DNA from: Sulfuricaulis limicola
GTDB lineage: Bacteria > Pseudomonadota > Gammaproteobacteria > Acidiferrobacterales > Sulfurifustaceae
NCBI RefSeq assembly: GCF_002355735.1
Contig: NZ_AP014879.1
Span: 1,984,001 to 2,048,000, forward strand
Length of the DNA: 64,000 nt
Reading direction: 5' to 3'
In this document: piece by piece, positions 1 through 64,000 of the stretch
Layout: each line of letters begins with the position of its first letter
Position numbering within the stretch: the stretch's first letter is position 1
Program-made: the position numbers and the translations under genes
The notes under the pieces: generated by a model
What the model saw: only the letters and a program-made list of their open reading frames with translations
Databases searched by the model: none
Told to the model about the DNA's origin: nothing

Positions 1-129
1 GGAGCGCGTCAGCCGGATGTCCGGTCAGAATAAGAACAGAACCACAGGGGTATGAATCTTGCCTGGAATTAAAGGAACGCGACGGTACCAGTCCTGTCGG
101 GGGCATTGCGTCGCGCCGGAGATTTTCCC

Positions 130-1056
130 GTGAACACGTCGAAGCTTAACCCCCCGTCGGAACAGGATTTCCACCTCGCCCTGCTGCGCGCTTACATCGA
201 CAGCGCCAACGACGGCATTTTCGTCGTGTGCGACGAAATGAAATTCCACGTGGCCAACCGCCTGCTCGCCAGGTGGCTGGGCGAAACGGAAAAATCCCTG
301 ACGGCGCACAAGCAGCGCATACCCATCACCCGTTTCTTCGGCGACGAAGACAGCAGGAATCTTTTCAGGGAAAAATTCCAGGACGTGCTGAGCGGGAAGC
401 CGGCGCGCTTCGAGTGCCACCTCGAGCCCAAGCTTGGTGAGCCGCGCTGGGTGGAAATCACCCTGAACAAGGTCGATCTCGAGGCCGGCGATCTCGTCAT
501 CGGCGTGGTGCGCGACATCACCGAGCGCCGCGCGCTGCTGGCCGAGGCGCATCACCACGCGCGTCACGACGATCTCACCGGCCTGTTCAACCGGCGCGAG
601 TTCGAGCGCCGACTGAAAGAACTGTTTCAGTCCGCGAAATCCGAGAACGCCCGACACGTCCTGCTCTATGTGGACCTGGACCAGTTCAAGATCGTCAACG
701 ACAGCTGCGGCCACATGGCGGGCGATGAATTGCTGCGCCAGATCGCCGCCCGCACGCAAAACGAGGTGCGCAAGAACGATACCTTCGCGCGCCTCGGCGG
801 CGACGAGTTCGGCGTGTTGCTGGAAAACTGCGAGATGGACCAGGCGCTGGAGATCGCGGAGAAGCTGCGCGAGAGCATCGCCGGTTACCGTTTCCGGTGG
901 AATGACCGGGTGTTCGACGTCAGCGCCAGCATCGGCGTCTGCGCCATCACACAGGCAAGCGCCAGCCCGCTTGACGTTCTTGGCAACGCCGACGCCGCCT
1001 GTTACATCGCCAAGAACAAGGGACGCAACCGCGTGCAGCTGTTCGGCGGGAAATAA
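130..1056 (+). CDS. PAS-GGDEF diguanylate cyclase
   Basis: This is a predicted cytoplasmic diguanylate cyclase that makes c-di-GMP from two GTP. An N-terminal PAS-like sensor (about residues 15-135) ends in a VRDITERR linker typical of PAS-GGDEF junctions. The GGDEF domain follows, with an intact GGDEF motif and an upstream RKND that fits the RxxD inhibitory I-site, so the enzyme should be active and feedback-inhibited. No membrane segment or signal peptide is visible. The GTG at 130 is chosen because a GGAG lies 8 nt upstream; a TTG at 106 is in frame but has no such site. The PAS ligand is unknown. The gene stands alone, followed by a palindromic repeat. Confidence 0.9.
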   Translation: MNTSKLNPPSEQDFHLALLRAYIDSANDGIFVVCDEMKFHVANRLLARWLGETEKSLTAHKQRIPITRFFGDEDSRNLFREKFQDVLSGKPARFECHLEPKLGEPRWVEITLNKVDLEAGDLVIGVVRDITERRALLAEAHHHARHDDLTGLFNRREFERRLKELFQSAKSENARHVLLYVDLDQFKIVNDSCGHMAGDELLRQIAARTQNEVRKNDTFARLGGDEFGVLLENCEMDQALEIAEKLRESIAGYRFRWNDRVFDVSASIGVCAITQASASPLDVLGNADAACYIAKNKGRNRVQLFGGK

Positions 1057-1075
1057 CCTCGTCTCAAAATGGTTT

Positions 1076-1165
1076 CATGTAGGTTGGGGTGATGCGCGCA
1101 GCGCCGAACCCCAACAATGTCTTTCGTTCGCGTTGGGGTTCGCTACGCTCACCCCAACCTACATG
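1076..1165. repeat. Large interspersed palindromic repeat
   Basis: Two 17 nt arms match perfectly (CATGTAGGTTGGGGTGA and its complement). Inside them is a second, less perfect complementarity around CGAACCCCAAC and GTTGGGGTTCG, so the element can fold into one long hairpin. It lies between the convergent cyclase and hrpB genes, where it could also stop transcription, although there is no U-run. The wording resembles REP-like repeats common in beta- and gammaproteobacterial intergenic DNA. Confidence 0.8.
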
Positions 1166-1189
1166 TTGCATCAGGAACAGCCGGCGACA

Positions 1190-3757
1190 TCAGCGATCTG
1201 TTCTCCGTCTGGCACGACGCGTCGGCGTGGCGGTCCATGGGTCGTCGGGCCATGGGTGTTTTGGATATTTCCCCTTTAATTCTTTTTTGACCTCCGGATA
1301 GGTCCGCTCCCAGAAACCGCGCAGGTCCTGCGTGACCTGGATCGGCCGCTGCGCCGGGGACAGCAGGTGCAATGTCACGGGAATTTTTCCCCAGGCCACG
1401 CGCGGCGTGTCCGCCAGACCGAACATTTCCTGCAATTTCACCCGGAGCACCGGGGATTCGCCCGGGAAGTATTCGAGGCGCAGGTGCGAGCCGCTCGGCA
1501 CTTCCACATGCGTCGGCGCGCCCTCTTCCAGTCGCCGGCCCCTGTCCCAATCCAGCCGCGACTTGAGAATGGTCAGCAGGTCCAACCGCGCCAGGTGATC
1601 GCGCCGCAACATGCCGTCGAGATACGGCCCGAGCCATTCCGCGAGCGTTTCGCTCAACGCCGCGTCCGAAACATCCGGCCAGTTCTCGTCCGGCAGCCAC
1701 TGGCGCAGCGACAGCACCCGCGTCTGCCACTCACGCGTCTCGCGCGTCCACGGCAACGTCTCGATGCCTAGTCGGCGGATGCCTTCGAGCATGGCCGCGC
1801 GGATCCTTTCCGGGTCGGCTTTGGCCAACGGCTTGCTGTCCAGCACCAGCGCGCCGAAGCGCTCCTCGCGCCGCGCGATCACCACCTGCTGCGGCGCGTC
1901 CCAGCGCACGATATCTTGCAGGAGGATATGCGCGGCGAGATGTTCACGCAGCGTATCCATATTGAGCGGGGCGGCGGAATAAATCAGGCCTTCCGTCTCG
2001 GTCGCTCCCGGCATCCTGCCTCCCGCGACACTTACGCGTCCCTGTGCATCGCCTGCACTTACATTGGCCGCCACGATGCAAGGCTGACGCAGGCGCATCT
2101 CCGACTCGTGCAGGCGCGCGCCACGGCCGGAGGCAAGCAAGTAACGCGTCTCGCCCGGCGCGCGCGCCAGCGCCACGCGGTCGGGATAGGCCAGCGCCAG
2201 CAGCAAACCGGTCTGTTGCACATCCATGGCGGGTGCGGATTTGGCGGAGGACAGCAGGCGCTGGAACTGCTGCGCCGCCTGATTGACGCGCGTGCAGCCA
2301 TTGGCATCGGCCTGATGCGACTGCGCGCCGGCGCGGCCGTTCTGGCGAAACGCCTGCAGCGCCTCGACGCGCTGCACGAAATCGGCCGAGCGGCGCGCCT
2401 CGCCGGTGAGGATGTCGCGCTCGGACAACAGCGCCGCGATGTCACAGGCCAGCGTTCCCTGTCCGAGCTGCTGCGCGGCAAACAACATGTGCGACAAGCG
2501 CGGATGCAGCGGCAGGCGCGCCATGGCGCGTCCGGTTTCCGTGGCGCGGCCATCGGCGTCCACCGCATCAAGCTCGGCCAGCAACTCGTGCGCCTGATTG
2601 AACGCGGCCTCGGGCGGCGGATCGAGCCAGCTGAGCATACGCACATCGCGCACGCCCCACGCGGCCAATTCCAGCGCCAGCGGCGCCAGATCGGCGCCGC
2701 GGATTTCCGGCAGGGATTGCGGCACCAGGCCGCGCTGCGTGGTCTCGCTCCACAACCGGTAACACACGCCGGGCGCGAGGCGGCCGGCGCGGCCGGCGCG
2801 CTGCTCGCTCGAGGCGCGCGATATGCGCACCGTGGTCAGGCGCGACAGGCCGGAACCCGGATCGAACTGCGGCACGCGCGCGAACCCGCCGTCCACCACC
2901 ACGCGCACGCCCTCGATGGTCAGGCTGGTTTCGGCGATGGGCGTGGCCAGCACGATCTTGCGCCGGCCGGCGCCGGGCTGGATAGCGCGGTCCTGCGCCT
3001 CCCACGGCAGATCGCCGTAAAGCGGGAACAGTTCCGCGCCGGTCCCGATCCGGGCCTGCAACAGTTCCTGCGTACGCCGGATTTCCCACGCGCCCGGGAG
3101 AAACACGAGCACGTCGCCTTCGTGCTTTTCGAGGGCGTTCACGACGCTGTCGCACACGGTCTGCGGCAAGGGGCCCTCGGGATCGCGCGGCAGATAATGG
3201 ATGTCCACCGGATAGCTGCGGCCCTGGCTGGTAACGACCGGCGCGTCGTTGAGGAGCTTCGACACCGCCGCGCCGTCGAGCGTGGCCGACATCACCAGGA
3301 TTTTCAGGTCCTCGCGCAGCGCCTTCTGGCTGTCGAGGCACAGCGCCAGCGCCAGGTCGGCGTGCAGGTGGCGCTCGTGAAACTCGTCGAAAATGACCAG
3401 CCCGACGTTTTTCAGTTCCGGATCGCTTTGCAGGCGACGCGTGAGAATGCCCTCGGTCAGCACCTCGATGCGCGTCTGCGCGGATACTTTGGATTCGAAA
3501 CGGATGCGATAACCCACGGTCTGTCCCGGAGATTCACCGCGCAGCGTGCTCATGCGCGCGCAGGCGGCGCGCGCCGCCAGCCGCCGCGGCTCGAGGATCA
3601 GGATGGAACGGCCAGCGAGCCAGGGCTCGTTCAGCAGCGCGAGGGGAACATGCGTGGTCTTGCCGGCGCCGGGCGGGGCCTGCAATACCACGGCGGCATT
3701 CGCCGCCAGCGTCGCGCGCAATTCCGGCAGGGCATCGTCGATGGGCAGGCGGTCCAT
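1190..3757 (-). CDS. hrpB: ATP-dependent RNA helicase HrpB
   Basis: HrpB is a DEAH-type superfamily 2 helicase of the bacterial HrpA/HrpB group; its physiological RNA substrate is poorly defined. The protein shows Walker A APPGAGKTT (Lys about 33), DEFH in IFDEFHERH as motif II, SAT in VMSATLDG as motif III and QRAGRAGR as motif VI. The helicase core is followed by a winged-helix/ratchet region and the HrpB-specific C-terminal domain. At 855 residues it fits the family. The ATG at 3757 is preferred over an in-frame start at 3811 because the family begins close to this point. There is no Shine-Dalgarno site, but a TAGACT hexamer lies 7 nt upstream, which would fit a leaderless message. It is divergent from the hydrolase at 3859. 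Confidence 0.95.
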   Translation of the reverse strand: MDRLPIDDALPELRATLAANAAVVLQAPPGAGKTTHVPLALLNEPWLAGRSILILEPRRLAARAACARMSTLRGESPGQTVGYRIRFESKVSAQTRIEVLTEGILTRRLQSDPELKNVGLVIFDEFHERHLHADLALALCLDSQKALREDLKILVMSATLDGAAVSKLLNDAPVVTSQGRSYPVDIHYLPRDPEGPLPQTVCDSVVNALEKHEGDVLVFLPGAWEIRRTQELLQARIGTGAELFPLYGDLPWEAQDRAIQPGAGRRKIVLATPIAETSLTIEGVRVVVDGGFARVPQFDPGSGLSRLTTVRISRASSEQRAGRAGRLAPGVCYRLWSETTQRGLVPQSLPEIRGADLAPLALELAAWGVRDVRMLSWLDPPPEAAFNQAHELLAELDAVDADGRATETGRAMARLPLHPRLSHMLFAAQQLGQGTLACDIAALLSERDILTGEARRSADFVQRVEALQAFRQNGRAGAQSHQADANGCTRVNQAAQQFQRLLSSAKSAPAMDVQQTGLLLALAYPDRVALARAPGETRYLLASGRGARLHESEMRLRQPCIVAANVSAGDAQGRVSVAGGRMPGATETEGLIYSAAPLNMDTLREHLAAHILLQDIVRWDAPQQVVIARREERFGALVLDSKPLAKADPERIRAAMLEGIRRLGIETLPWTRETREWQTRVLSLRQWLPDENWPDVSDAALSETLAEWLGPYLDGMLRRDHLARLDLLTILKSRLDWDRGRRLEEGAPTHVEVPSGSHLRLEYFPGESPVLRVKLQEMFGLADTPRVAWGKIPVTLHLLSPAQRPIQVTQDLRGFWERTYPEVKKELKGKYPKHPWPDDPWTATPTRRARRRTDR

Positions 3758-3858
3758 GGCGGCGAGTCTACTCGAAACTCCGGTGGGCGCTAAGCCGACA
3801 ACGACAATCACTCCCGGCTTTCGCGCTGGCCCAAAGCGGGTGAAGCCACTACTATAAA

Positions 3859-4740
3859 ATGGACATGGACACCCTGCGCACCCTGCAAACCACCGACGGC
3901 GTCACGCTCGGTTATCGCGTGCTGCGCCAGAGCGCGACACCGCGGCAGACTCTCGTGCTGCTGCACGGCATGGCCAGCAACATGACCCGCTGGTCCGAAT
4001 TCATCGAACAAACCACGCTGAAGACAGGCTGGGACATCCTGTGCCCCGATCTGCGCGGTCACGGCGCCTCCTTCACGCGCCGCCGGCTCAACCTGGACTG
4101 CTGGTGCCGGGACCTGCTGGCCCTGCTGGACACGGAGGGCAGCGACCGGGCGGTGCTGATCGGCCACAGCCTGGGCGCGCAGGTGGCCGTGCATTTTGCG
4201 GCGCGTTACCCGGCGCGCGTGCACGGACTGGCGCTGATCGATCCGGTGTTTCATGCGGCCCTGCGCGGCACGCTGCGGACGGCGAATCTCATGCGGCCCG
4301 TCATCAGGGCGCTGGTGTCCTGCATTGCCGTCTTGAACCGGCTCGGCCTGCGCCGGAGCCGGATTCCCGGACGCGACCTGAGAAAAATGGACGAGGCCAC
4401 GCGGGCGAAACTGCTCCGGGCGGGAAAACAGGAGGAGATGGTCGAGCTTTATTCCTCGCCCTGGGAGGACCTGAAATTTTTTCCGGTGGGGAGTTACCTG
4501 CAGGAACTGCTGGAGATGATCCGGCCGCTGCCGGAGCTGGCGCGGATACCGGCGCCAATCCTGGCCCTGCTTTCAACCGGCATCACTTACACCGACCCGC
4601 AAACCACGCGCGCGCTGCTCGCCCAAAATCCGCGGACACGGATCGTGACGATCGAGGCCTATCACTGGCCGCTGACGGAGAATCCCGTGCAGGTGCGGGA
4701 AGCCATCGAACAATGGTGTAACGAACTGGCAATTCGCTGA
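3859..4740 (+). CDS. Alpha/beta-fold hydrolase
   Basis: This is a cytoplasmic hydrolase of the alpha/beta fold; the substrate cannot be named. The nucleophile elbow GHSLGAQ places Ser near residue 104, an oxyanion-hole HGMASN lies near residue 36, and a C-terminal histidine sits in EAYHWPL. A cap region rich in Arg and Leu (about residues 145-215) separates the core halves. Length (293 aa) is normal. The start is uncertain: no ribosome binding site precedes the ATG at 3859, while a TATAAA at 3853-3858 lies exactly 6 nt before a second in-frame ATG at 3865, so a leaderless start at 3865 is likely. It is divergent from hrpB. Confidence 0.85.
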   Translation: MDMDTLRTLQTTDGVTLGYRVLRQSATPRQTLVLLHGMASNMTRWSEFIEQTTLKTGWDILCPDLRGHGASFTRRRLNLDCWCRDLLALLDTEGSDRAVLIGHSLGAQVAVHFAARYPARVHGLALIDPVFHAALRGTLRTANLMRPVIRALVSCIAVLNRLGLRRSRIPGRDLRKMDEATRAKLLRAGKQEEMVELYSSPWEDLKFFPVGSYLQELLEMIRPLPELARIPAPILALLSTGITYTDPQTTRALLAQNPRTRIVTIEAYHWPLTENPVQVREAIEQWCNELAIR

Positions 4741-4747
4741 AAAAGCT

Positions 4748-4911
4748 CGTCACCCCGGCGTAAGCCGGGGTCCAGGATATTAAAAAATCAGTAATATGCT
4801 GTTGCTGCCCGGGGTGCAGCCAAACCCGCTGCACCCGCTCGGCGGCGCGAACATACGTTAAGTATGTTCGCGAAAACCCCGCCTCGCCCGGCTTTCGCCG
4901 GAATGACAAGC
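4748..4911. repeat. MITE-like composite repeat with hairpins
   Basis: The element has related inverted ends: GTCACCCCGGCGTAAGCC on the left and GGCTTTCGCCGGAATGAC on the right. Between them are two separate hairpins. One has 9 bp arms (4812-4836, GGGTGCAGC). The other has 10 bp arms (4847-4871, GCGAACATAC) around the loop GTTAA. The same loop recurs in an unrelated stem at 52856-52882. The ends resemble the widespread CATTCCCGCGAAAGCGGGAATCC-type repeats of proteobacteria, of which another piece lies at 24601-24620. It separates two convergent genes and could act as a transcription barrier. Confidence 0.7.
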
Positions 4912-4920
4912 TCAAAGGAT

Positions 4921-6411
4921 TTACGGCTGGATGGCGATGAAAAGCTTCCGCCCCTGACGATTGATCAGCAGCAACGTGCTGCCCTGCTTCGTCAGCTTGG
5001 CGCTCAGGTGCTTGTAATCACCGATATTGCGCACCGGTTGGCGGTTGATCTCCGTAATGACGTCGCCTTGCTGCAAGCCGGCTTCCTCGGCGGCGCTGCC
5101 CTCTTCCACGCCGGCGATAACCACACCCGCGGTGCCGGCGGGCAGGCCGAGCTGACGCGCGATTTCAGCCGTCAGGTTGCGCACCTCGACGCCCGCCAGC
5201 GCGGTGTTCTTGCCGTCGCCCTGCACTGTCTCGTCGTTCGTCTGCGCCACGTCCTTCGGCTGTTCGGTGATCTTCACTTCGACCGACACGGTTTTCTTGT
5301 CGCGCAGCAGTTCGACCTTCACAGTCTTGCCGACCGGCGTCTGCGCCACGGTGTTGCGCAGGATGCTCGTGCTCTCCACGGTCTTGCCGTTGAAGGCAGT
5401 GATGACGTCGCCGCTCTGGATGCCGGCCGCCGCGGCCGGGCTGTCCGGAATGATCTCGCTGACCAGGGCACCTCTGGCTTCCTTCAGACCGAACTGCTTG
5501 GCCAGGTCCGGCGTGACGTCCTGGATCGAAACACCGAGCCAGCCGCGCACCACCTTGCCGCCCTTGATCAGGCTGTCCATGACGCTGCGCGTCATGTTGC
5601 TCGGCACGGCGAAGCCGATGCCCATGTATCCGCCGGAACGCGAGAAGATCGCGGTGTTGATGCCCACCAGCTCGCCGCGCGCGTTGACCAGCGCGCCGCC
5701 CGAGTTGCCGGGGTTGATCGCAGCGTCGGTCTGGATGAAATCCTCGTAATCGGCGATGCCGACGTTGGCGCGCCCGACGGCGCTGACGATACCCTGCGTC
5801 ACGGTCTGGTTGAGCCCGAAGGGATTGCCGATGGCCAGCACGTATTCGCCAACCTCGAGCTTGTCCGAATCACCCCACGGCACCATCGGCAGGTCCTTGG
5901 CGTTGATCTTGATCACGGCGATGTCGGACTTGGGATCGGTGCCCACGACCTTGCCGGTGAACTCGCGCTTGTCGTTGAGCAACACCTTGATCTCGTCGGC
6001 CTTGGCCACGACGTGGTTGTTGGTGACGATGTAGCCGGCGGAATCCACGATCACGCCGGAACCGAGGCTGTTCTCGCGCCGTTCGCGCGGAATCTGGAAG
6101 CGGTGAAAAAATTCCTCGCCGAAAAACTGGCGGAAGAAGGGGTCGTCCATGAACTGGCCCGACATCTGGCCGCCCTGCTTTACCAGGCGCGTGGTGGAAA
6201 TGTTCACCACCGCGGGCATGACCGCCTTGACTACCGGAACGAAATTGGGCGGGGTGGCGCCGATGACCGGTGGCGCGGTTTCCGCGGGGGCGCTGGTGGC
6301 GCTCGGCAGCCAGTCGAGGCGCGAGCTGAAAACGATTCCGGCAATGATGCCGCTCACCAGGAATACCCCGGCGATGATTCCCACCTTGAACGAACGTCTG
6401 TCAATCGTCAT
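4921..6411 (-). CDS. Do-family serine endopeptidase, DegQ/MucD-like
   Basis: This is an HtrA/Deg periplasmic protease that degrades or refolds misfolded envelope proteins. The trypsin-like domain carries the triad His133 (NNHVV), Asp163 (KSDIAVIK) and Ser237 (GNSGG). Two PDZ domains follow, at roughly residues 265-355 and 405-490. Residues 9-29 are a hydrophobic segment that may be a membrane anchor rather than a cleaved signal, since no clear peptidase site follows. The ATG at 6411 is chosen over 6453 because GGGAGG lies 7 nt upstream. At 496 aa with two PDZ domains it matches DegP/DegQ/MucD rather than the single-PDZ DegS. It follows clpB on the same strand with a 65 nt gap. Confidence 0.93.
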   Translation of the reverse strand: MTIDRRSFKVGIIAGVFLVSGIIAGIVFSSRLDWLPSATSAPAETAPPVIGATPPNFVPVVKAVMPAVVNISTTRLVKQGGQMSGQFMDDPFFRQFFGEEFFHRFQIPRERRENSLGSGVIVDSAGYIVTNNHVVAKADEIKVLLNDKREFTGKVVGTDPKSDIAVIKINAKDLPMVPWGDSDKLEVGEYVLAIGNPFGLNQTVTQGIVSAVGRANVGIADYEDFIQTDAAINPGNSGGALVNARGELVGINTAIFSRSGGYMGIGFAVPSNMTRSVMDSLIKGGKVVRGWLGVSIQDVTPDLAKQFGLKEARGALVSEIIPDSPAAAAGIQSGDVITAFNGKTVESTSILRNTVAQTPVGKTVKVELLRDKKTVSVEVKITEQPKDVAQTNDETVQGDGKNTALAGVEVRNLTAEIARQLGLPAGTAGVVIAGVEEGSAAEEAGLQQGDVITEINRQPVRNIGDYKHLSAKLTKQGSTLLLINRQGRKLFIAIQP

Positions 6412-6476
6412 GAATTTTCCTCCCGGCAAGCGGGCTATTTTATCCATGAGCATGGATGGCGGAAATACGGAAAAGT

Positions 6477-9098
6477 TCAGCGCGCGGCGCGGTCGGTTGC
6501 CACGGCCTTTTTGGGCGCCGCCTGTTTCCGGCGGAAAACCAGCTCATCGCCGGCCACGTCGACCTCGATGACGTCCTTCGGCCCGAACTTGCCGGACAGG
6601 ATCTCCTGTGCCAGCGGATTTTCCACGTGCTGCTGGATGGCGCGCTTGAGCGGACGCGCCCCGAATACCGGGTCGAAGCCGGCCGCGGCCAGCTTGTCCA
6701 GCGCCTTCGGCGTCAGCTCCAGGTCCATCTCGCGCGCCTGCAGGCGTTCGCGCAGATACCGGACCTGCAGCTCGGCGATGCGGTGCAGCTGCTCGCGCCC
6801 GAGCGGATGGAACACCACGATATCGTCGATGCGGTTGATGAATTCGGGACGGAAATGGCCGGACACGATGTTCATGACCGCATTCTTCATTTTGTCGTAG
6901 TTCTCCTCCCCGGCGAGTTCCTGGATCAGATTCGAGCCCAGGTTCGAGGTCATGACGATCACGGTATTACGGAAATCCACGGTGCGGCCCTGGCCGTCGG
7001 TGAGGCGGCCGTCGTCCAGCACCTGCAACAACACGTTGAACACGTCCGGGTGCGCCTTCTCGACCTCGTCGAGCAGGATCACGGAATAGGGTTTGCGGCG
7101 CACCTGCTCGGTGAGCTGGCCGCCCTCTTCATAGCCCACGTAGCCGGGCGGCGCGCCGATCAGCCGCGCGACCGTGTGCTTTTCCATGTATTCCGACATG
7201 TCAACGCGCACCATGGCCTCGTCGCTGTCGAACAGGAAACCGGCGAGTGCCTTGGTCAGCTCGGTCTTGCCCACGCCCGTGGGACCGAGAAACAGGAACG
7301 AACCGTAGGGACGGCGCGGATCGGACAGGCCGGCGCGCGAACGGCGGATGGCGTTCGACACCACGCGGATGGCCTCGTCCTGCCCGACCACGCGGTGGTG
7401 CAGCGCCTCTTCCATGCGCAGCAGCTTCTCGCGCTCGCCTTCCATCATGCGCGACACCGGTATGCCGGTCCAGCGCGACACCACCTCGGCGATTTCGTTT
7501 TCAGTCACGGCGTTGCGCAGCAACTTGCGTTCCTGGCCTTCGGCCGCCTGCGCGGCGCTGAGCTGCTTTTCGAGTTCGGGGATGCGGCCGTATTGCAGCT
7601 CGGACATGCGAGCCAGGTCGCCGGCACGGCGCGCGGTTTCAAATTCCAGACGCGCGCGGTCGAGCGCTTCCTTTATATGCTGCGCGCCATGCACGGCGGC
7701 CTTCTCCGACTTCCAGACCTCATCCAGGTCGGAATATTCCTTTTCCAGTTTTTTGATTTCGCCTTCGAGCGTGGCCAGGCGCTGTTTCGAGGCCTCGTCG
7801 GTTTCCTTCTTGAGCGCCTCGCGCTCGATCTTGAGCTGGATCAGGCGACGGTCGAGGCGGTCCATGGATTCGGGCTTGGAGTCGATCTCCATGCGGATGC
7901 GCGAGGCCGCTTCGTCCACCAGGTCGATGGCCTTGTCCGGCAGCTGGCGACTGGTGATGTAGCGGTGCGACAGCGTGGCCGCGGCGACGATGGCCGGGTC
8001 GGTGATGTCCACGCCGTGATGCACCTCGTATTTTTCCTTCAGCCCGCGCAGGATGGCGATGGTGTCCTCGACGCTCGGCTCGTCGACCAGCACCTGCTGA
8101 AAACGGCGCTCCAGCGCGGCGTCCTTCTCCACGTACTTGCGGTATTCATCGAGCGTGGTGGCGCCGATGCAGTGCAGGTCGCCGCGCGCCAGCGCCGGCT
8201 TCAGCATGTTGCCGGCATCCATGGCGCCCTCGGCCTTGCCGGCGCCGACCATGGTATGCAGTTCGTCGATGAACAGGATGATGCGGCCTTCCTGCTTCGA
8301 CAAATCCTTGAGTACGGCCTTGAGACGTTCCTCGAACTCGCCGCGGAACTTGGCGCCGGCGATGAGCGATCCCATGTCGAGCGACAGCAGGCGCTTGCCC
8401 TTCAGCCCTTCCGGCACTTCGCTGTTGATGATGCGCTGCGCCAGGCCTTCCACGATCGCGGTCTTGCCGACACCCGGCTCGCCGATCAGCACCGGGTTGT
8501 TCTTGGTGCGGCGTTGCAGGATCTGGATGCAGCGGCGGATTTCCTCGTCGCGCCCGATCACCGGGTCGAGCTTGCCCTGCTCGGCGCGCTCGGTGAGATC
8601 GATGGTGTATTTTTCCAGCGCCTGACGGCCTTCCTCGGCGCTCGCGTCCTCCACCTTCTGCCCGCCGCGCATGGCCTCGATGGCCTTCTCGATGCCGTTT
8701 CTGGAAACGCCGGCCTCCTTCAGCAGGCGTCCGAATTCGCCCTTGTCCTCGAGCGCCGCGAGCAGGAACAACTCGCTGGAAATATACTGGTCGCCGCGCT
8801 TCTGCGCGTACTTGTCGGTGAGGTTGAGCAGATTCGCCAGATTGTTCGAGACATGCACCTCACCGCCCGCGCCTTCCACCGTGGGCTGGCGGTCGAGCAG
8901 CTGGGAGAGCTTGGTGCGCAGGGCATTGACGTTGACGTCGGACTTGGCCAGCAGGCTGCGCGTGGTGCCGCCTTCCTGGTCGAGCAGCGCGGCCATGAGA
9001 TGCGCCGGTTCGATGAACTGGTGGTCACGCCCGAGCGCGAGGCTCTGGGCGTCGGCCAGCGCCTGCTGGAATTTGGTGGTCAGTTTGTCCATGCGCAT
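6477..9098 (-). CDS. clpB: ATP-dependent disaggregase ClpB
   Basis: ClpB is a hexameric Hsp100 disaggregase that works with DnaK to rescue aggregated proteins. The N-terminal double Clp-N domain (about 1-150) is followed by AAA module 1 ([17 protein letters not shown]), the long coiled-coil middle domain (about 410-530) that defines ClpB, and AAA module 2 (GPTGVGKTE). There is no IGF loop for ClpP, as expected for ClpB and unlike ClpA in this window. The start [10 protein letters not shown] aligns with known ClpB N-termini, and GGAG lies 10 nt upstream. Length 873 aa is close to the usual 857-865. A sigma-32-type promoter lies just upstream. Confidence 0.98.
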
Positions 9099-9134
9099 GG
9101 GAAAGCGGCTCCGGAATTTTCGTATTGGCTGTCT

Positions 9135-9163
9135 ATTTGGGGCGATAACCTCTTTTTTTCAAG
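9135..9163 (-). promoter_or_regulatory. Sigma-32 heat-shock promoter of clpB
   Basis: Reading toward clpB, the sequence is CTTGAAA, 14 nt, CCCCAAAT. This fits the RpoH consensus CTTGAAA-N(about 14)-CCCCATnT in spacing and in all but one or two positions. It lies in the short gap between the acyltransferase gene and clpB, 37 nt before the clpB ATG. Confidence 0.75.
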
Positions 9164-9165
9164 TG

Positions 9166-9945
9166 TTACTGGACGGTTTCGCCGTCGTTGGGCGGTTTTC
9201 CATTGCGGCGGCGGCGATGCGGGTTGTCATGTCGCCGTTCCTCCCCGGACAGGGCCAGCCGGTCCCACAGTTCTTCCAGGCAATGCTCGTCTTCCAGTCC
9301 GGCGCAGTGCAGCGGCGCGAAGCTCAGGAGACAGGCGCGGCTGGGAACGAATACCGCCGCCACCGTCATGCCCTGGGCACGGATACCTTCGATGCGCACC
9401 GGATGAATCGGCGCGCCCGTCAGGGACGACAGCAGGGCGATCCCGCGCTTCAGGGGCAACGGTTCGTGATGGTCCAGATGGATGCGCCCGTGCGGGAACA
9501 GCGCAACGACTTCGCCGTGCTTGAGCGCCTTGCGCGCGGCCTCGAAGGCGCTGCGGGGATTGCGCGTGCGCTCCACCGGGATGCAACCGATGCGGCGCAA
9601 CAACCAGCGCAGCCACCAGCGGTCGTATTCCTCGCGCGCGATCAGGAACCGCAGCGGCCGCGGGCTGGCGGCGATCAGCAGCAGCGGATCGAGGCCGGAG
9701 ACGTGGTTGGACGCCACCAGCGCCCCGCCGGCGGCGGGAAGATTCAGCGGTTCAGAGATCAGATGGTGAATGCGACGGCAGAAAATGCGGTTCAGTCCAT
9801 CGAGGCGGTTGAGCCAGCGGCCGCCCCAGTCGGCGCCGTTGGCGGCCTCGCAGGTGCGCATCAGGCTGTGCCACAACCACGCCAGCAGGATGATGCCCGC
9901 GACCAGCGCCAGGAACAGGAGGAAATGTTCCGTCGTATCCGGCAT
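9166..9945 (-). CDS. PlsC-like lysophospholipid acyltransferase
   Basis: This belongs to the PlsC-like acyltransferase superfamily, which transfers acyl chains to glycerophosphate or related acceptors at the inner membrane. An N-terminal membrane helix (about residues 8-25) is visible. The catalytic NHx4D box is intact (Asn80-His81 to Asp86). The substrate-binding box is FPHG at 150-153 where the family usually has FPEG, so the conserved glutamate is a histidine. A PVR-type block IHPVRIEG follows near residue 187. The stop lies 4 nt after the upstream permease reads in on the same strand, so the two may be cotranscribed. The acceptor is unknown; the altered box hints at an unusual substrate. 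Confidence 0.8.
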   Translation of the reverse strand: MPDTTEHFLLFLALVAGIILLAWLWHSLMRTCEAANGADWGGRWLNRLDGLNRIFCRRIHHLISEPLNLPAAGGALVASNHVSGLDPLLLIAASPRPLRFLIAREEYDRWWLRWLLRRIGCIPVERTRNPRSAFEAARKALKHGEVVALFPHGRIHLDHHEPLPLKRGIALLSSLTGAPIHPVRIEGIRAQGMTVAAVFVPSRACLLSFAPLHCAGLEDEHCLEELWDRLALSGEERRHDNPHRRRRNGKPPNDGETVQ

Positions 9946-9949
9946 GGGC

Positions 9950-11260
9950 TCAATCCGGGTGCATCGCCGCGGCGCGTCCGCGGCGCTCGTTCACGGTCAA
10001 CAGCAGCAGGAGCCCGGCGATGAAAAACGCGCAGGTGGACAGCAAGGCCTGGCGGTGATTGCCGTGCGTGAGAAACGTCACCAGCCCGTAAACCAGCGGC
10101 CCGATGACGGCGGCGAGCTTGCCGGCCAGCCCCCACAGGCCGAAAAATTCCGCCGCGCGTTCCGGCGGCGAGAACTGCCCCACCAGGGCGCGCCCGGCCG
10201 ACTGGCTGGAGCCGAGTGCGAGACCCACGAGATTCGCCACCACCCAGAAACCGGCGCGGCTTTCGATGAAGTACGCCAGCACCAGCGCCACGACCCACAC
10301 TACCAGCGTCACCGCCAGTGTGCGCACCGAGCCGAGACGATCCTGCACCAGACCGAAGGTGAGCGCGCCCACCGCCGCCGTCACATTGACCACCATGATC
10401 AGGATGATGTTTTCCTGCATGGTGAAACCCATCGCCTCCTGCGCGTAAATCACGGCCAGCACCACCACCGTGTTGATGCCGCAGTAATACACCGCGAGGG
10501 TGACGAGAAAACGGAACAGGTCGCGATAGTGGCGCGCGTGCGCCAAAGTGTGGCGCACGCGCGCGAAGCCGATGCGGAAATAATTTTCACCCGGAGCCAG
10601 CCTGTGCGGCACGGCGCGCTCGCGCAACCATATAAAGGTGGGAAGCGCCGCCAGCGCGAACATCGCAGCGGTTATCCACAGGGTCACGGGCACGTATTGC
10701 TCGGCGACATCGCCGCGCGCCTGCGCCGACTGGATGTACGCCAGACACAGGCCCAGCACCAGCAGCCCCCCGACGTAACCGAGCGACCAGCCGTAGCCCG
10801 AGATGCGCCCCATTTCCTTCTGGCTGGCGATCTCGGGCAGAAACGCGGCGATGAAATTCTCGCCGCTGGCGAACATCAATGTCGCCAGAATCACCAGGGT
10901 CATGCCGAGCGCCACGTCGCCACGCCCGACAAAAGCGAGCGCCGCGGTAAACAGCACGCAACCGAAGGTGGTGAAGGCGAGGAATCTTTTTTTATGCGCA
11001 CCGTGATCGGCGATGGCGCCGAGCACCGGCGCGCTGACCAGCACCAGAAAATTGGTGATCGCCATGGCCACGGTCCACAGCAGCGTCGCCGTGCCGCTGC
11101 GGTCCGCGCCGTTGGCGGCCACAACGCCGACGAAATAGGCGTTGAACACCGCCGTCAGCACCACCGTGGTATAGCCGGAATTGGCAAAGTCGTACATCGC
11201 CCACGCCAGCACCTCGCGTCTGGGTACCGTCAGGGGGATGGGCAACGTCTCTGTCACCAC
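9950..11260 (-). CDS. MFS permease, UMF1/Atg22-like
   Basis: This is a polytopic inner-membrane protein with about 11-12 hydrophobic helices, of the major facilitator superfamily. The opening LAWAMYDFANSGYTTVV is characteristic of the UMF1 (Atg22-like) group, whose bacterial members have no established substrate. A GTG at 11260 is chosen because AGG lies 6 nt upstream and the conserved part begins soon after; an in-frame TTG at 11293 is the longest alternative. It ends 4 nt before the start of the acyltransferase gene downstream, which suggests an operon. The substrate is not predictable from the sequence. Confidence 0.85.
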   Translation of the reverse strand: MVTETLPIPLTVPRREVLAWAMYDFANSGYTTVVLTAVFNAYFVGVVAANGADRSGTATLLWTVAMAITNFLVLVSAPVLGAIADHGAHKKRFLAFTTFGCVLFTAALAFVGRGDVALGMTLVILATLMFASGENFIAAFLPEIASQKEMGRISGYGWSLGYVGGLLVLGLCLAYIQSAQARGDVAEQYVPVTLWITAAMFALAALPTFIWLRERAVPHRLAPGENYFRIGFARVRHTLAHARHYRDLFRFLVTLAVYYCGINTVVVLAVIYAQEAMGFTMQENIILIMVVNVTAAVGALTFGLVQDRLGSVRTLAVTLVVWVVALVLAYFIESRAGFWVVANLVGLALGSSQSAGRALVGQFSPPERAAEFFGLWGLAGKLAAVIGPLVYGLVTFLTHGNHRQALLSTCAFFIAGLLLLLTVNERRGRAAAMHPD

Positions 11261-11319
11261 TCGGGGCCTGGTCACTGCGCGTAATATAAGCAAGACCGGC
11301 GGGCGAAGCGAGCAAACCC

Positions 11320-11401
11320 GTAGGGCGCATCAGGCGATAGCCGTAATGCGCCGGATGCGAACTCCATACGGCGCAATGCGCTGCGCTTATTGCGCCCTGC
11401 A
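11320..11401. repeat. Imperfect palindromic intergenic repeat
   Basis: Imperfect inverted arms of about 31 nt begin with GTAGGGCGCAT on the left and end with ATTGCGCCCTGC on the right. The right arm includes GCGCAATGCGCTGCGCTTAT. The text matches the widespread GTAGGGCGCAATAAGCGCAG type of proteobacterial repeat. It lies upstream of the permease and downstream of the ArsR gene, both on the minus strand. Confidence 0.75.
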
Positions 11402-11442
11402 GTTCTACTTAAAACCGCTTGGGAGCAGTATGGCGGACCGGG

Positions 11443-11787
11443 TCAGCGAAAGGCGGAGGCGACTACGGGGGCGGCGGGCGCCTTGGCCATGATGAATTCG
11501 CGCACCACGCGCATGACCTCGGCGCAGTGATCGTGATTGACGCGGTAGTACACCTCCTTGCCGCGTTTTTCACATACCAGCAATTCGGCGTTGCGCAGGA
11601 TTTTCAGGTGGTGCGAGATCGCCGGGCGGCTGATCTTGAACAGGCGCGCGATGTCGTTGACGCAGATTTCTTCGCCGGGCTCGAACAAAAGCAGGATTTG
11701 CTGGCGCGTGGTGTCGCCGAGCGCGAAAAAGAACCGGGAGAAACGATCCCAGCCGTCTGGCAGACTGTTGGCATACTCTGACTTCAT
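11443..11787 (-). CDS. ArsR/SmtB-family transcriptional regulator
   Basis: This is a small winged-helix repressor of the ArsR family (114 aa). The recognition region reads VNDIARLFKISRPAISHHLK, followed by a beta-wing GKEVYYRVN. The classical arsenite site ELCVCDL is not present: the equivalent is EEICVNDI with one cysteine (Cys42). Two further cysteines are Cys72 and Cys88, so the signal might be thiol-based or a different metal; this is inference. The ATG at 11787 is preferred because upstream in-frame sequence to 11862 does not resemble the family. It is divergent from the antiporter at 11962, its probable target. Confidence 0.88.
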   Translation of the reverse strand: MKSEYANSLPDGWDRFSRFFFALGDTTRQQILLLFEPGEEICVNDIARLFKISRPAISHHLKILRNAELLVCEKRGKEVYYRVNHDHCAEVMRVVREFIMAKAPAAPVVASAFR

Positions 11788-11861
11788 GCGGAAACAGACG
11801 GAATCAGCGATGCTCCAAATCTGATGCGAACGGCTGCCAGAATGCGCCCGCGCACCTGACA

Positions 11862-11905
11862 TGTCAATATATTAAAACTTAATGTTTTGTTTATATTCTT
11901 ACTGT
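11862..11905. promoter_or_regulatory. AT-rich divergent control region
   Basis: A sharply AT-rich block containing AATATATTAAAAC and TTTGTTTATATTC lies between the ArsR gene and the antiporter gene in otherwise GC-rich DNA. It holds imperfect dyads (AATATA near the left, TATATT near the right) and -10-like hexamers reading both ways. Such a block is where an ArsR operator and divergent promoters would be expected. No exact operator can be assigned by eye. Confidence 0.4.
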
Positions 11906-11961
11906 TTTGCTCAGGCTGGCTTCGTTAGACTCCCGGAACCAGGACAAAAACGACCAACAAC

Positions 11962-13179
11962 ATGGAAGTTCATACCTTTTTCCTGATCCTGCTGACCATG
12001 CTGCTGTCAGCACGCGTGCTGGGCGAGCTGGCGGCACGGCTGGGAGCCCCGCCCGTGATCGGCGAGCTGTTAGCAGGCGTGCTGCTCGGGCCCAGCCTGC
12101 TCGGCTGGGTCGAACCGACCCCGGTGATCCGGCTGCTGGCGGAAATCGGCATCATCCTGCTGCTGTTCGAGGTTGGCCTGGAGACCGATATCCTGCGACT
12201 GATCCGCACCGGCGTGAAATCCGTCATCGTTGCGGCCGCCGGGATCATCCTGCCATTCGCCTTCGGCGCGCTGGCGGCCATCCACGTTTTCGACCTGAGC
12301 CTGATCACGGCGCTGTTCATTGGCGGCACGCTGACCGCCACCAGCATCGGCATCACCGTGCGGGTGCTGACGGATCTTGGACGCAGCCAGGGCCGCGAAT
12401 CGAACATCGTGCTCGGCGCGGCGGTGATCGACGACGTCGTCGGCATCGTGCTGCTGGCCTTCCTGTACGAATTCTCCTCCGGCGGCGGCATCAACCTCGT
12501 CAATACCGGCAAGGTGCTGCTGTTCATCCTGCTGTTTCTGATCCTGGCGCCGCTTGCCGCCCGGCTCATGGCGGAAGTCATCAAGCGTTTCGAGCGCGTC
12601 AGCCAGATCCCGGGGCTGATCCCGACCACGGTGGTTTCGCTGGTGCTGTTCTTCGCGTGGCTGGCGCATGCCGTCGGCGCGCCGGAACTGCTGGGCGGGT
12701 TTGCCGCCGGCCTGGCGCTGTCGCAACGCTTCTTCTTCCCCATGGGCGTCGCCATCCACACCGACGCCAAGTTCGCGCACCACATGGAAGGCCAGATGCG
12801 CCCGATCGTGCACCTGTTCACGCCGATATTTTTCGTCATGGTCGGCCTGTCGCTCAACTTTCAGGTCATCGACTGGTCTTCCAGCTTCATCTGGACCTTC
12901 TCGGGGGTGCTGTTCGTGCTGGCGGTGGCGGGGAAACTGCTGGGCGCCTTCCTGATCCGGGAAAACCTGCCGACGCGTTTCGCCATCGGCCTGGCCATGG
13001 TGCCGCGCGGCGAGGTCGGCCTGATCTTCGCCGAGCTGGGGCGGTCCTCCGGCATTTTCGACGGTGAAATCTACGCCGCCATGGTCGTGGTGATCGCCCT
13101 GACCACCCTGCTCCCGCCCTTCGTCATGAAATGGCTGTATCGGCGCCACGCCGGAAGTTTCCCGGAGGCGCATGGCTAG
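11962..13179 (+). CDS. Kef-type cation:proton antiporter (CPA2)
   Basis: This is an inner-membrane monovalent cation:proton antiporter of the CPA2 family (KefB/KefC-like transport domain). About 12 hydrophobic segments fill the 405 residues. The ion-binding motif [11 protein letters not shown] near residue 155 carries the conserved paired aspartates. The C-terminal RCK/TrkA-N domain of KefB and KefC is absent, so glutathione gating is unlikely and control may be transcriptional through the divergent ArsR protein. The ATG at 11962 is the only plausible start. Na+ versus K+ specificity is not readable from sequence. Confidence 0.9.
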
Positions 13180-13193
13180 CGCACGCCTCCGGG
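13161..13193 (+). terminator. Hairpin at the antiporter stop codon
   Basis: Ten-bp arms CCCGGAGGCG and CGCCTCCGGG enclose a 13 nt loop and span the stop codon of the antiporter. No U-run follows, so it is either a weak or factor-dependent terminator or an mRNA-stabilising stem. A TACAAT hexamer directly after it could be the -10 box of nadC. Confidence 0.4.
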
Positions 13194-13226
13194 TTACAAT
13201 CAGGTTCGCGTCATGAGTCTGCCCTG

Positions 13227-14075
13227 ATGTCCAAAGCAAAACTTCCCGAAAACATCGCTGAATCCGTTCGCCAGGCGCTGGCGGAGGACGTCGGCCCGGG
13301 CGATCTCACCGCCGCGCTCATCCCCGCCGAAACGCAGGCCGAGGCACAGGTGGTCACGCGCGAGCCGGCCATCCTCTGCGGCACAGTCTGGTTCGACGAA
13401 GTTTTCCATCAGGTCGACAAGCGCGTCAGCGTCACCTGGAATGCCCATGACGGCGATGCCATTCGCGCCGAACAAATACTTTGCACCCTGCGCGGTCCGG
13501 CGCGCGCGCTGCTCACCGGCGAGCGCGCCGCGCTGAATTTCCTGCAGCTGCTGTCCGGCACCGCCACGCTGACGCGACAATACGTGGACGCCGTGCGCGG
13601 AACCCGCGCGATCATCCTCGACACGCGCAAGACCATTCCCGGACTGCGCCGGGCGCAGAAATACGCGGTCGCCTGCGGCGACGGACAGAATCACCGCCTG
13701 GGCCTGTACGACGCCATCCTGATCAAGGAAAACCACATCGCCGCGGCCGGCTCCGTTGCCGCGGCCTTGCGCGCGGCCAGGGCCTCCGCGCCGAAAGACG
13801 TGACCGTGGAAATCGAAGTGGAAAACCTCGAACAGCTGCGCGAAGCACTCGAAGCCGGCGCCGGGCGCATCCTGCTCGATAATTTCAGCGCCGGGGAATT
13901 AAAGACCGCGGTACGGGAAACGGGCGGGCGCGCCAAACTCGAGGCCTCGGGCGGGGTTAACCTCTCCAACATCCGCACCATCGCCGAAACCGGCGTGGAC
14001 TTCATTTCCATCGGCGCCATCACCAAGAATGTCGTGGCGGTAGACCTGTCCCTGCGCTTCCGCCATCATGACTGA
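13227..14075 (+). CDS. nadC: Nicotinate-nucleotide pyrophosphorylase
   Basis: NadC (quinolinate phosphoribosyltransferase) converts quinolinate and PRPP to nicotinate mononucleotide in de novo NAD synthesis. The family signatures are clear: [11 protein letters not shown], the [16 protein letters not shown] segment that binds substrates, and the barrel-strand motif ILLDNFS. Length is 282 aa, as usual. The ATG at 13227 starts [10 protein letters not shown]; an in-frame extension to 13131 runs back into the antiporter gene and is rejected. A TACAAT at 13194-13199 may be its -10 box. The stop overlaps the next gene by 8 nt, suggesting coupling. Confidence 0.97.
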
Positions 14076-14592
14076 ATCGTCTGAAGCAGGGGGGAAACCG
14101 GTGCGGCGCAAGCTCTGGGTAATCGCCGCCGTGTTGATCGCCGGCATGGCCGCTGCCTGGCTGGCAGCATTGCTGCAACCCCGGACACCGACAGCACCGC
14201 CATCCTTGCCGGCCACAGGACTCGCCACGGAAGACGGACGCTACCTGTTCAGCGTCACGCTGCACACGCCGGAGGAAATCGCCGGCCTGCTGGCTCGCGC
14301 CGAGGAACTGGCGAAAATCCGGCGCGCAGACAGCAGCAATACCGGCATCGCGCTGGTGCTGCATGGTCCCGAAATCGAAATTTTCGCGAAAAAGAACTAT
14401 GCGCGATTCCGGGAAACGGTGGACCGCGCGGCGCGGCTCGATGCCGGACGCATCATCGAAGTGAAAATGTGCCGCACTGAAATGCAACGCCTTGGTATCC
14501 GGGAAGAGGATATCCCCGGCTTCATCGAGCTGGTGCCCTACGGACCGGATGAAGAAAGTCGACTGCGCCGCAGCGGTTACGTGTATCTGTGA
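14068..14592 (+). CDS. Membrane-anchored DsrE-like protein
   Basis: An N-terminal basic stretch and membrane helix (about residues 14-36) are followed by a Pro-rich linker and a small domain (about 55-174). The domain resembles the DsrE/DsrF-like fold, with LVLHGPEI near residue 97 and a single cysteine, Cys135 in EVKMCRTEM. This position matches the conserved sulfur-handling cysteine of such proteins, which precedes a region like [17 protein letters not shown]. The likely location is the periplasmic face of the inner membrane. Any role in sulfur transfer is inference. It overlaps nadC by 8 nt and is probably translated with it. Confidence 0.7.
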
Positions 14593-14619
14593 TCAATGCA
14601 TCGGAACGGATGACGCCGG

Positions 14620-16254
14620 TTAATCCGGCGTACCGTCGGCAACCACGCAGTTGCGGCCGATTTTTTTGGCGCGATACAGCGCGCGATCGGCCATGGCAAT
14701 CAGCTCCTCCGGCTTCTGCTGCTCCATGGGAACGAGACTGGCCACGCCGATGCTGACGGTCACATTACTGCCAACCTTTGACGCCGGATGCGCGAAGCCC
14801 ATGTTCTCGATCGCCGCGCGCAGGCGCTCGGCAAGCATGGCGGCGTTCCTGGCATCCGTCTCGGGCAGAATCGCGGCGAATTCCTCCCCGCCGTAACGCG
14901 CGACGACATCGCCGGCCCGGTGCAGGCCGCCGGCCAGGGTGTGCGCGATCCGGCGCAGGCATTCGTCGCCCGTCAGATGGCCGAGCGCGTCATTCAGGGC
15001 CTTGAAATAATCCACGTCGATCATGAGCAGCGCCAGCGGCTTGCGCGCGCGGCGTTCGCGACGCCATTCCAGATCCAGATGCTCCTGAAAGTAGCGGTGG
15101 TTGGCGATACCGGTGAGATCGTCCTGCGTGGACATGCGTTCGAGCCGCCGGTTGGCGCGCTCCAGATCGTGCGAGGCACCGAGCAACCGTTCTTGCGACA
15201 GATTCAGAATACGATTGAGACGCAGGATGTAAAACGCGATGGCGCTGAGCGCCACAACCAGCACCACCATGCCGGCAATCCAGTGCCAATACTGGCGCAG
15301 AATGTCCGCAGTCGACATCCTGCCGTAATCCTCGTAGGGGCCGACATGCAACTCGCGATAAAGCTCGTGCACGGGGGTGTAATCCAGCGGCACGGTCCAG
15401 CCGGCGGACTTGCTCGCTTGCGCCGCCGGGTGTCCGGGCGGCAGGCTCAGCAGCGCGATCGCCACTTGCTGCGCCAGCTCATCGGATGTCTGACGCGCCT
15501 TCGAGAACGGCCACTCGGGATAGAGCCGGGTGCTGAGCGCGAACGGGAAACCCTCTGCGTGTTGCGGGTTGAGGATGCGGAACTGGTCAAGCCGGATTTT
15601 CCCGTCCGCCGCCATGCGTTCCAGCATGTCGGTGCGCACCATGCCGGCGTCCACCTTGCCGTCACGTACCGCGTACACGATCGGGTCCTGCGGCAGGCCG
15701 ATGAATTTGATCTCGGTAAAATCCCTGAACGGATCAATGCCGTGATCCTTGAACTCGCGCCACGCCATGAGAAAACCGCCAAAGGCGTTCTTGTCCACCG
15801 CCATGAACGATCGCCCCCGCAGGTCCTCCAGGTGCTTGACGGACGGATGGTCGGCGCGCGTGAAAATCACCGACCCGAACACGGTATACGGCTGTCCCTG
15901 ACGCAGATTGCGCAGCGTCAGCATGCGCGTCACGCCGTACCGCGCCTCAAGCTCGACATAGGACCCGGGGTTGGTCAGGACGAACTCCACCTCGCCCTGT
16001 GCGACCGCGGGGCCGATGGTGTGATTGTCGAGCGGAACAATAAGGAAACGGCGACCGGGAATCCGTTGCGTCAGGTAATCCGCCGTCGGTGACCAGAGAT
16101 TCAGACTCTCCTGACTGTGCGCCAGCACACCGATGCGCACCGTATCGTCGAGGGCGGTGGCAACAGCGGGCGCCAGCAAGGCAAACAGCGCCACCAGCAT
16201 GGATGCAGCAAGCCGGAAGATGGTCCGCACGGCGGTAAGGGCGCCGCTCCCCAT
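14620..16254 (-). CDS. PhnD-like binding domain fused to GGDEF cyclase
   Basis: A signal-like N-terminus (about residues 8-33) leads into a periplasmic domain of about 250 residues. That domain resembles PhnD-type phosphate/phosphonate substrate-binding proteins (VRIGVLAHS, a central VLTNPGSYVELEARYGV). A membrane helix near 325-347 and a short coiled coil (ILNLSQERLLGASHDLERAN) connect it to a cytoplasmic GGDEF domain. The motif is GGEEF, and RAGD upstream fits the inhibitory I-site, so it should be active. The layout implies that ligand binding outside controls c-di-GMP synthesis inside. The ATG at 16254 is chosen because the signal peptide begins there; the extension to 16428 looks non-coding. 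Confidence 0.9.
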   Translation of the reverse strand: MGSGALTAVRTIFRLAASMLVALFALLAPAVATALDDTVRIGVLAHSQESLNLWSPTADYLTQRIPGRRFLIVPLDNHTIGPAVAQGEVEFVLTNPGSYVELEARYGVTRMLTLRNLRQGQPYTVFGSVIFTRADHPSVKHLEDLRGRSFMAVDKNAFGGFLMAWREFKDHGIDPFRDFTEIKFIGLPQDPIVYAVRDGKVDAGMVRTDMLERMAADGKIRLDQFRILNPQHAEGFPFALSTRLYPEWPFSKARQTSDELAQQVAIALLSLPPGHPAAQASKSAGWTVPLDYTPVHELYRELHVGPYEDYGRMSTADILRQYWHWIAGMVVLVVALSAIAFYILRLNRILNLSQERLLGASHDLERANRRLERMSTQDDLTGIANHRYFQEHLDLEWRRERRARKPLALLMIDVDYFKALNDALGHLTGDECLRRIAHTLAGGLHRAGDVVARYGGEEFAAILPETDARNAAMLAERLRAAIENMGFAHPASKVGSNVTVSIGVASLVPMEQQKPEELIAMADRALYRAKKIGRNCVVADGTPD

Positions 16255-16486
16255 GCCGAAAAACACTGTATACAGCCCTGGCGTGGATTCGGAGTATTGG
16301 GATGCCGATGCTTCAGATGAGCATATCCCGTGCCAAAACAAGCCAGCCCGGACTGTCGGTTTGACCCATGTCAATTTCCCCGGGAAACAGCGTTTGTTTG
16401 CCGCCTTGGCGGCCTGACGAAGGCTCAATACGAACCCCGCGGGGACCCGAGACGAACGCGATCCGGGGAGTGATAGCGCTTTAGAT

Positions 16487-17329
16487 TTATCCTGACGATG
16501 GATTTGACAGTGCTTTTGTCAGGTATTCGACAAAACGATCACGATAACTCTGGCGTTGAAACGCCTGGATGTGGCCGCCACCCGGCACGATCCACAGCTG
16601 TTTCGGTTCACGCGCAAGTTCGAACAGGCGTTGCCCGTGATGCACCGGCACGATCGGGTCCTGGTCGCCGTGAATGATCAGCAGCGGGATCGGGCTGATG
16701 GCCGCCACGGCGCGTGACGGGCTGTAGTCATCGGCTATCGTCCATGAAAGCGGATACTGGAACGGCCAGGTCAGCCAGAAGTCACCGAGCTTCTCGCGCG
16801 TGATGCTTCGGTATCCGGAAAACGCGCTCTCCACCACCAGCGCGCGAATGTGCCGGCGGTACGGCGAGTGCGCGACGTTGTAAATGGAAATGGCGCCACC
16901 GAGACTCTGGCCGAACATCACGAGGCGGTTGGCGTCTACGTCCGGGCGCGCGATCAACATCTTCAGCGCACTCTCCACGTCATCCTGCACGCCGGCCAGC
17001 GTGGGCTTGCCCGCGGAGGCGCCGTAGCCGCGGTAGTCCAGCAGGAACACGTTGAAGCCCCGCTCCGGCAACCAGCGCACCGACATGATGTGGGTGCTGA
17101 CGTTCTCGGCATTGCCGTGCAGAAACAGAATGGTCCCGAGCGCCCTGCCCGTCGCGGGCAGGAACCAGCCGTGCAGGCGCGTGCCGTCGCCGGCGTTGAA
17201 ATAAACGTCTTCGTACTTCAGCCCCAGCCGCTCGGGTGTCTGGACGTGCTCGCGATAGGGATAGAAAAAAACATTGCTGCAGCCGGCAAGGCCGAGCGAG
17301 AACAGGACAAGGATCAGCCAGCGCCGCAT
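16487..17329 (-). CDS. Alpha/beta-hydrolase lipoprotein
   Basis: This is a predicted lipoprotein with lipobox LAGC ending at Cys17, so the enzyme is tethered to a membrane facing the periplasm. The hydrolase core has HGNAENVS as the oxyanion region, nucleophile motif GQSLGG, an acid in HGDQDPIVP and a histidine in GGGHIQAF. It resembles the Bem46/YfhR-type hydrolases; the substrate is unknown. Its ATG shares a base with the stop codon of the upstream DUF4105 gene (TGATG), so the two are translationally coupled. This places it in a cell-envelope cluster with DUF4105 and DUF3015 proteins. Confidence 0.88.
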   Translation of the reverse strand: MRRWLILVLFSLGLAGCSNVFFYPYREHVQTPERLGLKYEDVYFNAGDGTRLHGWFLPATGRALGTILFLHGNAENVSTHIMSVRWLPERGFNVFLLDYRGYGASAGKPTLAGVQDDVESALKMLIARPDVDANRLVMFGQSLGGAISIYNVAHSPYRRHIRALVVESAFSGYRSITREKLGDFWLTWPFQYPLSWTIADDYSPSRAVAAISPIPLLIIHGDQDPIVPVHHGQRLFELAREPKQLWIVPGGGHIQAFQRQSYRDRFVEYLTKALSNPSSG

Positions 17330-19248
17330 CAGAAATAAAGATACAGCGATAGCTGCCCGCTGTTCCAGTAGTCGCGGAATTCCTGCTTGCGGGACAGGTT
17401 GAGACGCAGCGCGCTCTGCCGACCCAGCGCGTAGCGCTGCTCCAGCACCAGTTCACGCGCCCAGTGATCGTCCCCGAGGCCGTAACGCAAGGAGCGCGCC
17501 TGCAAATGGACACCCCAGCGTCCGGTGACGTCGGCCAGCAGGCCGATGGCGGGGCCGGCGCCCAGGGTGTAATTGCTCTCGAAACGCTGACTGGCGTCCA
17601 GCGCCACTTCGAGGAAACCATAGTAAACCGCGTTATTGCCGAACAGTTTGGGCGCGGCATAGGCCAGCCCGGGCCCTCCGTGGAGCCGGAATACCAGCGG
17701 TTCCGCGCCGTCCGCAAGACGCTTGCGCGTCCAGCCGACATTGATCTTCCATGACACCGGACTGAAGAAATCGTTGCGCGGCGACAGCGAGAAAATATCC
17801 AGCGGCTTGAAATCCTCCAGGCGCAGGCCGTCATCGTCCTGGTAGTGGCGGAAGCGCATGTCGAAAAACTGTATCTGCGCACCACGGGTGTAACCGGCGT
17901 CCTGATCCAGCAGGTCGTGATAGGTCGGGCGCAGGTGAATCTCCCCGAAACGGCGGCCATCCCGGCTTCCCGCCCCGATGCCGATGCGCGAGGTCTTGTG
18001 CCCCTCGTCCGGCCGGACCGCGGGGACTGGTATCTCCGGTTTCTGCGGCGGCACCGGCAGCCGGCTGCGGGCCAGCAGCAGTTCACGCATGTGCGCCGCG
18101 GCGTCGGGGGCCTTGTTGCGCCCGGTGGCCGATTCATAGGCGGCGTATTCATAGCCGAGTTCCAGCGCTTCGGCTTGGTCCACGGCCGGCAGTGCGCGCA
18201 CGCGACTGTCGTTCGCGTCAATTTTCTGCTTGCCCAAATCCCGCGCGAGCTCGCGCTCGGTTGCCGGCAGGTGCTTCAGCCGTTCCTGCATGATGGTGAC
18301 GCTGGCGGGACGATAGACCACGCGCTTGAGCAGCCCCGGCTGGTCTGCCACGGCGCGCACGGTGTCGGAGGGAATCGCCCACCAGCGGAAACGGTCGGTC
18401 AGCGGCAGGCCAGGGCGCGCCACCTCCAGCAGCGACAGCAGATGATAGGCGCAATTTTCGTCGAAAAAATAATAATCGAACCGGGTCGGGCCCAGCTCCC
18501 ACGCGTGCATCACCAGACGGTCGATTTCCTCCTGCGTGAGCGTCAATTGATATTCCCATACATCACGATTTTCAATGTCGCTGTATTCCCGCACCTTGAG
18601 ATAATACGGCGTAATCGCAAAAACCCCAGGATAACCTCCGAACAATCCCTTGACCGCAAAAATCAGGCCACTGGTCTCAGCCGTACCGGCGGCATAACTG
18701 ATGGAATAGGCGAGCAATCGTGTTTTTTCATCCTGATCCCTGGCGTCGATGCGCAGCAGCGTGTGACCGTACATCGAGGCTGGGTTGTTCAGGTAGGCGG
18801 CGGGAAACACCAGCGTGATTTCATGCGGGTCGAGGCTGGCGCGCCATTGGTAAAAACGCTTGCAGGGTTGCGGCGGCAGGCGCGCCGGATCGAAGCGCAA
18901 CTCCTGCTTCAGCCACTGGTAACGCGCGATGAACCGGCACTGGGGATTCTGCGTCTTGTCGGTCTCCTCGGCGGTGGAGAAAAACGCGGCGAGCGTCGCC
19001 TCCAACTCGGCGGCGGCGTCGTTCCTGCCATCGGGTGCATTAAAAAACCCGGGATCGTCGGCAAGACTGCGGCTGCCGAACCAGTAGGCATAAGGCTTGT
19101 AGTGCAGCAGGTTCAGCCACTCGGCGCGCTGCGACAGGTTTTCCTGCCGGGCCCGTTGAATCAGCTCTTCGAGATAGGCATTGCCGGTCGCGAAAACCGC
19201 ACACGGAAACCACAACAGAATGAGCAATAAAATCCGGCGCCCGGGCAT
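17329..19248 (-). CDS. DUF4105 (Lnb_N-type) protein with C-terminal beta-barrel
   Basis: The N-terminus carries a signal peptide (about 1-20). The DUF4105 region (about 130-300) has a His in YGHTLLRID (His162) and a Cys in DENCAYHLL (Cys266). This order, with His before Cys, is that of permuted papain-like enzymes. As I recall, this family is now called Lnb_N, after a Bacteroides lipoprotein N-acyltransferase. Roughly the last 200 residues are short alternating strands ending in Leu-Tyr-Phe, which suggests an outer-membrane barrel. The protein is therefore probably an outer-membrane protein with a periplasmic Cys/His domain. Whether it acylates lipoproteins here is inference. It is coupled to the downstream lipoprotein hydrolase. 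Confidence 0.82.
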   Translation of the reverse strand: MPGRRILLLILLWFPCAVFATGNAYLEELIQRARQENLSQRAEWLNLLHYKPYAYWFGSRSLADDPGFFNAPDGRNDAAAELEATLAAFFSTAEETDKTQNPQCRFIARYQWLKQELRFDPARLPPQPCKRFYQWRASLDPHEITLVFPAAYLNNPASMYGHTLLRIDARDQDEKTRLLAYSISYAAGTAETSGLIFAVKGLFGGYPGVFAITPYYLKVREYSDIENRDVWEYQLTLTQEEIDRLVMHAWELGPTRFDYYFFDENCAYHLLSLLEVARPGLPLTDRFRWWAIPSDTVRAVADQPGLLKRVVYRPASVTIMQERLKHLPATERELARDLGKQKIDANDSRVRALPAVDQAEALELGYEYAAYESATGRNKAPDAAAHMRELLLARSRLPVPPQKPEIPVPAVRPDEGHKTSRIGIGAGSRDGRRFGEIHLRPTYHDLLDQDAGYTRGAQIQFFDMRFRHYQDDDGLRLEDFKPLDIFSLSPRNDFFSPVSWKINVGWTRKRLADGAEPLVFRLHGGPGLAYAAPKLFGNNAVYYGFLEVALDASQRFESNYTLGAGPAIGLLADVTGRWGVHLQARSLRYGLGDDHWARELVLEQRYALGRQSALRLNLSRKQEFRDYWNSGQLSLYLYF

Positions 19249-19272
19249 GGGGTAACAATCATGGCAGATATG

Positions 19273-19305
19273 AAAACGGCACCCAGCTTACAACAGCTGG
19301 GTGCC
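19273..19305 (-). terminator. Rho-independent terminator after the DUF3015 gene
   Basis: Eleven-bp arms GGCACCCAGCT and AGCTGGGTGCC with a short loop are followed, on the minus strand, by GTTTTC. It lies just downstream of the DUF3015 gene and before the DUF4105 gene, so the two are probably separate transcripts. Confidence 0.8.
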
Positions 19306-19328
19306 GCCGTGATACGACAGCTTGGCGA

Positions 19329-19814
19329 TTAGATCGACAGGGAATACTGAGCGAGTTCGCTGTCCGACGCCAACACCTGCTTCAGCGAGGCCAACACCTG
19401 ATCCGTGGTGGCGTTGTCGGAAGAGAAGATCTTCGCAAAATTTTCCTTGGTGGCCTGGAAGAACGCCGGCTTGTGCTGATCCTGAACGCCGATCAGCTTG
19501 GCCAGGGATTCCAGCGACTCACCGCTGCCGGTAGACATGTCGCGCGCCAGCTTTTCCTTGTTGCCGTCGATGAACATGGCGGTCTTCCAGTCGGACTTTA
19601 CCACACCGTCCTGTTTGCAGCCCGAGGTGCCGGAAGTGACGCCAAAGGTATTAATGAACGTACCATTGGTGGTCATTGCGAGAACTTGCGGTGCAATGCC
19701 CTTTTGTCCATCAAAAAGTTTAGAGCCCACACCACAATTCCCATCGGCACCCGCCATTGCGCCAACCGGGAACATGCCTACTAAAGCGACAACCATGAGC
19801 TTCTTGTTCAACAT
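19329..19814 (-). CDS. DUF3015 family periplasmic protein
   Basis: This is a small secreted protein (161 aa) with a signal peptide ending near GAMAGA. The mature part begins with DGNCGVGSKLFDGQKG and has a characteristic LAMTTNGTFINTFGVTSGT stretch and a second cysteine in GCKQDG, so one disulfide is possible. This is the pattern of the DUF3015 family, whose function is unknown. AGGAGG lies 8 nt before the ATG, a strong ribosome binding site that suggests high expression. It lies between two DUF4105 genes; co-location of these two families is seen here and I recall it from other gammaproteobacteria. Confidence 0.85.
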   Translation of the reverse strand: MLNKKLMVVALVGMFPVGAMAGADGNCGVGSKLFDGQKGIAPQVLAMTTNGTFINTFGVTSGTSGCKQDGVVKSDWKTAMFIDGNKEKLARDMSTGSGESLESLAKLIGVQDQHKPAFFQATKENFAKIFSSDNATTDQVLASLKQVLASDSELAQYSLSI

Positions 19815-20060
19815 TAAGTATCCTCCTGATATTAAAGGGGTACAGCCGCCTGATTACGCTTACATCCAATTCACTTATATGCTCGGTTAATTAAAGAGTC
19901 AAGGGTAATGCGGGGGTTTTCAGCATGGTTCATGACGCCCTAACCAAAACTCATCTTCCAGCCATGAGCGGAATCCCGATCAGTCCGCCGAACCAGCATG
20001 ATCAACCGATAGTCGGTGAATAACGGCAGCCACGAAGATAGCGTGGCGACTCATTGGAGA

Positions 20061-21788
20061 CTAGATTGGCAGGTTTAACGAGGCCATCGTTTTGCTGTTA
20101 CCAGTTGGCGCATGGATATATCGGATGTTAAAGAAGCCTTTATCTAGTGGTGAGCTTAGAAATATTTCGTGCTGTCGATAATGCTGCTGATGGAATTGTT
20201 TGTCTGAGATCTGGAGACCGAGTTTAATGCTAGCCGGGAAATAACCCATCAAAATGATGTTCGGCTTCAGATAGAAATCTACTCCGTGACTCTCTTGTAA
20301 TCCCGCAGATACTGAAACGTCAAAAGTAACATCGCGATTACCAAAATTATGGCCTAATCCTAATTCCAGTTCAGCACGCATTTCATCTCTAACATTAGCG
20401 CGGTTAAAACCAAAGTAGAAGCTCCACGACAACGGTTGCCATAAGAGTGGATGGTTCGGTATAGAGCGAATTTTTAAAAGATCAAGTTGCTCAAGACGAA
20501 AACCTTTGCTGTATGCCAATAATTGCACATCAAACAAAGCAAGCTCTGTTTCTTGGTTCACTGCACTCTGTGGCACGTATATATCGCGTAGCATGGGACG
20601 GTATCCAAACAAAACTCCGGTTCGTGTCGTGCTTCTAAATACGCCAAAAAGCACCCGGTCTGATTCGGAATTCTCCAATGGATCAATAAAGAAGGGCTTG
20701 AACGAGGACGGTGAGTACTGCAAGGATTGGACTTGGTCATAGTTTGCGTAAATGATTTTATGTCTGCGAAATGAGTACTGATAGTGAAGTGCAAGCACTT
20801 CTTTCACATGGTCAGGCATGGTGTCAGAGGGAATTGAGCGTTGAGCAATAACATCTTTTACAGTCCGTAACTCATCAGTAGTTAATTTCTTCAACAAATT
20901 ATCAACACGCAGCAATGAGGGGCTCAACGACGACCGTTCCGTTAAGCGATCAGCATAGAGTTTCACCACGTCGATAGGCAGCACAAAACTCGCACTCTCT
21001 AGTGTACGAGTTTCGTCGGGTAATCCAATAGCTAGTAGTTCAGAAATTTGGAATGCACAGTTTTCTTTTATAAAGTAATAATGGAAACGAGCTTTGCGTA
21101 GTTCGTACAAATGCAGGACAATCCGTGAAATCTCCTCGGGTGAGAAATCAAGCCGATAAATATACATCGCGCGCTGTTCATGCACGGTATACTCATTCAG
21201 CTTGCGAAAAAACGGGCCGCGAATATAATATCCAGCGTATTTTCCACTCACACCGCTGTACACGTAGCGAAAGAATCCATCAGGCTCGGTTTGCGCGGAA
21301 AAATGAACAGCCTCAGCTAACGGAATTGGTATGTCATGGTTATTGAATACCAATAAAATGTGACCGAATGCTGATGCAGGAGCGTCAACAAGCTCTGAAA
21401 CGAAAACGATATTCAGAGTTTCTTTCTGAAAGCTATGAAGAAACTTCTGGAGATTTTCGCATTTTTTCAAATCAAAATTTGGTAGGTCAGAAACCTGTTT
21501 ACGCAGCCAAGCATAACGAGCAGGAAAATTGCAGGCGACGTCATTGCCCTGAGAGCTTTTGAGTAATCGGATAGTTTCTTTTTGCTCGCCTAGAGCATCT
21601 TGCTGTCCATTGATTGATACAAAAAACTCTTCTGAGATCACTCGGCTACGAGTGCCATCAAAGTGCAGTAGTTTTTCCCAATAACTCCTCTCTTTATGAA
21701 GTTGATCACCAAACGAAGCTGTACTTACAAGTAACGTTAGTACCAGTACCACGAGGGCGCTTGTCGGTAAATGAATATGCAATGTCAT
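20061..21788 (-). CDS. Second DUF4105 (Lnb_N-type) protein, AT-rich
   Basis: This is a divergent paralogue of the protein at 17329-19248. It has a signal peptide (about 1-26), the His motif FGHILLVF (His143) and the Cys motif KENCAFQISE (Cys244), so both putative catalytic residues are kept. The C-terminal half is again strand-rich and could be a barrel, but it ends in LNLPI rather than an aromatic residue. Base composition is clearly more AT-rich than the first copy, and codon choice (many AAA, AAT, TTA) differs from the flanks, suggesting later acquisition. No ribosome binding site is obvious at the ATG. The function may parallel that of the first copy, on a different substrate. Confidence 0.8.
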   Translation of the reverse strand: MTLHIHLPTSALVVLVLTLLVSTASFGDQLHKERSYWEKLLHFDGTRSRVISEEFFVSINGQQDALGEQKETIRLLKSSQGNDVACNFPARYAWLRKQVSDLPNFDLKKCENLQKFLHSFQKETLNIVFVSELVDAPASAFGHILLVFNNHDIPIPLAEAVHFSAQTEPDGFFRYVYSGVSGKYAGYYIRGPFFRKLNEYTVHEQRAMYIYRLDFSPEEISRIVLHLYELRKARFHYYFIKENCAFQISELLAIGLPDETRTLESASFVLPIDVVKLYADRLTERSSLSPSLLRVDNLLKKLTTDELRTVKDVIAQRSIPSDTMPDHVKEVLALHYQYSFRRHKIIYANYDQVQSLQYSPSSFKPFFIDPLENSESDRVLFGVFRSTTRTGVLFGYRPMLRDIYVPQSAVNQETELALFDVQLLAYSKGFRLEQLDLLKIRSIPNHPLLWQPLSWSFYFGFNRANVRDEMRAELELGLGHNFGNRDVTFDVSVSAGLQESHGVDFYLKPNIILMGYFPASIKLGLQISDKQFHQQHYRQHEIFLSSPLDKGFFNIRYIHAPTGNSKTMASLNLPI

Positions 21789-21821
21789 GCCGCGATTAAT
21801 GAGCGGAGATTATGACGCCTA

Positions 21822-21852
21822 GAAAGAAAAACCCCGCCGGTGCGGCGGGGTT
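21822..21852 (-). terminator. Strong rho-independent terminator
   Basis: Ten-bp arms AACCCCGCCG and CGGCGGGGTT enclose a 3 nt loop, with TTTTTCTTTC following on the minus strand. It ends the two-gene unit at 21865-22482 and isolates it from the DUF4105 gene downstream. Confidence 0.9.
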
Positions 21853-21864
21853 CCATTCCGTGGC

Positions 21865-22107
21865 CTATGGTGCTTGATGGCTGCTGATCTTCTTCAAAAA
21901 CTCCACCGGGTCAGCTGTACTGGCGATCAATTCTAACGTCATTTCGCTGGCCGTTATGAGCGGAATACCTAGGTCTTGCGACACCAATTCATACAGTGCC
22001 GCCATCAGTATCTTGTCATGCGTGTTACGTATAGTGAAATAATAGGTAAGCACGAAAGCACGAAGATCATCTGCAACTTGCCGGTCAAGCAAGCCGTAGT
22101 TAGCCAT
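21865..22107 (-). CDS. Small protein of unknown function
   Basis: This 80-residue protein has no signal peptide or membrane segment and is predicted to be mostly helical. I do not recognise a family. The start ATG follows directly after the stop codon of the lipoprotein gene (no gap), so it is almost certainly translated by coupling from the same mRNA. A terminator follows. Base composition is AT-rich like its neighbours. Its pairing with an exported lipoprotein is notable because the small protein itself looks cytoplasmic. Confidence 0.65.
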   Translation of the reverse strand: MANYGLLDRQVADDLRAFVLTYYFTIRNTHDKILMAALYELVSQDLGIPLITASEMTLELIASTADPVEFLKKISSHQAP

Positions 22108-22482
22108 TCATGTACCGGCTTCTTCCTTCTTTAGTTGAAAATGGAATGTGTTCGGCACGTACTCGTAAGCAGCACCAGTGACGAAATCGGTCGTGCTTAA
22201 ATCCCAAAAAATGTTAAGAAGAGCGACGCCATCATATTTCTTATCCAACGGCATCGTTTGAACCTTATAGCCGTCCTTCTTGATCGTTATGACGCTCGCA
22301 GAGTTCTTCTTGACCTTGGTGCTTAATGGGGTAACACCAATGGAAATGCCATCGATACTGACCAGGGCTCCGTCTGGTTCACTATTGATAGTAAGCACTT
22401 GATCTGTCCCCTTGATAATAGAAGCGCAGCCAGTAGAAAGAGCAGCAACAGACAGAAAAACAACCACAGATCGTAATCTCAT
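22108..22482 (-). CDS. PEGA-domain-like lipoprotein
   Basis: This is a predicted lipoprotein of 124 aa with lipobox LSTGC, Cys18, in a short signal peptide. The mature part includes INSEPDGALVSIDGISIGVTP, the typical pattern of PEGA-like beta domains found on surface proteins, followed by a basic stretch and KKDGYKVQ. The ATG at 22482 is chosen over 22524 because AGGAGAATCAATA immediately precedes it and the signal begins there. It forms a two-gene unit with the small protein downstream. Function unknown; it is likely structural or binding at the envelope. Confidence 0.78.
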   Translation of the reverse strand: MRLRSVVVFLSVAALSTGCASIIKGTDQVLTINSEPDGALVSIDGISIGVTPLSTKVKKNSASVITIKKDGYKVQTMPLDKKYDGVALLNIFWDLSTTDFVTGAAYEYVPNTFHFQLKKEEAGT

Positions 22483-22833
22483 TATTGATTCTCCTAGCGT
22501 TGTTATAAAAATCCATCCACCCACGTCGACACGCTTTGCAGATTTAAATTCTGCTGTGCGTTATCAAACATACGTTTAATGGAGTGCACCTTCACAGAAA
22601 ACCATTTTTAATAACCAGCTTCCCAAGGAAGCTAAAATAGCATATTCCGAATATGCCAAAATGCATAGATAGCTGAGAGGTGGGGTGGAAGACAGATCAA
22701 ATTAGTCAAAATCAATATTTTCTTTATAAGCCAATGGCTTGAGAATACCAGTGTCGCCAACATAATTGGCGCCGTTTGATGCAAGCGCCATCAGGCCCGA
22801 GACAATGCCACCTGATTACGTCCTCAGAGATGG
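22483..22833. other. AT-rich intergenic region, no gene seen
   Basis: These 351 nt contain no plausible coding frame and no strong hairpin. They are AT-rich and hold the promoter region of the lipoprotein gene on the minus strand. The composition returns to GC-rich at the edge of the ZIP gene, so this marks the right boundary of the AT-rich segment that starts near 19830. Confidence 0.6.
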
Positions 22834-23625
22834 TCAATGTAGGGTGGAATGAGCCAGGAAAATCACCACCACGCCGAGCGCGATCAGCGCGATCTGCTGC
22901 ACCGTGGCGCTGAACTCGGGGCGCTTGTGCAGGCCGGGAATCAGGTCAGCGACCGCGATGTAGATGAAACTCGACGCGGCCACGGCCAGCACGTACGGCA
23001 CCAGCTGCTCGGCGAGTGACAGTGAGAAATAGGCGACAACGCCGCCGACGATCGTGGTCAGTCCGGTCAGGGCGTTGTACGCCAGGGCCCGCGCGCGGCT
23101 GAAGCCGCTGTGCAGCAGGATTGCGAAGTCGCCGAGCTCCTGCGGGATTTCATGGGCGATCACGGCGATGCTGGTGATGATGCCGAGATGTATATCCGTC
23201 AGGAACGCGGCCGCGATCAGCACCCCGTCCACCATATTATGGATGCCGTCACCGATCAGGATCAGGTTCCCGGTCGCGGCGTGACGCGCCCGGTCCACAT
23301 CCGGCACATGCGCCTCACAGTCATGCGTATGGCAGTGACGCCAGATCACCATCTTCTCGAGCAGGAAGAAAACCAGAATGCCGCACAGTACCGTGAGCGC
23401 GACCCGATGCACGTCCACCCCCGGCGTCTCGAAGGCATGCGGCAGGAGCGCGAGGAAGGACGCCCCGAGCAACGCGCCGATGGCGAAACTCACCATCGGC
23501 GACAGCAGGCGCGTGCGCGTCGCCTCCGGCACCAGCAGGAACGCGGCGGCCGCGAACACGCTCAGCACGCCGCCGAGGGCGGTGAATAAGATAATCCAGA
23601 GAATCAGGGAATCCATCTTCGGCAC
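22834..23625 (-). CDS. ZIP-family metal transporter
   Basis: This is an inner-membrane ZIP transporter that imports divalent metals such as zinc or iron. About eight hydrophobic helices are visible. Helix IV has the metal-site motif HNMVDG and helix V has HEIPQELGDF, the two signatures of the family. The loop before them is histidine-rich (WRHCHTHDCEAH), typical of a metal-binding cytoplasmic loop. Length is 263 aa. A second ATG at 23616 is also possible. It is followed in the same direction by the boundary of the AT-rich segment; no metalloregulator is adjacent. Confidence 0.92.
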   Translation of the reverse strand: MPKMDSLILWIILFTALGGVLSVFAAAAFLLVPEATRTRLLSPMVSFAIGALLGASFLALLPHAFETPGVDVHRVALTVLCGILVFFLLEKMVIWRHCHTHDCEAHVPDVDRARHAATGNLILIGDGIHNMVDGVLIAAAFLTDIHLGIITSIAVIAHEIPQELGDFAILLHSGFSRARALAYNALTGLTTIVGGVVAYFSLSLAEQLVPYVLAVAASSFIYIAVADLIPGLHKRPEFSATVQQIALIALGVVVIFLAHSTLH

Positions 23626-23654
23626 TCGCCCGGCGCGAAAGCGGGCATCATAAC

Positions 23655-24419
23655 CTAACGCGCGTGTTTATCCAGCCAGATGAGCGAGGCCATGCGCCCG
23701 CAGGTGCCATCGCGCCGGTGGGAATAAAACAGGTTGCGTTCGCGCAGGGTGCAGCGCAGACCGCCATGGATCTCGTGCACGCCCTGTGAGCGCAGACGCC
23801 GGCGCGCGATGTCGTAAAGATCGGCCAGCCAGTGTCCCGGACGATTCGGCACGGGCGTGAACGACCCGGCCATCTCCTTGTCCTGGCCGACGAATGCCTG
23901 GCGCACGTCGTCACCAACCTCGTAAGCCGAGGGTCCGATAGCCGGCCCGAGCCAGGCCATGAGATTGGCCGGGGGAACCTGGATTTTGCGCAAACCCTCT
24001 TCGATGACGCCGGCCGCCAATCCGCGCCAACCGGCATGCAGCACGCCAATGCGCGTACTGCGCCGGTCACACAGGAAGACCGGCAGGCAATCCGCGGTCA
24101 GCACCGCGCACACCACGCCACCGGTGCCGGTCACACAACCGTCCGCCTCCTCGCCAGGCCCGGCGTCGAACGCGTCGATTACACGGCTGCTGTGTACCTG
24201 CGTGAGCCACCACGGCTCGGCCGGCAGCTTCAGCACTTCGCGCAGCAATGTGCGATTGCGCTTGACGCTGCCGGGCTCATCGCCCACGAGATTGCTGAGA
24301 TTGAACGAGGCATACGGCCCGACGCTGAAACCGCCGTTGCGCGTGGTCGTCAACGCCTTCACGTGCACCGGCGCCGGCCAGTCGGGATATACGAATTCGA
24401 GAGTATTGATTGGCACCAT
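23655..24419 (-). CDS. pgeF: Polyphenol oxidase/purine nucleosidase PgeF (YfiH)
   Basis: This belongs to the YfiH/DUF152 family, multicopper-oxidase-named proteins that act as purine nucleoside phosphorylases and are linked to peptidoglycan editing. The metal-site residues are visible in TQVHSSRV, TADCLPVFL and VLHAGWRG. The 254 aa from the ATG at 24419 (MVPINTLEF) match the family; an in-frame extension to 24503 runs through repeat DNA and is rejected. The order rluD-pgeF on one strand with bamD divergent matches other gammaproteobacteria, though here clpB lies elsewhere. Confidence 0.92.
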   Translation of the reverse strand: MVPINTLEFVYPDWPAPVHVKALTTTRNGGFSVGPYASFNLSNLVGDEPGSVKRNRTLLREVLKLPAEPWWLTQVHSSRVIDAFDAGPGEEADGCVTGTGGVVCAVLTADCLPVFLCDRRSTRIGVLHAGWRGLAAGVIEEGLRKIQVPPANLMAWLGPAIGPSAYEVGDDVRQAFVGQDKEMAGSFTPVPNRPGHWLADLYDIARRRLRSQGVHEIHGGLRCTLRERNLFYSHRRDGTCGRMASLIWLDKHAR

Positions 24420-24482
24420 CTTTGGTTTTTCTGGCCCGCTGGCGGGAGATATTACATTATTGTGTGCTTTTCGCGCACGGTT

Positions 24483-24622
24483 TGTTGAGCGGGCTTCGCC
24501 CACTCAACAATCACCCCTCTCCCTGACCATCTCCCGCAAGGGGAGAGGGAATTAAAAGTCAAAAGCCGCCTAAGATGGCTTTTGATCATTCACTACCTGG
24601 ATTCCCGCTTTCGCGGGAATGA
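24483..24622. repeat. Cluster of interspersed palindromes
   Basis: Several separate palindromes lie in tandem between pgeF and rluD. They are TGTTGAGCGGGC/GCCCACTCAACA (24483-24509, one mismatch), CCCCTCTCCC with GGGGAGAGGG (about 24514-24549), TCAAAAGCC/GGCTTTTGA (24559-24585) and ATTCCCGC-TTTC-GCGGGAAT (24601-24620). The last is the end of the common CATTCCCGCGAAAGCGGGAAT repeat, related to the edges of the element at 4748-4911. Confidence 0.7.
24551..24585 (-). terminator. Likely terminator after rluD
   Basis: On the minus strand the 9-bp stem TCAAAAGCC/GGCTTTTGA is followed by CTTTTAATT. It lies 58 nt after the rluD stop, which makes it a plausible intrinsic terminator within the repeat cluster. 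Confidence 0.5.
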
Positions 24623-24642
24623 CAACACCCTCTGAGATGAAA

Positions 24643-25605
24643 TTAACTCTCATGGACCTTGGCATCCAATGCCAGGGCCTCCATCAACTTGCTCATGTCC
24701 TCCGGCACCGACGTGGCCCACTGCACGCGCTTTCCCGTTTTGGGATGAATCAGGGACAGCTTGAGCGCATGCAGGGCCTGGCGCCGGAAGTTACGCAATA
24801 CGATTTTCAGTTTCTCACCCGCGCCGGTGGGAATTTTGAGCCGGCCGCCGTACACCGGGTCGCCCACCACCGGGTAATGCAGGTGCGCCATGTGCACGCG
24901 GATCTGGTGCGTGCGGCCGGATTCGAGGTTGACCTGCACCAGCGTGTGGGCGCGGTATTTTTTCATCACGCGGTAATGGCTCACCGCGGGCTTGCCCCGG
25001 TTGCTCACCGCCATGCGCGTGCGCTGGGTGCGATGGCGGCCGATCGGGGCCTCGATGGTCCCGCCCGCGACCATGACGCCGTTGACGATGGTGAGGTATT
25101 CGCGCTCGACGCTGTGTTCCTGCAGTTGTTCGATCAGGTTCTGGCGCGCATGCTCGGTCTTCGCGACCACGAGCAGCCCCGAGGTATCCTTGTCGAGCCG
25201 GTGTACGATCCCCGCGCGCGGGAGTTGCGCGAGTTTCGGCATGCGCGCGACCAGGGCGTTCAGCAGGGTGCCTTCCGGGTTGCCCGCGCCCGGATGCACC
25301 ACCAGGCCAGGTGGTTTGTTGATGACGAGCAACTCGCTGTCTTCGTGCACGATCTCCAGCGGCAGTGCCTGCGCCTTCCAGCCCGATTCCACCGGCGGCG
25401 GCACCCTGATCTCTACCGCATCACCCTCCTTGACCTTGTCGCGCTTGCGCGGAACCCGGCCGTTGAGGGTGATACGCCCGTCTTCGATCCATTGTTGCAG
25501 CTGCGAGCGCGTGATGTCCGCGAACAGCGCCGCCAGCGCCTGGTCGAGCCGTTGTCCGGCCAGCTCGGGCGGGATGCTTGCCGACAGTGTGGATTCCTGG
25601 TTCAT
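24643..25605 (-). CDS. rluD: 23S rRNA pseudouridine synthase RluD
   Basis: RluD makes pseudouridines 1911, 1915 and 1917 in helix 69 of 23S rRNA. The N-terminal S4 RNA-binding domain (about 15-80) is followed by the RsuA/RluA catalytic domain with the aspartate motif HRLDKDTSG and a later ESGRTHQIRVH. Length (320 aa) is typical. The assignment to RluD rather than RluC or RluA rests on length and on the adjacent pgeF and divergent bamD, a conserved gammaproteobacterial arrangement. Confidence 0.95.
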   Translation of the reverse strand: MNQESTLSASIPPELAGQRLDQALAALFADITRSQLQQWIEDGRITLNGRVPRKRDKVKEGDAVEIRVPPPVESGWKAQALPLEIVHEDSELLVINKPPGLVVHPGAGNPEGTLLNALVARMPKLAQLPRAGIVHRLDKDTSGLLVVAKTEHARQNLIEQLQEHSVEREYLTIVNGVMVAGGTIEAPIGRHRTQRTRMAVSNRGKPAVSHYRVMKKYRAHTLVQVNLESGRTHQIRVHMAHLHYPVVGDPVYGGRLKIPTGAGEKLKIVLRNFRRQALHALKLSLIHPKTGKRVQWATSVPEDMSKLMEALALDAKVHES

Positions 25606-25683
25606 GCCTGCGTCCGGTCTTTCCGGCGAAGTGAAATCGGGTTAAGCTGGCGCGACTTTATACGTTGTGCCGGGGTAAATCGA

Positions 25684-26454
25684 ATGCGTCGTCTCACCGG
25701 GCCGCTGTCCGGCCTTTTCTTCCTGTTGCTGATTGCCGGATGCGCCGGCATCACCGAGGATCCGACCAAGAACTGGTCGCCGGAGAAATTCTACACCGAG
25801 GCCAAGGAGAAGGTGGCCGAAGGTGATTACGAAACCGGCATCAAGTACTTCGAAACCCTGGAGGCGCGCTATCCCTACGGGCGCTACGCCGAACAGGCCC
25901 AGCTGGAAATCGCCTACGCCAACTACAAGTACGAGGAACCGGCGCTCGCCATCGCCGCGGCCGACCGTTTCATCCGCCTGCATCCGACGCACCCGAACGT
26001 GGACTACGCCTATTACCTCAAGGGCCTGGTGAACTTTCAGGGCGAGAAGGGATTCATCAACTGGTTGTTCGGCTCCAAGGACGATCTCTCCGACCGTGAC
26101 CCCAAGGGCGCGCTCGAGGCCTACAACGCCTTCAACGAGGTCGTGCAGCGCTTCCCCAACAGCCGTTATGCCGAGGACTCGCGGAGCCGCATGGCCTATC
26201 TGTTCGAGTCGCAGGCAAAGTACGAAACCATGGTGGCGCGTTTCTATTATGAACGCTCGGCCTATGTCGCGGCCGTCAACCGCGCCAAATATGCGCTGGA
26301 GAATTATCCGCGCACGCCGTCGACGGAAGATGCGCTCGGGATCATGGCCTTGTCCTACAAGGCCATGGGTGTGGACGATCTGCTGAAGGACACCCTGCGT
26401 ATACTGCGCCGGAATTTTCCGCAGAGCCGTTATATCGCCGAGGCCGGCGCCTGA
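25684..26454 (+). CDS. bamD: Outer-membrane assembly lipoprotein BamD
   Basis: BamD is the essential lipoprotein of the BAM complex that inserts beta-barrel proteins into the outer membrane. Signal peptide and lipobox IAGC (Cys20) are clear. The mature part is a series of TPR-like helical repeats starting at NWSPEKFYTEAKEK, with the conserved YPYGRYAEQAQLEIAY segment. Length is 256 aa. The ATG at 25684 is chosen because the signal peptide begins there; the longer in-frame reading back to 24619 is antisense to rluD. GGGG lies 11 nt upstream. Confidence 0.96.
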   Translation: MRRLTGPLSGLFFLLLIAGCAGITEDPTKNWSPEKFYTEAKEKVAEGDYETGIKYFETLEARYPYGRYAEQAQLEIAYANYKYEEPALAIAAADRFIRLHPTHPNVDYAYYLKGLVNFQGEKGFINWLFGSKDDLSDRDPKGALEAYNAFNEVVQRFPNSRYAEDSRSRMAYLFESQAKYETMVARFYYERSAYVAAVNRAKYALENYPRTPSTEDALGIMALSYKAMGVDDLLKDTLRILRRNFPQSRYIAEAGA

Positions 26455-26461
26455 CGACGGA

Positions 26462-26830
<369 letters not shown>

Positions 26831-26857
26831 TCATTGATCTATGACAAAACAGAATTA

Positions 26858-26937
26858 AACCGCCAAGACGCCAAGAACGCCAAGTTTTTTATCTTGAATA
26901 AATAGCTTTTCCCGGCGTCCTTGGCGTCTTGGCGGTT
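26858..26937. repeat. CGCCAAGACG inverted repeat
   Basis: Arms AACCGCCAAGACGCCAAG and CTTGGCGTCTTGGCGGTT flank about 40 nt of AT-rich DNA. The left arm contains an additional AACGCCAAG unit. The text is a known type of proteobacterial intergenic repeat. It lies between the P-II gene and nadE. Confidence 0.8.
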
Positions 26938-26963
26938 CAAAATCATATTATCCATTAGAAACC

Positions 26964-28628
26964 CTATATACCACCTGCCGGTCCGTTGCCACCGGGCTTG
27001 TCCGGGCCGCGGCCGTAGCCCGAAGTGACGGGATAGCGCCGGTCGCGCCCGAAGGCGCGCGGGGTGATGCGCACCCCGGGCGCCGCCTGGCGGCGCTTGT
27101 ATTCGTTGCGGTCCACCATGCGCAGCACGCGGCGCACCGTGGCCTCCTCGAAACCGGCGGCAATGATGTCCCCGGCCGACTGGTCCAGCTCGACATAGCG
27201 TTCCAGGATGGGATCGAGCACGTCATAGGGCGGCAGTGAATCGGTATCCTTCTGATCCGGCGCCAGTTCCGCCGACGGGGGGCGTTCGAACACGCGGCGG
27301 GGAATGACCGGTTTGATCTTGTTTCGGTATTCCGCCAGGCGGTACACCAGCGTCTTGGGCACGTCCTTGATGGCGGCGAAGCCGCCGGCCATGTCGCCGT
27401 AGAGCGTGGCATAGCCCACCGACATCTCGCTCTTGTTGCCGGTGGTCAGCACCATGCGGCCGGTCTTGTTCGAGATCGCCATGAGCAAGGTGCCGCGGAC
27501 GCGCGCCTGGATGTTTTCCTCGGTGCTGTCCGGCTTGCGACCCTGGAATTCCTCCTTGAGTGCGCCGAGGAAGACTTCGAACATCGGTTCGATCGGGATG
27601 GTGCTGTGCTTCACGCCCAGCGCCTCGGCCTGCGAGCGCGCATCCTCCAGACTCATCGCGGCGGTGTAGCGCGATGGCATCAGCACCGCCTCGACGCGCG
27701 ACGCGCCGATGGCATCCGCCGCGATGCACAGGGTAAGCGCCGAATCGACGCCGCCGGAAAGACCGATGACCGCGCCGGCAAAACCGTTCTTGCCGATGTA
27801 ATCGCGCACGCCCAGCACCAGCGCCGAGTACACGCTCTGCTCCTCGGGAAGATCAGGCGCAATCGCCGCCGGCACCGGCGTCATCCGGGCGCCGGCCTTG
27901 ATCTCCACCAGATGAAGCCCTTCCTCGAAGGCCGGGGCGCGCTGGGTCATCTCGCCGCGCGCGTTAACTACGAAGGAATCGCCGTCGAATACCAGCTCGT
28001 CCTGCCCGCCGACCAGGTTCAGATAGACGATGGGCACGCGGTTGTCGCGCGCGCGCCGGGCGACAACCTCGAACCGCTCTCTCCCCTTGTTCCTGTGAAA
28101 TGGCGAGGCATTGAGATTGAGCATGAGTTTCGCGCCCGCCTTCACCGCCTGTTCCACCGGCCCGCGCTCCCACACGTCCTCGCAGATGGTGAGGCCGATC
28201 GCCTGGCCCTTGATATCGAGCACACAGGGTTCATCGCCCTCGGCGAAGTAACGCTTCTCGTCGAACACGCCGTAGTTGGGAAGAATGTGCTTGAAATATG
28301 TCGTAATCACCTTGCCGCCGCGCAGCAGTGAGGCGGCATTGAACAGCTTGCCGTACTGCCGCTTGGGGTAACCGACGATCACGTCGATACCGGAAATGCC
28401 CCGCAGCATCTCGCCCAGCGCCAATTCCACGCGCACGCTGAGGTCGGGACGCAACAGCAGGTCCTCGGGCGGGTAGCCGGTGAGCGCGAGTTCGGGAAAG
28501 AGAATGACATCGGCCCTGAGTTCGTCGCGGGCGCGCGTCGCGGCGGCGATCATCTTCGCGACATTGCCGGCGACGTCACCCACCAGCAGATTGAGCTGAC
28601 CGAGCGCGATGCGCAGCCGCGCCGCCAT
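26964..28628 (-). CDS. nadE: Glutamine-dependent NAD+ synthetase
   Basis: This converts nicotinate adenine dinucleotide to NAD+ using ATP and glutamine, the last step of the pathway that NadC also serves. The N-terminal nitrilase-type glutaminase shows FPELALTGYP (Glu), a Lys in PFHRNKGRER and Cys in LTICEDVWE. The C-terminal synthetase domain has the P-loop IGLSGGVDSAL. Total length is 554 aa. The ATG at 28628 (MAARLRIAL) starts 1 nt after the sucD stop codon, so it is preferred over 28661, and the gene is likely translated with sucCD. Confidence 0.95.
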   Translation of the reverse strand: MAARLRIALGQLNLLVGDVAGNVAKMIAAATRARDELRADVILFPELALTGYPPEDLLLRPDLSVRVELALGEMLRGISGIDVIVGYPKRQYGKLFNAASLLRGGKVITTYFKHILPNYGVFDEKRYFAEGDEPCVLDIKGQAIGLTICEDVWERGPVEQAVKAGAKLMLNLNASPFHRNKGRERFEVVARRARDNRVPIVYLNLVGGQDELVFDGDSFVVNARGEMTQRAPAFEEGLHLVEIKAGARMTPVPAAIAPDLPEEQSVYSALVLGVRDYIGKNGFAGAVIGLSGGVDSALTLCIAADAIGASRVEAVLMPSRYTAAMSLEDARSQAEALGVKHSTIPIEPMFEVFLGALKEEFQGRKPDSTEENIQARVRGTLLMAISNKTGRMVLTTGNKSEMSVGYATLYGDMAGGFAAIKDVPKTLVYRLAEYRNKIKPVIPRRVFERPPSAELAPDQKDTDSLPPYDVLDPILERYVELDQSAGDIIAAGFEEATVRRVLRMVDRNEYKRRQAAPGVRITPRAFGRDRRYPVTSGYGRGPDKPGGNGPAGGI

Positions 28629-28629
28629 G

Positions 28630-29502
28630 TCAGGCCAGCACTTCGCGCATGCGCGCGCCAATGTCCGCGGGCGAGCGCACGGTGTGCGCGCCGGCGGCCT
28701 CGAGCGCGCGGTATTTTTCCTCGGCCGTGCCCTTGCCCCCGGCGATCACGGCGCCGGCATGGCCCATGCGCTTGCCCTTGGGCGCGGTCACGCCGGCGAT
28801 GTAGGCCACCACCGGCTTGGTCACGTGATTCTTTATATAAGCCGCGGCGTCTTCCTCCGCCTGCCCGCCGATCTCGCCCACCATGACGATGCCGCGGGTG
28901 GCGGGATCGGCCTCGAACAGGCGCAGGCAGTCCACGAAATTCAGCCCCTGGATCGGGTCGCCGCCGATACCGACGCAGGTGCTCTGCCCCAGTTCTTCCA
29001 GCGTGGTCTGGTACACGGCCTCGTAGGTCAGCGTGCCGGAACGCGAAATGATGCCGATGCTCCCGGGCTTGTGAATGAAACCCGGCATGATGCCGATCTT
29101 GCACTCGCCCGGCGTGATGATGCCGGGGCAGTTCGGACCGATGAGCGCCACGCCAGGATACTGGTGCAGCGCCACCTTGACCTTGCGCATGTCTCGCACC
29201 GGGATGCCCTCGGTGATGCAGGCAATGACCTTGATGCCGGCCGCGGCCGCTTCCAGGATGGAATCGGCGGCGAACGGCGCCGGCACGTAGATCATGGTCG
29301 CGCTCGCGCCGGTTTCCTGCACTGCCTCGCGCACGGTGTTGAACACCGGCAATCCGAGATGCGTCTGCCCACCCTTGCCCGGCGTCACCCCACCGACCAT
29401 TTTGGTGCCGTAGGCGATCGCCTGTTCGGAATGGAACGTGCCCTGCTTGCCGGTGAAGCCCTGGCAGATCACCTTCGTGCTCTTGTTAACCAGTATGCTC
29501 AT
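28630..29502 (-). CDS. sucD: Succinyl-CoA synthetase alpha subunit
   Basis: SucD binds CoA and carries the phosphohistidine of succinyl-CoA synthetase in the TCA cycle. The CoA-binding Rossmann domain begins [16 protein letters not shown]; the active-site histidine is in [14 protein letters not shown]. Length is 290 aa, matching the family. The ATG at 29502 overlaps the sucC stop by 4 nt (ATGA). The longer in-frame reading back to 29883 lies inside sucC and is not real. Confidence 0.97.
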
Positions 29503-30662
29503 TTCTTCGCCGCCGCGACCGCCTGTTTGGCGGCAGTGGTCAGGCTGTCCGCCGTGATGATTTTCAGGCCACTGTGCTTCAGCAACTCGCGGCCTTTTTC
29601 GACATTGGTGCCTTCCAGCCGCACCACCACCGGGATTTTGATGCCGACCTCCTGCACCGCCTTGATGATGCCCTCGGCGATCAGGTCGCAGCGCACGATG
29701 CCGCCGAAGATGTTTACCAGGATCGCCTTCACGTTCTTGTCCGACAGAATCAGCTTGAAGGCCTCGGCCACCTTGTCGGCCGTGGTGCCGCCGCCGACGT
29801 CGAGAAAGTTCGCCGGCATGCCGCCGTGCAGCTTGATCAGGTCCATGGTTGCCATGGCCAGTCCGGCGCCGTTCACCATGCAACCGATGTTGCCCTCGAG
29901 CGCGATGTAGCTGAGGCCGAATTCGTGCGCGCGGTGCTCCTTGGAATCGTCCTGCGAGGGGTCGCGCATTTCCTCCAGCGCCTTCTGGCGGTAGAGCGCA
30001 TTGTCGTCCACCTGGATTTTCGCATCGAGCGCGATCAGTTCGCCGCCGGCGCTGATCGCCAGCGGATTGATCTCGACCAGATTCAGATCGCGCGCGCAGT
30101 ACAGGTGATACAGGCTCAGCATCAGGCGCGACAGCGCGGCGACCTGCTTGTCATTCAGGCCCAGCGTGAACCCGATTTCACGGCATTGATAGCCTTGCAA
30201 ACCGGCCACGGGATCGACGATGGCCTTGAGGATTTTGTCCGGGTGTTTGGCGGCAATTTCCTCGATGTCCATGCCGCCGGCGCCGGAGGCGATGAACACG
30301 ATGCGCTCCAGCGCGCGATCCAGCAGACAGGCCAGATACAACTCACGGCTCACTGCGCTCGGTTGCTCGATCAGCAGGCGCTGCACCGGTTGGCCGGCGG
30401 AACCGGTCTGATGCGTCACCAGTTTCGTGCCGAGCAGGCTGCCGGCTGCCTGTTCCAGTGCCGCGCGGCCGGTGACCTTCTTTATTCCTCCGGCCTTGCC
30501 ACGGCCACCGCCGTGGATCTGCGCCTTCACCACCCAGCTGTCGCCGCCCAGTTCATCGGCGGCTTTCAGCGCCTCGGCCACGGAAAAGGCGGGCCGGCCC
30601 GGCGGGATCGGCACGCCGTATTCGGCGAGCAGGGCCTTGGCCTGGTATTCATGGAGATTCAT
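29499..30662 (-). CDS. sucC: Succinyl-CoA synthetase beta subunit
   Basis: SucC is the ADP/GDP-binding subunit, with an N-terminal ATP-grasp domain ([16 protein letters not shown]) and a C-terminal flavodoxin-like ligase domain ([16 protein letters not shown]). It forms a heterotetramer with SucD. The start [16 protein letters not shown] is the conserved N-terminus of the family and gives 387 aa; AGG lies about 9 nt upstream. The 2-oxoglutarate dehydrogenase genes that often precede sucCD are not present here; the upstream neighbour is the macB gene. Confidence 0.97.
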
Positions 30663-30715
30663 GGGCTGCGCCTGTTCGTTATGATTATTAAATAAGCTGA
30701 AACCACCAGGGACGA

Positions 30716-30737
30716 TGATGTGCAATTTAGCACATCA
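30716..30737. other. Small palindrome between macB and sucC
   Basis: Perfect 8-bp arms TGATGTGC and GCACATCA flank the loop AATTTA. It lies downstream of macB and 54 nt upstream of the sucC start, both on the minus strand. There is no U-run, so it may be a regulatory site or a weak terminator. Confidence 0.4.
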
Positions 30738-30750
30738 CGCGCAGGCTGGA

Positions 30751-32700
30751 CTATTCGTAACGCAGCGCGTCGATGGGATTGAGGCCGGCCGCCTTGCGCG
30801 CGGGATAAATGCCGAAGACCACGCCGATACCGGCGGAGAACAGGAACGCCAGCAGCACGGCGTCCACCGAGACCGACGCCGACCAGCCGGCGAACGCCGA
30901 CATCATCACGGTCATGATCCAGCCGATGGCGATGCCGGCGAGTCCGCCGATCAGGCTTACCACCAGGGTTTCCGCCAGGAACTGCGAAAGGATGTCGCGC
31001 CGGCGCGCGCCCACGGCCTTGCGCAGGCCGATCTCGCGCGTGCGCTCGGTCACCGATACCAGCATGATGTTCATGATGCCGATGCCGCCCACCAGCAGCG
31101 AAATGCCGGCGATGGCGGCGAGCAGGAACGACATGGTGCGGCTGCTTTCCGACAGCGCCGCCTGGATGTCGGCGAGGTTACGGATCTCGAAGGCGTTCTC
31201 GCGCTGCGACGGCGGGACCTTGCGGCGTGTCAGCATGAGCTCGGTCACCGCTTCGCTGACGGCTTCGAGATCCTCGGGGCGTTCCGCCTCGATGTCGATG
31301 TAATCCACGTAGCTCTTGCCGAGCAACCGGTACATGGCCGTGTTCACGGGCAGCACGATGATGTCGTCCTGGTCGCGCCAGCCGGTCGCGCCCTTCTCGG
31401 GCAGCACGCCGATGACCTGGAAATTGATCTTGTTGAGCTTGATGTATTCGCCCACCGGATTCTGGCCGCCGAACAGCTCGCGCACGATCGTGAGCCCGAC
31501 AAGCGCCACGCGTGCGCGTTTCTGGTTTTCCGCCTCCGTGAAGAAACGCCCGATGCCGGGTTGTGCCGCGCGCATGCGCGCGTATTCGGGTCCGGTGCCG
31601 AGCACCTGGGTGTTCCAGTTCTTGTTGCCGAAGCTGACGCGCGCGCGGCCCGATACCGCGGGCGAAATGTCCTTCACGCCCGCGACGTTTTCCCGGATCG
31701 AGACCACGTCTTCGACGGTGAGGCGCGTCGTGGCGCCGGCCTCCTGCGCCACCCCGCCGATACGCAACGCCCCCTGACGCAGCACCAGCAGGTTCGATCC
31801 CAGCGAAGACAGGCTGCTTTGAATGGCCGTCTGCGCACCCTTGCCGAGCGCCAGCATCGCCACCACCGCCGCCACACCGATCAGGATGCCCAGCATCGAC
31901 AACGCGGTGCGCACCTTGTTGGCCGCGAGCGCGCGCAAGCCCTGATGCAAATGTTCGCCGATTTCCCTGAAGCGCCAGCGATCCGGTGTCGCGACCACGG
32001 CGGCGTCCGGTTCGGCGCGTTGCGACGTCGTTTCCGTCCGTTCATCGGACTGGATGACACCGTCGCGCATGCGGATGCGCCGGCGCGCCTCGCGCGCCAC
32101 CTCCTCTTCGTGCGTGACCATCACGATGGTAATACCCTGCCGGTTGAGCTCACGCAGAATCGTCATGATCTCGTGCTGACTGGCGCTGTCGAGGTTGCCG
32201 GTCGGCTCGTCCGCCAGAATGATGCCCGGCTCGTTGACAAGGGCGCGCGCGATGGCGACACGCTGCTGCTGACCGCCGGACAGCTCGTTCGGCTTGTGGT
32301 GTACGCGGTCCCCGAGCCCGACCTGGGCCAGCAGTTTTTCGGCGCGCGTCACATCGAGTTCATGCCGCGAGTACAGCAGGGGCATGGCCACGTTTTCTCT
32401 CGCACTGACGCGCGGCAGGAGATTGAACTGCTGGAACACGAAACCGATGGCCTCGCGGCGCAGTACGGCCAGTTCGTCTTCCGGGAGATGCGCCGTCTCC
32501 CTGCCCAGCAGGCGGTAGGAACCCGAGTCGGGCACGTCGAGCAGGCCGATCACGTGCATGAGCGTGGACTTGCCTGAACCGGAGGGCCCGGTGATGGCCA
32601 CGAATTCGCCGGGCTCGATCCTGAGCGACACGCCATGCAGCGCCCGCACGCGGGCGTCTCCCATGCGGTAGGTTTTGTGGATGTCGCGGAGTTCGATCAT
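30751..32700 (-). CDS. macB: MacB-type ABC transporter, fused ATPase-permease
   Basis: MacB is an inner-membrane mechanotransmission ABC exporter that drives a MacA-TolC tripartite system. The ATPase half (about 1-230) has [11 protein letters not shown] as Walker [16 protein letters not shown] as signature, IILADEPTG as Walker B and MVTHE as H-loop. The permease half has one N-terminal membrane helix (about 265-290), a large periplasmic domain, and three C-terminal FtsX helices ending near IDALRYE. Start ATG at 32700 ([14 protein letters not shown]); a TTG at 32727 overlapping macA is an alternative. Substrate not predictable; macrolides, lipopeptides or virulence peptides are known for relatives. 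Confidence 0.93.
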
Positions 32701-32710
32701 CCAGTGGTGT

Positions 32711-33682
32711 TTATCGCTTCCTGCCAAACGGCATCAGCGGACTCGATGCCGTATCCCCGCGTCCTCCCACCTGCATCTGCGGAGCCAGCAGTTTCTCGTT
32801 CTCCGTTACGCCTTCCAGCACTTCGGTTTGCTTGCCGTCGCTCAGGCCGGTTTTGATGCGTTTTTCCACCGGCGCGCCATTGGGCTTTGCGGGCGCGAGC
32901 AGGACATAGGAATCTCCGTTGCGCGACTTTACCGCGGCATTCGGCGCCAGCAGTACGTTGCGGCGCGTATCCATTATGAAACTCACGTTGGCGGTCATGC
33001 CGCTGCGCATGAAGGGCGGTACCGTCTCCGGCAGAACGTCGATCTCGTAGGTCGTGACATTGTTCACGGTCTTGGCGTCATAGGCGATCTGGTCCACGCG
33101 TCCCGGGAAGGGCTGCTCCGGATAGGCGTCGAGCACAATTTGCGCCGACTGGCGCAGACGGATCTGCGCGATGTCGGTCTCATCCACCTGCGCCTTGACG
33201 GTCAGGCGGTCAGACATGACGAACACGGCGTCGTTGCCGGTGAAGGTCTGGCCGGGTTCGACGCTGCGCGCAATTACTGTCCCGTTGATCGGCGCCAGCA
33301 CCGGCGTGGCGCGATACAGCTCTTCCCAGCGCTTGAGCTCTTCCGGCCCGCGGGCGCGGGCGGCATCGATCAGCGCCGCGCGCTCGGTCGAGCTCATCCA
33401 CGCCATGATCTGGCCCTTGGCCACATTCTGGCCTTCCTGCACCAGCACCTGCTCGGCGCGGCCCGCAATCGGCGGCTTTATTTCAAGACGGTTCCTGGGC
33501 TGCACCACGCCGGTGCTGAGTATGGTCAGCTCGAGATCGCCGCGACTCACACTGATCTCGCGATAGGCAGGCTGGGTCTCGCCACCGGCACGCCAGTAAA
33601 AATATGCGCCGGCGCCGAGCGCCATGACAATCGCCGCTGCCAATATCCATCGATACCGGCGTCCAGTTTCGGTCGTGCTCAC
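32711..33682 (-). CDS. macA: MacA-like periplasmic adaptor
   Basis: This adaptor links MacB to the outer-membrane channel. An N-terminal membrane anchor (about 11-30) leads to the lipoyl/barrel-sandwich region (IKPPIAGRAEQVLVQEGQNV and APINGTVIARSVEPGQ). The insert between its halves is only about 40 residues, so the alpha-helical hairpin is much shorter than in E. coli MacA. The beta-barrel and membrane-proximal domains follow. The GTG start at 33682 overlaps the stop codon of the TolC-like gene (GTGA). It lies directly upstream of macB. At 323 aa it is short for the family. Confidence 0.88.
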   Translation of the reverse strand: MSTTETGRRYRWILAAAIVMALGAGAYFYWRAGGETQPAYREISVSRGDLELTILSTGVVQPRNRLEIKPPIAGRAEQVLVQEGQNVAKGQIMAWMSSTERAALIDAARARGPEELKRWEELYRATPVLAPINGTVIARSVEPGQTFTGNDAVFVMSDRLTVKAQVDETDIAQIRLRQSAQIVLDAYPEQPFPGRVDQIAYDAKTVNNVTTYEIDVLPETVPPFMRSGMTANVSFIMDTRRNVLLAPNAAVKSRNGDSYVLLAPAKPNGAPVEKRIKTGLSDGKQTEVLEGVTENEKLLAPQMQVGGRGDTASSPLMPFGRKR

Positions 33683-34941
33683 GGAATCACTCCTTTGCCC
33701 TGCGCCTGCTCCCAGGCCGCTTCGGCCGTGACGCGGTCACGCTGGCTCTGCAGAACGGTTTTTTGTCGTTGAATCAGGTCGTTCTCGATGCGATCCCAGT
33801 CTTCGAATGACATAAGACCATTGTTGTAGCGCGAGCGCGCAATCTCCGCGCGCAGGACGGCGGCGTCGAGGAACGCCCGGTCCACCTTGAGCTTCTCCTC
33901 GGATTCAACATAGCTGGCATACGCCTGCTTGAGCCGCACCAGCAGCTGACGTTCCAGATTGTCCCGGTTCGACGAGGCGGCTTCGAGCGATGCCGCCGCG
34001 CTTTTCGTCGTGTAGTAATCCCGGCCGCCGCTGAAAAGCGGAAGCGTGAGATTGAGCCCCACCGTGCGTCGGTCGCCGTCCGGCATCCAGTTCTCGCCCT
34101 CGCGCGCCACCGAGCCGGAGACATCGACGCTGGGGTAGAACCCGGAACGCGCCAGCGTGACACCCGCCACCGCCGAGCGCTCCTGCGCCCGCGCCTGCAA
34201 CAGCTCGGGGATGCGCTGCACCAGTTGCGGGAAGTCCGGCGCCGGCTCCGGCAGGCTCACCGGCACGCCGCCGAGGACCTGCAGTCCCGCCGGTTCGCCG
34301 CGGCCCAGCACCCGCGCCAGTTGCGCCTGCGCCGAGGCCAGCGTCTGACGCGCCTGCAGGTTTTCATAACGCGCCTGGGCCAGCGTGGCCTGCGTCAGCA
34401 GCAGCGATCCCTTGTTCTCGCGCCCGCCTTCGAAGCGCAGTTCCACCAGCCGCAGGTTTTCCGCCAGCCGCTGCACGATCTTGTCGGTGAGCGTGACGTT
34501 GTCCTGCGCGAACTGCAATCCGGCGAACGCCGATTTCAATTCCTGGCTCAGTCGCGCCCGGGTCGAGGCGAGACTGGCCTCGGCCTGGGCGAGAGCCGCC
34601 GCGCCCTGTTCGATGCGGGCGCTGTCCTGAAAACCGGAGAACAGATTCTGGCTGAGTGAAAGCGAAGTGCTGTAACTGGTGCCGGCGGCGGTGGCGCTGC
34701 CCGAACTGTCGCTGTAGCCCGCGCCCGCCGAGAGCTGGGGCAGGTTGCCGCTGTGGGCGGCGCTGGCCGAATGCCCGGCGGCGGTCACGCCGGCGCGCGC
34801 GGCGCGCAATTCCGGGTTGGCGGCGGCCGTCTCCTCGACGCTGGCCTCCCACACCAGCGCGCCGGGCGCGGCGGCGGCCCAGAGCGATGGCATCAGCCCC
34901 CACAGCAGGGCCGGCAGCATGGATTTGAATGCAGTGTTCAT
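33679..34941 (-). CDS. TolC-family outer-membrane efflux protein
   Basis: This outer-membrane channel subunit has two homologous halves of long alpha-helical coiled coil interrupted by beta strands, as in TolC and OprM. It has a signal peptide from the ATG at 34941 (MNTAFKSMLPALLWGL). The barrel strands are suggested by GTSYSTSLSLSQNLFSGFQ and VGLNLTLPLFSGGRD. Length is 420 aa. It is the first gene of the operon with macA and macB and would supply their exit duct. A longer in-frame reading to 35031 has no signal and is rejected. Confidence 0.92.
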   Translation of the reverse strand: MNTAFKSMLPALLWGLMPSLWAAAAPGALVWEASVEETAAANPELRAARAGVTAAGHSASAAHSGNLPQLSAGAGYSDSSGSATAAGTSYSTSLSLSQNLFSGFQDSARIEQGAAALAQAEASLASTRARLSQELKSAFAGLQFAQDNVTLTDKIVQRLAENLRLVELRFEGGRENKGSLLLTQATLAQARYENLQARQTLASAQAQLARVLGRGEPAGLQVLGGVPVSLPEPAPDFPQLVQRIPELLQARAQERSAVAGVTLARSGFYPSVDVSGSVAREGENWMPDGDRRTVGLNLTLPLFSGGRDYYTTKSAAASLEAASSNRDNLERQLLVRLKQAYASYVESEEKLKVDRAFLDAAVLRAEIARSRYNNGLMSFEDWDRIENDLIQRQKTVLQSQRDRVTAEAAWEQAQGKGVIP

Positions 34942-35081
34942 GCGGGTAGTGGCTGGCGGATCCTTGCGCGGGCCTGGCGATCGCCGGCAAACGAGGGCTG
35001 CCATTGTGGCGGAAAGCCCTGACCTGTCCAAACGCGACGCATCGTATTGTCGTTGACCTGATTTGCAGCTAATATTTCCTG

Positions 35082-35099
35082 ACTGACCGATCGGTCAGT
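35082..35099. promoter_or_regulatory. Perfect 18 bp palindrome, likely TetR operator
   Basis: ACTGACCGATCGGTCAGT is a perfect 18 bp palindrome in the 252 nt gap between the divergent TolC-macAB operon and the tetR-RND operon. Its core resembles TetR-type (AcrR/NemR-like) operators. It lies 95 nt before the tetR start and 140 nt before the TolC start. AT-rich promoter-like sequence (TAATATTT) abuts it, so a bound repressor could block transcription of either operon. Confidence 0.75.
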
Positions 35100-35193
35100 A
35101 TGATTAGTGGGGCGGCATAATGCAACCTGACAAGCTCGATGGCCGCGCCAACAATCCGGAATCATTCCTGAACCCGGCGCGCACCCGAAGAAA

Positions 35194-35895
35194 ATGACCT
35201 CCACCACGACCTCGGCGGCGACCCGCGCGGGCAGCGATACGATCGCCCGTATCCTGGTGGCGGCTGAAGCCCAATTCGCCGATCACGGCTTCGATGCCGC
35301 CTCCATGAGCGCCATCGCCGAACGCGCGGGGGTCAGCAAGGCCAACGTGTTTCATCACTTCAGTTCCAAGCACGCGTTGTACCAGGCGGTGCTACGCCAC
35401 GCCATCCGCGAGGTCACCCGGCAACTCCAGCAAATGGGCAGCCATTCCGGGGCGGTGGCCATCGATCTGGCGCAATTCGCCCGCGGCCATTTGTCCAGCA
35501 TCCTGGAACACGACCGGTTCGCGCGCCTGATGCTGCACGAGATCCTGTCGGACATGCCGCCGGAGCGACTCAAGATTGCGCAGCAGGTCTTCGGCGAGGC
35601 TTTCTCCGGGCTGGTGACCATCCTGCGGCGCGGACAGGAACACGGCGAGCTGCGCGCCGACATGGACCCGGCCATGGTGGCCATGCTGCTGGTGGGCGCC
35701 GATGTTTTTTTCTTCCAGGCCAACAAGGTATTCCGCCATTTCCCCGAGGTAAGCTTCGCGGACGACCCGGGGCGTTACAGCGGCATGGCGGTGGACATCC
35801 TGCTGCGCGGCATTCTCGCTCCCGGTGCCGACGGAGCAACGACGCGCGCCGGCAAATCCAATGCGCCATCCCCTGCTCAACATCACAAGGAATAA
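35194..35895 (+). CDS. TetR-family transcriptional regulator
   Basis: This is a TetR-type repressor of 233 aa. The N-terminal helix-turn-helix reads MSAIAERAGVSKANVFHHF near residues 48-66; the rest is the ligand-binding helical domain. It is the first gene of the operon with the RND pump, 4 nt before the adaptor gene, so it probably represses its own operon through the palindrome at 35082, and maybe the divergent MacAB operon too. The ligand is likely a pump substrate but is unknown. No strong Shine-Dalgarno site is seen; GAAGAAA precedes the ATG. Confidence 0.9.
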   Translation: MTSTTTSAATRAGSDTIARILVAAEAQFADHGFDAASMSAIAERAGVSKANVFHHFSSKHALYQAVLRHAIREVTRQLQQMGSHSGAVAIDLAQFARGHLSSILEHDRFARLMLHEILSDMPPERLKIAQQVFGEAFSGLVTILRRGQEHGELRADMDPAMVAMLLVGADVFFFQANKVFRHFPEVSFADDPGRYSGMAVDILLRGILAPGADGATTRAGKSNAPSPAQHHKE

Positions 35896-35899
35896 CACC

Positions 35900-36610
35900 A
35901 TGAGCCGATCCCTGTTCCGGACCCTGCTGCTGGCGCTGCTCGTCGCCACGGCCGGGTGCGGGAAAAAAGCAGAACAGAAGCCGCCGGAGAATATCACCAA
36001 CATCACCACCGCGCAGGTGGTGGCGCGCGACCTGCCGGTGACCGAAAGCGCGGTCGGTTCCGAAACCTGGGTCAGCCAGGCGGAAACCTACGATCCCACG
36101 CGCGACCTGGCGCGGCGTTTTTATATCCGCCTGCCGTTTCCGCTCGATATCGTGCGCCGTCTCCGGATCGGCGAGCCGGTCACGCTGACCAACTTCGAGG
36201 ACGGCAAAAAAACCACCGGCGTCATCCGCGAGATCCGCCCGGCGCTCAGCACCATGACCCAGACCGTGGAAGTCATCGCCGAGGTAAGCAACCCGGCCGG
36301 CTGGCGGCCGGCGGGCAGCGTGCGCGGCGAAGTGACGCTCGAGATCCATCGCAACAAGCCGGTGGTGCCGGAACAGTCCATCGTGCTGCGGCCGGCGGGT
36401 GCCGTGGTGTATTCAATCTCGGACAATGTCGCGCATGCGCACCCGGTGAAAACCGGCATTCAACGCGATGGGCTGGTTGAAATTCTCGAAGGCGTCGAAG
36501 CCGGATGGACCGTCGCCGTCGATGGCGCTTCCCTGCTGAGCGACGACGCCAAGGTCAACGTGCGCAACGCGGTACCGGCGACAACCGGCCAGAAGGGCGA
36601 TGTCCCGTGA
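35900..36610 (+). CDS. Truncated RND periplasmic adaptor lipoprotein
   Basis: This is a lipoprotein (lipobox ATAGC, Cys20) that matches the membrane-fusion adaptors of RND pumps, but it is only 236 aa. After the N-terminal strand (VVARDLPVTESAVGS) the sequence jumps to the beta-barrel region (RFYIRLPFPLDIVRRLRIGEPV). The lipoyl domain and the helical hairpin, roughly 100-150 residues in normal adaptors, are missing. The membrane-proximal domain is intact (VVPEQSIVLRPAGAVVYSI). There is no frameshift remnant, so it looks like a stable short form. It lies between the TetR gene and the pump; the pump start overlaps its stop. Confidence 0.82.
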   Translation: MSRSLFRTLLLALLVATAGCGKKAEQKPPENITNITTAQVVARDLPVTESAVGSETWVSQAETYDPTRDLARRFYIRLPFPLDIVRRLRIGEPVTLTNFEDGKKTTGVIREIRPALSTMTQTVEVIAEVSNPAGWRPAGSVRGEVTLEIHRNKPVVPEQSIVLRPAGAVVYSISDNVAHAHPVKTGIQRDGLVEILEGVEAGWTVAVDGASLLSDDAKVNVRNAVPATTGQKGDVP

Positions 36611-39600
36611 CGCTGCCTGAATTTTCCATCAAGCGCCATGTGTTCACCCTGATGGTGAGCCTGGTGCTGATCCTGTTCGGCATCATCGGATTCACGCGAC
36701 TCGGGCTCGACCGTTTCCCCAAGATCGATTTCCCGGCGGTTACCGTCACCACGACAATGCAGGGCGCCGATCCCGATATTGTCGACAAGAACATCACCGA
36801 CGTCATCGAAGAGGCCTGCAACCAGGTGCCGGGGGTGAAATCCATCATCTCGAACTCCTCGCTCGGCGCCTCGGTGGTCGGCATCGAATTCGAACTCGAG
36901 AAAAACCTCGATGTCGCCTATCAGGAGGTCAAGGCCAAAGTGGATGCCATCGTCAAGCGTCTGCCGGACGACGCCGACCCGCCGGTGGTGCGCAAGGTCG
37001 AAATCGGCGCCACCGCCGTGGTCTGGGTCGCGTTGCAGGGCGACCGCACGCTGCAACAGCTCAACACCTATGCCGACGAGGTCATCAAACCGAGGCTCGA
37101 GACCATCAACGGCGTGGGCGAAGTTCTGATCGGCGGCCAGATCAAGCGCACCATCCGTATCTGGCTCGACAACGAGCGCTTGCACGCCTTCAGCCTGTCG
37201 CCGCTCGACGTGCGCAACGCCTTTACCCGCGAACACATTTCGATTCCCGGCGGCTTCCTGCAGGGGCAGAACCGCGAGTTGCTGATCAAGTTCGACGCCG
37301 AATTCGAAACCGTCCGGGCCATGGACCGGCTGGTGGTGGCCTACCGCCAGGGGGCGCCGGTGTACCTGCGCGACGTGGCCAGGGTCGAAGACGGCATGGA
37401 AGACGCGCGCAAACTGGCACGCTACAACGGCAAACCCGCCGTCGGCCTCGGCATCGTCAAGAACAGCGGGGCGAACACCGTGGCGGTGGTCGATGCGGTC
37501 AAAAACCGCGTTGAGAAGGAAATCCGCCCATCGCTGCCTCCCGGACTTACGATCAGCTATTCCTCCGACGATTCGATCAGCATCCGTCAGTCCATCGATG
37601 CCCTGCTGGAGCATCTGTTGCTGGGTGCGCTGTTCGCCGCACTCATGGTGTTCCTGTTCCTCAAGAGCGGCCGCTCGACCATTATCATCGCCACCGCCAT
37701 TCCGGTGTCGCTGTTCGCCACCTTCGCGGTCATGTACTTCGCGGACTACACCCTCAACAAGATCACCCTGCTCGGCCTGCTGCTGTTGATCGGCGTGGTG
37801 GTGGACGACGCCATCGTGGTGCTGGAAAACATCTTCCGCCATCGCGAAGAGGATCACGAGGCGGTCGAGAAGGCGGCCATCCAGGGTTCCAACCAGGTTA
37901 TTTTTGCGGTGCTGGCTTCAACGCTGACGCTGGTGTCGATATTCCTGCCGGTGGCGTTCATCAGCGGCATCCTCGGACGCTTTCTCAGCTCGTTCGCGCT
38001 GGTGGTCACCATCGGCGTGCTGGCCTCGCTGTGGGTGTCGCTGACGCTCACACCCATGCTGTGCGCACGCTTCCTCACCCTGCCCGACTACAACAGCCGG
38101 CTCCACAGGGCGCTCGAAGGCGCCTACGGGCATCTGGAAAACGCCTATCGCGGCCTGCTGCGCCTGACCATCGCCAATCGCTGGAAGGTGATCGGCATCG
38201 CTTCGCTGGTGGTCGCCTCCAGCGCTTTTTTCTTCGCCCATGTGGGCAAGACCTTCGTGCCGGAAGAGGACGAGTCGCGCTTCATGATCAGCGCGAAGAC
38301 TCCGCTTGGCTCCAACCTCGACTACACCTCCGCCAAGGTCGCCGAAATCGAGAAAATCCTGTCGCAGCGTCCCGAAGTGTACAGCTACTTTACCGCCATT
38401 GGCCTGGGTGACACCGGTCAGGTCAACTCCGGGCTGCTGTTCGTGCGGCTGCAGGAACGAGATCAGCGCAGGCTTTCGCAGTCGGAAGTGATGCGCGGAC
38501 TGCGTCGCGACCTCAACGCCATCCCCGGTGTGCAGGTCTTTATCGCGCCCATCAGCTTCATTTCCGGACAACGCAGCGAGCCACTGCAGTTCGTCATTCA
38601 GGGCCCGGACCTCCTGAAGATCGATCAATTGTCGGATGAAATGGTGGCTCGCCTTGGCCGCATCGAAGGCATGGCCAAGCTCGACAAGGATCTCAAGCTC
38701 GATCTTCCGGAGGTGCGGCTCATCATCGACCGCGAACGCGCGGCACAGCTGGGCATCAGCGCCCAGGACGTGGCGCTCACGCTCAACACCATGTCCGGCG
38801 GCGTCGACATCGCCGAATTCAAGGACCGGAGCGAACGCTACGACATCCGCCTGCAGACCGAGCCGTCCAAGCGCGCCACGCTGGAAGATCTCAAGCGACT
38901 CTACGTGAAAAACAGGATGGGCGACCTGGTTCGCCTCGACTCGCTCACCAGGGTCGAGGAGGGCCTCGGCCCGGCCGTGATCACGCGGCGCAACCGCCAG
39001 TACGCCGGCTTCATCTACGGCAGCCTGGAAACCCTGCCGCTCGGCGCCGCCACCGAGGCGGTGAAAAAAATCGGCGCCGAGATCCTGCCGGCCGGATATT
39101 CCATCGCCTTCACCGGCCAGGCCGAGGAATTCGCCCGCACCGGCGGTTACGTGATGTTTGCCTTCGGCCTGGCGCTGGTCATGATCTACATGGTGCTGGC
39201 GAGCCAGTTCAATTCACTGCTGCAACCGCTCATGGTCATGGTGGCCCAGCCACTCGCCATCATCGGCGGCGTGGCGGCGCTGTGGCTGGCTTCGTTCTGG
39301 ACTGAAGCCACGCTCAATATCTTCTCCATGATCGGCATGATCCTGTTGATGGGTCTGGTCGCCAAGAACTCCATATTGCTGGTGGATCTCACCAACCAGT
39401 ATCGCGAGCAGGGCCGGAGCGTGAACGATGCCTTGAGCGAGGCCTGCCCGCACCGCATGCGACCGGTGCTGATCACTTCGCTCACGGTCATCGCCGCCAT
39501 GACACCAGCGGTGATCGGACTCGGGCCGGGCGTGGAGAGCAACCGCCCGCTGGCGCTGGTCGTGGTCGGTGGCATGATCTCTTCCACCCTGTTGACGCTG

Positions 39601-39678
39601 GTGGTGGTGCCCGCGGTCTATTCGCTGGTGGAAAACTGGCGCGCGCGCCGCGCCACCACCCGAGGAGCGGCAAAATGA
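36607..39678 (+). CDS. RND efflux pump, HAE1 family
   Basis: This is an inner-membrane RND transporter of 1023 aa with 12 membrane helices and two large periplasmic loops. The proton-relay residues are visible: two Asp in GVVVDDAIVVLEN in helix 4 and Lys in LVAKNSILLVDL in helix 10. The N-terminus VTLPEFSIKRHVFTLMVSL and the porter signature GLDRFPKIDFPAV are typical of HAE1/AcrB relatives, near the MdtB/MdtC-MexB group. Start GTG at 36607 overlaps the adaptor stop (GTGA). The C-terminal end overlaps the TolC gene by 4 nt. The drug substrate is unknown. Confidence 0.95.
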   Translation: MTLPEFSIKRHVFTLMVSLVLILFGIIGFTRLGLDRFPKIDFPAVTVTTTMQGADPDIVDKNITDVIEEACNQVPGVKSIISNSSLGASVVGIEFELEKNLDVAYQEVKAKVDAIVKRLPDDADPPVVRKVEIGATAVVWVALQGDRTLQQLNTYADEVIKPRLETINGVGEVLIGGQIKRTIRIWLDNERLHAFSLSPLDVRNAFTREHISIPGGFLQGQNRELLIKFDAEFETVRAMDRLVVAYRQGAPVYLRDVARVEDGMEDARKLARYNGKPAVGLGIVKNSGANTVAVVDAVKNRVEKEIRPSLPPGLTISYSSDDSISIRQSIDALLEHLLLGALFAALMVFLFLKSGRSTIIIATAIPVSLFATFAVMYFADYTLNKITLLGLLLLIGVVVDDAIVVLENIFRHREEDHEAVEKAAIQGSNQVIFAVLASTLTLVSIFLPVAFISGILGRFLSSFALVVTIGVLASLWVSLTLTPMLCARFLTLPDYNSRLHRALEGAYGHLENAYRGLLRLTIANRWKVIGIASLVVASSAFFFAHVGKTFVPEEDESRFMISAKTPLGSNLDYTSAKVAEIEKILSQRPEVYSYFTAIGLGDTGQVNSGLLFVRLQERDQRRLSQSEVMRGLRRDLNAIPGVQVFIAPISFISGQRSEPLQFVIQGPDLLKIDQLSDEMVARLGRIEGMAKLDKDLKLDLPEVRLIIDRERAAQLGISAQDVALTLNTMSGGVDIAEFKDRSERYDIRLQTEPSKRATLEDLKRLYVKNRMGDLVRLDSLTRVEEGLGPAVITRRNRQYAGFIYGSLETLPLGAATEAVKKIGAEILPAGYSIAFTGQAEEFARTGGYVMFAFGLALVMIYMVLASQFNSLLQPLMVMVAQPLAIIGGVAALWLASFWTEATLNIFSMIGMILLMGLVAKNSILLVDLTNQYREQGRSVNDALSEACPHRMRPVLITSLTVIAAMTPAVIGLGPGVESNRPLALVVVGGMISSTLLTLVVVPAVYSLVENWRARRATTRGAAK

Positions 39679-40991
39679 AACGACTCCTGTCCCTGCTGAT
39701 TCTGCTCTCGATCGGCGCGCCGGCCGCGGCCGCGGATCTGCTCGACATCTACCACCAGGCCAGGATGAACGATCCCGCGTGGCGCGCGGCCCAAGCCGGA
39801 CGTCTGGCGGGCATCGAAAAGGCCCCGCAGGGCCGCGCCCTGCTGTTGCCCACACTGGGGCTTTCCGCCGCCAGCTCCGAATCCGATCAGCAGGTGACCA
39901 CGCCATCCGCGCAAAACAACTACCGTTACAGCACCGACAGCTACAACCTGCAGCTGACCCAGCCGCTGTACCGCAAACAAAACGCCGCCGCCTACGCACA
40001 GGGAATCGCGGGCGCCAATATCGCGGAACATGAATTCGAGCTCGCGCGCCAGGATCTGATCCTGCGCAGCACCCTTGCCTATTTCGACGTGCTGGCGGCG
40101 CAGGATGTGCTCGATTTCTCCGTGACCGAGAAGGAAGCCGTCGGTCGGCAATTGGCACTGGCCCGACGCAACTTCGCCGTCGGCAGCGCCACGCTGGTGG
40201 ACGTGCACGAAGCGCAGGCCCGTTACGATCTCGTTGCAGCGCAACAGATTACCGCCGCCAACGACCTGGAAACGAGGAAAGAGGCGCTGCGGGCATTGAT
40301 CGGATCGGCGCCCGCTGCGCTCGCGCGCCTCGAGTCCCGGCTCGAATTGCAGCCGCCCGACCCCGCCGACATGGAGCAGTGGGTACAGACGGCAACGGCG
40401 CACAGCCCGCGCATCAAGGCGCAACAGGAAACGCTCGAAATTGCGCGCCAGGAAGTGGAAAGAAACAGCGGCGGGCATTATCCCACGCTCGATCTCACCG
40501 CTTCGCGCAACTGGTCGGATGCCGGTGGCAGCATCCAGGGTTTTGCCATCGAATCCACGACGAACCAGATCGGCCTGCAGTTCCAGATGCCGCTGTACCA
40601 GGGTGGCGGCATTTCCTCGCGCGTGCGCGAAGCCGCGGCGCGGCTCGAGGAAACCAGCCAGCGCCTGGACCAGATCAGCCGTGAGGTCGCCCGGCGCGTA
40701 CGCGAGGCCTATCTCGCCGTCATCAACGGCATGGCGCGCGTGCAGGCGCTTGAGCAGGCGCGCCTTTCCAACGAGCGCGCGCTGGAATCCACCGTGATCG
40801 GTTACGAGCGCGGCGTGCGCAACGGCGTGGACGTGCTCAACGCCCAGCGCGAGCTGTTCCGCACCCGGCGCGATCTGTCACAGGCACGTTACGACTATCT
40901 CATCAGCCGCCTGCGACTCAAGGATGTCGCCGGCGTATTGCAGGAACCGGACCTCGAGGACATCAACCGGCTGTTGGCACACAAACAGTAG
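39675..40991 (+). CDS. TolC-family outer-membrane protein
   Basis: This is a second TolC-like channel (438 aa) with signal peptide MKRLLSLLILLSIGAPAAAA. The tandem-repeat structure of TolC is visible, with LQLTQPLYRKQNAAAYAQG in the first half and GLQFQMPLYQGGGISSRV in the second. It resembles E. coli TolC more than the channel at 33679. It is the last gene of the operon TetR-adaptor-RND-TolC and starts within the pump stop codon (ATGA). A complete tripartite pump is therefore encoded in one transcript. Confidence 0.93.
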   Translation: MKRLLSLLILLSIGAPAAAADLLDIYHQARMNDPAWRAAQAGRLAGIEKAPQGRALLLPTLGLSAASSESDQQVTTPSAQNNYRYSTDSYNLQLTQPLYRKQNAAAYAQGIAGANIAEHEFELARQDLILRSTLAYFDVLAAQDVLDFSVTEKEAVGRQLALARRNFAVGSATLVDVHEAQARYDLVAAQQITAANDLETRKEALRALIGSAPAALARLESRLELQPPDPADMEQWVQTATAHSPRIKAQQETLEIARQEVERNSGGHYPTLDLTASRNWSDAGGSIQGFAIESTTNQIGLQFQMPLYQGGGISSRVREAAARLEETSQRLDQISREVARRVREAYLAVINGMARVQALEQARLSNERALESTVIGYERGVRNGVDVLNAQRELFRTRRDLSQARYDYLISRLRLKDVAGVLQEPDLEDINRLLAHKQ

Positions 40992-41031
40992 GCCGTAAAA
41001 CCCGAGGCGCGAGTCGCGTTACAATACGCGT

Positions 41032-42192
41032 ATGCATATAAGTATCGTCGACCGCCTGGAGCATATCTCCGCCGCCGACTGGAACACCCTCGCCCTCGAG
41101 GATAATCCGTTTCTGCGTCATGAATTTCTCGCCGCGCTCGAGCACACCGGCTGTGTCAGCCCGAAAACCGGCTGGCAGCCGCAGCATCTCGTGGCGCATG
41201 AAGACGGACCGCTGCAGGGCCGGCTGCTGGGCGCGGCGCCCATGTACCTCAAGAACCATTCCTACGGCGAGTATGTCTTCGACTGGGCCTGGGCCAACGC
41301 CTATGCGCACGCTGGCGAAACCTATTACCCCAAGCTGGTGGTGGGAGTGCCATTCACGCCGGCCGCGGGTCCGCGACTGCTCGTGACGCCCGCGGCCGAT
41401 GCCGTCGCCATCAAGACGCATCTGATACAGGCCGCGCTGCAGCACATGCAGGATACCGCCGCTTCCTCGCTGCACTGGCTGTTCGTGACCGAAGCGGACG
41501 CCAGCTTGCTGGAAACCGGCGGCCACCTGCTGCGCACCGGCTTTCAGTTCCATTGGTCCAATCCGGGCTACCGCGATTTCGACGATTTCCTCTCCGGTTT
41601 CACGGCCGAGAAGCGCAAGAAAATAAAACGCGAACGCCGCCATGTGCGGGAGGCCGGGATCGAAATGGAAGTATTGACCGGCGCCTCCATCAGTCCCGCG
41701 CATTGGGACCGGTTCCATGAATTCTATCTTTCCACCATTCATGCGCACGGCGCCTATGCCTATCTCACGCGCGATTTTTTTCACCGGCTGGGACAGACGC
41801 TGCCGGAACACGCGGTCCTGGTGCTGGCGCGCAAGGGAAATGAATATGTCGCCGGCGCCCTCAACCTGCGCGGCACGGACACGCTGTACGGCCGCTACTG
41901 GGGCTGCCGCGGAGAATTCCACAGCCTGCACTTCGAAACCTGTTACTACACCGCCATTGAATACGCCATTGCCCGGGGACTGCGCCGTTTCGAGGCCGGT
42001 GCCCAGGGTGGCCACAAGCTGGCGCGCGGCTTCACGCCGGTGGTGACGCACTCGGCGCACCGGCTCACGCATCCGAAATTCAACCGCGCCATCGCCGATT
42101 ACCTGGCGCGGGAACGCCTTGATGTAAATGCCTGCGTGGATGAACTGAACGAGCATGTGCCGTTCAAAAAAGCAGCAGCCACGGAAAATTAG
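41032..42192 (+). CDS. FemAB/GNAT-like protein (peptidogalycan biosynthesis family)
   Basis: This 386-aa cytoplasmic protein belongs to the DUF482-like family, also called peptidogalycan biosynthesis or GNAT N-acetyltransferase-like proteins. It has a duplicated GNAT fold like FemAB. Recognisable blocks are [13 protein letters not shown], the basic [19 protein letters not shown], and [15 protein letters not shown], with [21 protein letters not shown] near the end. The transferred group is unknown, although FemAB relatives use aminoacyl-tRNA. It lies 5 nt before aat, which also uses aminoacyl-tRNA. There is no Shine-Dalgarno site; a TACAAT ends 6 nt before the ATG. Confidence 0.85.
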
Positions 42193-42197
42193 CTTTC

Positions 42198-42932
42198 ATG
42201 TTCGTTCTCAAACCCGATTCGACCGACCTGCGCTTTCCCCCGGTGGAGCTGGCCTCGCCCGAGGGCCTGCTGGCCGTGGGCGGTGACCTGCGCGCGGAGC
42301 GGCTGCTGGAAGCCTACCGCCACGGCATTTTTCCCTGGTACAACCCGGGTCAGCCGATTCTGTGGTGGTCGCCCGATCCGCGCGCGGTACTGTTCCCGGC
42401 GAAGCTGCGGGTTTCGCGCAGCCTGGACAAGACGCTGCGCCGCGGGAAATTCGGGGTGACGCTCGACACCGCGTTCCGCGAGGTCATGGAGCAATGCGCC
42501 GCGCCGCGCAACCGGCGCGCCGGCCCCGGCACCTGGATCACGCCGGAGATGATCGAGGCTTATTGCGTGCTGCACCAGCGCGGCCTGGCGCATTCGGTGG
42601 AAGCGCGGCACGACGGGAAGCTCGTCGGCGGGCTCTACGGCGTCGCGCTCGGCGGCGCCTTCTTCGGCGAGTCCATGTTCACGCACGAAACCGACGCCTC
42701 CAAGGTGGCATTCGTGCAACTGGTGCGGCAACTGGCGGCGTGGGGTTTTGACTTCATCGACTGCCAGCTGCCCTCGGCGCATCTCACCAGTCTGGGCGCG
42801 GAAGAGATCCGCCGCCGCGAATTTCTGGAACGGCTGGAACAGGCGCTGCAACAGCCCGGCTGGCCGGGCCGCTGGCGCTTCGAGGCGGATCCGGCAATAC
42901 TTACGGGGAGTCATACACCGGCCAGGCCATGA
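42198..42932 (+). CDS. aat: Leucyl/phenylalanyl-tRNA-protein transferase
   Basis: Aat adds Leu or Phe from aminoacyl-tRNA to N-terminal Lys or Arg of proteins, marking them for ClpS-ClpAP. The family signature is strong: [38 protein letters not shown], then [20 protein letters not shown] and FFGESMF. Length is 244 aa. The ATG at 42198 is 5 nt after the preceding gene, and the stop overlaps bpt by 4 nt. It is a member of the N-degron gene group in this window. Confidence 0.97.
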
Positions 42933-43663
42933 CCAGCTCGCACAAACCGCCGGAAATTTTTCTCTCGATGCCGCACGCGTGCAGCTACCTGCCCGGACGC
43001 ACCGCCACCTCGCTGTTCCTCGATCCGCGCCAACCGCTCGACAGCCGCCAGTACGCCGGATTCATGCGTCTCGGTTTCCGCCGTAGCGGTGATCTGGTCT
43101 ACCGCCCGCACTGCCGTGACTGCAACGCCTGCATCCCGGTGCGCATCCCGGTGAATCGTTTCCGGCCTGATCGCGGTCAGCGGCGCGCGTGGAACCGCAA
43201 TCAGGACCTGTCGGTGATCGCGCACCCGCCTGTTTTCCGGCAGGAGCACTTTGAGCTGTACCAGCGCTACCAGTCCGCGCGTCATCCTGGCGGCGGCATG
43301 GACGATCCCGATCCGCAGAAATACCTGAACTTCCTCGGCGCGCGACATATTCACACCGTCTTTTATGAATTCCGGCTGAACCGGAGACTCCTGGGTGTCG
43401 CCGTCACCGATATCCTTCCGGACGGACTCTCGGCGGTGTACACCTTCTTCGATCCGGACGAAAAACGGCGCGCCCTCGGTGTCCAGGCCGTGCTGTGGCA
43501 GATCGAACATGCCCGCGAGCGGCAGCTGCCGTGGCTCTATCTGGGATACTGGATCCGGGAATGTCCGAAAATGTCGTACAAGGGGCATTACCACCCGCTG
43601 GAGGCCTTTCTGCAGGGTCACTGGGTTCAGCTGGACAAGTTCCCGCGCACACTTGGCCCGTAG
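42929..43663 (+). CDS. bpt: Bpt-type aspartate/glutamate leucyltransferase
   Basis: This belongs to the bacterial arginyltransferase-like family (Bpt), which attaches Leu to N-terminal Asp or Glu as part of the N-degron pathway. It shows the N-terminal [16 protein letters not shown] segment and the cysteine cluster [15 protein letters not shown], both shared with eukaryotic ATE1. The C-terminal GNAT-like part has [18 protein letters not shown]. Length is 244 aa. It starts within the aat stop codon (ATGA). Whether the residue transferred is Leu or Arg is inferred from known bacterial members. Confidence 0.95.
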
Positions 43664-43744
43664 ACAGCGTCCGCGCCACTGGCACGTCCATTGCATCCTA
43701 CCGGGGGATAAAGCCGGACCCATCCGGCCGGGGTGCAAAATAAC

Positions 43745-43999
43745 ATGCTCAGCTTTCTTTACCGTCTCGTCGAGCACTATCATCGTGAGCACGGTCTCCA
43801 TCCGAACCTGCTGTACCTGAGCCCGTGGCATTACCAGAGGCTGCTGGAGTCCCTCCCGGAGATGGAGGACCAGGAGGAGGTCTCCCGGTTCCTGATGATG
43901 CAGATCGTCATCAGCCCGGAGGCCGCGCATCCTTACGTGGCCTGGCTGCCGAGCGACATCGGCGCCGGCCTCGCCCGGCCGCGGGAACGCACGCTCTGA
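43745..43999 (+). CDS. Small hypothetical protein between bpt and infA
   Basis: This 84-aa protein starts [16 protein letters not shown] and has no membrane segment. It is probably helical, with [15 protein letters not shown] and a run of acidic residues. An in-frame GTG at 43733 could extend it by four residues. GGGG lies 11 nt before the ATG at 43745. I recognise no family, although small proteins with an [15 protein letters not shown] opening may recur in related genomes. The gene lies in the same direction as bpt, 81 nt downstream, and precedes infA. Confidence 0.6.
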
Positions 44000-44103
44000 C
44001 CTTGTTTCACGGCAGCGATCCGCCCCGGGTCGCACCCGAAACTGCTTTACGCCCACACGCGACTGCGGCATCATACGCCGCCAATTCATCCTCAGGATAT
44101 CGC

Positions 44104-44322
44104 GTGGCGAAGGAAGAACACATTGAAATGGAAGGGACCATCGTCGAAACCCTTCCCAACACCCTGTTCCGGGTCAAGCTGGACAACGGACACGTGGTGA
44201 CGGCGCATATCTCGGGCAAGATGCGCAAGAACTACATCCGCATCCTTACCGGTGACCGCGTCACCGTGCAACTCACCCCCTACGATCTCACCAAGGGCCG
44301 GATCACCTTCCGCGCCCGTTAG
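44104..44322 (+). CDS. infA: Translation initiation factor IF-1
   Basis: IF-1 is an OB-fold protein that binds the ribosomal A site during initiation. The sequence is complete at 72 aa: [32 protein letters not shown] and KGRITFRAR. The start is GTG at 44104, with AGGA about 9 nt upstream. It converges with clpA, and a terminator lies between. The longer in-frame reading back to 43825 is not supported. Confidence 0.98.
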
Positions 44323-44347
44323 CTTCGCTTCTGTTTCCTGAATAAAA

Positions 44348-44380
44348 AACGCCGGCGCATTCGCATGCGCCGGCGTTGTT
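44348..44380. terminator. Bidirectional terminator between infA and clpA
   Basis: Thirteen-bp arms AACGCCGGCGCAT and ATGCGCCGGCGTT form a very stable hairpin. A-rich DNA (AATAAAAAA) precedes it and TTGTTGTT follows, so it can stop transcription of convergent infA and clpA. Confidence 0.9.
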
Positions 44381-44395
44381 GTTGCTGCCGGAAAA

Positions 44396-46660
44396 TCAGG
44401 CCGGGGTCTTGTCGGTCGCGGGGATGAAGTCGAATACCAGTCCCTTGTCGTCCGTGCTCACCTTGACGTGACCGCCTGAGGCCAGACTGCCGAAGAGCAA
44501 CTCGTTGGCGAGCGGCTTCTTGACCTTCTCCTGGATCAACCGCGCCATCGGACGCGCGCCCATGGCCGGATCATGACCGTGTTTGGCGAGCCAGGCGCGC
44601 GCGGCGTTGTCGAGCTCGACCGTGACGTGCTTGTCCGCCAGCTGCGCTTCCAGCTCGAGGACGAACTTGTCCACCACATGCGCGATGGTCTGCTCGTCCA
44701 AAGGCTTGAACTGGATGGTCGCGTCCAGGCGATTGCGGAACTCCGGGCTGAACAGGCGCCGGATCTCCTGCAATTCGTCGCCGGCGTGATCCTGCTTGGT
44801 GAAGCCGATGCTGGACCGGCTCAGGCGCTCGGCGCCGGCGTTGGTCGTCATCACCAGGATGACGTTGCGGAAGTCCGCCTTGCGTCCATTGTTGTCCGTG
44901 AGCGTGCCGTGGTCCATGACCTGCAGCAGCAGGTTGAACACGTCCGGGTGCGCCTTCTCGATCTCGTCCATGAGCAGCACCGAATGCGGATGCTTGACGA
45001 TGGCCTCGGTCAGCAGGCCGCCCTGGTCGAAACCGACGTAACCGGGCGGCGCGCCGATCAGGCGCGAGACGGTGTGCCGCTCCATGTACTCCGTCATGTC
45101 GAAGCGGATGAGTTCCAGGCCCATGATGCGAGCCAGTTGACGCGTGACCTCGGTCTTGCCGACGCCCGTGGGCCCGGCGAACAGATAGGAGCCGACCGGC
45201 TTTTCCGGATGGCCCAGGCCGGAACGCGACATCTTGATCGCGGTCGCCAGCGCCTCGATGGCGTCATCCTGGCCGAACACCACCATCTTGAGATCGCGCT
45301 CGAGTGTCTTGAGCGCCTCGCGGTCGGAGGTGGAAACCGTCTTGGGCGGGATGCGCGCGATCTTGGCGACGATGTCCTCGATGTCGTGCACGCCGATGGT
45401 TTTCTTGCGGCGGCTCGGCGGCAGCAGATGCTGGCTGGCGCCGGCCTCGTCGATCACGTCGATGGCCTTGTCCGGCAGGTGCCGGTCGTTGATGTAACGG
45501 TGCGCCAGCTCCACCGCGCTGCGCAACGCCTGCTGCGTGTAACGCACGCCGTGGTGGTTTTCAAAGCGGTTCTTCAGGCCGCGCAGGATCTCCACCGCCT
45601 CCTCGACCGAAGGCTCGGTGACATCGATCTTCTGGAAGCGGCGCGACAGCGCGCGATCCTTCTCGAAGATGTTGCGGTATTCCTGGTACGTGGTCGAGCC
45701 GATGCACTTGAGATCGCCCGAGGCCAGCACCGGCTTCAGGAGATTCGAGGCATCCATGGCTCCACCCGATGCCGCTCCGGCACCAATAATCGTATGGATC
45801 TCGTCGATGAACAACACCGCGTTGTCGTGCTTCTTGAGCTGGGACAGCACGGCCTTGAGACGCTTCTCGAAATCGCCGCGGTACTTGGTGCCCGCCAGCA
45901 GCGAACCCATGTCGAGCGCGTAGATGGTGCTGTGCATCAGCACGTCCGGCACCTCGCCATCCACGATCTTCTTGGCCAAGCCCTCGGCGATGGCGGTCTT
46001 GCCCACGCCGGCCTCGCCCACGTACAGCGGGTTGTTCTTGCGCCGGCGGCACAACACCTGGATGGTGCGCTCCACCTCGCGGCTGCGCCCGATCAGCGGA
46101 TCGATCTTGCCGAGCCGCGCCTGTTCGTTGAGGTTGATGCAGAACACGTCGAGCGGGCTCTTTTCCGCGGCCGCGCCTTCCTCGTTGTTTTCCTCGGAGG
46201 CGGGAAGCTCGTTCTGGCTCTCGCCCGGCACCTTGGAAATACCGTGCGATACGTAGTTCACCACGTCGAAGCGGCTGATGTTCTGCTTGTGCAGGAAATA
46301 CACGGCGTGCGATTCCTTCTCGCCGAAAATCGCTATCAGGACATTGGCGCCGGTGACTTCCTTCTTGCCCACGCCCTGGACATGCAGCACCGCGCGCTGG
46401 ATCACGCGCTGGAAACCGATGGTCGGCTGGGTGTCGATCTTGCTGCCCGCGGCGAGCTTGGGCACGTTTTCCTCGAGGAAGGCGCTCAGGCTGCGGCGCA
46501 GTTCCTCGATGTTGCCGCCGCAGGCGCGCAGCACGCGCGCGGCGGAGGGATTGTCGAGCAACGCCGCCAGCAGATGCTCCACGGTGATGAACTCGTGGCG
46601 CTTTTCGCGGGCGCTCTGAAACGCGCTGTTCAGTGAAAATTCAAGTTCCTGGGACAACAT
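44396..46660 (-). CDS. clpA: ClpA ATPase subunit of ClpAP
   Basis: ClpA unfolds proteins and feeds them to ClpP. The N-domain (about 1-145) binds ClpS. AAA module 1 has GEAGVGKTA and module 2 has GPTGVGKTE; there is no long middle domain as in ClpB. The ClpP-binding loop IGF is present in [10 protein letters not shown]. Length is 754 aa, as in E. coli. The ATG at 46660 ([14 protein letters not shown]) is preceded by GGAGG at 8 nt. It follows clpS with 59 nt between. Confidence 0.98.
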
Positions 46661-46719
46661 GACACCGCCTCCGGGCACAGGCCCCTCATCAAAAATGTTC
46701 CCTTTTGAAAATCTTCCCC

Positions 46720-47040
46720 TTATTCCGGTTCCATGGTGCACTGCAACGGATGCTGGTGTTCCTGCGCAAATGCCAACACCTGACGCACCTTGGTTTCCGC
46801 AATCTCACGGATATAAATCCCGCAAACCCCGATACCCTTCTGATGCACATGCAGCATGATGCGGGTCGCGTCTTCCCTGTTCTTGGCGAAAAACCGTTCC
46901 AGAATAATTACGACGAACTCCATTGGAGTATAGTCGTCGTTCAGCAGGATGACTTTGTACAGCTGCGGCTTCTGGAGCCGGGGTTTCGCCTCCTGGACGA
47001 TCGGACCGTCGAGATAATGCTGTTGAGGCTTGTCACTCAT
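46720..47040 (-). CDS. clpS: ClpAP adaptor ClpS
   Basis: ClpS recognises N-terminal Leu, Phe, Tyr and Trp and delivers those proteins to ClpAP. The peptide-binding core is seen in [15 protein letters not shown], with [13 protein letters not shown] downstream. Length is 106 aa. It is upstream of clpA on the same strand. No Shine-Dalgarno site is apparent before the ATG at 47040. Confidence 0.97.
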
Positions 47041-47340
47041 ATCTATTAAAGGTTACACCAATTCACAGTGGAACCCGCGTCCCGTCTGGCGATTTCAAGT
47101 ACATTGTGCGACCCGTCCCCGAAATTTCAACCCCTGGGAATGTGGCATGAAATTTGAGGTTCCTCCGGGGCTTTCGGGGTCGTCCGGCGTATCACACAGC
47201 GCCCCCGCCGGGGCTTGCTTGACTTGCCTCAAAAAAGAAGGATGATGGCTGAGCGCGCCTTTCTCAGGCACTTGCAGGAGGCGGGTGCGGTATCAGCAAC
47301 CTGAAGGATAGCGGCGAGTGCCGCAGCAGGAGGGGGATGT

Positions 47341-47550
47341 ATGCCACTAGGTACTGTGAAGTGGTTTAACGCCAGCAAGGGTTATGGATTCATCACACCC
47401 ACAGATGGCGGCGATGATGTCTTCGCGCATTATTCCGCAATAGAAATGGAAGGGTACAAGACTCTCAAAGAGGGTCAGCAGGTCGAGTTTGAAGTTCAGG
47501 AAGGCCCCAAGGGCCCCCAGGCTTCCCACATACGTTCCCTATCCAAGTAA
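47341..47550 (+). CDS. Cold-shock-domain protein (CspA family)
   Basis: A 69-aa single-stranded nucleic-acid-binding CSD protein. RNP1 is KGYGFITP and RNP2 is [17 protein letters not shown] lies 6 nt before the ATG, a very strong ribosome binding site. The 300 nt upstream hold no gene, so a long 5' leader like those of other cold-shock genes is possible. It lies divergent from clpS, where CspD is often found in gammaproteobacteria. It ends at a good terminator. Distinguishing CspD from CspA is not possible from the sequence alone. Confidence 0.95.
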
Positions 47551-47579
47551 TCGGCGTTATTACCGTTTAAAGTTTTACG

Positions 47580-47604
47580 ACCCGGCCAAGCGCCGGGTTT
47601 TTTA
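47580..47604 (+). terminator. Intrinsic terminator after the cold-shock gene
   Basis: ACCCGGC and GCCGGGT form a 7-bp stem with a short loop followed by TTTTTTATTTC. It ends the cold-shock transcript and overlaps the icd stop region by a few bases. Confidence 0.9.
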
Positions 47605-48858
47605 TTTCATGGAACCGATAATGGCATCGCCAAAACCCGAGCAACTCACCTGGGTGGCACCGGGCATGAGCCGCGCAAAATCGTAAGTGACCGTTCTGGC
47701 GGAAATCGCCCCTTCCATTCCTTTAAGGATCAGATCGGCCGCTTCCACCCAGCCCAGGTGACGCAGCATCATCTCGGCCGACAGGATCATGGAACCGGGG
47801 TTGACCATGTCCTTGCCGGCATACTTGGGCGCGGTGCCGTGCGTGGCCTCGAACATCGCCACGGTGTCGGACAGGTTCGCGCCCGGCGCAATGCCGATGC
47901 CGCCGACCTGCGCCGCCAGCGCGTCCGAGATGTAATCGCCGTTGAGATTGAGCGTGGCGATCACGCTGTATTCCGCCGGCCGCAGCAGGATTTGTTGCAG
48001 GAAGGCGTCGGCAATCACGTCCTTGATCACGATCTCCTTCCCGGTCTTCGGGTTGTTCAGGCGCATCCACGGGCCTTGGTCGATCAGCTGCGCGCCGAAT
48101 TCACGCTGCGCCAGTTCGTAGCCCCAGCTCTTGAAACCGCCTTCGGTGAATTTCATGATGTTGCCCTTGTGCACCAGCGTCACGGAGGGCCGATCGTTGG
48201 CGATGGCGTACTGGATGGCGCGGCGCACCAGCCGTTCCGTGCCCTCGCGCGACACCGGCTTGATGCCGATGGCGGAGGTTTCCGGAAAGCGGATTTTCTT
48301 CACGCCCATTTCGCGCTGCAGGAAGGCGATCAGCTTTTGCGCCTCGGGCGAGCCGGACGGCCACTCGATGCCGGCGTAGATGTCTTCCGAGTTTTCGCGG
48401 AAGATCACCATGTCGGTTTTCTCCGGTTCCTTCACCGGACTCGGCACACCCTTGAAGTAACGCACCGGCCGCAGGCAGACATACAGATCGAGTTCCTGGC
48501 GCAACGACACGTTGAGCGAACGGATGCCGCCGCCCACCGGCGTTGTCAGCGGCCCCTTGATCGAGACGACATACTCCCTGACCGCCTGGAAGGTTTCCGC
48601 CGGCAGCCAGGTGTTGTTGCCGTAGGTCGCAACCGCTTTTTCGCCCGCGTACACTTCCATCCAGGCAATCGAACGCTTGCCGCCGTAGGCCCTGGTGACG
48701 GCCGCATCCACGACCTTGCGCATGACCGGGGTGATGTCGCGTCCGATGCCATCACCCTCGATAAAGGGAATGATCGGATTGTTCGGGACATTCAGCGAGT
48801 AATCCTTGTTGACCGAGATTTTTTCCCCGGCGGGGATCCTGATGTGCGTAAAAGCCAT
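47602..48858 (-). CDS. icd: NADP-dependent isocitrate dehydrogenase
   Basis: Icd oxidises isocitrate to 2-oxoglutarate, making NADPH. The serine phosphorylated by AceK in E. coli is conserved in [13 protein letters not shown], and the metal/cofactor site appears as [17 protein letters not shown]. Length is 418 aa. The ATG at 48858 is preceded by GGAG at 8 nt; the in-frame extension to 49242 runs antisense to rluE and is rejected. It lies beside the cold-shock gene, as in other gammaproteobacteria. Confidence 0.97.
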
Positions 48859-48942
48859 GATCTGCTCCGATAAAATTGCCGCGCATTCTATCACCAGAAT
48901 CAGGCGGTGCGGGGAGTTGCGCTCCCGCGCTACACTCCCGCC

Positions 48943-49485
48943 ATGCCGCGGCTGATTCTTTTCAACAAACCCTATGGCGTCCTGACGCAGTTCACCGACC
49001 CTGATGGACGCGAGACGCTGGCCTCCTACGTCAAAATTCCCGGCGTCTACCCCGCCGGCCGGCTGGACCGGGACAGCGAGGGGCTGCTGCTGCTCACCGA
49101 TGACGGCAGGCTGCAACAACGCCTGTCTGATCCGCGCTTCAAACAGCCCAAGACCTACTGGGTGCAGGTCGAAGGCGAACCGGACGAGCCGTCGCTGGAG
49201 CAGCTGCGTCGTGGCGTAATACTCGACGGCAAACCCACGCAACCGGCGGAAGTGCGGCGCATGAAGGAGCCCGCCCTGTGGCCACGCAATCCGCCGATAC
49301 GGTTCCGCCAGTCGATCCCGACCGCGTGGCTGGAAATCACGCTCACCGAAGGCCGCAACCGCCAGGTGCGGCGCATGACCGCAGCCGTGGGATTTCCGAC
49401 GCTGCGTCTCGTGCGCTACGCCATCGGGCCGTACACGCTGGAGGGCCTGGCGCCCGGCGAATGGCGGGAAGTAAAAACGAATTGA
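48943..49485 (+). CDS. rluE: 23S rRNA pseudouridine synthase RluE
   Basis: RluE-type synthases make pseudouridine 2457 in 23S rRNA. There is no S4 domain. The catalytic aspartate motif is [17 protein letters not shown] near residue 45, and [14 protein letters not shown] lies in the second half. Length is 180 aa. The ATG at 48943 is chosen because it starts [13 protein letters not shown]. No Shine-Dalgarno site; a TACACT ends 6 nt upstream, consistent with a leaderless message. Confidence 0.92.
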
Positions 49486-49582
49486 CAGGATTTACAGGAT
49501 TAACAGGATTAAAATGCAAATCATGAAAACTGTTTGGCACACATTGCTTTGAAAAAATCCTGTAAATCCTGTTAATCCTGTC
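49484..49582. repeat. ACAGGATT inverted repeat
   Basis: Arms of about 26 nt, GACAGGATTTACAGGATT on the left and AATCCTGTTAATCCTGTC on the right, flank about 45 nt. Within each arm the unit ACAGGATT is repeated. This is a common proteobacterial interspersed repeat. The first bases overlap the rluE stop codon. Confidence 0.85.
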
Positions 49583-49611
49583 CATTATATTTTTGATGTT
49601 ATGATTTTCCG

Positions 49612-51161
<1,550 letters not shown>

Positions 51162-51189
51162 CCCGGTATTTTCCCGGCTGTTCTGGTAA

Positions 51190-52647
<1,458 letters not shown>

Positions 52648-52762
52648 TCCGGCCCGGTTACCTGCCCTGATGGGCATGCCATCCCTGGCGAAACGTTGTA
52701 GCCCAAATCCGGCCCCAGCCTCGCCCAGCAGCGCTACGCCTCCGGCTCCGCTTGCTGGTCCA

Positions 52763-52900
52763 GGGCAAGCCATCCTTGGCTTGCCCGTTCGGCGGCATGA
52801 ACGTCCACTGGACGTTCATGCCATCCCCGCCTCACCCATGGCGAGGCGCTCGCCGGGCACATGCACGTTAAGTGCATGTGCCACAACTCCGGCTCGCCCG
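52763..52900. repeat. Modular hairpin repeat with variable stems
   Basis: Three hairpins lie in a row. They are GGGCAAGCCA/TGGCTTGCCC (52763-52786), GCATGAACGTCCA/TGGACGTTCATGC (52795-52821) and GGCACATGCAC-GTTAA-GTGCATGTGCC (52856-52882). The connecting sequences (CGGCGGCA, CCCCGCCTC, CTCGCCC) resemble those in the element at 4800-4900, while the stems differ. The third hairpin shares its GTTAA loop with the one at 4847-4871. No coding frame is seen in the 332 nt between purB and the next gene. Confidence 0.7.
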
Positions 52901-52979
52901 AACCCGGCATCGTTCCCGTAGTCTATATATATCTTGATGGCGCCGGTTTTCCGCCATCCGGAGAATTTTCATCACACAC

Positions 52980-53495
52980 ATGGAAACAGCCAAGAATTCA
53001 CCCGCTCCCGAAACCCCGCCGCAACGCCGGATCATCCGGGATCGCACCGAGATCAGCAATTTTCTGGCGACACTCGCGGAGAACGCCACACGCGAGATCG
53101 TCATCTTCGCGCCCCACCTGCAGGGTGCGTTTTTCAACAGCTCCCGTTTTGCGCGCGCACTGGCGAGCTTTGCCGCACGGCATCGCCAGAATCTCGCGCG
53201 CATCGTGGTCGAAGACACGGACCAGGCGCTGCGCGACAACGACCGCCTGGTCGGATTGTGTCGGCGCCTGAGCGACTTCATACACATGCACCAGGTCGCC
53301 GAGGAACATCTGGGCATCCGCGAAATGTTCATGGTCGTGGACCATCGTGGCTATCTGCATCAGCAGGACACCGACAAGCCCGATTGTGTGACCCATGCGC
53401 ACGACAGTCACGAGGCGGTGCTGCTCACGCGGCGATTCAATGAATTGTGGGATCGCAGCGAACCTATCGTGGCGCTGCGCGCGTCAGGGCTGTAG
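52980..53495 (+). CDS. DUF7931-like, PLD-type fold protein
   Basis: A 171-aa protein with no signal peptide. The part from TREIVIFAPHLQGAFFNSSRFARAL resembles the first half of phospholipase-D-like folds, but no HxKxxxxD motif is present, so it is probably not catalytic. I assign it with moderate confidence to a family now named DUF7931. It carries several His residues (FIHMHQVAEEHLG, DHRGYLHQQD). The next gene follows with 14 nt between. Function unknown. Confidence 0.7.
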   Translation: METAKNSPAPETPPQRRIIRDRTEISNFLATLAENATREIVIFAPHLQGAFFNSSRFARALASFAARHRQNLARIVVEDTDQALRDNDRLVGLCRRLSDFIHMHQVAEEHLGIREMFMVVDHRGYLHQQDTDKPDCVTHAHDSHEAVLLTRRFNELWDRSEPIVALRASGL

Positions 53496-53509
53496 GCTCC
53501 GGGATTACC

Positions 53510-53977
53510 ATGCGATTCGGGACCATCACCCTGCTGGCGAATCTTGCCGTCCTGGCCGTGCTGTCCGGATGCGGTCACACGCCCGCGGAGGAATCCATCC
53601 CGCCATTGGCCAGCCGTGCAGCGGATCAGGCACTGGCCATGGTCGGCAAACCCTATCGGTATGGCGGCAACACCCCGAAAGGTTTCGATTGCAGCGGTCT
53701 GGTGCAATACAGCTATGCGCGTGTCGGTGTGAGGCTTCCGCAGGGCACCCGCAACTTGCTGCAGATATCCCAACCCATTTCCCGCCACAAGCTGAGACGC
53801 GGCGACCTGGTGTTCTTCACCCAGGAAGGCAGGCGCTCGTCGCATGTCGCGCTCTATCTTGGCGACGACCGCTTTGTACATTCGCCTTCCAGCGGCAAAA
53901 AAGTGCATGTCGCCGGCTTCGACGATGCCTACTGGCAACGTCATTTCACGGAAGCGCGACGCCTCGAGATCGATTGA
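53510..53977 (+). CDS. NlpC/P60 family lipoprotein hydrolase
   Basis: A 155-aa lipoprotein (lipobox LSGC, Cys20) with an NlpC/P60 domain that cuts peptidoglycan stem peptides or related amides. The catalytic Cys is in FDCSGLVQYSYAR, His in SSHVALYLGDD and the third polar residue likely in FVHSPSSGK. GKPYRYGGNTPKG precedes the Cys as in the Spr/NlpC group. The ATG at 53510 starts the signal peptide. It lies between a PLD-like and a secretin-like gene, all on the plus strand and only 2-14 nt apart. Confidence 0.92.
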   Translation: MRFGTITLLANLAVLAVLSGCGHTPAEESIPPLASRAADQALAMVGKPYRYGGNTPKGFDCSGLVQYSYARVGVRLPQGTRNLLQISQPISRHKLRRGDLVFFTQEGRRSSHVALYLGDDRFVHSPSSGKKVHVAGFDDAYWQRHFTEARRLEID

Positions 53978-53979
53978 CA

Positions 53980-54837
53980 ATGGCGTATGGCCGTTCTGCC
54001 ATTCGTTCTCTGTTGATTGCTATTGCGGTCCTGTTGGCCATAACCCCCGCGGATGCCGACGAAGCCCGCGTCATCCAACTCAAGCATCGACCCGCGAGCG
54101 AAGTCATGCCACTGATCCGCCCTTTGCTGGGACCGGAGGACGTGCTGAGCGGCATGGATTTTCGCCTGATCATCCGCACCTCGGACCGGAACCTGAAAGA
54201 GGTCGAACGGCTCCTGGCGCAGGTGGATGTGGCGCGCCAGCGTCTGCGCATCACCGTGGAACAGGCGGTTGTCGGGGATGGCGCCACCACGTCCCAGTCG
54301 GTCACGGGATCCACGCAGATCGGCGACAAGGCTCGCATTACCCTGCCCGGCAAAGCCGCGGAAGATGGCGGGCTCGTGGTGGAAAAAGACGGCCTGCGGT
54401 ACCAGGCGATCCGCCGCACCAGCAGAACCGGCAACGCCAACACCCAGATGATCCTGACCCAAGACGGGCAACGCGCCTATATCCGTGTCGGCCAGTCGGT
54501 GCCGCACGTGAGAAAAATACTGGCACTCAGCCGCCGACAGCAGGTGTTGATACAGGATATCGATCTTCAGGATGTCACCACCGGCTTCGAGGTATTGCCG
54601 CGTGTACATGGTGACCGGGTGCTGGTCGAGATCACGCCACGTCTGTCATCGCTGAGAGATCCCGCCACTGGCCTGGCTGACTTTCAGGAGTTATCCACGA
54701 CGGTGGAAACCAAGCTGGGGGAGTGGCTGGACCTGGGTGAAATTCTGGGAAACCGCGGCGAAGTTGAGCGCGCGATTCTGGAAAGCGCCAGTACGAGCGC
54801 GGGCGAACACCGCACCGTCAGAATCAGGATTGAATAA
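53980..54837 (+). CDS. Short secretin-like protein
   Basis: This has a signal peptide (about 1-26), then a secretin N-domain (NolW-like: VIQLKHRPASEVMPLIRPLLG, LIIRTSDRNLKEVERLLAQVD). A short C-terminal region resembles the secretin beta domain (RAYIRVGQSVPHV, GFEVLPRVHGDRVLVEITPRL). At 285 aa it is far smaller than the 500-700 aa secretins of type II/III secretion and type IV pili, with one N-domain and only a core of about 110 residues. It starts 2 nt after the NlpC/P60 stop. Whether it can form a pore is unclear. Confidence 0.82.
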   Translation: MAYGRSAIRSLLIAIAVLLAITPADADEARVIQLKHRPASEVMPLIRPLLGPEDVLSGMDFRLIIRTSDRNLKEVERLLAQVDVARQRLRITVEQAVVGDGATTSQSVTGSTQIGDKARITLPGKAAEDGGLVVEKDGLRYQAIRRTSRTGNANTQMILTQDGQRAYIRVGQSVPHVRKILALSRRQQVLIQDIDLQDVTTGFEVLPRVHGDRVLVEITPRLSSLRDPATGLADFQELSTTVETKLGEWLDLGEILGNRGEVERAILESASTSAGEHRTVRIRIE

Positions 54838-54843
54838 GCACTT

Positions 54844-55209
54844 TCAGGGAACGACGGCAGCCGCCGAGGTTCCGGGAAGGTGATCCGAGAGAAAAATACG
54901 GACCTGCTGTTCCGTGCGCGCGCCACTGAAACGCCCGACTTCCCCGCCCCCGACGAACAGGATAACGGTGGGAAAACCGCGCAGCTGGTAACGCCCTGCC
55001 AGACGCATGTTGTCATCCACTTCCACCTTGGCCAGCAGCACTTCACCCTGGATACCGCGGGCAACCTTCTCCAGCACCGGCGTCAGGACACGGCAGGGCG
55101 GACACCAGTCGGCCCAGAAATCCACCATCACCGGTCGATTCCGGGAGACCTCCAGTACTTTTTCGGTGAAATCCTGCTCGGTGACATCAAAAACGGGAGG
55201 CTGATGCAT
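54844..55209 (-). CDS. Thioredoxin-like protein
   Basis: A 121-aa cytoplasmic thioredoxin-fold protein. The active site is WCPPC (Cys36, Cys39), not the WCGPC of classical thioredoxin; cis-proline is in RGFPTVILF. The N-terminal VFDVTEQDF resembles thioredoxin 1 and the YbbN (CnoX) group but lacks the YbbN TPR extension. The altered dipeptide should shift the redox potential, so it might act as an oxidoreductase for particular partners. It converges with the secretin-like gene. AGAAG precedes the ATG. Confidence 0.9.
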   Translation of the reverse strand: MHQPPVFDVTEQDFTEKVLEVSRNRPVMVDFWADWCPPCRVLTPVLEKVARGIQGEVLLAKVEVDDNMRLAGRYQLRGFPTVILFVGGGEVGRFSGARTEQQVRIFLSDHLPGTSAAAVVP

Positions 55210-55340
55210 TGCTTCTTTTCAAAAACGAAGGGAAGGTATTGCCGGTAAAAAGCAATGCCATTTTACCGGCAAACAAGCAACCGATCAAAACGCGCCCGCT
55301 CTCTGGCAGAGAGGGCGATTCAAGACGGACAATACGACGA

Positions 55341-55535
55341 CTAGCGCGCGACAACGAATAAGGCAAGAAGCAAAAGCAACAACGTGATGCCTTGCAGGCC
55401 GACACGGGCGAACATCAGCTGGTGGCCGTGGCGCTGGTCGAATTCACCACCCTGCGCCATGGACACGATGCCTGAAATCAAAACACCGGCGGTCGCCAAC
55501 ATTCCAATAACAATAATCGCGGTGAGCACGGTCAT
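55341..55535 (-). CDS. Twin-transmembrane HIG1-domain-like protein
   Basis: A 64-aa protein with two hydrophobic helices (about 3-28 and 43-63) joined by the short loop EFDQRHGHQLMFARVGLQG. This RHGHQLMxARVxxQ loop matches the HIG1 family of small membrane proteins linked to cytochrome oxidase assembly. GGAGG lies 7 nt before the ATG at 55535. No respiratory genes are adjacent, so its partner is not shown here. Confidence 0.8.
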   Translation of the reverse strand: MTVLTAIIVIGMLATAGVLISGIVSMAQGGEFDQRHGHQLMFARVGLQGITLLLLLLALFVVAR

Positions 55536-55624
55536 GAAATACCTCCTTTTGACGATGGATGGCCGTTAAGCGATTTCCATTTTCAGCTCACGCGCGCACG
55601 CTGCCTTGATGCGCGTCAATCCTG

Positions 55625-55652
55625 TTGTTTTTACCGGCGAAAAAGCTATAGT
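55625..55652 (+). promoter_or_regulatory. Promoter of the M42-type peptidase gene
   Basis: TTGTTT, a 16-nt spacer and TATAGT form a good sigma-70 promoter. The -10 box ends 8 nt before the ATG at 55661, so the transcript would start at or very near the initiation codon. Confidence 0.6.
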
Positions 55653-55660
55653 CGCGCGCC

Positions 55661-56827
55661 ATGAACGCGCGCCAAGACAGACTCCTGACCGAACTCCTGA
55701 GCCAGCCGACCGCCCCGTTTCGCGAAGAACACGTGGCCGCGGTAGCGCAGCGCGTGCTGAAACAGGCAGGTATCCCCTTTTTCCGCGACCCTGTCGGCAA
55801 CGTTGTCATTGGTTGTGCCTCGCGCGCCGATTATCGCCGCCTGGTGCATGACAAGAACGGGGAACCATTGCGCCTGTTCATCGCGCACATGGACCACCCC
55901 GGATTCCACGGCACGCGCTGGCTGTCGGACACGCGGCTCAGGATCAAATGGCACGGCGGTTCGCCCGTCAGGCATCTGGCCGGAAGCCGCGTCTGGCTGG
56001 CAACGGCGGAAGGTTACTGGACCGAAGGCAGGCTCGGCCGGGTGCGGCTGCTCAAATCCGGACACGCCATCGATACCGCCGAAGTGCGGATCACCGGCGC
56101 CAGAAATGGCGCGCGGCTGAAGGCGGACACACTATACGGTGGCTTCGGGTTCCGCGCCCCGGCATGGCGTGCCGGAAAAAAAATCTACACCAAGGCGGCG
56201 GACGATCTCGTCGGGGTTTTCGCCATCCTCAGCACGGCGCTGGATCTCCACAAGAAAAGCCGCGGCAAAAAAACGCTGCCATTTCTCGGATTGCTGACAC
56301 GCGCCGAGGAAGTCGGCTTTGTCGGCGCCATCGGTCATTTCGAGTTGGGCTGGCTTTCCGGCGCGCCACGGCCGGTGATCGCCGTGAGTCTTGAGACCTC
56401 GCGCACCCTGCCGGGTGCACTCGTGGGCCAGGGGCCGGTGGTGCGTCTGGGCGACCGGCGCACGGTATTCCATTCCGGTTACCTGAAAGTGCTGACCGAC
56501 GTCGCGCTGAAGGCGTTGCCGGGAAAACACCAGCGCCGCGTCATGCATGGCGGCACCTGCGAGGCCACGGCCGCGATCGCCTATGGCTTGCCCGCCATCG
56601 GCCTGTCGGTGCCACTGGGCAATTATCACAACGAGGGATTCGAAGGCGGCCCCGGCTGCCGCGCACCGCGCGGCCCGGCGCCCGAGTTCGTGCATCGCGA
56701 CGACATCGAGGGCCTGCTGAAACTGTGCCGGGAACTGATGCGACAAGGCTTGCACTGGGACGAGCCGTGGCAGGACCAGCGCCGGCTGATGCACCGGAGA
56801 CTGCGCGAATACCGCCGGTTCCTGTGA
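55661..56827 (+). CDS. M42-like metallopeptidase
   Basis: This 388-aa protein belongs to the M42 (FrvX/tetrahedral aminopeptidase) or related M20-type co-catalytic metallopeptidases. Likely metal ligands and catalytic residues are His in IAHMDHPG, Asp in KAADDLVGV, Glu-Glu in TRAEEVGFVG, Glu or Asp in VSLETSR and His in NYHNEGF. A PDZ-like insertion appears between the first two. It is cytoplasmic. The peptide substrate is unknown. No Shine-Dalgarno site; a TTGTTT-16-TATAGT promoter lies right at the start. Confidence 0.85.
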   Translation: MNARQDRLLTELLSQPTAPFREEHVAAVAQRVLKQAGIPFFRDPVGNVVIGCASRADYRRLVHDKNGEPLRLFIAHMDHPGFHGTRWLSDTRLRIKWHGGSPVRHLAGSRVWLATAEGYWTEGRLGRVRLLKSGHAIDTAEVRITGARNGARLKADTLYGGFGFRAPAWRAGKKIYTKAADDLVGVFAILSTALDLHKKSRGKKTLPFLGLLTRAEEVGFVGAIGHFELGWLSGAPRPVIAVSLETSRTLPGALVGQGPVVRLGDRRTVFHSGYLKVLTDVALKALPGKHQRRVMHGGTCEATAAIAYGLPAIGLSVPLGNYHNEGFEGGPGCRAPRGPAPEFVHRDDIEGLLKLCRELMRQGLHWDEPWQDQRRLMHRRLREYRRFL

Positions 56828-56846
56828 AGACCGGCGGCGCGAGAAG

Positions 56847-57686
56847 CTATGGCTTGGTGCCGCCGGCAATATGCGCTTCGATGTCGAGCCACAGCCCCTG
56901 TTCGTCCGACAGCGGCTTTACCTCGGCCAGATGCTCGTCCTTGAACGTTTCGCGCCGCGATGGCGGAATCTGTTCGATCCAACCGCGCGTGCCGCTGTTC
57001 CACAACACATCCCACCACTGGGATTCGTCCTTGAGATGGTAGCCGAATTGCTCTGTCATCACCTCGGCCTGTCGCAATCCGGCGCCCTCCATCAGCTCGC
57101 GACAACGCGCGGGGTCGGCGAGGCGCATGCCCGCCGGAACCGGGTCGTCGGGTGACAGGACCCCGTACTGCTGGAGCCGTTCGATGAACCGCTGCATCAT
57201 CGGCTGGAACGCGCTTTTTCCGAACGTGGTGAATACGACGCGCCCTCCCGGCTTGACGACGCGCACCCATTCCCGGAGCGCCGCGGACATGTCGGGCAGG
57301 AAAAATATGCCGAAGGAACAGACAACGTAATCGAAATAATCGCGGCGGAAGTCGAGCTTCTGCGCGTCCATCGCGTGCAGGTCGATATTGCGAATGCCGA
57401 ACTTGACGATTTTTTCCTGCAACCGGTCCAGCATGGCCTCGGCCAGGTCGACCGCCATCACCCGGCCGTCGGCGCCGACCGCCTGCGCCGCCGCCAGCGC
57501 CACTGCGCCGGTGCCGGTAGCGACATCCAGCAGCTTTGCCCCCGGCGGAGGGTTGAGCCGGGCAACCAGGCGATCCGCGCAAAAGGGAAAGAAACGCAGT
57601 GCCGGATCGTCGTAACCGGAGGCCACGAGGTCAAAAACAGGAATCACCGGCGCGCGCGGATCTGGCTGGCTCATTCGGGGAATCAT
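56847..57686 (-). CDS. Class I SAM-dependent methyltransferase
   Basis: This soluble methyltransferase has motif I LLDVATGTGAVALAAA, the acidic residue in MAVDLAEAML, and a post-I region DLHAMDAQKLDF, so it resembles the UbiE/CoQ5 group but is not UbiE by context. Motif IV is FDYVVCSFGIFF. The ATG at 57686 (MIPRMSQPD) or 57674 is the probable start; the upstream extension is Cys/Gly/Ala-rich and unlikely. It converges with the peptidase gene. The substrate is unknown. Confidence 0.85.
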   Translation of the reverse strand: MIPRMSQPDPRAPVIPVFDLVASGYDDPALRFFPFCADRLVARLNPPPGAKLLDVATGTGAVALAAAQAVGADGRVMAVDLAEAMLDRLQEKIVKFGIRNIDLHAMDAQKLDFRRDYFDYVVCSFGIFFLPDMSAALREWVRVVKPGGRVVFTTFGKSAFQPMMQRFIERLQQYGVLSPDDPVPAGMRLADPARCRELMEGAGLRQAEVMTEQFGYHLKDESQWWDVLWNSGTRGWIEQIPPSRRETFKDEHLAEVKPLSDEQGLWLDIEAHIAGGTKP

Positions 57687-58148
57687 GTCAGAACACCCGC
57701 CTGCGCAACAACCTGTTGCGCAGGCGGGGCGCGCCATGCGGCGGCCAGCGGTCCTGGGGATGGGGAACCCGGGTAGGGTTCCATGGATTCGACATATGCT
57801 GTTATATGCCGAACGCTCCTTGTCGTTTGATGGAGGATCGTCCCCAGGAGGATGTCCGCCAGCCGGAGGTCACGTATGTGACGTTCTCTGTGTAGCAGAG
57901 CCCCGGCGCCAAAACCTTGACGCATATCAATGCGTCCGGCGCCTTCATTCCTCGTCGCTTCGTGCCCGTACCGCGACCGGGCGCTGGCCGGGAAAACCTC
58001 CCATGGCCCGCAAAATGCCTGCCGCCGCCTTCTCGCCTGCAACCGGCCACGGGCTCAAAAAACAAGCCACCTGTCGGGCAGGCGGGCCCATACATCGTCA
58101 TGCCACAGACCGGTTATTTGACCCAGCCTATACTTTTTTTGCGAAACC
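57687..58148. other. Intergenic region with stacked hairpins
   Basis: These 462 nt hold no convincing gene. A run of three hairpins lies at 57869-57943: GTCAC-GTAT-GTGAC, CTCTG-TGTAG-CAGAG and GACGCAT-ATCA-ATGCGTC. The last lies inside GGCGCC/GGCGCC flanks. A TATACT hexamer close to 58130 may be the -10 of the zinc-ribbon gene. The stretch at 57950-58050 is GC-rich and featureless. Confidence 0.5.
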
Positions 58149-59246
58149 ATGAATCAACCCACACCACTGAATGGACAAGGAAGTCCCGTGACGACGACAA
58201 GGAGCATTTTCCAGAAAACCTGCCCCGCCTGCATGATCACGCTCGCCCTGGACGCCAGGGAGTGTGCCTGCGGCCACCAGTTTGATCACGACGATAACGA
58301 CCCCGCGCTTTCCTCGGAAGCGATCCGTTTGCAGGCCGAGGAACTCTACCAGAATTATCTGGCCGCGCGCGCCGAACAGGCCTCCAGCGCTGTCATGGCC
58401 GCCCAGTCCGAATCCGCCCGTGATCCGGCCAGTGCGCAAAAATCCCAGCGCATCGCCAAACTCATACAGGAAGCGGAAGCGGCCCGCGCCGCCCTGACCG
58501 CCCAATCCGAGCGTGTGGCGGAAATGAAAAGGGCCCTCCCCCCGGCCCCAGCCCCGGCCCCGGCCCCCGTGGCAGCAAAACAGAAAGTGGTGGAAATGAA
58601 AAAGACACTGCCGCCGGCGCCTGCACCGCGTCATGCACCTGTCACAGCTGCACCGAAGAAGAAGGCTGCTATCGCGAAACCTGTCGTCACGCCATCACCG
58701 GCACGGGCAGCCACCAGGGTTGTAAACAGCACCAGCAACGACACCGACAACGCCATCACAACTTCCCTGCTGACCCGGCGTGCGGCCAAGAAGGCCGCTT
58801 CAATGCCGGTGAAATCCAGACCGGTGCCCGCACCGGTGACGGCAAAACCGGAGACCATCCTGCCGCCGGTCCAGACCAAAGCACCCAATCCGGCGTTCCG
58901 CCAGGCCCAGGCGGCCCGGGCGGAAAAAATCCTGCGTCAGGCAGAAACGGCGGCGGCGGTAAAAGCGGTAATAAAGGAAGAAAGCGTCGTCGCTCCGAAA
59001 ATTGCCGCGGTTACAAAGTCGGAGCCCAAGGCCCAACCCGCCGCCGCCCCGGTTCTGACCAAGTCCGCGCCACGTTTGCTGGGTGGGGACAAAAAGGAAT
59101 GCCCGAACTGCACCGCCAGCGTTGACAGCAAGCTCAACCGTTGTCGCTGCGGTTTCGAGTTCCCGACCAGTGAATCGCTCATGCCGGCGCTTTCCATGAG
59201 CGAAGAAGAGCGCGCGGAATTCGCCAAGCTTTTCAGCTTTCCCTAG
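58149..59246 (+). CDS. Protein with a zinc ribbon at each end
   Basis: A 365-aa protein with a four-Cys zinc ribbon near the N-terminus (CPACMITLALDARECACG) and another near the C-terminus (CPNCTASVDSKLNRCRCG). Each has the CxxC-(11-12)-CxCG pattern. The middle is Ala-Pro-rich and low in complexity with short coiled-coil stretches (EAARAALTAQSERVAEMK) and repeated ALPPAPAP/TLPPAPAP units. There is no signal or membrane segment. The layout suggests a scaffold or nucleic-acid- or protein-binding adaptor, but no function is established. It converges with the GGDEF-EAL gene. Confidence 0.75.
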   Translation: MNQPTPLNGQGSPVTTTRSIFQKTCPACMITLALDARECACGHQFDHDDNDPALSSEAIRLQAEELYQNYLAARAEQASSAVMAAQSESARDPASAQKSQRIAKLIQEAEAARAALTAQSERVAEMKRALPPAPAPAPAPVAAKQKVVEMKKTLPPAPAPRHAPVTAAPKKKAAIAKPVVTPSPARAATRVVNSTSNDTDNAITTSLLTRRAAKKAASMPVKSRPVPAPVTAKPETILPPVQTKAPNPAFRQAQAARAEKILRQAETAAAVKAVIKEESVVAPKIAAVTKSEPKAQPAAAPVLTKSAPRLLGGDKKECPNCTASVDSKLNRCRCGFEFPTSESLMPALSMSEEERAEFAKLFSFP

Positions 59247-59264
59247 AAAAAACCCGCCGCCGTA

Positions 59265-61715
59265 TCAGGTTCCGGTGGAACGCCGCTGGACAGCCTGATT
59301 GGCCGCGGCGAAAATTTCTTCCATCGGCGCCGGCTTGGCCACCCCGTAACCCTGCGCATAGTTCACCCCGATTTCGCCCAGCACGCGCAGGATTTCCCCG
59401 TTCTCCACGAACTCGGCGATGGTTTGCATTCCCATGGCATGACCGATCTGGTTGGCGGCCTCGACCACGGCGCGGTTGACGGGGTTGCTGGTCATGTCGC
59501 GCACGAAACTGCCGTCAATCTTCAGATAGTCCACCTTCAGGGTCTGCAGATAACCGAAGGAACTCAGGCCGGTGCCAAAATCGTCCAGCGAGAACCTGCA
59601 ACCCATGCCTTTCAGCACCGCGATGAAACGCGTGGCCTGCGTGAGGTTCGCCACCGCCGTGGTTTCGGTGATTTCAAAACATATCTGCTCCGGCGAAACG
59701 CCGGTCTGCCCGAAGGCGTCAATGACGAATTTCATGAATGTTTCGTCACACAGCGACTGGCCCGAAAGGTTGATGGAAAATCTCCAGCCGGAAACGCTGC
59801 CGGCGTTCGCGGAAAATGCCTCAAAGGCCTTGCGCACCACCCAGCGATCAATGGAAGTCATGAGGTTGTAGCGCTCGGCCGCCGGGATAAACGCCAGCGG
59901 TGGCACCAGCTTGCCCTCTTCATCGAGCAGGCGTATCAGCAGTTCGTAGTGCGGGTTGCCCTGGTTGACGTCCGCCACCGGGGCGATCCGCTGGCAGTAC
60001 AGACGGAAGCGGTCTTCCTCCAGTGCCTTGTTGAGACGCGACACCCAGCGCATTTCGCCGTGGCGCTGCTTGAGTTCGTCGTCGTCGAGGCGAAACACGT
60101 GCACGCGATGGCGCCCGGCTTCCTTCGCGGCATAACAGGCCACGTCCGCCGCGCTCATGATGTCGGTCACGCTCTGCTGGCTGGAGCTGATGGAAACCAG
60201 GCCGATACTGACACCGACGTCGAAGGCATACTCCTTCCAGACGAAGCGGAATTCCTTCACCCGCTGGAGCAGATTTTCGGCTATGCGCTTAGCCACGTCG
60301 ACGTCGCAATGCTGGAACAAAATGCCAAACTCGTCCCCACCCAGCCGGGCGACGGTATCCGTTTCGCGGATACGGCTGCGCAGAATCGAGGCAAACTGGC
60401 GCAGCAGCTCATCGCCGGCAATATGACCGCAGGTGTCGTTCACGATCTTGAACTGGTCGAGATCCATGTAACACAGGGTATGCTCGTTCACCCCCGGGTC
60501 AGCCGAATTCACGGCCTTGGTCAGAATGCGTTCGAATTCACGCCGGTTGGCGAGGCCGGTGAGATCGTCGTGGCTCGCCTGATGCGCCAGTTGCTTGGCC
60601 ATCCGCTGTGCACGGCTGACGTCGTGAATCACCAGCACGGTACCGATGAGCGGCCCGCCTTCATCGCTTCGAATCGGCGCCGCCGTATTGACGACGTCCA
60701 CCTCCGACCCGTCTGGCCGTACCAGCACCACGTGCTCCACGCTGCCGGTAACATGACCGTCGCGCAGGCAGGCTTCCACGGGATTCTCCACGGGGCGCCG
60801 ATGCTCTTCATCGATCAGCTGCATCACTTGCCTGACCGGCTTGCCACGTACGCTGTCGATTTTCCAGCCGGTGAGCTTTTCCGCCATGGGATTGAGATAC
60901 TGGATGTTTCCGGCAGCATCGGTAGTAATCACCGCATCACCGATGGAATGCAGGGTCACCTCGATGAGGGTTTTTTCCGCGCGCAGGCTGGCCTCGGACA
61001 GTCGCACTTTGTCGAGCGCTTCCCGCAGCTCCCCTTGCTTCAGGGTGATGAAATCAAGCGCCTTGTTGATGAACCTCGCCAGAAAGCCGAATTCGTCGGT
61101 CCGGTCTTCCGGGAACCGCAGGGCGGTCTCGTCATGCGTGATGGACTTGGCGGTCTGCACCATGCGCTGGAACGGTTGCGTGAGGATTCTCCGCAATACC
61201 CAGTGCAGCGACAAGCCGAAGGACAGCAGCACGATACCCATGTAGATCAGTACCTGCTTGCGCTCCTGGGCGACGGCCTCATGCAACGGGGTGAAACTGA
61301 AATACGACATGCCGGCCCGGTGCGCGGATTTGTCGCCCGAAGGATGGAAATCGAAGCTGCGGGCAAACAGAACCTGGTCCGGCCGGCGCTGTCCGTGCAG
61401 ATATGATTTTCCGTTCAGGCTGATTTCGATGGCTTCTACCCGATATTGCAGTATCAGACCCTGCAATTCCTGTTCGATGCGTTCGCCAGAGAGCACTATT
61501 TGATTGTGCAGAAAACTTTCCAGGTCGTACGCCAGTCCGTTGGCACGGCCGGCGTAGTCCGTGGTGATTCTCGCTTCGCTGTTGTGCAGCAGGGAAAATG
61601 AAATCCCCATGCCGGCCACGATCATGAACCAGAAAACAATGACCGATATCTTGGTCGACAGGCTGGACTGGACGTCATTATCCGGGCGCGCCGACAGATG
61701 GGGGTCGCTGATCAT
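59265..61715 (-). CDS. PAS-GGDEF-EAL c-di-GMP enzyme
   Basis: This membrane sensor has two helices (about 22-45 and 155-178) around a periplasmic domain, a HAMP-like segment, then a PAS domain (about 255-370), GGDEF and EAL. GGDEF is intact with RETD as I-site. The EAL domain has ELLIRL for the EAL motif, INLSG, EITET, DDFGTG, LKIDG, AEFVEN and YAQGYG, so phosphodiesterase activity is likely retained. The ATG at 61715 overlaps the stop codon of the DUF2892 gene (ATGA), which settles this start over a TTG at 61730. It is therefore a dual-domain enzyme coupled to a membrane protein. Confidence 0.93.
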   Translation of the reverse strand: MISDPHLSARPDNDVQSSLSTKISVIVFWFMIVAGMGISFSLLHNSEARITTDYAGRANGLAYDLESFLHNQIVLSGERIEQELQGLILQYRVEAIEISLNGKSYLHGQRRPDQVLFARSFDFHPSGDKSAHRAGMSYFSFTPLHEAVAQERKQVLIYMGIVLLSFGLSLHWVLRRILTQPFQRMVQTAKSITHDETALRFPEDRTDEFGFLARFINKALDFITLKQGELREALDKVRLSEASLRAEKTLIEVTLHSIGDAVITTDAAGNIQYLNPMAEKLTGWKIDSVRGKPVRQVMQLIDEEHRRPVENPVEACLRDGHVTGSVEHVVLVRPDGSEVDVVNTAAPIRSDEGGPLIGTVLVIHDVSRAQRMAKQLAHQASHDDLTGLANRREFERILTKAVNSADPGVNEHTLCYMDLDQFKIVNDTCGHIAGDELLRQFASILRSRIRETDTVARLGGDEFGILFQHCDVDVAKRIAENLLQRVKEFRFVWKEYAFDVGVSIGLVSISSSQQSVTDIMSAADVACYAAKEAGRHRVHVFRLDDDELKQRHGEMRWVSRLNKALEEDRFRLYCQRIAPVADVNQGNPHYELLIRLLDEEGKLVPPLAFIPAAERYNLMTSIDRWVVRKAFEAFSANAGSVSGWRFSINLSGQSLCDETFMKFVIDAFGQTGVSPEQICFEITETTAVANLTQATRFIAVLKGMGCRFSLDDFGTGLSSFGYLQTLKVDYLKIDGSFVRDMTSNPVNRAVVEAANQIGHAMGMQTIAEFVENGEILRVLGEIGVNYAQGYGVAKPAPMEEIFAAANQAVQRRSTGT

Positions 61716-62101
61716 CTGAAGCCGACCCAACGGAAGCCCATCACCATGGGACAGATGCCGCTCAGGCCCGCGCCGAACAGGGCAAAACCGATGAACCAGG
61801 GAAAGAACCAGAGCTCCGTGCTGAAAACGACATAACTAACAATCAGAAACGCCGCCACCACCAGGCGCAGGGCGCGTTCGGCCTCGAAGTTGATCCGCGC
61901 CTTGTCCCCCGGAGACAGGGCACAGGCTGAACCGGCGGCGGAATCGCCCTGCAGGCGCGAAACCAGAGTCGGGATGCGCCAGTTGGTGATGCCTTCGAAA
62001 GTCAGCACCACGATGTAGCCATAGATCACCAGCCGCCAGTCAAAATACAGCGCTGCCAGCAATACGGCGCCTAATATGATGCGAAATGTGCGTTCGGTCA
62101 T
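61712..62101 (-). CDS. YgaP-like DUF2892 membrane protein
   Basis: A 129-aa inner-membrane protein. It has hydrophobic segments at about 5-35, 78-98 and 100-124. The C-terminal part (INFEAERALRLVVAAFL ... FIGFALFGAGLSGICPM) matches the membrane region of YgaP-type DUF2892 proteins. There is no rhodanese domain as in YgaP. GGAGGAACC precedes the ATG directly, a strong ribosome binding site. It overlaps the GGDEF-EAL gene by 4 nt, so the two are translated together. Confidence 0.85.
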   Translation of the reverse strand: MTERTFRIILGAVLLAALYFDWRLVIYGYIVVLTFEGITNWRIPTLVSRLQGDSAAGSACALSPGDKARINFEAERALRLVVAAFLIVSYVVFSTELWFFPWFIGFALFGAGLSGICPMVMGFRWVGFR

Positions 62102-62266
62102 GGTTCCTCCGTTGCCTGAAGCAACCCGGGATATTGCAGGACTTGCCGACCATCTTTAAGCCCGTGATGGGGCGGGAAGCTGGCCAGAAAACGCCTGCGC
62201 CTGTACTAAAGATAGAGCAATATCCATGCCCGTATCGGCAAAAACTGACCAAATTTAGAGGGAATT

Positions 62267-62294
62267 TGAAACAAAATCGGGGCCAAAGGCCCCG
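62267..62294 (-). terminator. Terminator after gspB
   Basis: The 7-bp stem CGGGGCC/GGCCCCG with a 3 nt loop is followed on the minus strand by ATTTTGTTTC. It lies 27 nt after the gspB stop and separates gspAB from the DUF2892 gene. Confidence 0.75.
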
Positions 62295-62320
62295 AAAAAC
62301 ACAGGAAAACCGCCAGCGAG

Positions 62321-63019
62321 CTAACGCGGGCGGCTCAGCTTGAAGCGTTCGCCCCGTAAGCTCAGCACCACACCATCCGGAACGATGTCTTCCACACGAA
62401 TACCGCCATCGATCTGGCTGCCCTTGTGATATTCCCGGTTATTGATGAACAGGATCCGCTGGGACTCGTCGTGCGAATAGACATGGATGGTCACCGCCAG
62501 CGCCGGCAAGGCGCGCTGGAAATCCTGCGGCATTTGCTGCAGCAGCGGCGTGTCGTCCATGACGAGCGTGACGGGCGGAGCGGCGGCAGTCTTCATCGTC
62601 TCGGAACGGCGATTCACCGCAGGTTTTTTCGCGGTACGCGCCACGGTGACTTTTTTCGGTGGCGGCGCAGGGGCAGGAAGTTTGGCCTGTTCGGCCAGAT
62701 CGGCCACGGGGGTGGTTTTACCGGCGCTTGATTCCGGAGCCGGTACGGGAGTCACCGGCACACTTGCCGGCGCCGCCGCAACCGGCTCGCTGGTCACGGG
62801 TGCGGGTGCCGCCGGCGGGTCAGGCAGATTGGCGACCGTGTTACGCCAGAACAGCAGGACAGCCGCCACGATCCCCAGCAATAAAACCGCACCCAGGGCA
62901 AGCCACCAGCCGTTGACCGGCAGCGCCAGGGAAATATTGTGCACGGCGCCGGTGCGCGGCGCCGATCCGGGTTGCCGCGCCTGCTGCGACTTTCGCAAGG
63001 CGTCCAGGATATACGACAT
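62321..63019 (-). CDS. gspB: General secretion pathway protein GspB
   Basis: GspB (ExeB/PulB-like) works with GspA to place the type II secretion secretin in the outer membrane. The conserved N-terminus is MSYILDALRKSQQARQ. A membrane helix (about 36-55) is followed by a Pro/Ala-rich linker and the periplasmic C-terminal domain, with VTIHVYSHDESQRILFIN. Length is 232 aa. The ATG at 63019 lies 2 nt after the gspA stop; the extension to 63247 overlaps gspA and is not real. Confidence 0.93.
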   Translation of the reverse strand: MSYILDALRKSQQARQPGSAPRTGAVHNISLALPVNGWWLALGAVLLLGIVAAVLLFWRNTVANLPDPPAAPAPVTSEPVAAAPASVPVTPVPAPESSAGKTTPVADLAEQAKLPAPAPPPKKVTVARTAKKPAVNRRSETMKTAAAPPVTLVMDDTPLLQQMPQDFQRALPALAVTIHVYSHDESQRILFINNREYHKGSQIDGGIRVEDIVPDGVVLSLRGERFKLSRPR

Positions 63020-63021
63020 GC

Positions 63022-64000
63022 TCAGCGCGCCTCCGTGGCCACGGTATCTGCAACCAAGGTGGGCGATGGCCCGGGAAAATAACCCTGCAATTTTGCGAGC
63101 GTGCTGGAACCGGCCACGCCATCGGCCGCGAGCCGGTGGCGGTTCTGGAATTGCATGAGTTGAGCCTGGAGTTCCTTGTCGAACAGATCGCTCGCGCCCG
63201 TCACCAGCGGCTCGCCGCGGTAGCGCGCCAGCGCATCGCGCAACCACAGGATGGTTTCGCCGCGATCGCCCAGGCGCAATATTTCCTGCCCCGGGGCCGG
63301 TGGTTTCCAGAGCAGCAGATATTTCCCGAACCAGAGGCGGCCCGCCTCCTGCACGTCAAATTCCTGGGGCGAACCGCCCATGGCCAGAGATACCGAGTCC
63401 GCCGTCAGGGCCGTCACCAGCACGTGGTGTTTATGGCCGGAAGTATCCTGCAATTCGATAACGGCGGGCCGGTTGTGCTCGCGCAGGTTGTTCCAGGTTC
63501 CGGTTTGATAAACGCAGTGCAGACCGGCGTTCAGCGCGCGCTCACAAGCAGTGGCGCCGGCCAGGGCGGAGTAATCCAGCCCCCAGCGCCCGAACAGCTC
63601 CTTCATGGCCGATTCGGTGTCGGTCTTGGCCTCTGCACTTCCGAGGGATGCCTCAAGCTTTGACACAGGCTCGACAAGCTTGGTCGCGGCATTGGCATCG
63701 GTGGCCGTCGCGACGGGGATCGCCCCGGCCGCGCTCACTGCCTTGGGACTGGCGGAAGCCGCCTCGGCGGAGACCGCCTCGGTGCTGTTCTTCCCGGACA
63801 CAATCATTCGGGTCCAGTCCGGCCACCACTGCCAGGCGGCCACTACCAGAACAATAACCAGGGCTGACGCGATCGCCGGCGCGCGGGAAGCGAATCGCCG
63901 CTTCGGCATGGCGCCTTGCCCTATCTCCCTGGCCGCACGCTTGACGATGGACATATCCACCACCTGCCTGCCATGCGTGTAAGCCCCGAGCAGGGCGCGA
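63022..64000 (-). CDS. gspA: GspA/ExeA ATPase, C-terminal part (truncated by window)
   Basis: This is the C-terminal part of GspA (ExeA), an inner-membrane AAA protein that uses its periplasmic peptidoglycan-binding domain to help the type II secretin cross the wall. The frame is open to the right edge (beginning RALLGAYTHGRQVVDM), so the AAA domain lies beyond. The visible part has a membrane helix (VLVVAAWQWWP) and a periplasmic linker. It ends with a peptidoglycan-binding domain (LWLRDALARYRGE, FQNRHRLAADGVAGSST). A GTG or ATG near 63960 is not the real start. Confidence 0.9.
   Translation of the reverse strand, partial: RALLGAYTHGRQVVDMSIVKRAAREIGQGAMPKRRFASRAPAIASALVIVLVVAAWQWWPDWTRMIVSGKNSTEAVSAEAASASPKAVSAAGAIPVATATDANAATKLVEPVSKLEASLGSAEAKTDTESAMKELFGRWGLDYSALAGATACERALNAGLHCVYQTGTWNNLREHNRPAVIELQDTSGHKHHVLVTALTADSVSLAMGGSPQEFDVQEAGRLWFGKYLLLWKPPAPGQEILRLGDRGETILWLRDALARYRGEPLVTGASDLFDKELQAQLMQFQNRHRLAADGVAGSSTLAKLQGYFPGPSPTLVADTVATEAR

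Follow-up and report, generated by a model that had tools for sequence, protein, structure and literature searches.

Genes and conserved features of the cluster

The window, a stretch of 64,000 nucleotides of Sulfuricaulis limicola DNA, contains a gene cluster in which all ORFs lie on the minus strand, in the order PEGA lipoprotein, 80-aa ORF, lnb2, DUF3015, lnb1 and hydrolase; lnb1 and lnb2 are the two DUF4105 genes. ORF coordinates and Pfam matches bore out the initial, sequence-only reading of two DUF4105 proteins placed around a DUF3015 gene. The following features were located:

22108..22482, minus strand: small PEGA-domain lipoprotein; ATG behind AGGAG, lipobox LSTGC
21865..22107, minus strand: open reading frame of 80 aa directly after the PEGA gene
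21828..21854, minus strand: hairpin resembling an intrinsic terminator, located between the 80-aa ORF and lnb2
20061..21788, minus strand: lnb2, DUF4105 protein no. 2, 575 aa (Pfam domains; 43% GC)
21360..21362, minus strand: His143 codon of lnb2 (homologue alignment)
21057..21059, minus strand: Cys244 codon of lnb2 (homologue alignment)
19329..19814, minus strand: secreted DUF3015 protein, 161 aa (PF11220, 157 bits)
19275..19308, minus strand: terminator-like hairpin between the DUF3015 gene and lnb1; 14 pairs, then TTTTC
17329..19248, minus strand: lnb1, DUF4105 protein no. 1, 639 aa (ORF list, Pfam, alignment)
18763..18765, minus strand: His162 codon of lnb1, GH motif, putative catalytic residue, invariant in 28 homologues
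18451..18453, minus strand: Cys266 codon of lnb1, NC motif, putative nucleophile, invariant in 28 homologues
16487..17329, minus strand: lipoprotein alpha/beta-hydrolase, 280 aa; lipobox LAGC, GQSLG nucleophile elbow

The lnb1 and hydrolase genes overlap by one base within TGATG, and for this reason the translational coupling suggested earlier is plausible. The 80-aa ORF has no family match, and no homologue of it was found among the loci searched. Terminator-like hairpins, missed in the earlier reading, precede both enzyme genes. No known RNA was detected in the region by an Rfam scan, and identification of the hairpin as a known riboswitch was rejected on this ground.

Pfam profile search placed both enzymes in PF13387 (DUF4105), with scores of 206 bits for lnb1 and 123.4 bits for lnb2 against a curated cut-off of 22.2 bits; the family now bears the name Lnb_N, as the earlier reading stated. 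The lnb1 product consists of a signal peptide, DUF7843, Lnb_N (residues 132-302), DUF7842 and a DUF7840 barrel (411-638), and that of lnb2 of DUF7843, Lnb_N and a partial DUF7840. The GH and NC motifs are invariant in an alignment of 28 diverse DUF4105 proteins, both window copies included, as are the cysteine pair C104/C129 and R109, Y222, R228, Y233, E251 and Y259. In both chains His precedes Cys (H162/C266 in lnb1, H143/C244 in lnb2), which is the permuted NlpC/P60 order. The earlier residue numbers were right, and conservation of the pair across orthologues, proposed at that point as a check, is complete in this alignment. In PMC12994826 DUF4105 is described as a permuted NlpC/P60 family that has the phospholipase toxin Tox-Act1 as its sister, and both that paper and PMC10318531 assert a papain-like fold with a permuted helix for it. 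A sequence search of solved structures returned no relative of lnb1 or DUF3015, chance matches only.

The DUF7840 match of lnb1 reaches 271 bits. Its C-terminus, ...LYLYF, combines a final Phe with alternating hydrophobic residues, a pattern seen family-wide: the C-terminal residue is aromatic in 110 of 135 homologues, compared with a background of 11%. These data agree with the suggestion that lnb1 ends as an outer-membrane barrel, and it is probably an outer-membrane barrel protein. The lnb2 chain ends in Ile, keeps the hydrophobic alternation and matches DUF7840 in part only. Truncation of lnb2 by a frameshift was considered and rejected, no open continuation being present in the downstream frames.

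Genomic partners of the two enzymes

In a survey of 274 genomes, DUF4105 was present in 49 of the 49 genomes having DUF3015, and in 44 of these it lies directly downstream of DUF3015 on the same strand (Fisher p 1e-40). Among 80 named loci DUF3015 is found just upstream of the enzyme in 74; the remaining six start no more than about 250 bases from the end of a contig. In the window this position is occupied by DUF3015 upstream of lnb1 but not of lnb2. DUF3015 types co-segregate with enzyme types, including in two genomes holding one pair of each. The module consisting of DUF3015, terminator hairpin and Lnb_N barrel occurs in Gamma- and Betaproteobacteria, Nitrospira and deltaproteobacteria; Acinetobacter is among the genera with the pair. 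We found no paper on the function of DUF3015, and the DUF3015-Lnb_N gene pair is widespread, conserved and, so far, apparently undescribed.

In genomic terms, the near-obligate partner of the lnb1-type enzyme is DUF3015. The sequence-only reading had given the role of partner to the lipoprotein hydrolase and had proposed a neighbourhood survey of DUF4105, DUF3015 and hydrolase genes; the counts above uphold the DUF3015 pairing, while the hydrolase is only a recurrent neighbour of the enzyme and an optional third member of the module. Polyene- or fatty-acid-type clusters adjoin the pair in nine loci from several lineages. Both kinds of neighbour, hydrolase and polyene, are limited to part of the loci.

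The hairpin was detected in 77 of 102 DUF3015-enzyme pairs, compared with 26 of 459 control gaps between other same-strand neighbours, and its position is conserved across phyla. The median gap from DUF3015 to the enzyme is about 57 bases, too short for a separate enzyme promoter in most pairs. The DUF3015:enzyme stoichiometry is probably set by this conserved terminator.

A different picture was obtained for lnb2. Together with its upstream genes it has a GC content of 43-47%, compared with ~62% for the genome, which had been missed earlier. Relatives of the PEGA lipoprotein adjoin other lnb2-type genes. These observations suggest that lnb2 is a low-GC addition from an enzyme group that has a PEGA lipoprotein in place of DUF3015 as its partner, and we infer that it was horizontally acquired. 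A related-loci search with lnb2 alone gave no relative, none was found in viral contigs, and neither lnb1 nor lnb2 had a match in PHROGs. The annotated phage or plasmid matches of lnb2 are DUF3015-paired relatives and sit in chromosome-like or large-replicon DNA; no phage origin is therefore claimed for it.

Proposed activity and alternatives

Interest in DUF4105 arose when the lipoprotein N-acyltransferase that had been missing in Bacteroides was found to belong to it, and proteobacterial proteins now bear the Lnb_N name as well. Lnb is this N-acyltransferase, a DUF4105 member (Armbruster 2024 as cited in PMC12994826). With NF051878, the NCBI equivalog model for Lnb (cut-off 550 bits), lnb1 scored 16.6 bits and lnb2 had no match. 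A full Lnt (346 bits) is encoded in the S. limicola genome, and Lnt is strong in 47 of the 49 genomes with the DUF3015 pair; a role of the cluster as Lnt substitute was rejected on account of this coexistence. Because of the full Lnt and the low score with the Lnb model, lnb1 is very probably not the lipoprotein N-acyltransferase Lnb. Of the earlier proposal of a gammaproteobacterial outer-membrane system modifying lipoproteins or lipids, the family, the predicted outer-membrane location and the recurrent lipoprotein hydrolase stand, but modification of lipoproteins in the manner of Lnb is not supported.

Our preferred reading, to which we assign a probability of about 0.45, is that lnb1, anchored in the outer membrane, is a thiol enzyme that transfers acyl groups of the lipids found there; DUF3015 would be its dedicated, over-produced partner, the hydrolase would process the product and lnb2 would be an acquired second enzyme. 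The C-terminal barrel would fix lnb1 to the outer membrane, facing the periplasm. With His162 activating it, Cys266 would accept an acyl chain from an inner-leaflet phospholipid of that membrane and hand it on to an acceptor molecule or, where none is available, to water. DUF3015 would be a dedicated soluble periplasmic partner (acceptor, lipid carrier or regulator), transcribed in the operon of the enzyme but made in excess, because a share of the transcripts would end at the terminator, short of the enzyme gene. The lipoprotein hydrolase might process the product, for example a lysolipid or acyl ester, and lnb2, which has the same architecture, would have been acquired horizontally as a second enzyme; its relatives are paired with a small PEGA lipoprotein. 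In favour of this reading are the phospholipase activity of the sister clade Tox-Act1 and the acyltransferase activity of Lnb (PMC12994826), as well as the polyene- or fatty-acid-type clusters beside the pair.

A bolder proposal, which we regard as quite unlikely, is that DUF3015 is a post-export acyl acceptor, lipidated by the outer-membrane Lnb_N barrel straight from phospholipid, with the PEGA lipoprotein in this role in lnb2-type pairs. If true, this would constitute an Lgt/Lnt-independent route to membrane-bound proteins at the outer membrane. DUF3015 carries two invariant Cys; a conserved Lys, the mark of an obvious acyl acceptor, was not found in it, which counts against the preferred reading too.

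Alternatively, lnb1 could simply be a phospholipase A of the outer membrane with a housekeeping role like that of OmpLA; DUF3015 would then be an inhibitor present in excess, and the hydrolase would degrade the remaining lysophospholipids. We consider this somewhat unlikely, since Lnb, to our knowledge the only characterised DUF4105 protein, is a transferase, and since many pairs, including that of Zoogloea and most deltaproteobacterial loci, have no hydrolase. It would nevertheless agree with the gene order, in which the small partner precedes both the attenuating hairpin and the enzyme, the usual arrangement of inhibitor-enzyme pairs, with the monoacylglycerol lipases and esterases among the nearest solved structures of the hydrolase, and with cleavage of PG and PE by the sister clade Tox-Act1 (PMC12994826).

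That lnb1 acts as an outer-membrane Lnb, N-acylating or otherwise remodelling lipoproteins, is very improbable. Lnt carries out its N-acylation at the inner membrane, prior to lipoprotein sorting, whereas lnb1 is a probable outer-membrane protein; the presence of Lnt and the score with the Lnb model also stand against it. Some support comes from the Pfam domain common to Lnb, from the lipoprotein (PEGA) partner of lnb2-type enzymes and from the report that, in certain contexts, DUF4105 displaces Lnt and vice versa (PMC12994826). We give equally little credence to peptidase or amidase activity, directed either at DUF3015, for its maturation, or at peptidoglycan, the target of canonical NlpC/P60 enzymes. 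Membership of the papain-like superfamily (PMC10318531) would permit this, and a small secreted protein paired so strictly with the enzyme could be what it cleaves. However, bacterial members with His before Cys, the permuted order, are linked to lipids (PMC12994826), and barrel anchoring and the polyene-lipid neighbours likewise point to lipids rather than peptides as the target.

For DUF3015 a testable role emerges, that of partner to a proposed lipid enzyme of the outer membrane.

Comparison with known systems

The lnb1 protein has in common with Lnb of Bacteroides the Lnb_N (PF13387) domain and the order His then Cys. It differs from Lnb in its outer-membrane architecture of DUF7843, DUF7842 and DUF7840, with no membrane helix apart from the signal peptide, in the pairing with DUF3015, in the coexistence with Lnt and in falling far under the cut-off of the Lnb model. 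The data indicate that the barrel forms of Proteobacteria and Nitrospira are distinct from Lnb and belong to a module of the outer membrane that coexists with Lnt and has DUF3015 as near-obligate partner.

The Tox-Act1 clade, which includes a Salmonella T6SS phospholipase effector, is sister to DUF4105 in the published tree and has the same permuted His/Cys core and a periplasmic site of action; Tox-Act1 is, however, a toxin that is secreted and has a cognate immunity gene, whereas the lnb-type enzymes are conserved chromosomal proteins with a barrel of their own. LRAT, HRASLS and YiiX (C92), all permuted NlpC/P60 proteins, also have His ahead of Cys, and NC at the nucleophile resembles the LRAT motif NCEHF, but they have neither barrel nor DUF3015. 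Local hhalign comparison of Lnb_N with bacterial C92 and LRAT gave no significant match, and neither did the positive control, C92 against LRAT.

The site and chemistry proposed for lnb1, acyl chains of outer-membrane phospholipids, are those of OmpLA/PldA and PagP, an acyl hydrolase and an acyltransferase of outer-membrane lipids. These are not thiol enzymes and have the active site inside the barrel, whereas the putative active site of lnb1 is in a separate periplasmic domain.

DUF3015 and the DUF4105 enzymes

The window belongs to a complete 2.86-Mb genome, and the genes concerned follow one another on the minus strand in this order:

22108..22482 (-), small PEGA lipoprotein
21865..22107 (-), 80-aa ORF, directly after the end of the PEGA gene
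20061..21788 (-), lnb2, second DUF4105 enzyme (Pfam: DUF7843, Lnb_N, partial DUF7840)
19329..19814 (-), DUF3015 protein
17329..19248 (-), lnb1, first DUF4105 enzyme (Pfam: DUF7843, Lnb_N, DUF7842, DUF7840)
16487..17329 (-), lipoprotein α/β-hydrolase, overlapping lnb1 by one base (TGATG)

Among named sequences, lnb1 is closest to a protein of a Sulfuricaulis sp. assembly, with which it shares 78% identity. The gene that follows the hydrolase immediately downstream (window 14620-16428, minus strand) encodes a diguanylate cyclase carrying a PhnD/TtrS-like periplasmic binding domain; it is absent between hydrolase and nadC in relatives L125 and L073.

The sequence-only reading had proposed the hydrolase as the partner of the enzymes and a survey of DUF4105-DUF3015-hydrolase neighbourhoods. 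The analysis of 274 genomes of the class revealed DUF4105 in 65 and DUF3015 in 49, all 49 being among the 65 (p 1e-40). In 44 of the 49, a DUF4105 gene has DUF3015 immediately upstream of it in the same orientation. The same was found in 74 of 80 named loci (Gamma- and Betaproteobacteria, Nitrospira, deltaproteobacterial lineages), and the other six begin no more than about 250 bases from a contig end. The enzymes form two types, A and B, and the DUF3015 proteins divide identically, with no exception in 46 tested; G077 and G112 each carry one pair of each type, partners matching. In some loci DUF3015 is duplicated or triplicated in tandem ahead of a single enzyme. The hydrolase follows the enzyme in roughly 40 loci, mostly overlapping or close, and a lipobox is present in 34 of 47 orthologues (ORF as called). 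From these counts, DUF3015 is the near-obligate partner; the hydrolase is a recurrent neighbour but an optional member. The original observation was real and more general than it had seemed.

In two Acinetobacter loci (L207, L208) the pair adjoins an ADC beta-lactamase gene. An entry listed as a phage genome (Acinetobacter phage MD-2021a) consists of this chromosome-like stretch and is probably a mislabelled contig.

A hairpin between the paired genes

Of 110 gaps between DUF3015 and the enzyme, 81 contain a strong hairpin with T-rich DNA behind it, a probable conserved terminator; shuffled sequences predict two. It was found in 77 of 102 pairs versus 26 of 459 gaps of comparable size between other neighbouring genes on one strand (odds ratio 51). 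Genomes that are related do not count as independent, which makes the p-values too favourable; the distribution across several phyla carries more weight. Its position is constant across lineages and its sequence variable; the region has no Rfam match. At a median of about 57 bases the gap is mostly too small to hold a promoter of its own, so read-through probably supplies the enzyme, with DUF3015 made in excess. A similar hairpin lies between the 80-aa ORF and lnb2.

Enzyme build and the second copy

His162/Cys266 of lnb1 and His143/Cys244 of lnb2 are exactly where the sequence-only reading had placed them. The expected conservation was borne out: GH and NC motifs are invariant in an alignment of 28 diverse homologues, as are C104, C129, R109, Y222, R228, Y233, E251 and Y259, and 53 closer homologues keep the same motifs. 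The last residue is F, W or Y in 110 of 135 full-length homologues versus a background of 11% (p 5e-79), and alternate positions counted from the C-terminus are hydrophobic in this set, the usual signature of barrels that insert into the outer membrane. The signal peptide is the sole membrane helix in lnb1 and lnb2. Other DUF4105 proteins of the class differ in build: some are short, with membrane helices at the N-terminus, and others carry DUF7844. The DUF4105 gene at G034:C1:162642-164291 is decayed, its reading frame interrupted by several stops.

lnb2, the 80-aa ORF and PEGA have 43-47% GC versus about 62% for the genome. lnb2 groups with divergent enzymes, a tentative placement because split support is 86 and branches are long. 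Six of the seven members have a PEGA lipoprotein neighbour (window, L112, L119, L183, L246, L248); none of 52 others has PEGA directly beside the enzyme, and in L086 it precedes DUF3015. lnb2 with PEGA thus resembles another form of the same arrangement, in which the small partner has been exchanged for a different one.

The low-GC stretch (window 19815-22833) lies between a ZIP gene and DUF3015. The site may be one of gene turnover: a family relative carries about 1.9 kb of different sequence at it. Neither the 80-aa ORF nor PEGA had a match between DUF3015 and the ZIP gene of family relative G207, nor in Sulfuricaulis locus L125. The 80-aa ORF matched no family, and the loci searched contain no homologue of it.

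Possible chemistry and relation to Lnb

DUF4105 has been placed among permuted NlpC/P60 enzymes, adjoining the phospholipase Tox-Act1, and acyl transfer has been reported for Lnb (PMC12994826). Our best guess from this kinship is that the enzymes here perform thiol acyl chemistry on lipids, and do so at the outer membrane. The acyl chain would be transferred to an acceptor or released by hydrolysis, and DUF3015 could be acceptor, carrier or inhibitor. Gene neighbours hint, weakly but independently, at outer-membrane lipids: in nine loci of several unrelated lineages (L125, L074, L124, L156, L157, L159, L161, L175, L176) the pair adjoins aryl-polyene-like or fatty-acid clusters, with varying sets of ketoacyl synthase, ACP, AMP ligase, hotdog dehydratase, HtrB-like acyltransferase, LolA-like and MMPL genes. 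Elsewhere in the window (53606-53743, plus strand), Peptidase_C92, which is also a permuted NlpC/P60 family, gives a weak match of 20.9 bits, short of the cut-off.

The suggestion that the enzymes modify lipoproteins in the manner of Lnb was not supported. Neither is likely to be the lipoprotein N-ACYLTRANSFERASE: lnb1 scores 16.6 bits against the NCBI Lnb model (cut-off 550) and lnb2 has no match to it, and this genome encodes a full Lnt (346 bits), a lipoprotein N-acyltransferase. Lnt is likewise present at E ~1e-73 or better in 47 of the 49 DUF3015 genomes; the other two, both fragmented assemblies, gave E 1.5e-37 and 5.9e-17. Separately, the genomes G012 and G165 (loci L102, L103, L116, L123), which belong to one family, have three DUF4105 genes each, one of them of the short type with membrane helices at the N-terminus. 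No full-length Lnt was present in either, the best matches being at E 7.6e-7 and 7.3e-9. Their DUF4105 proteins are possible true Lnt substitutes in Gammaproteobacteria.

In the literature found, DUF4105 is named in two papers and DUF3015 in one, there only in an expression table, and a search that reached few subscription papers returned no description of the pair or the terminator; the conserved partner and the expression layout appear undescribed.
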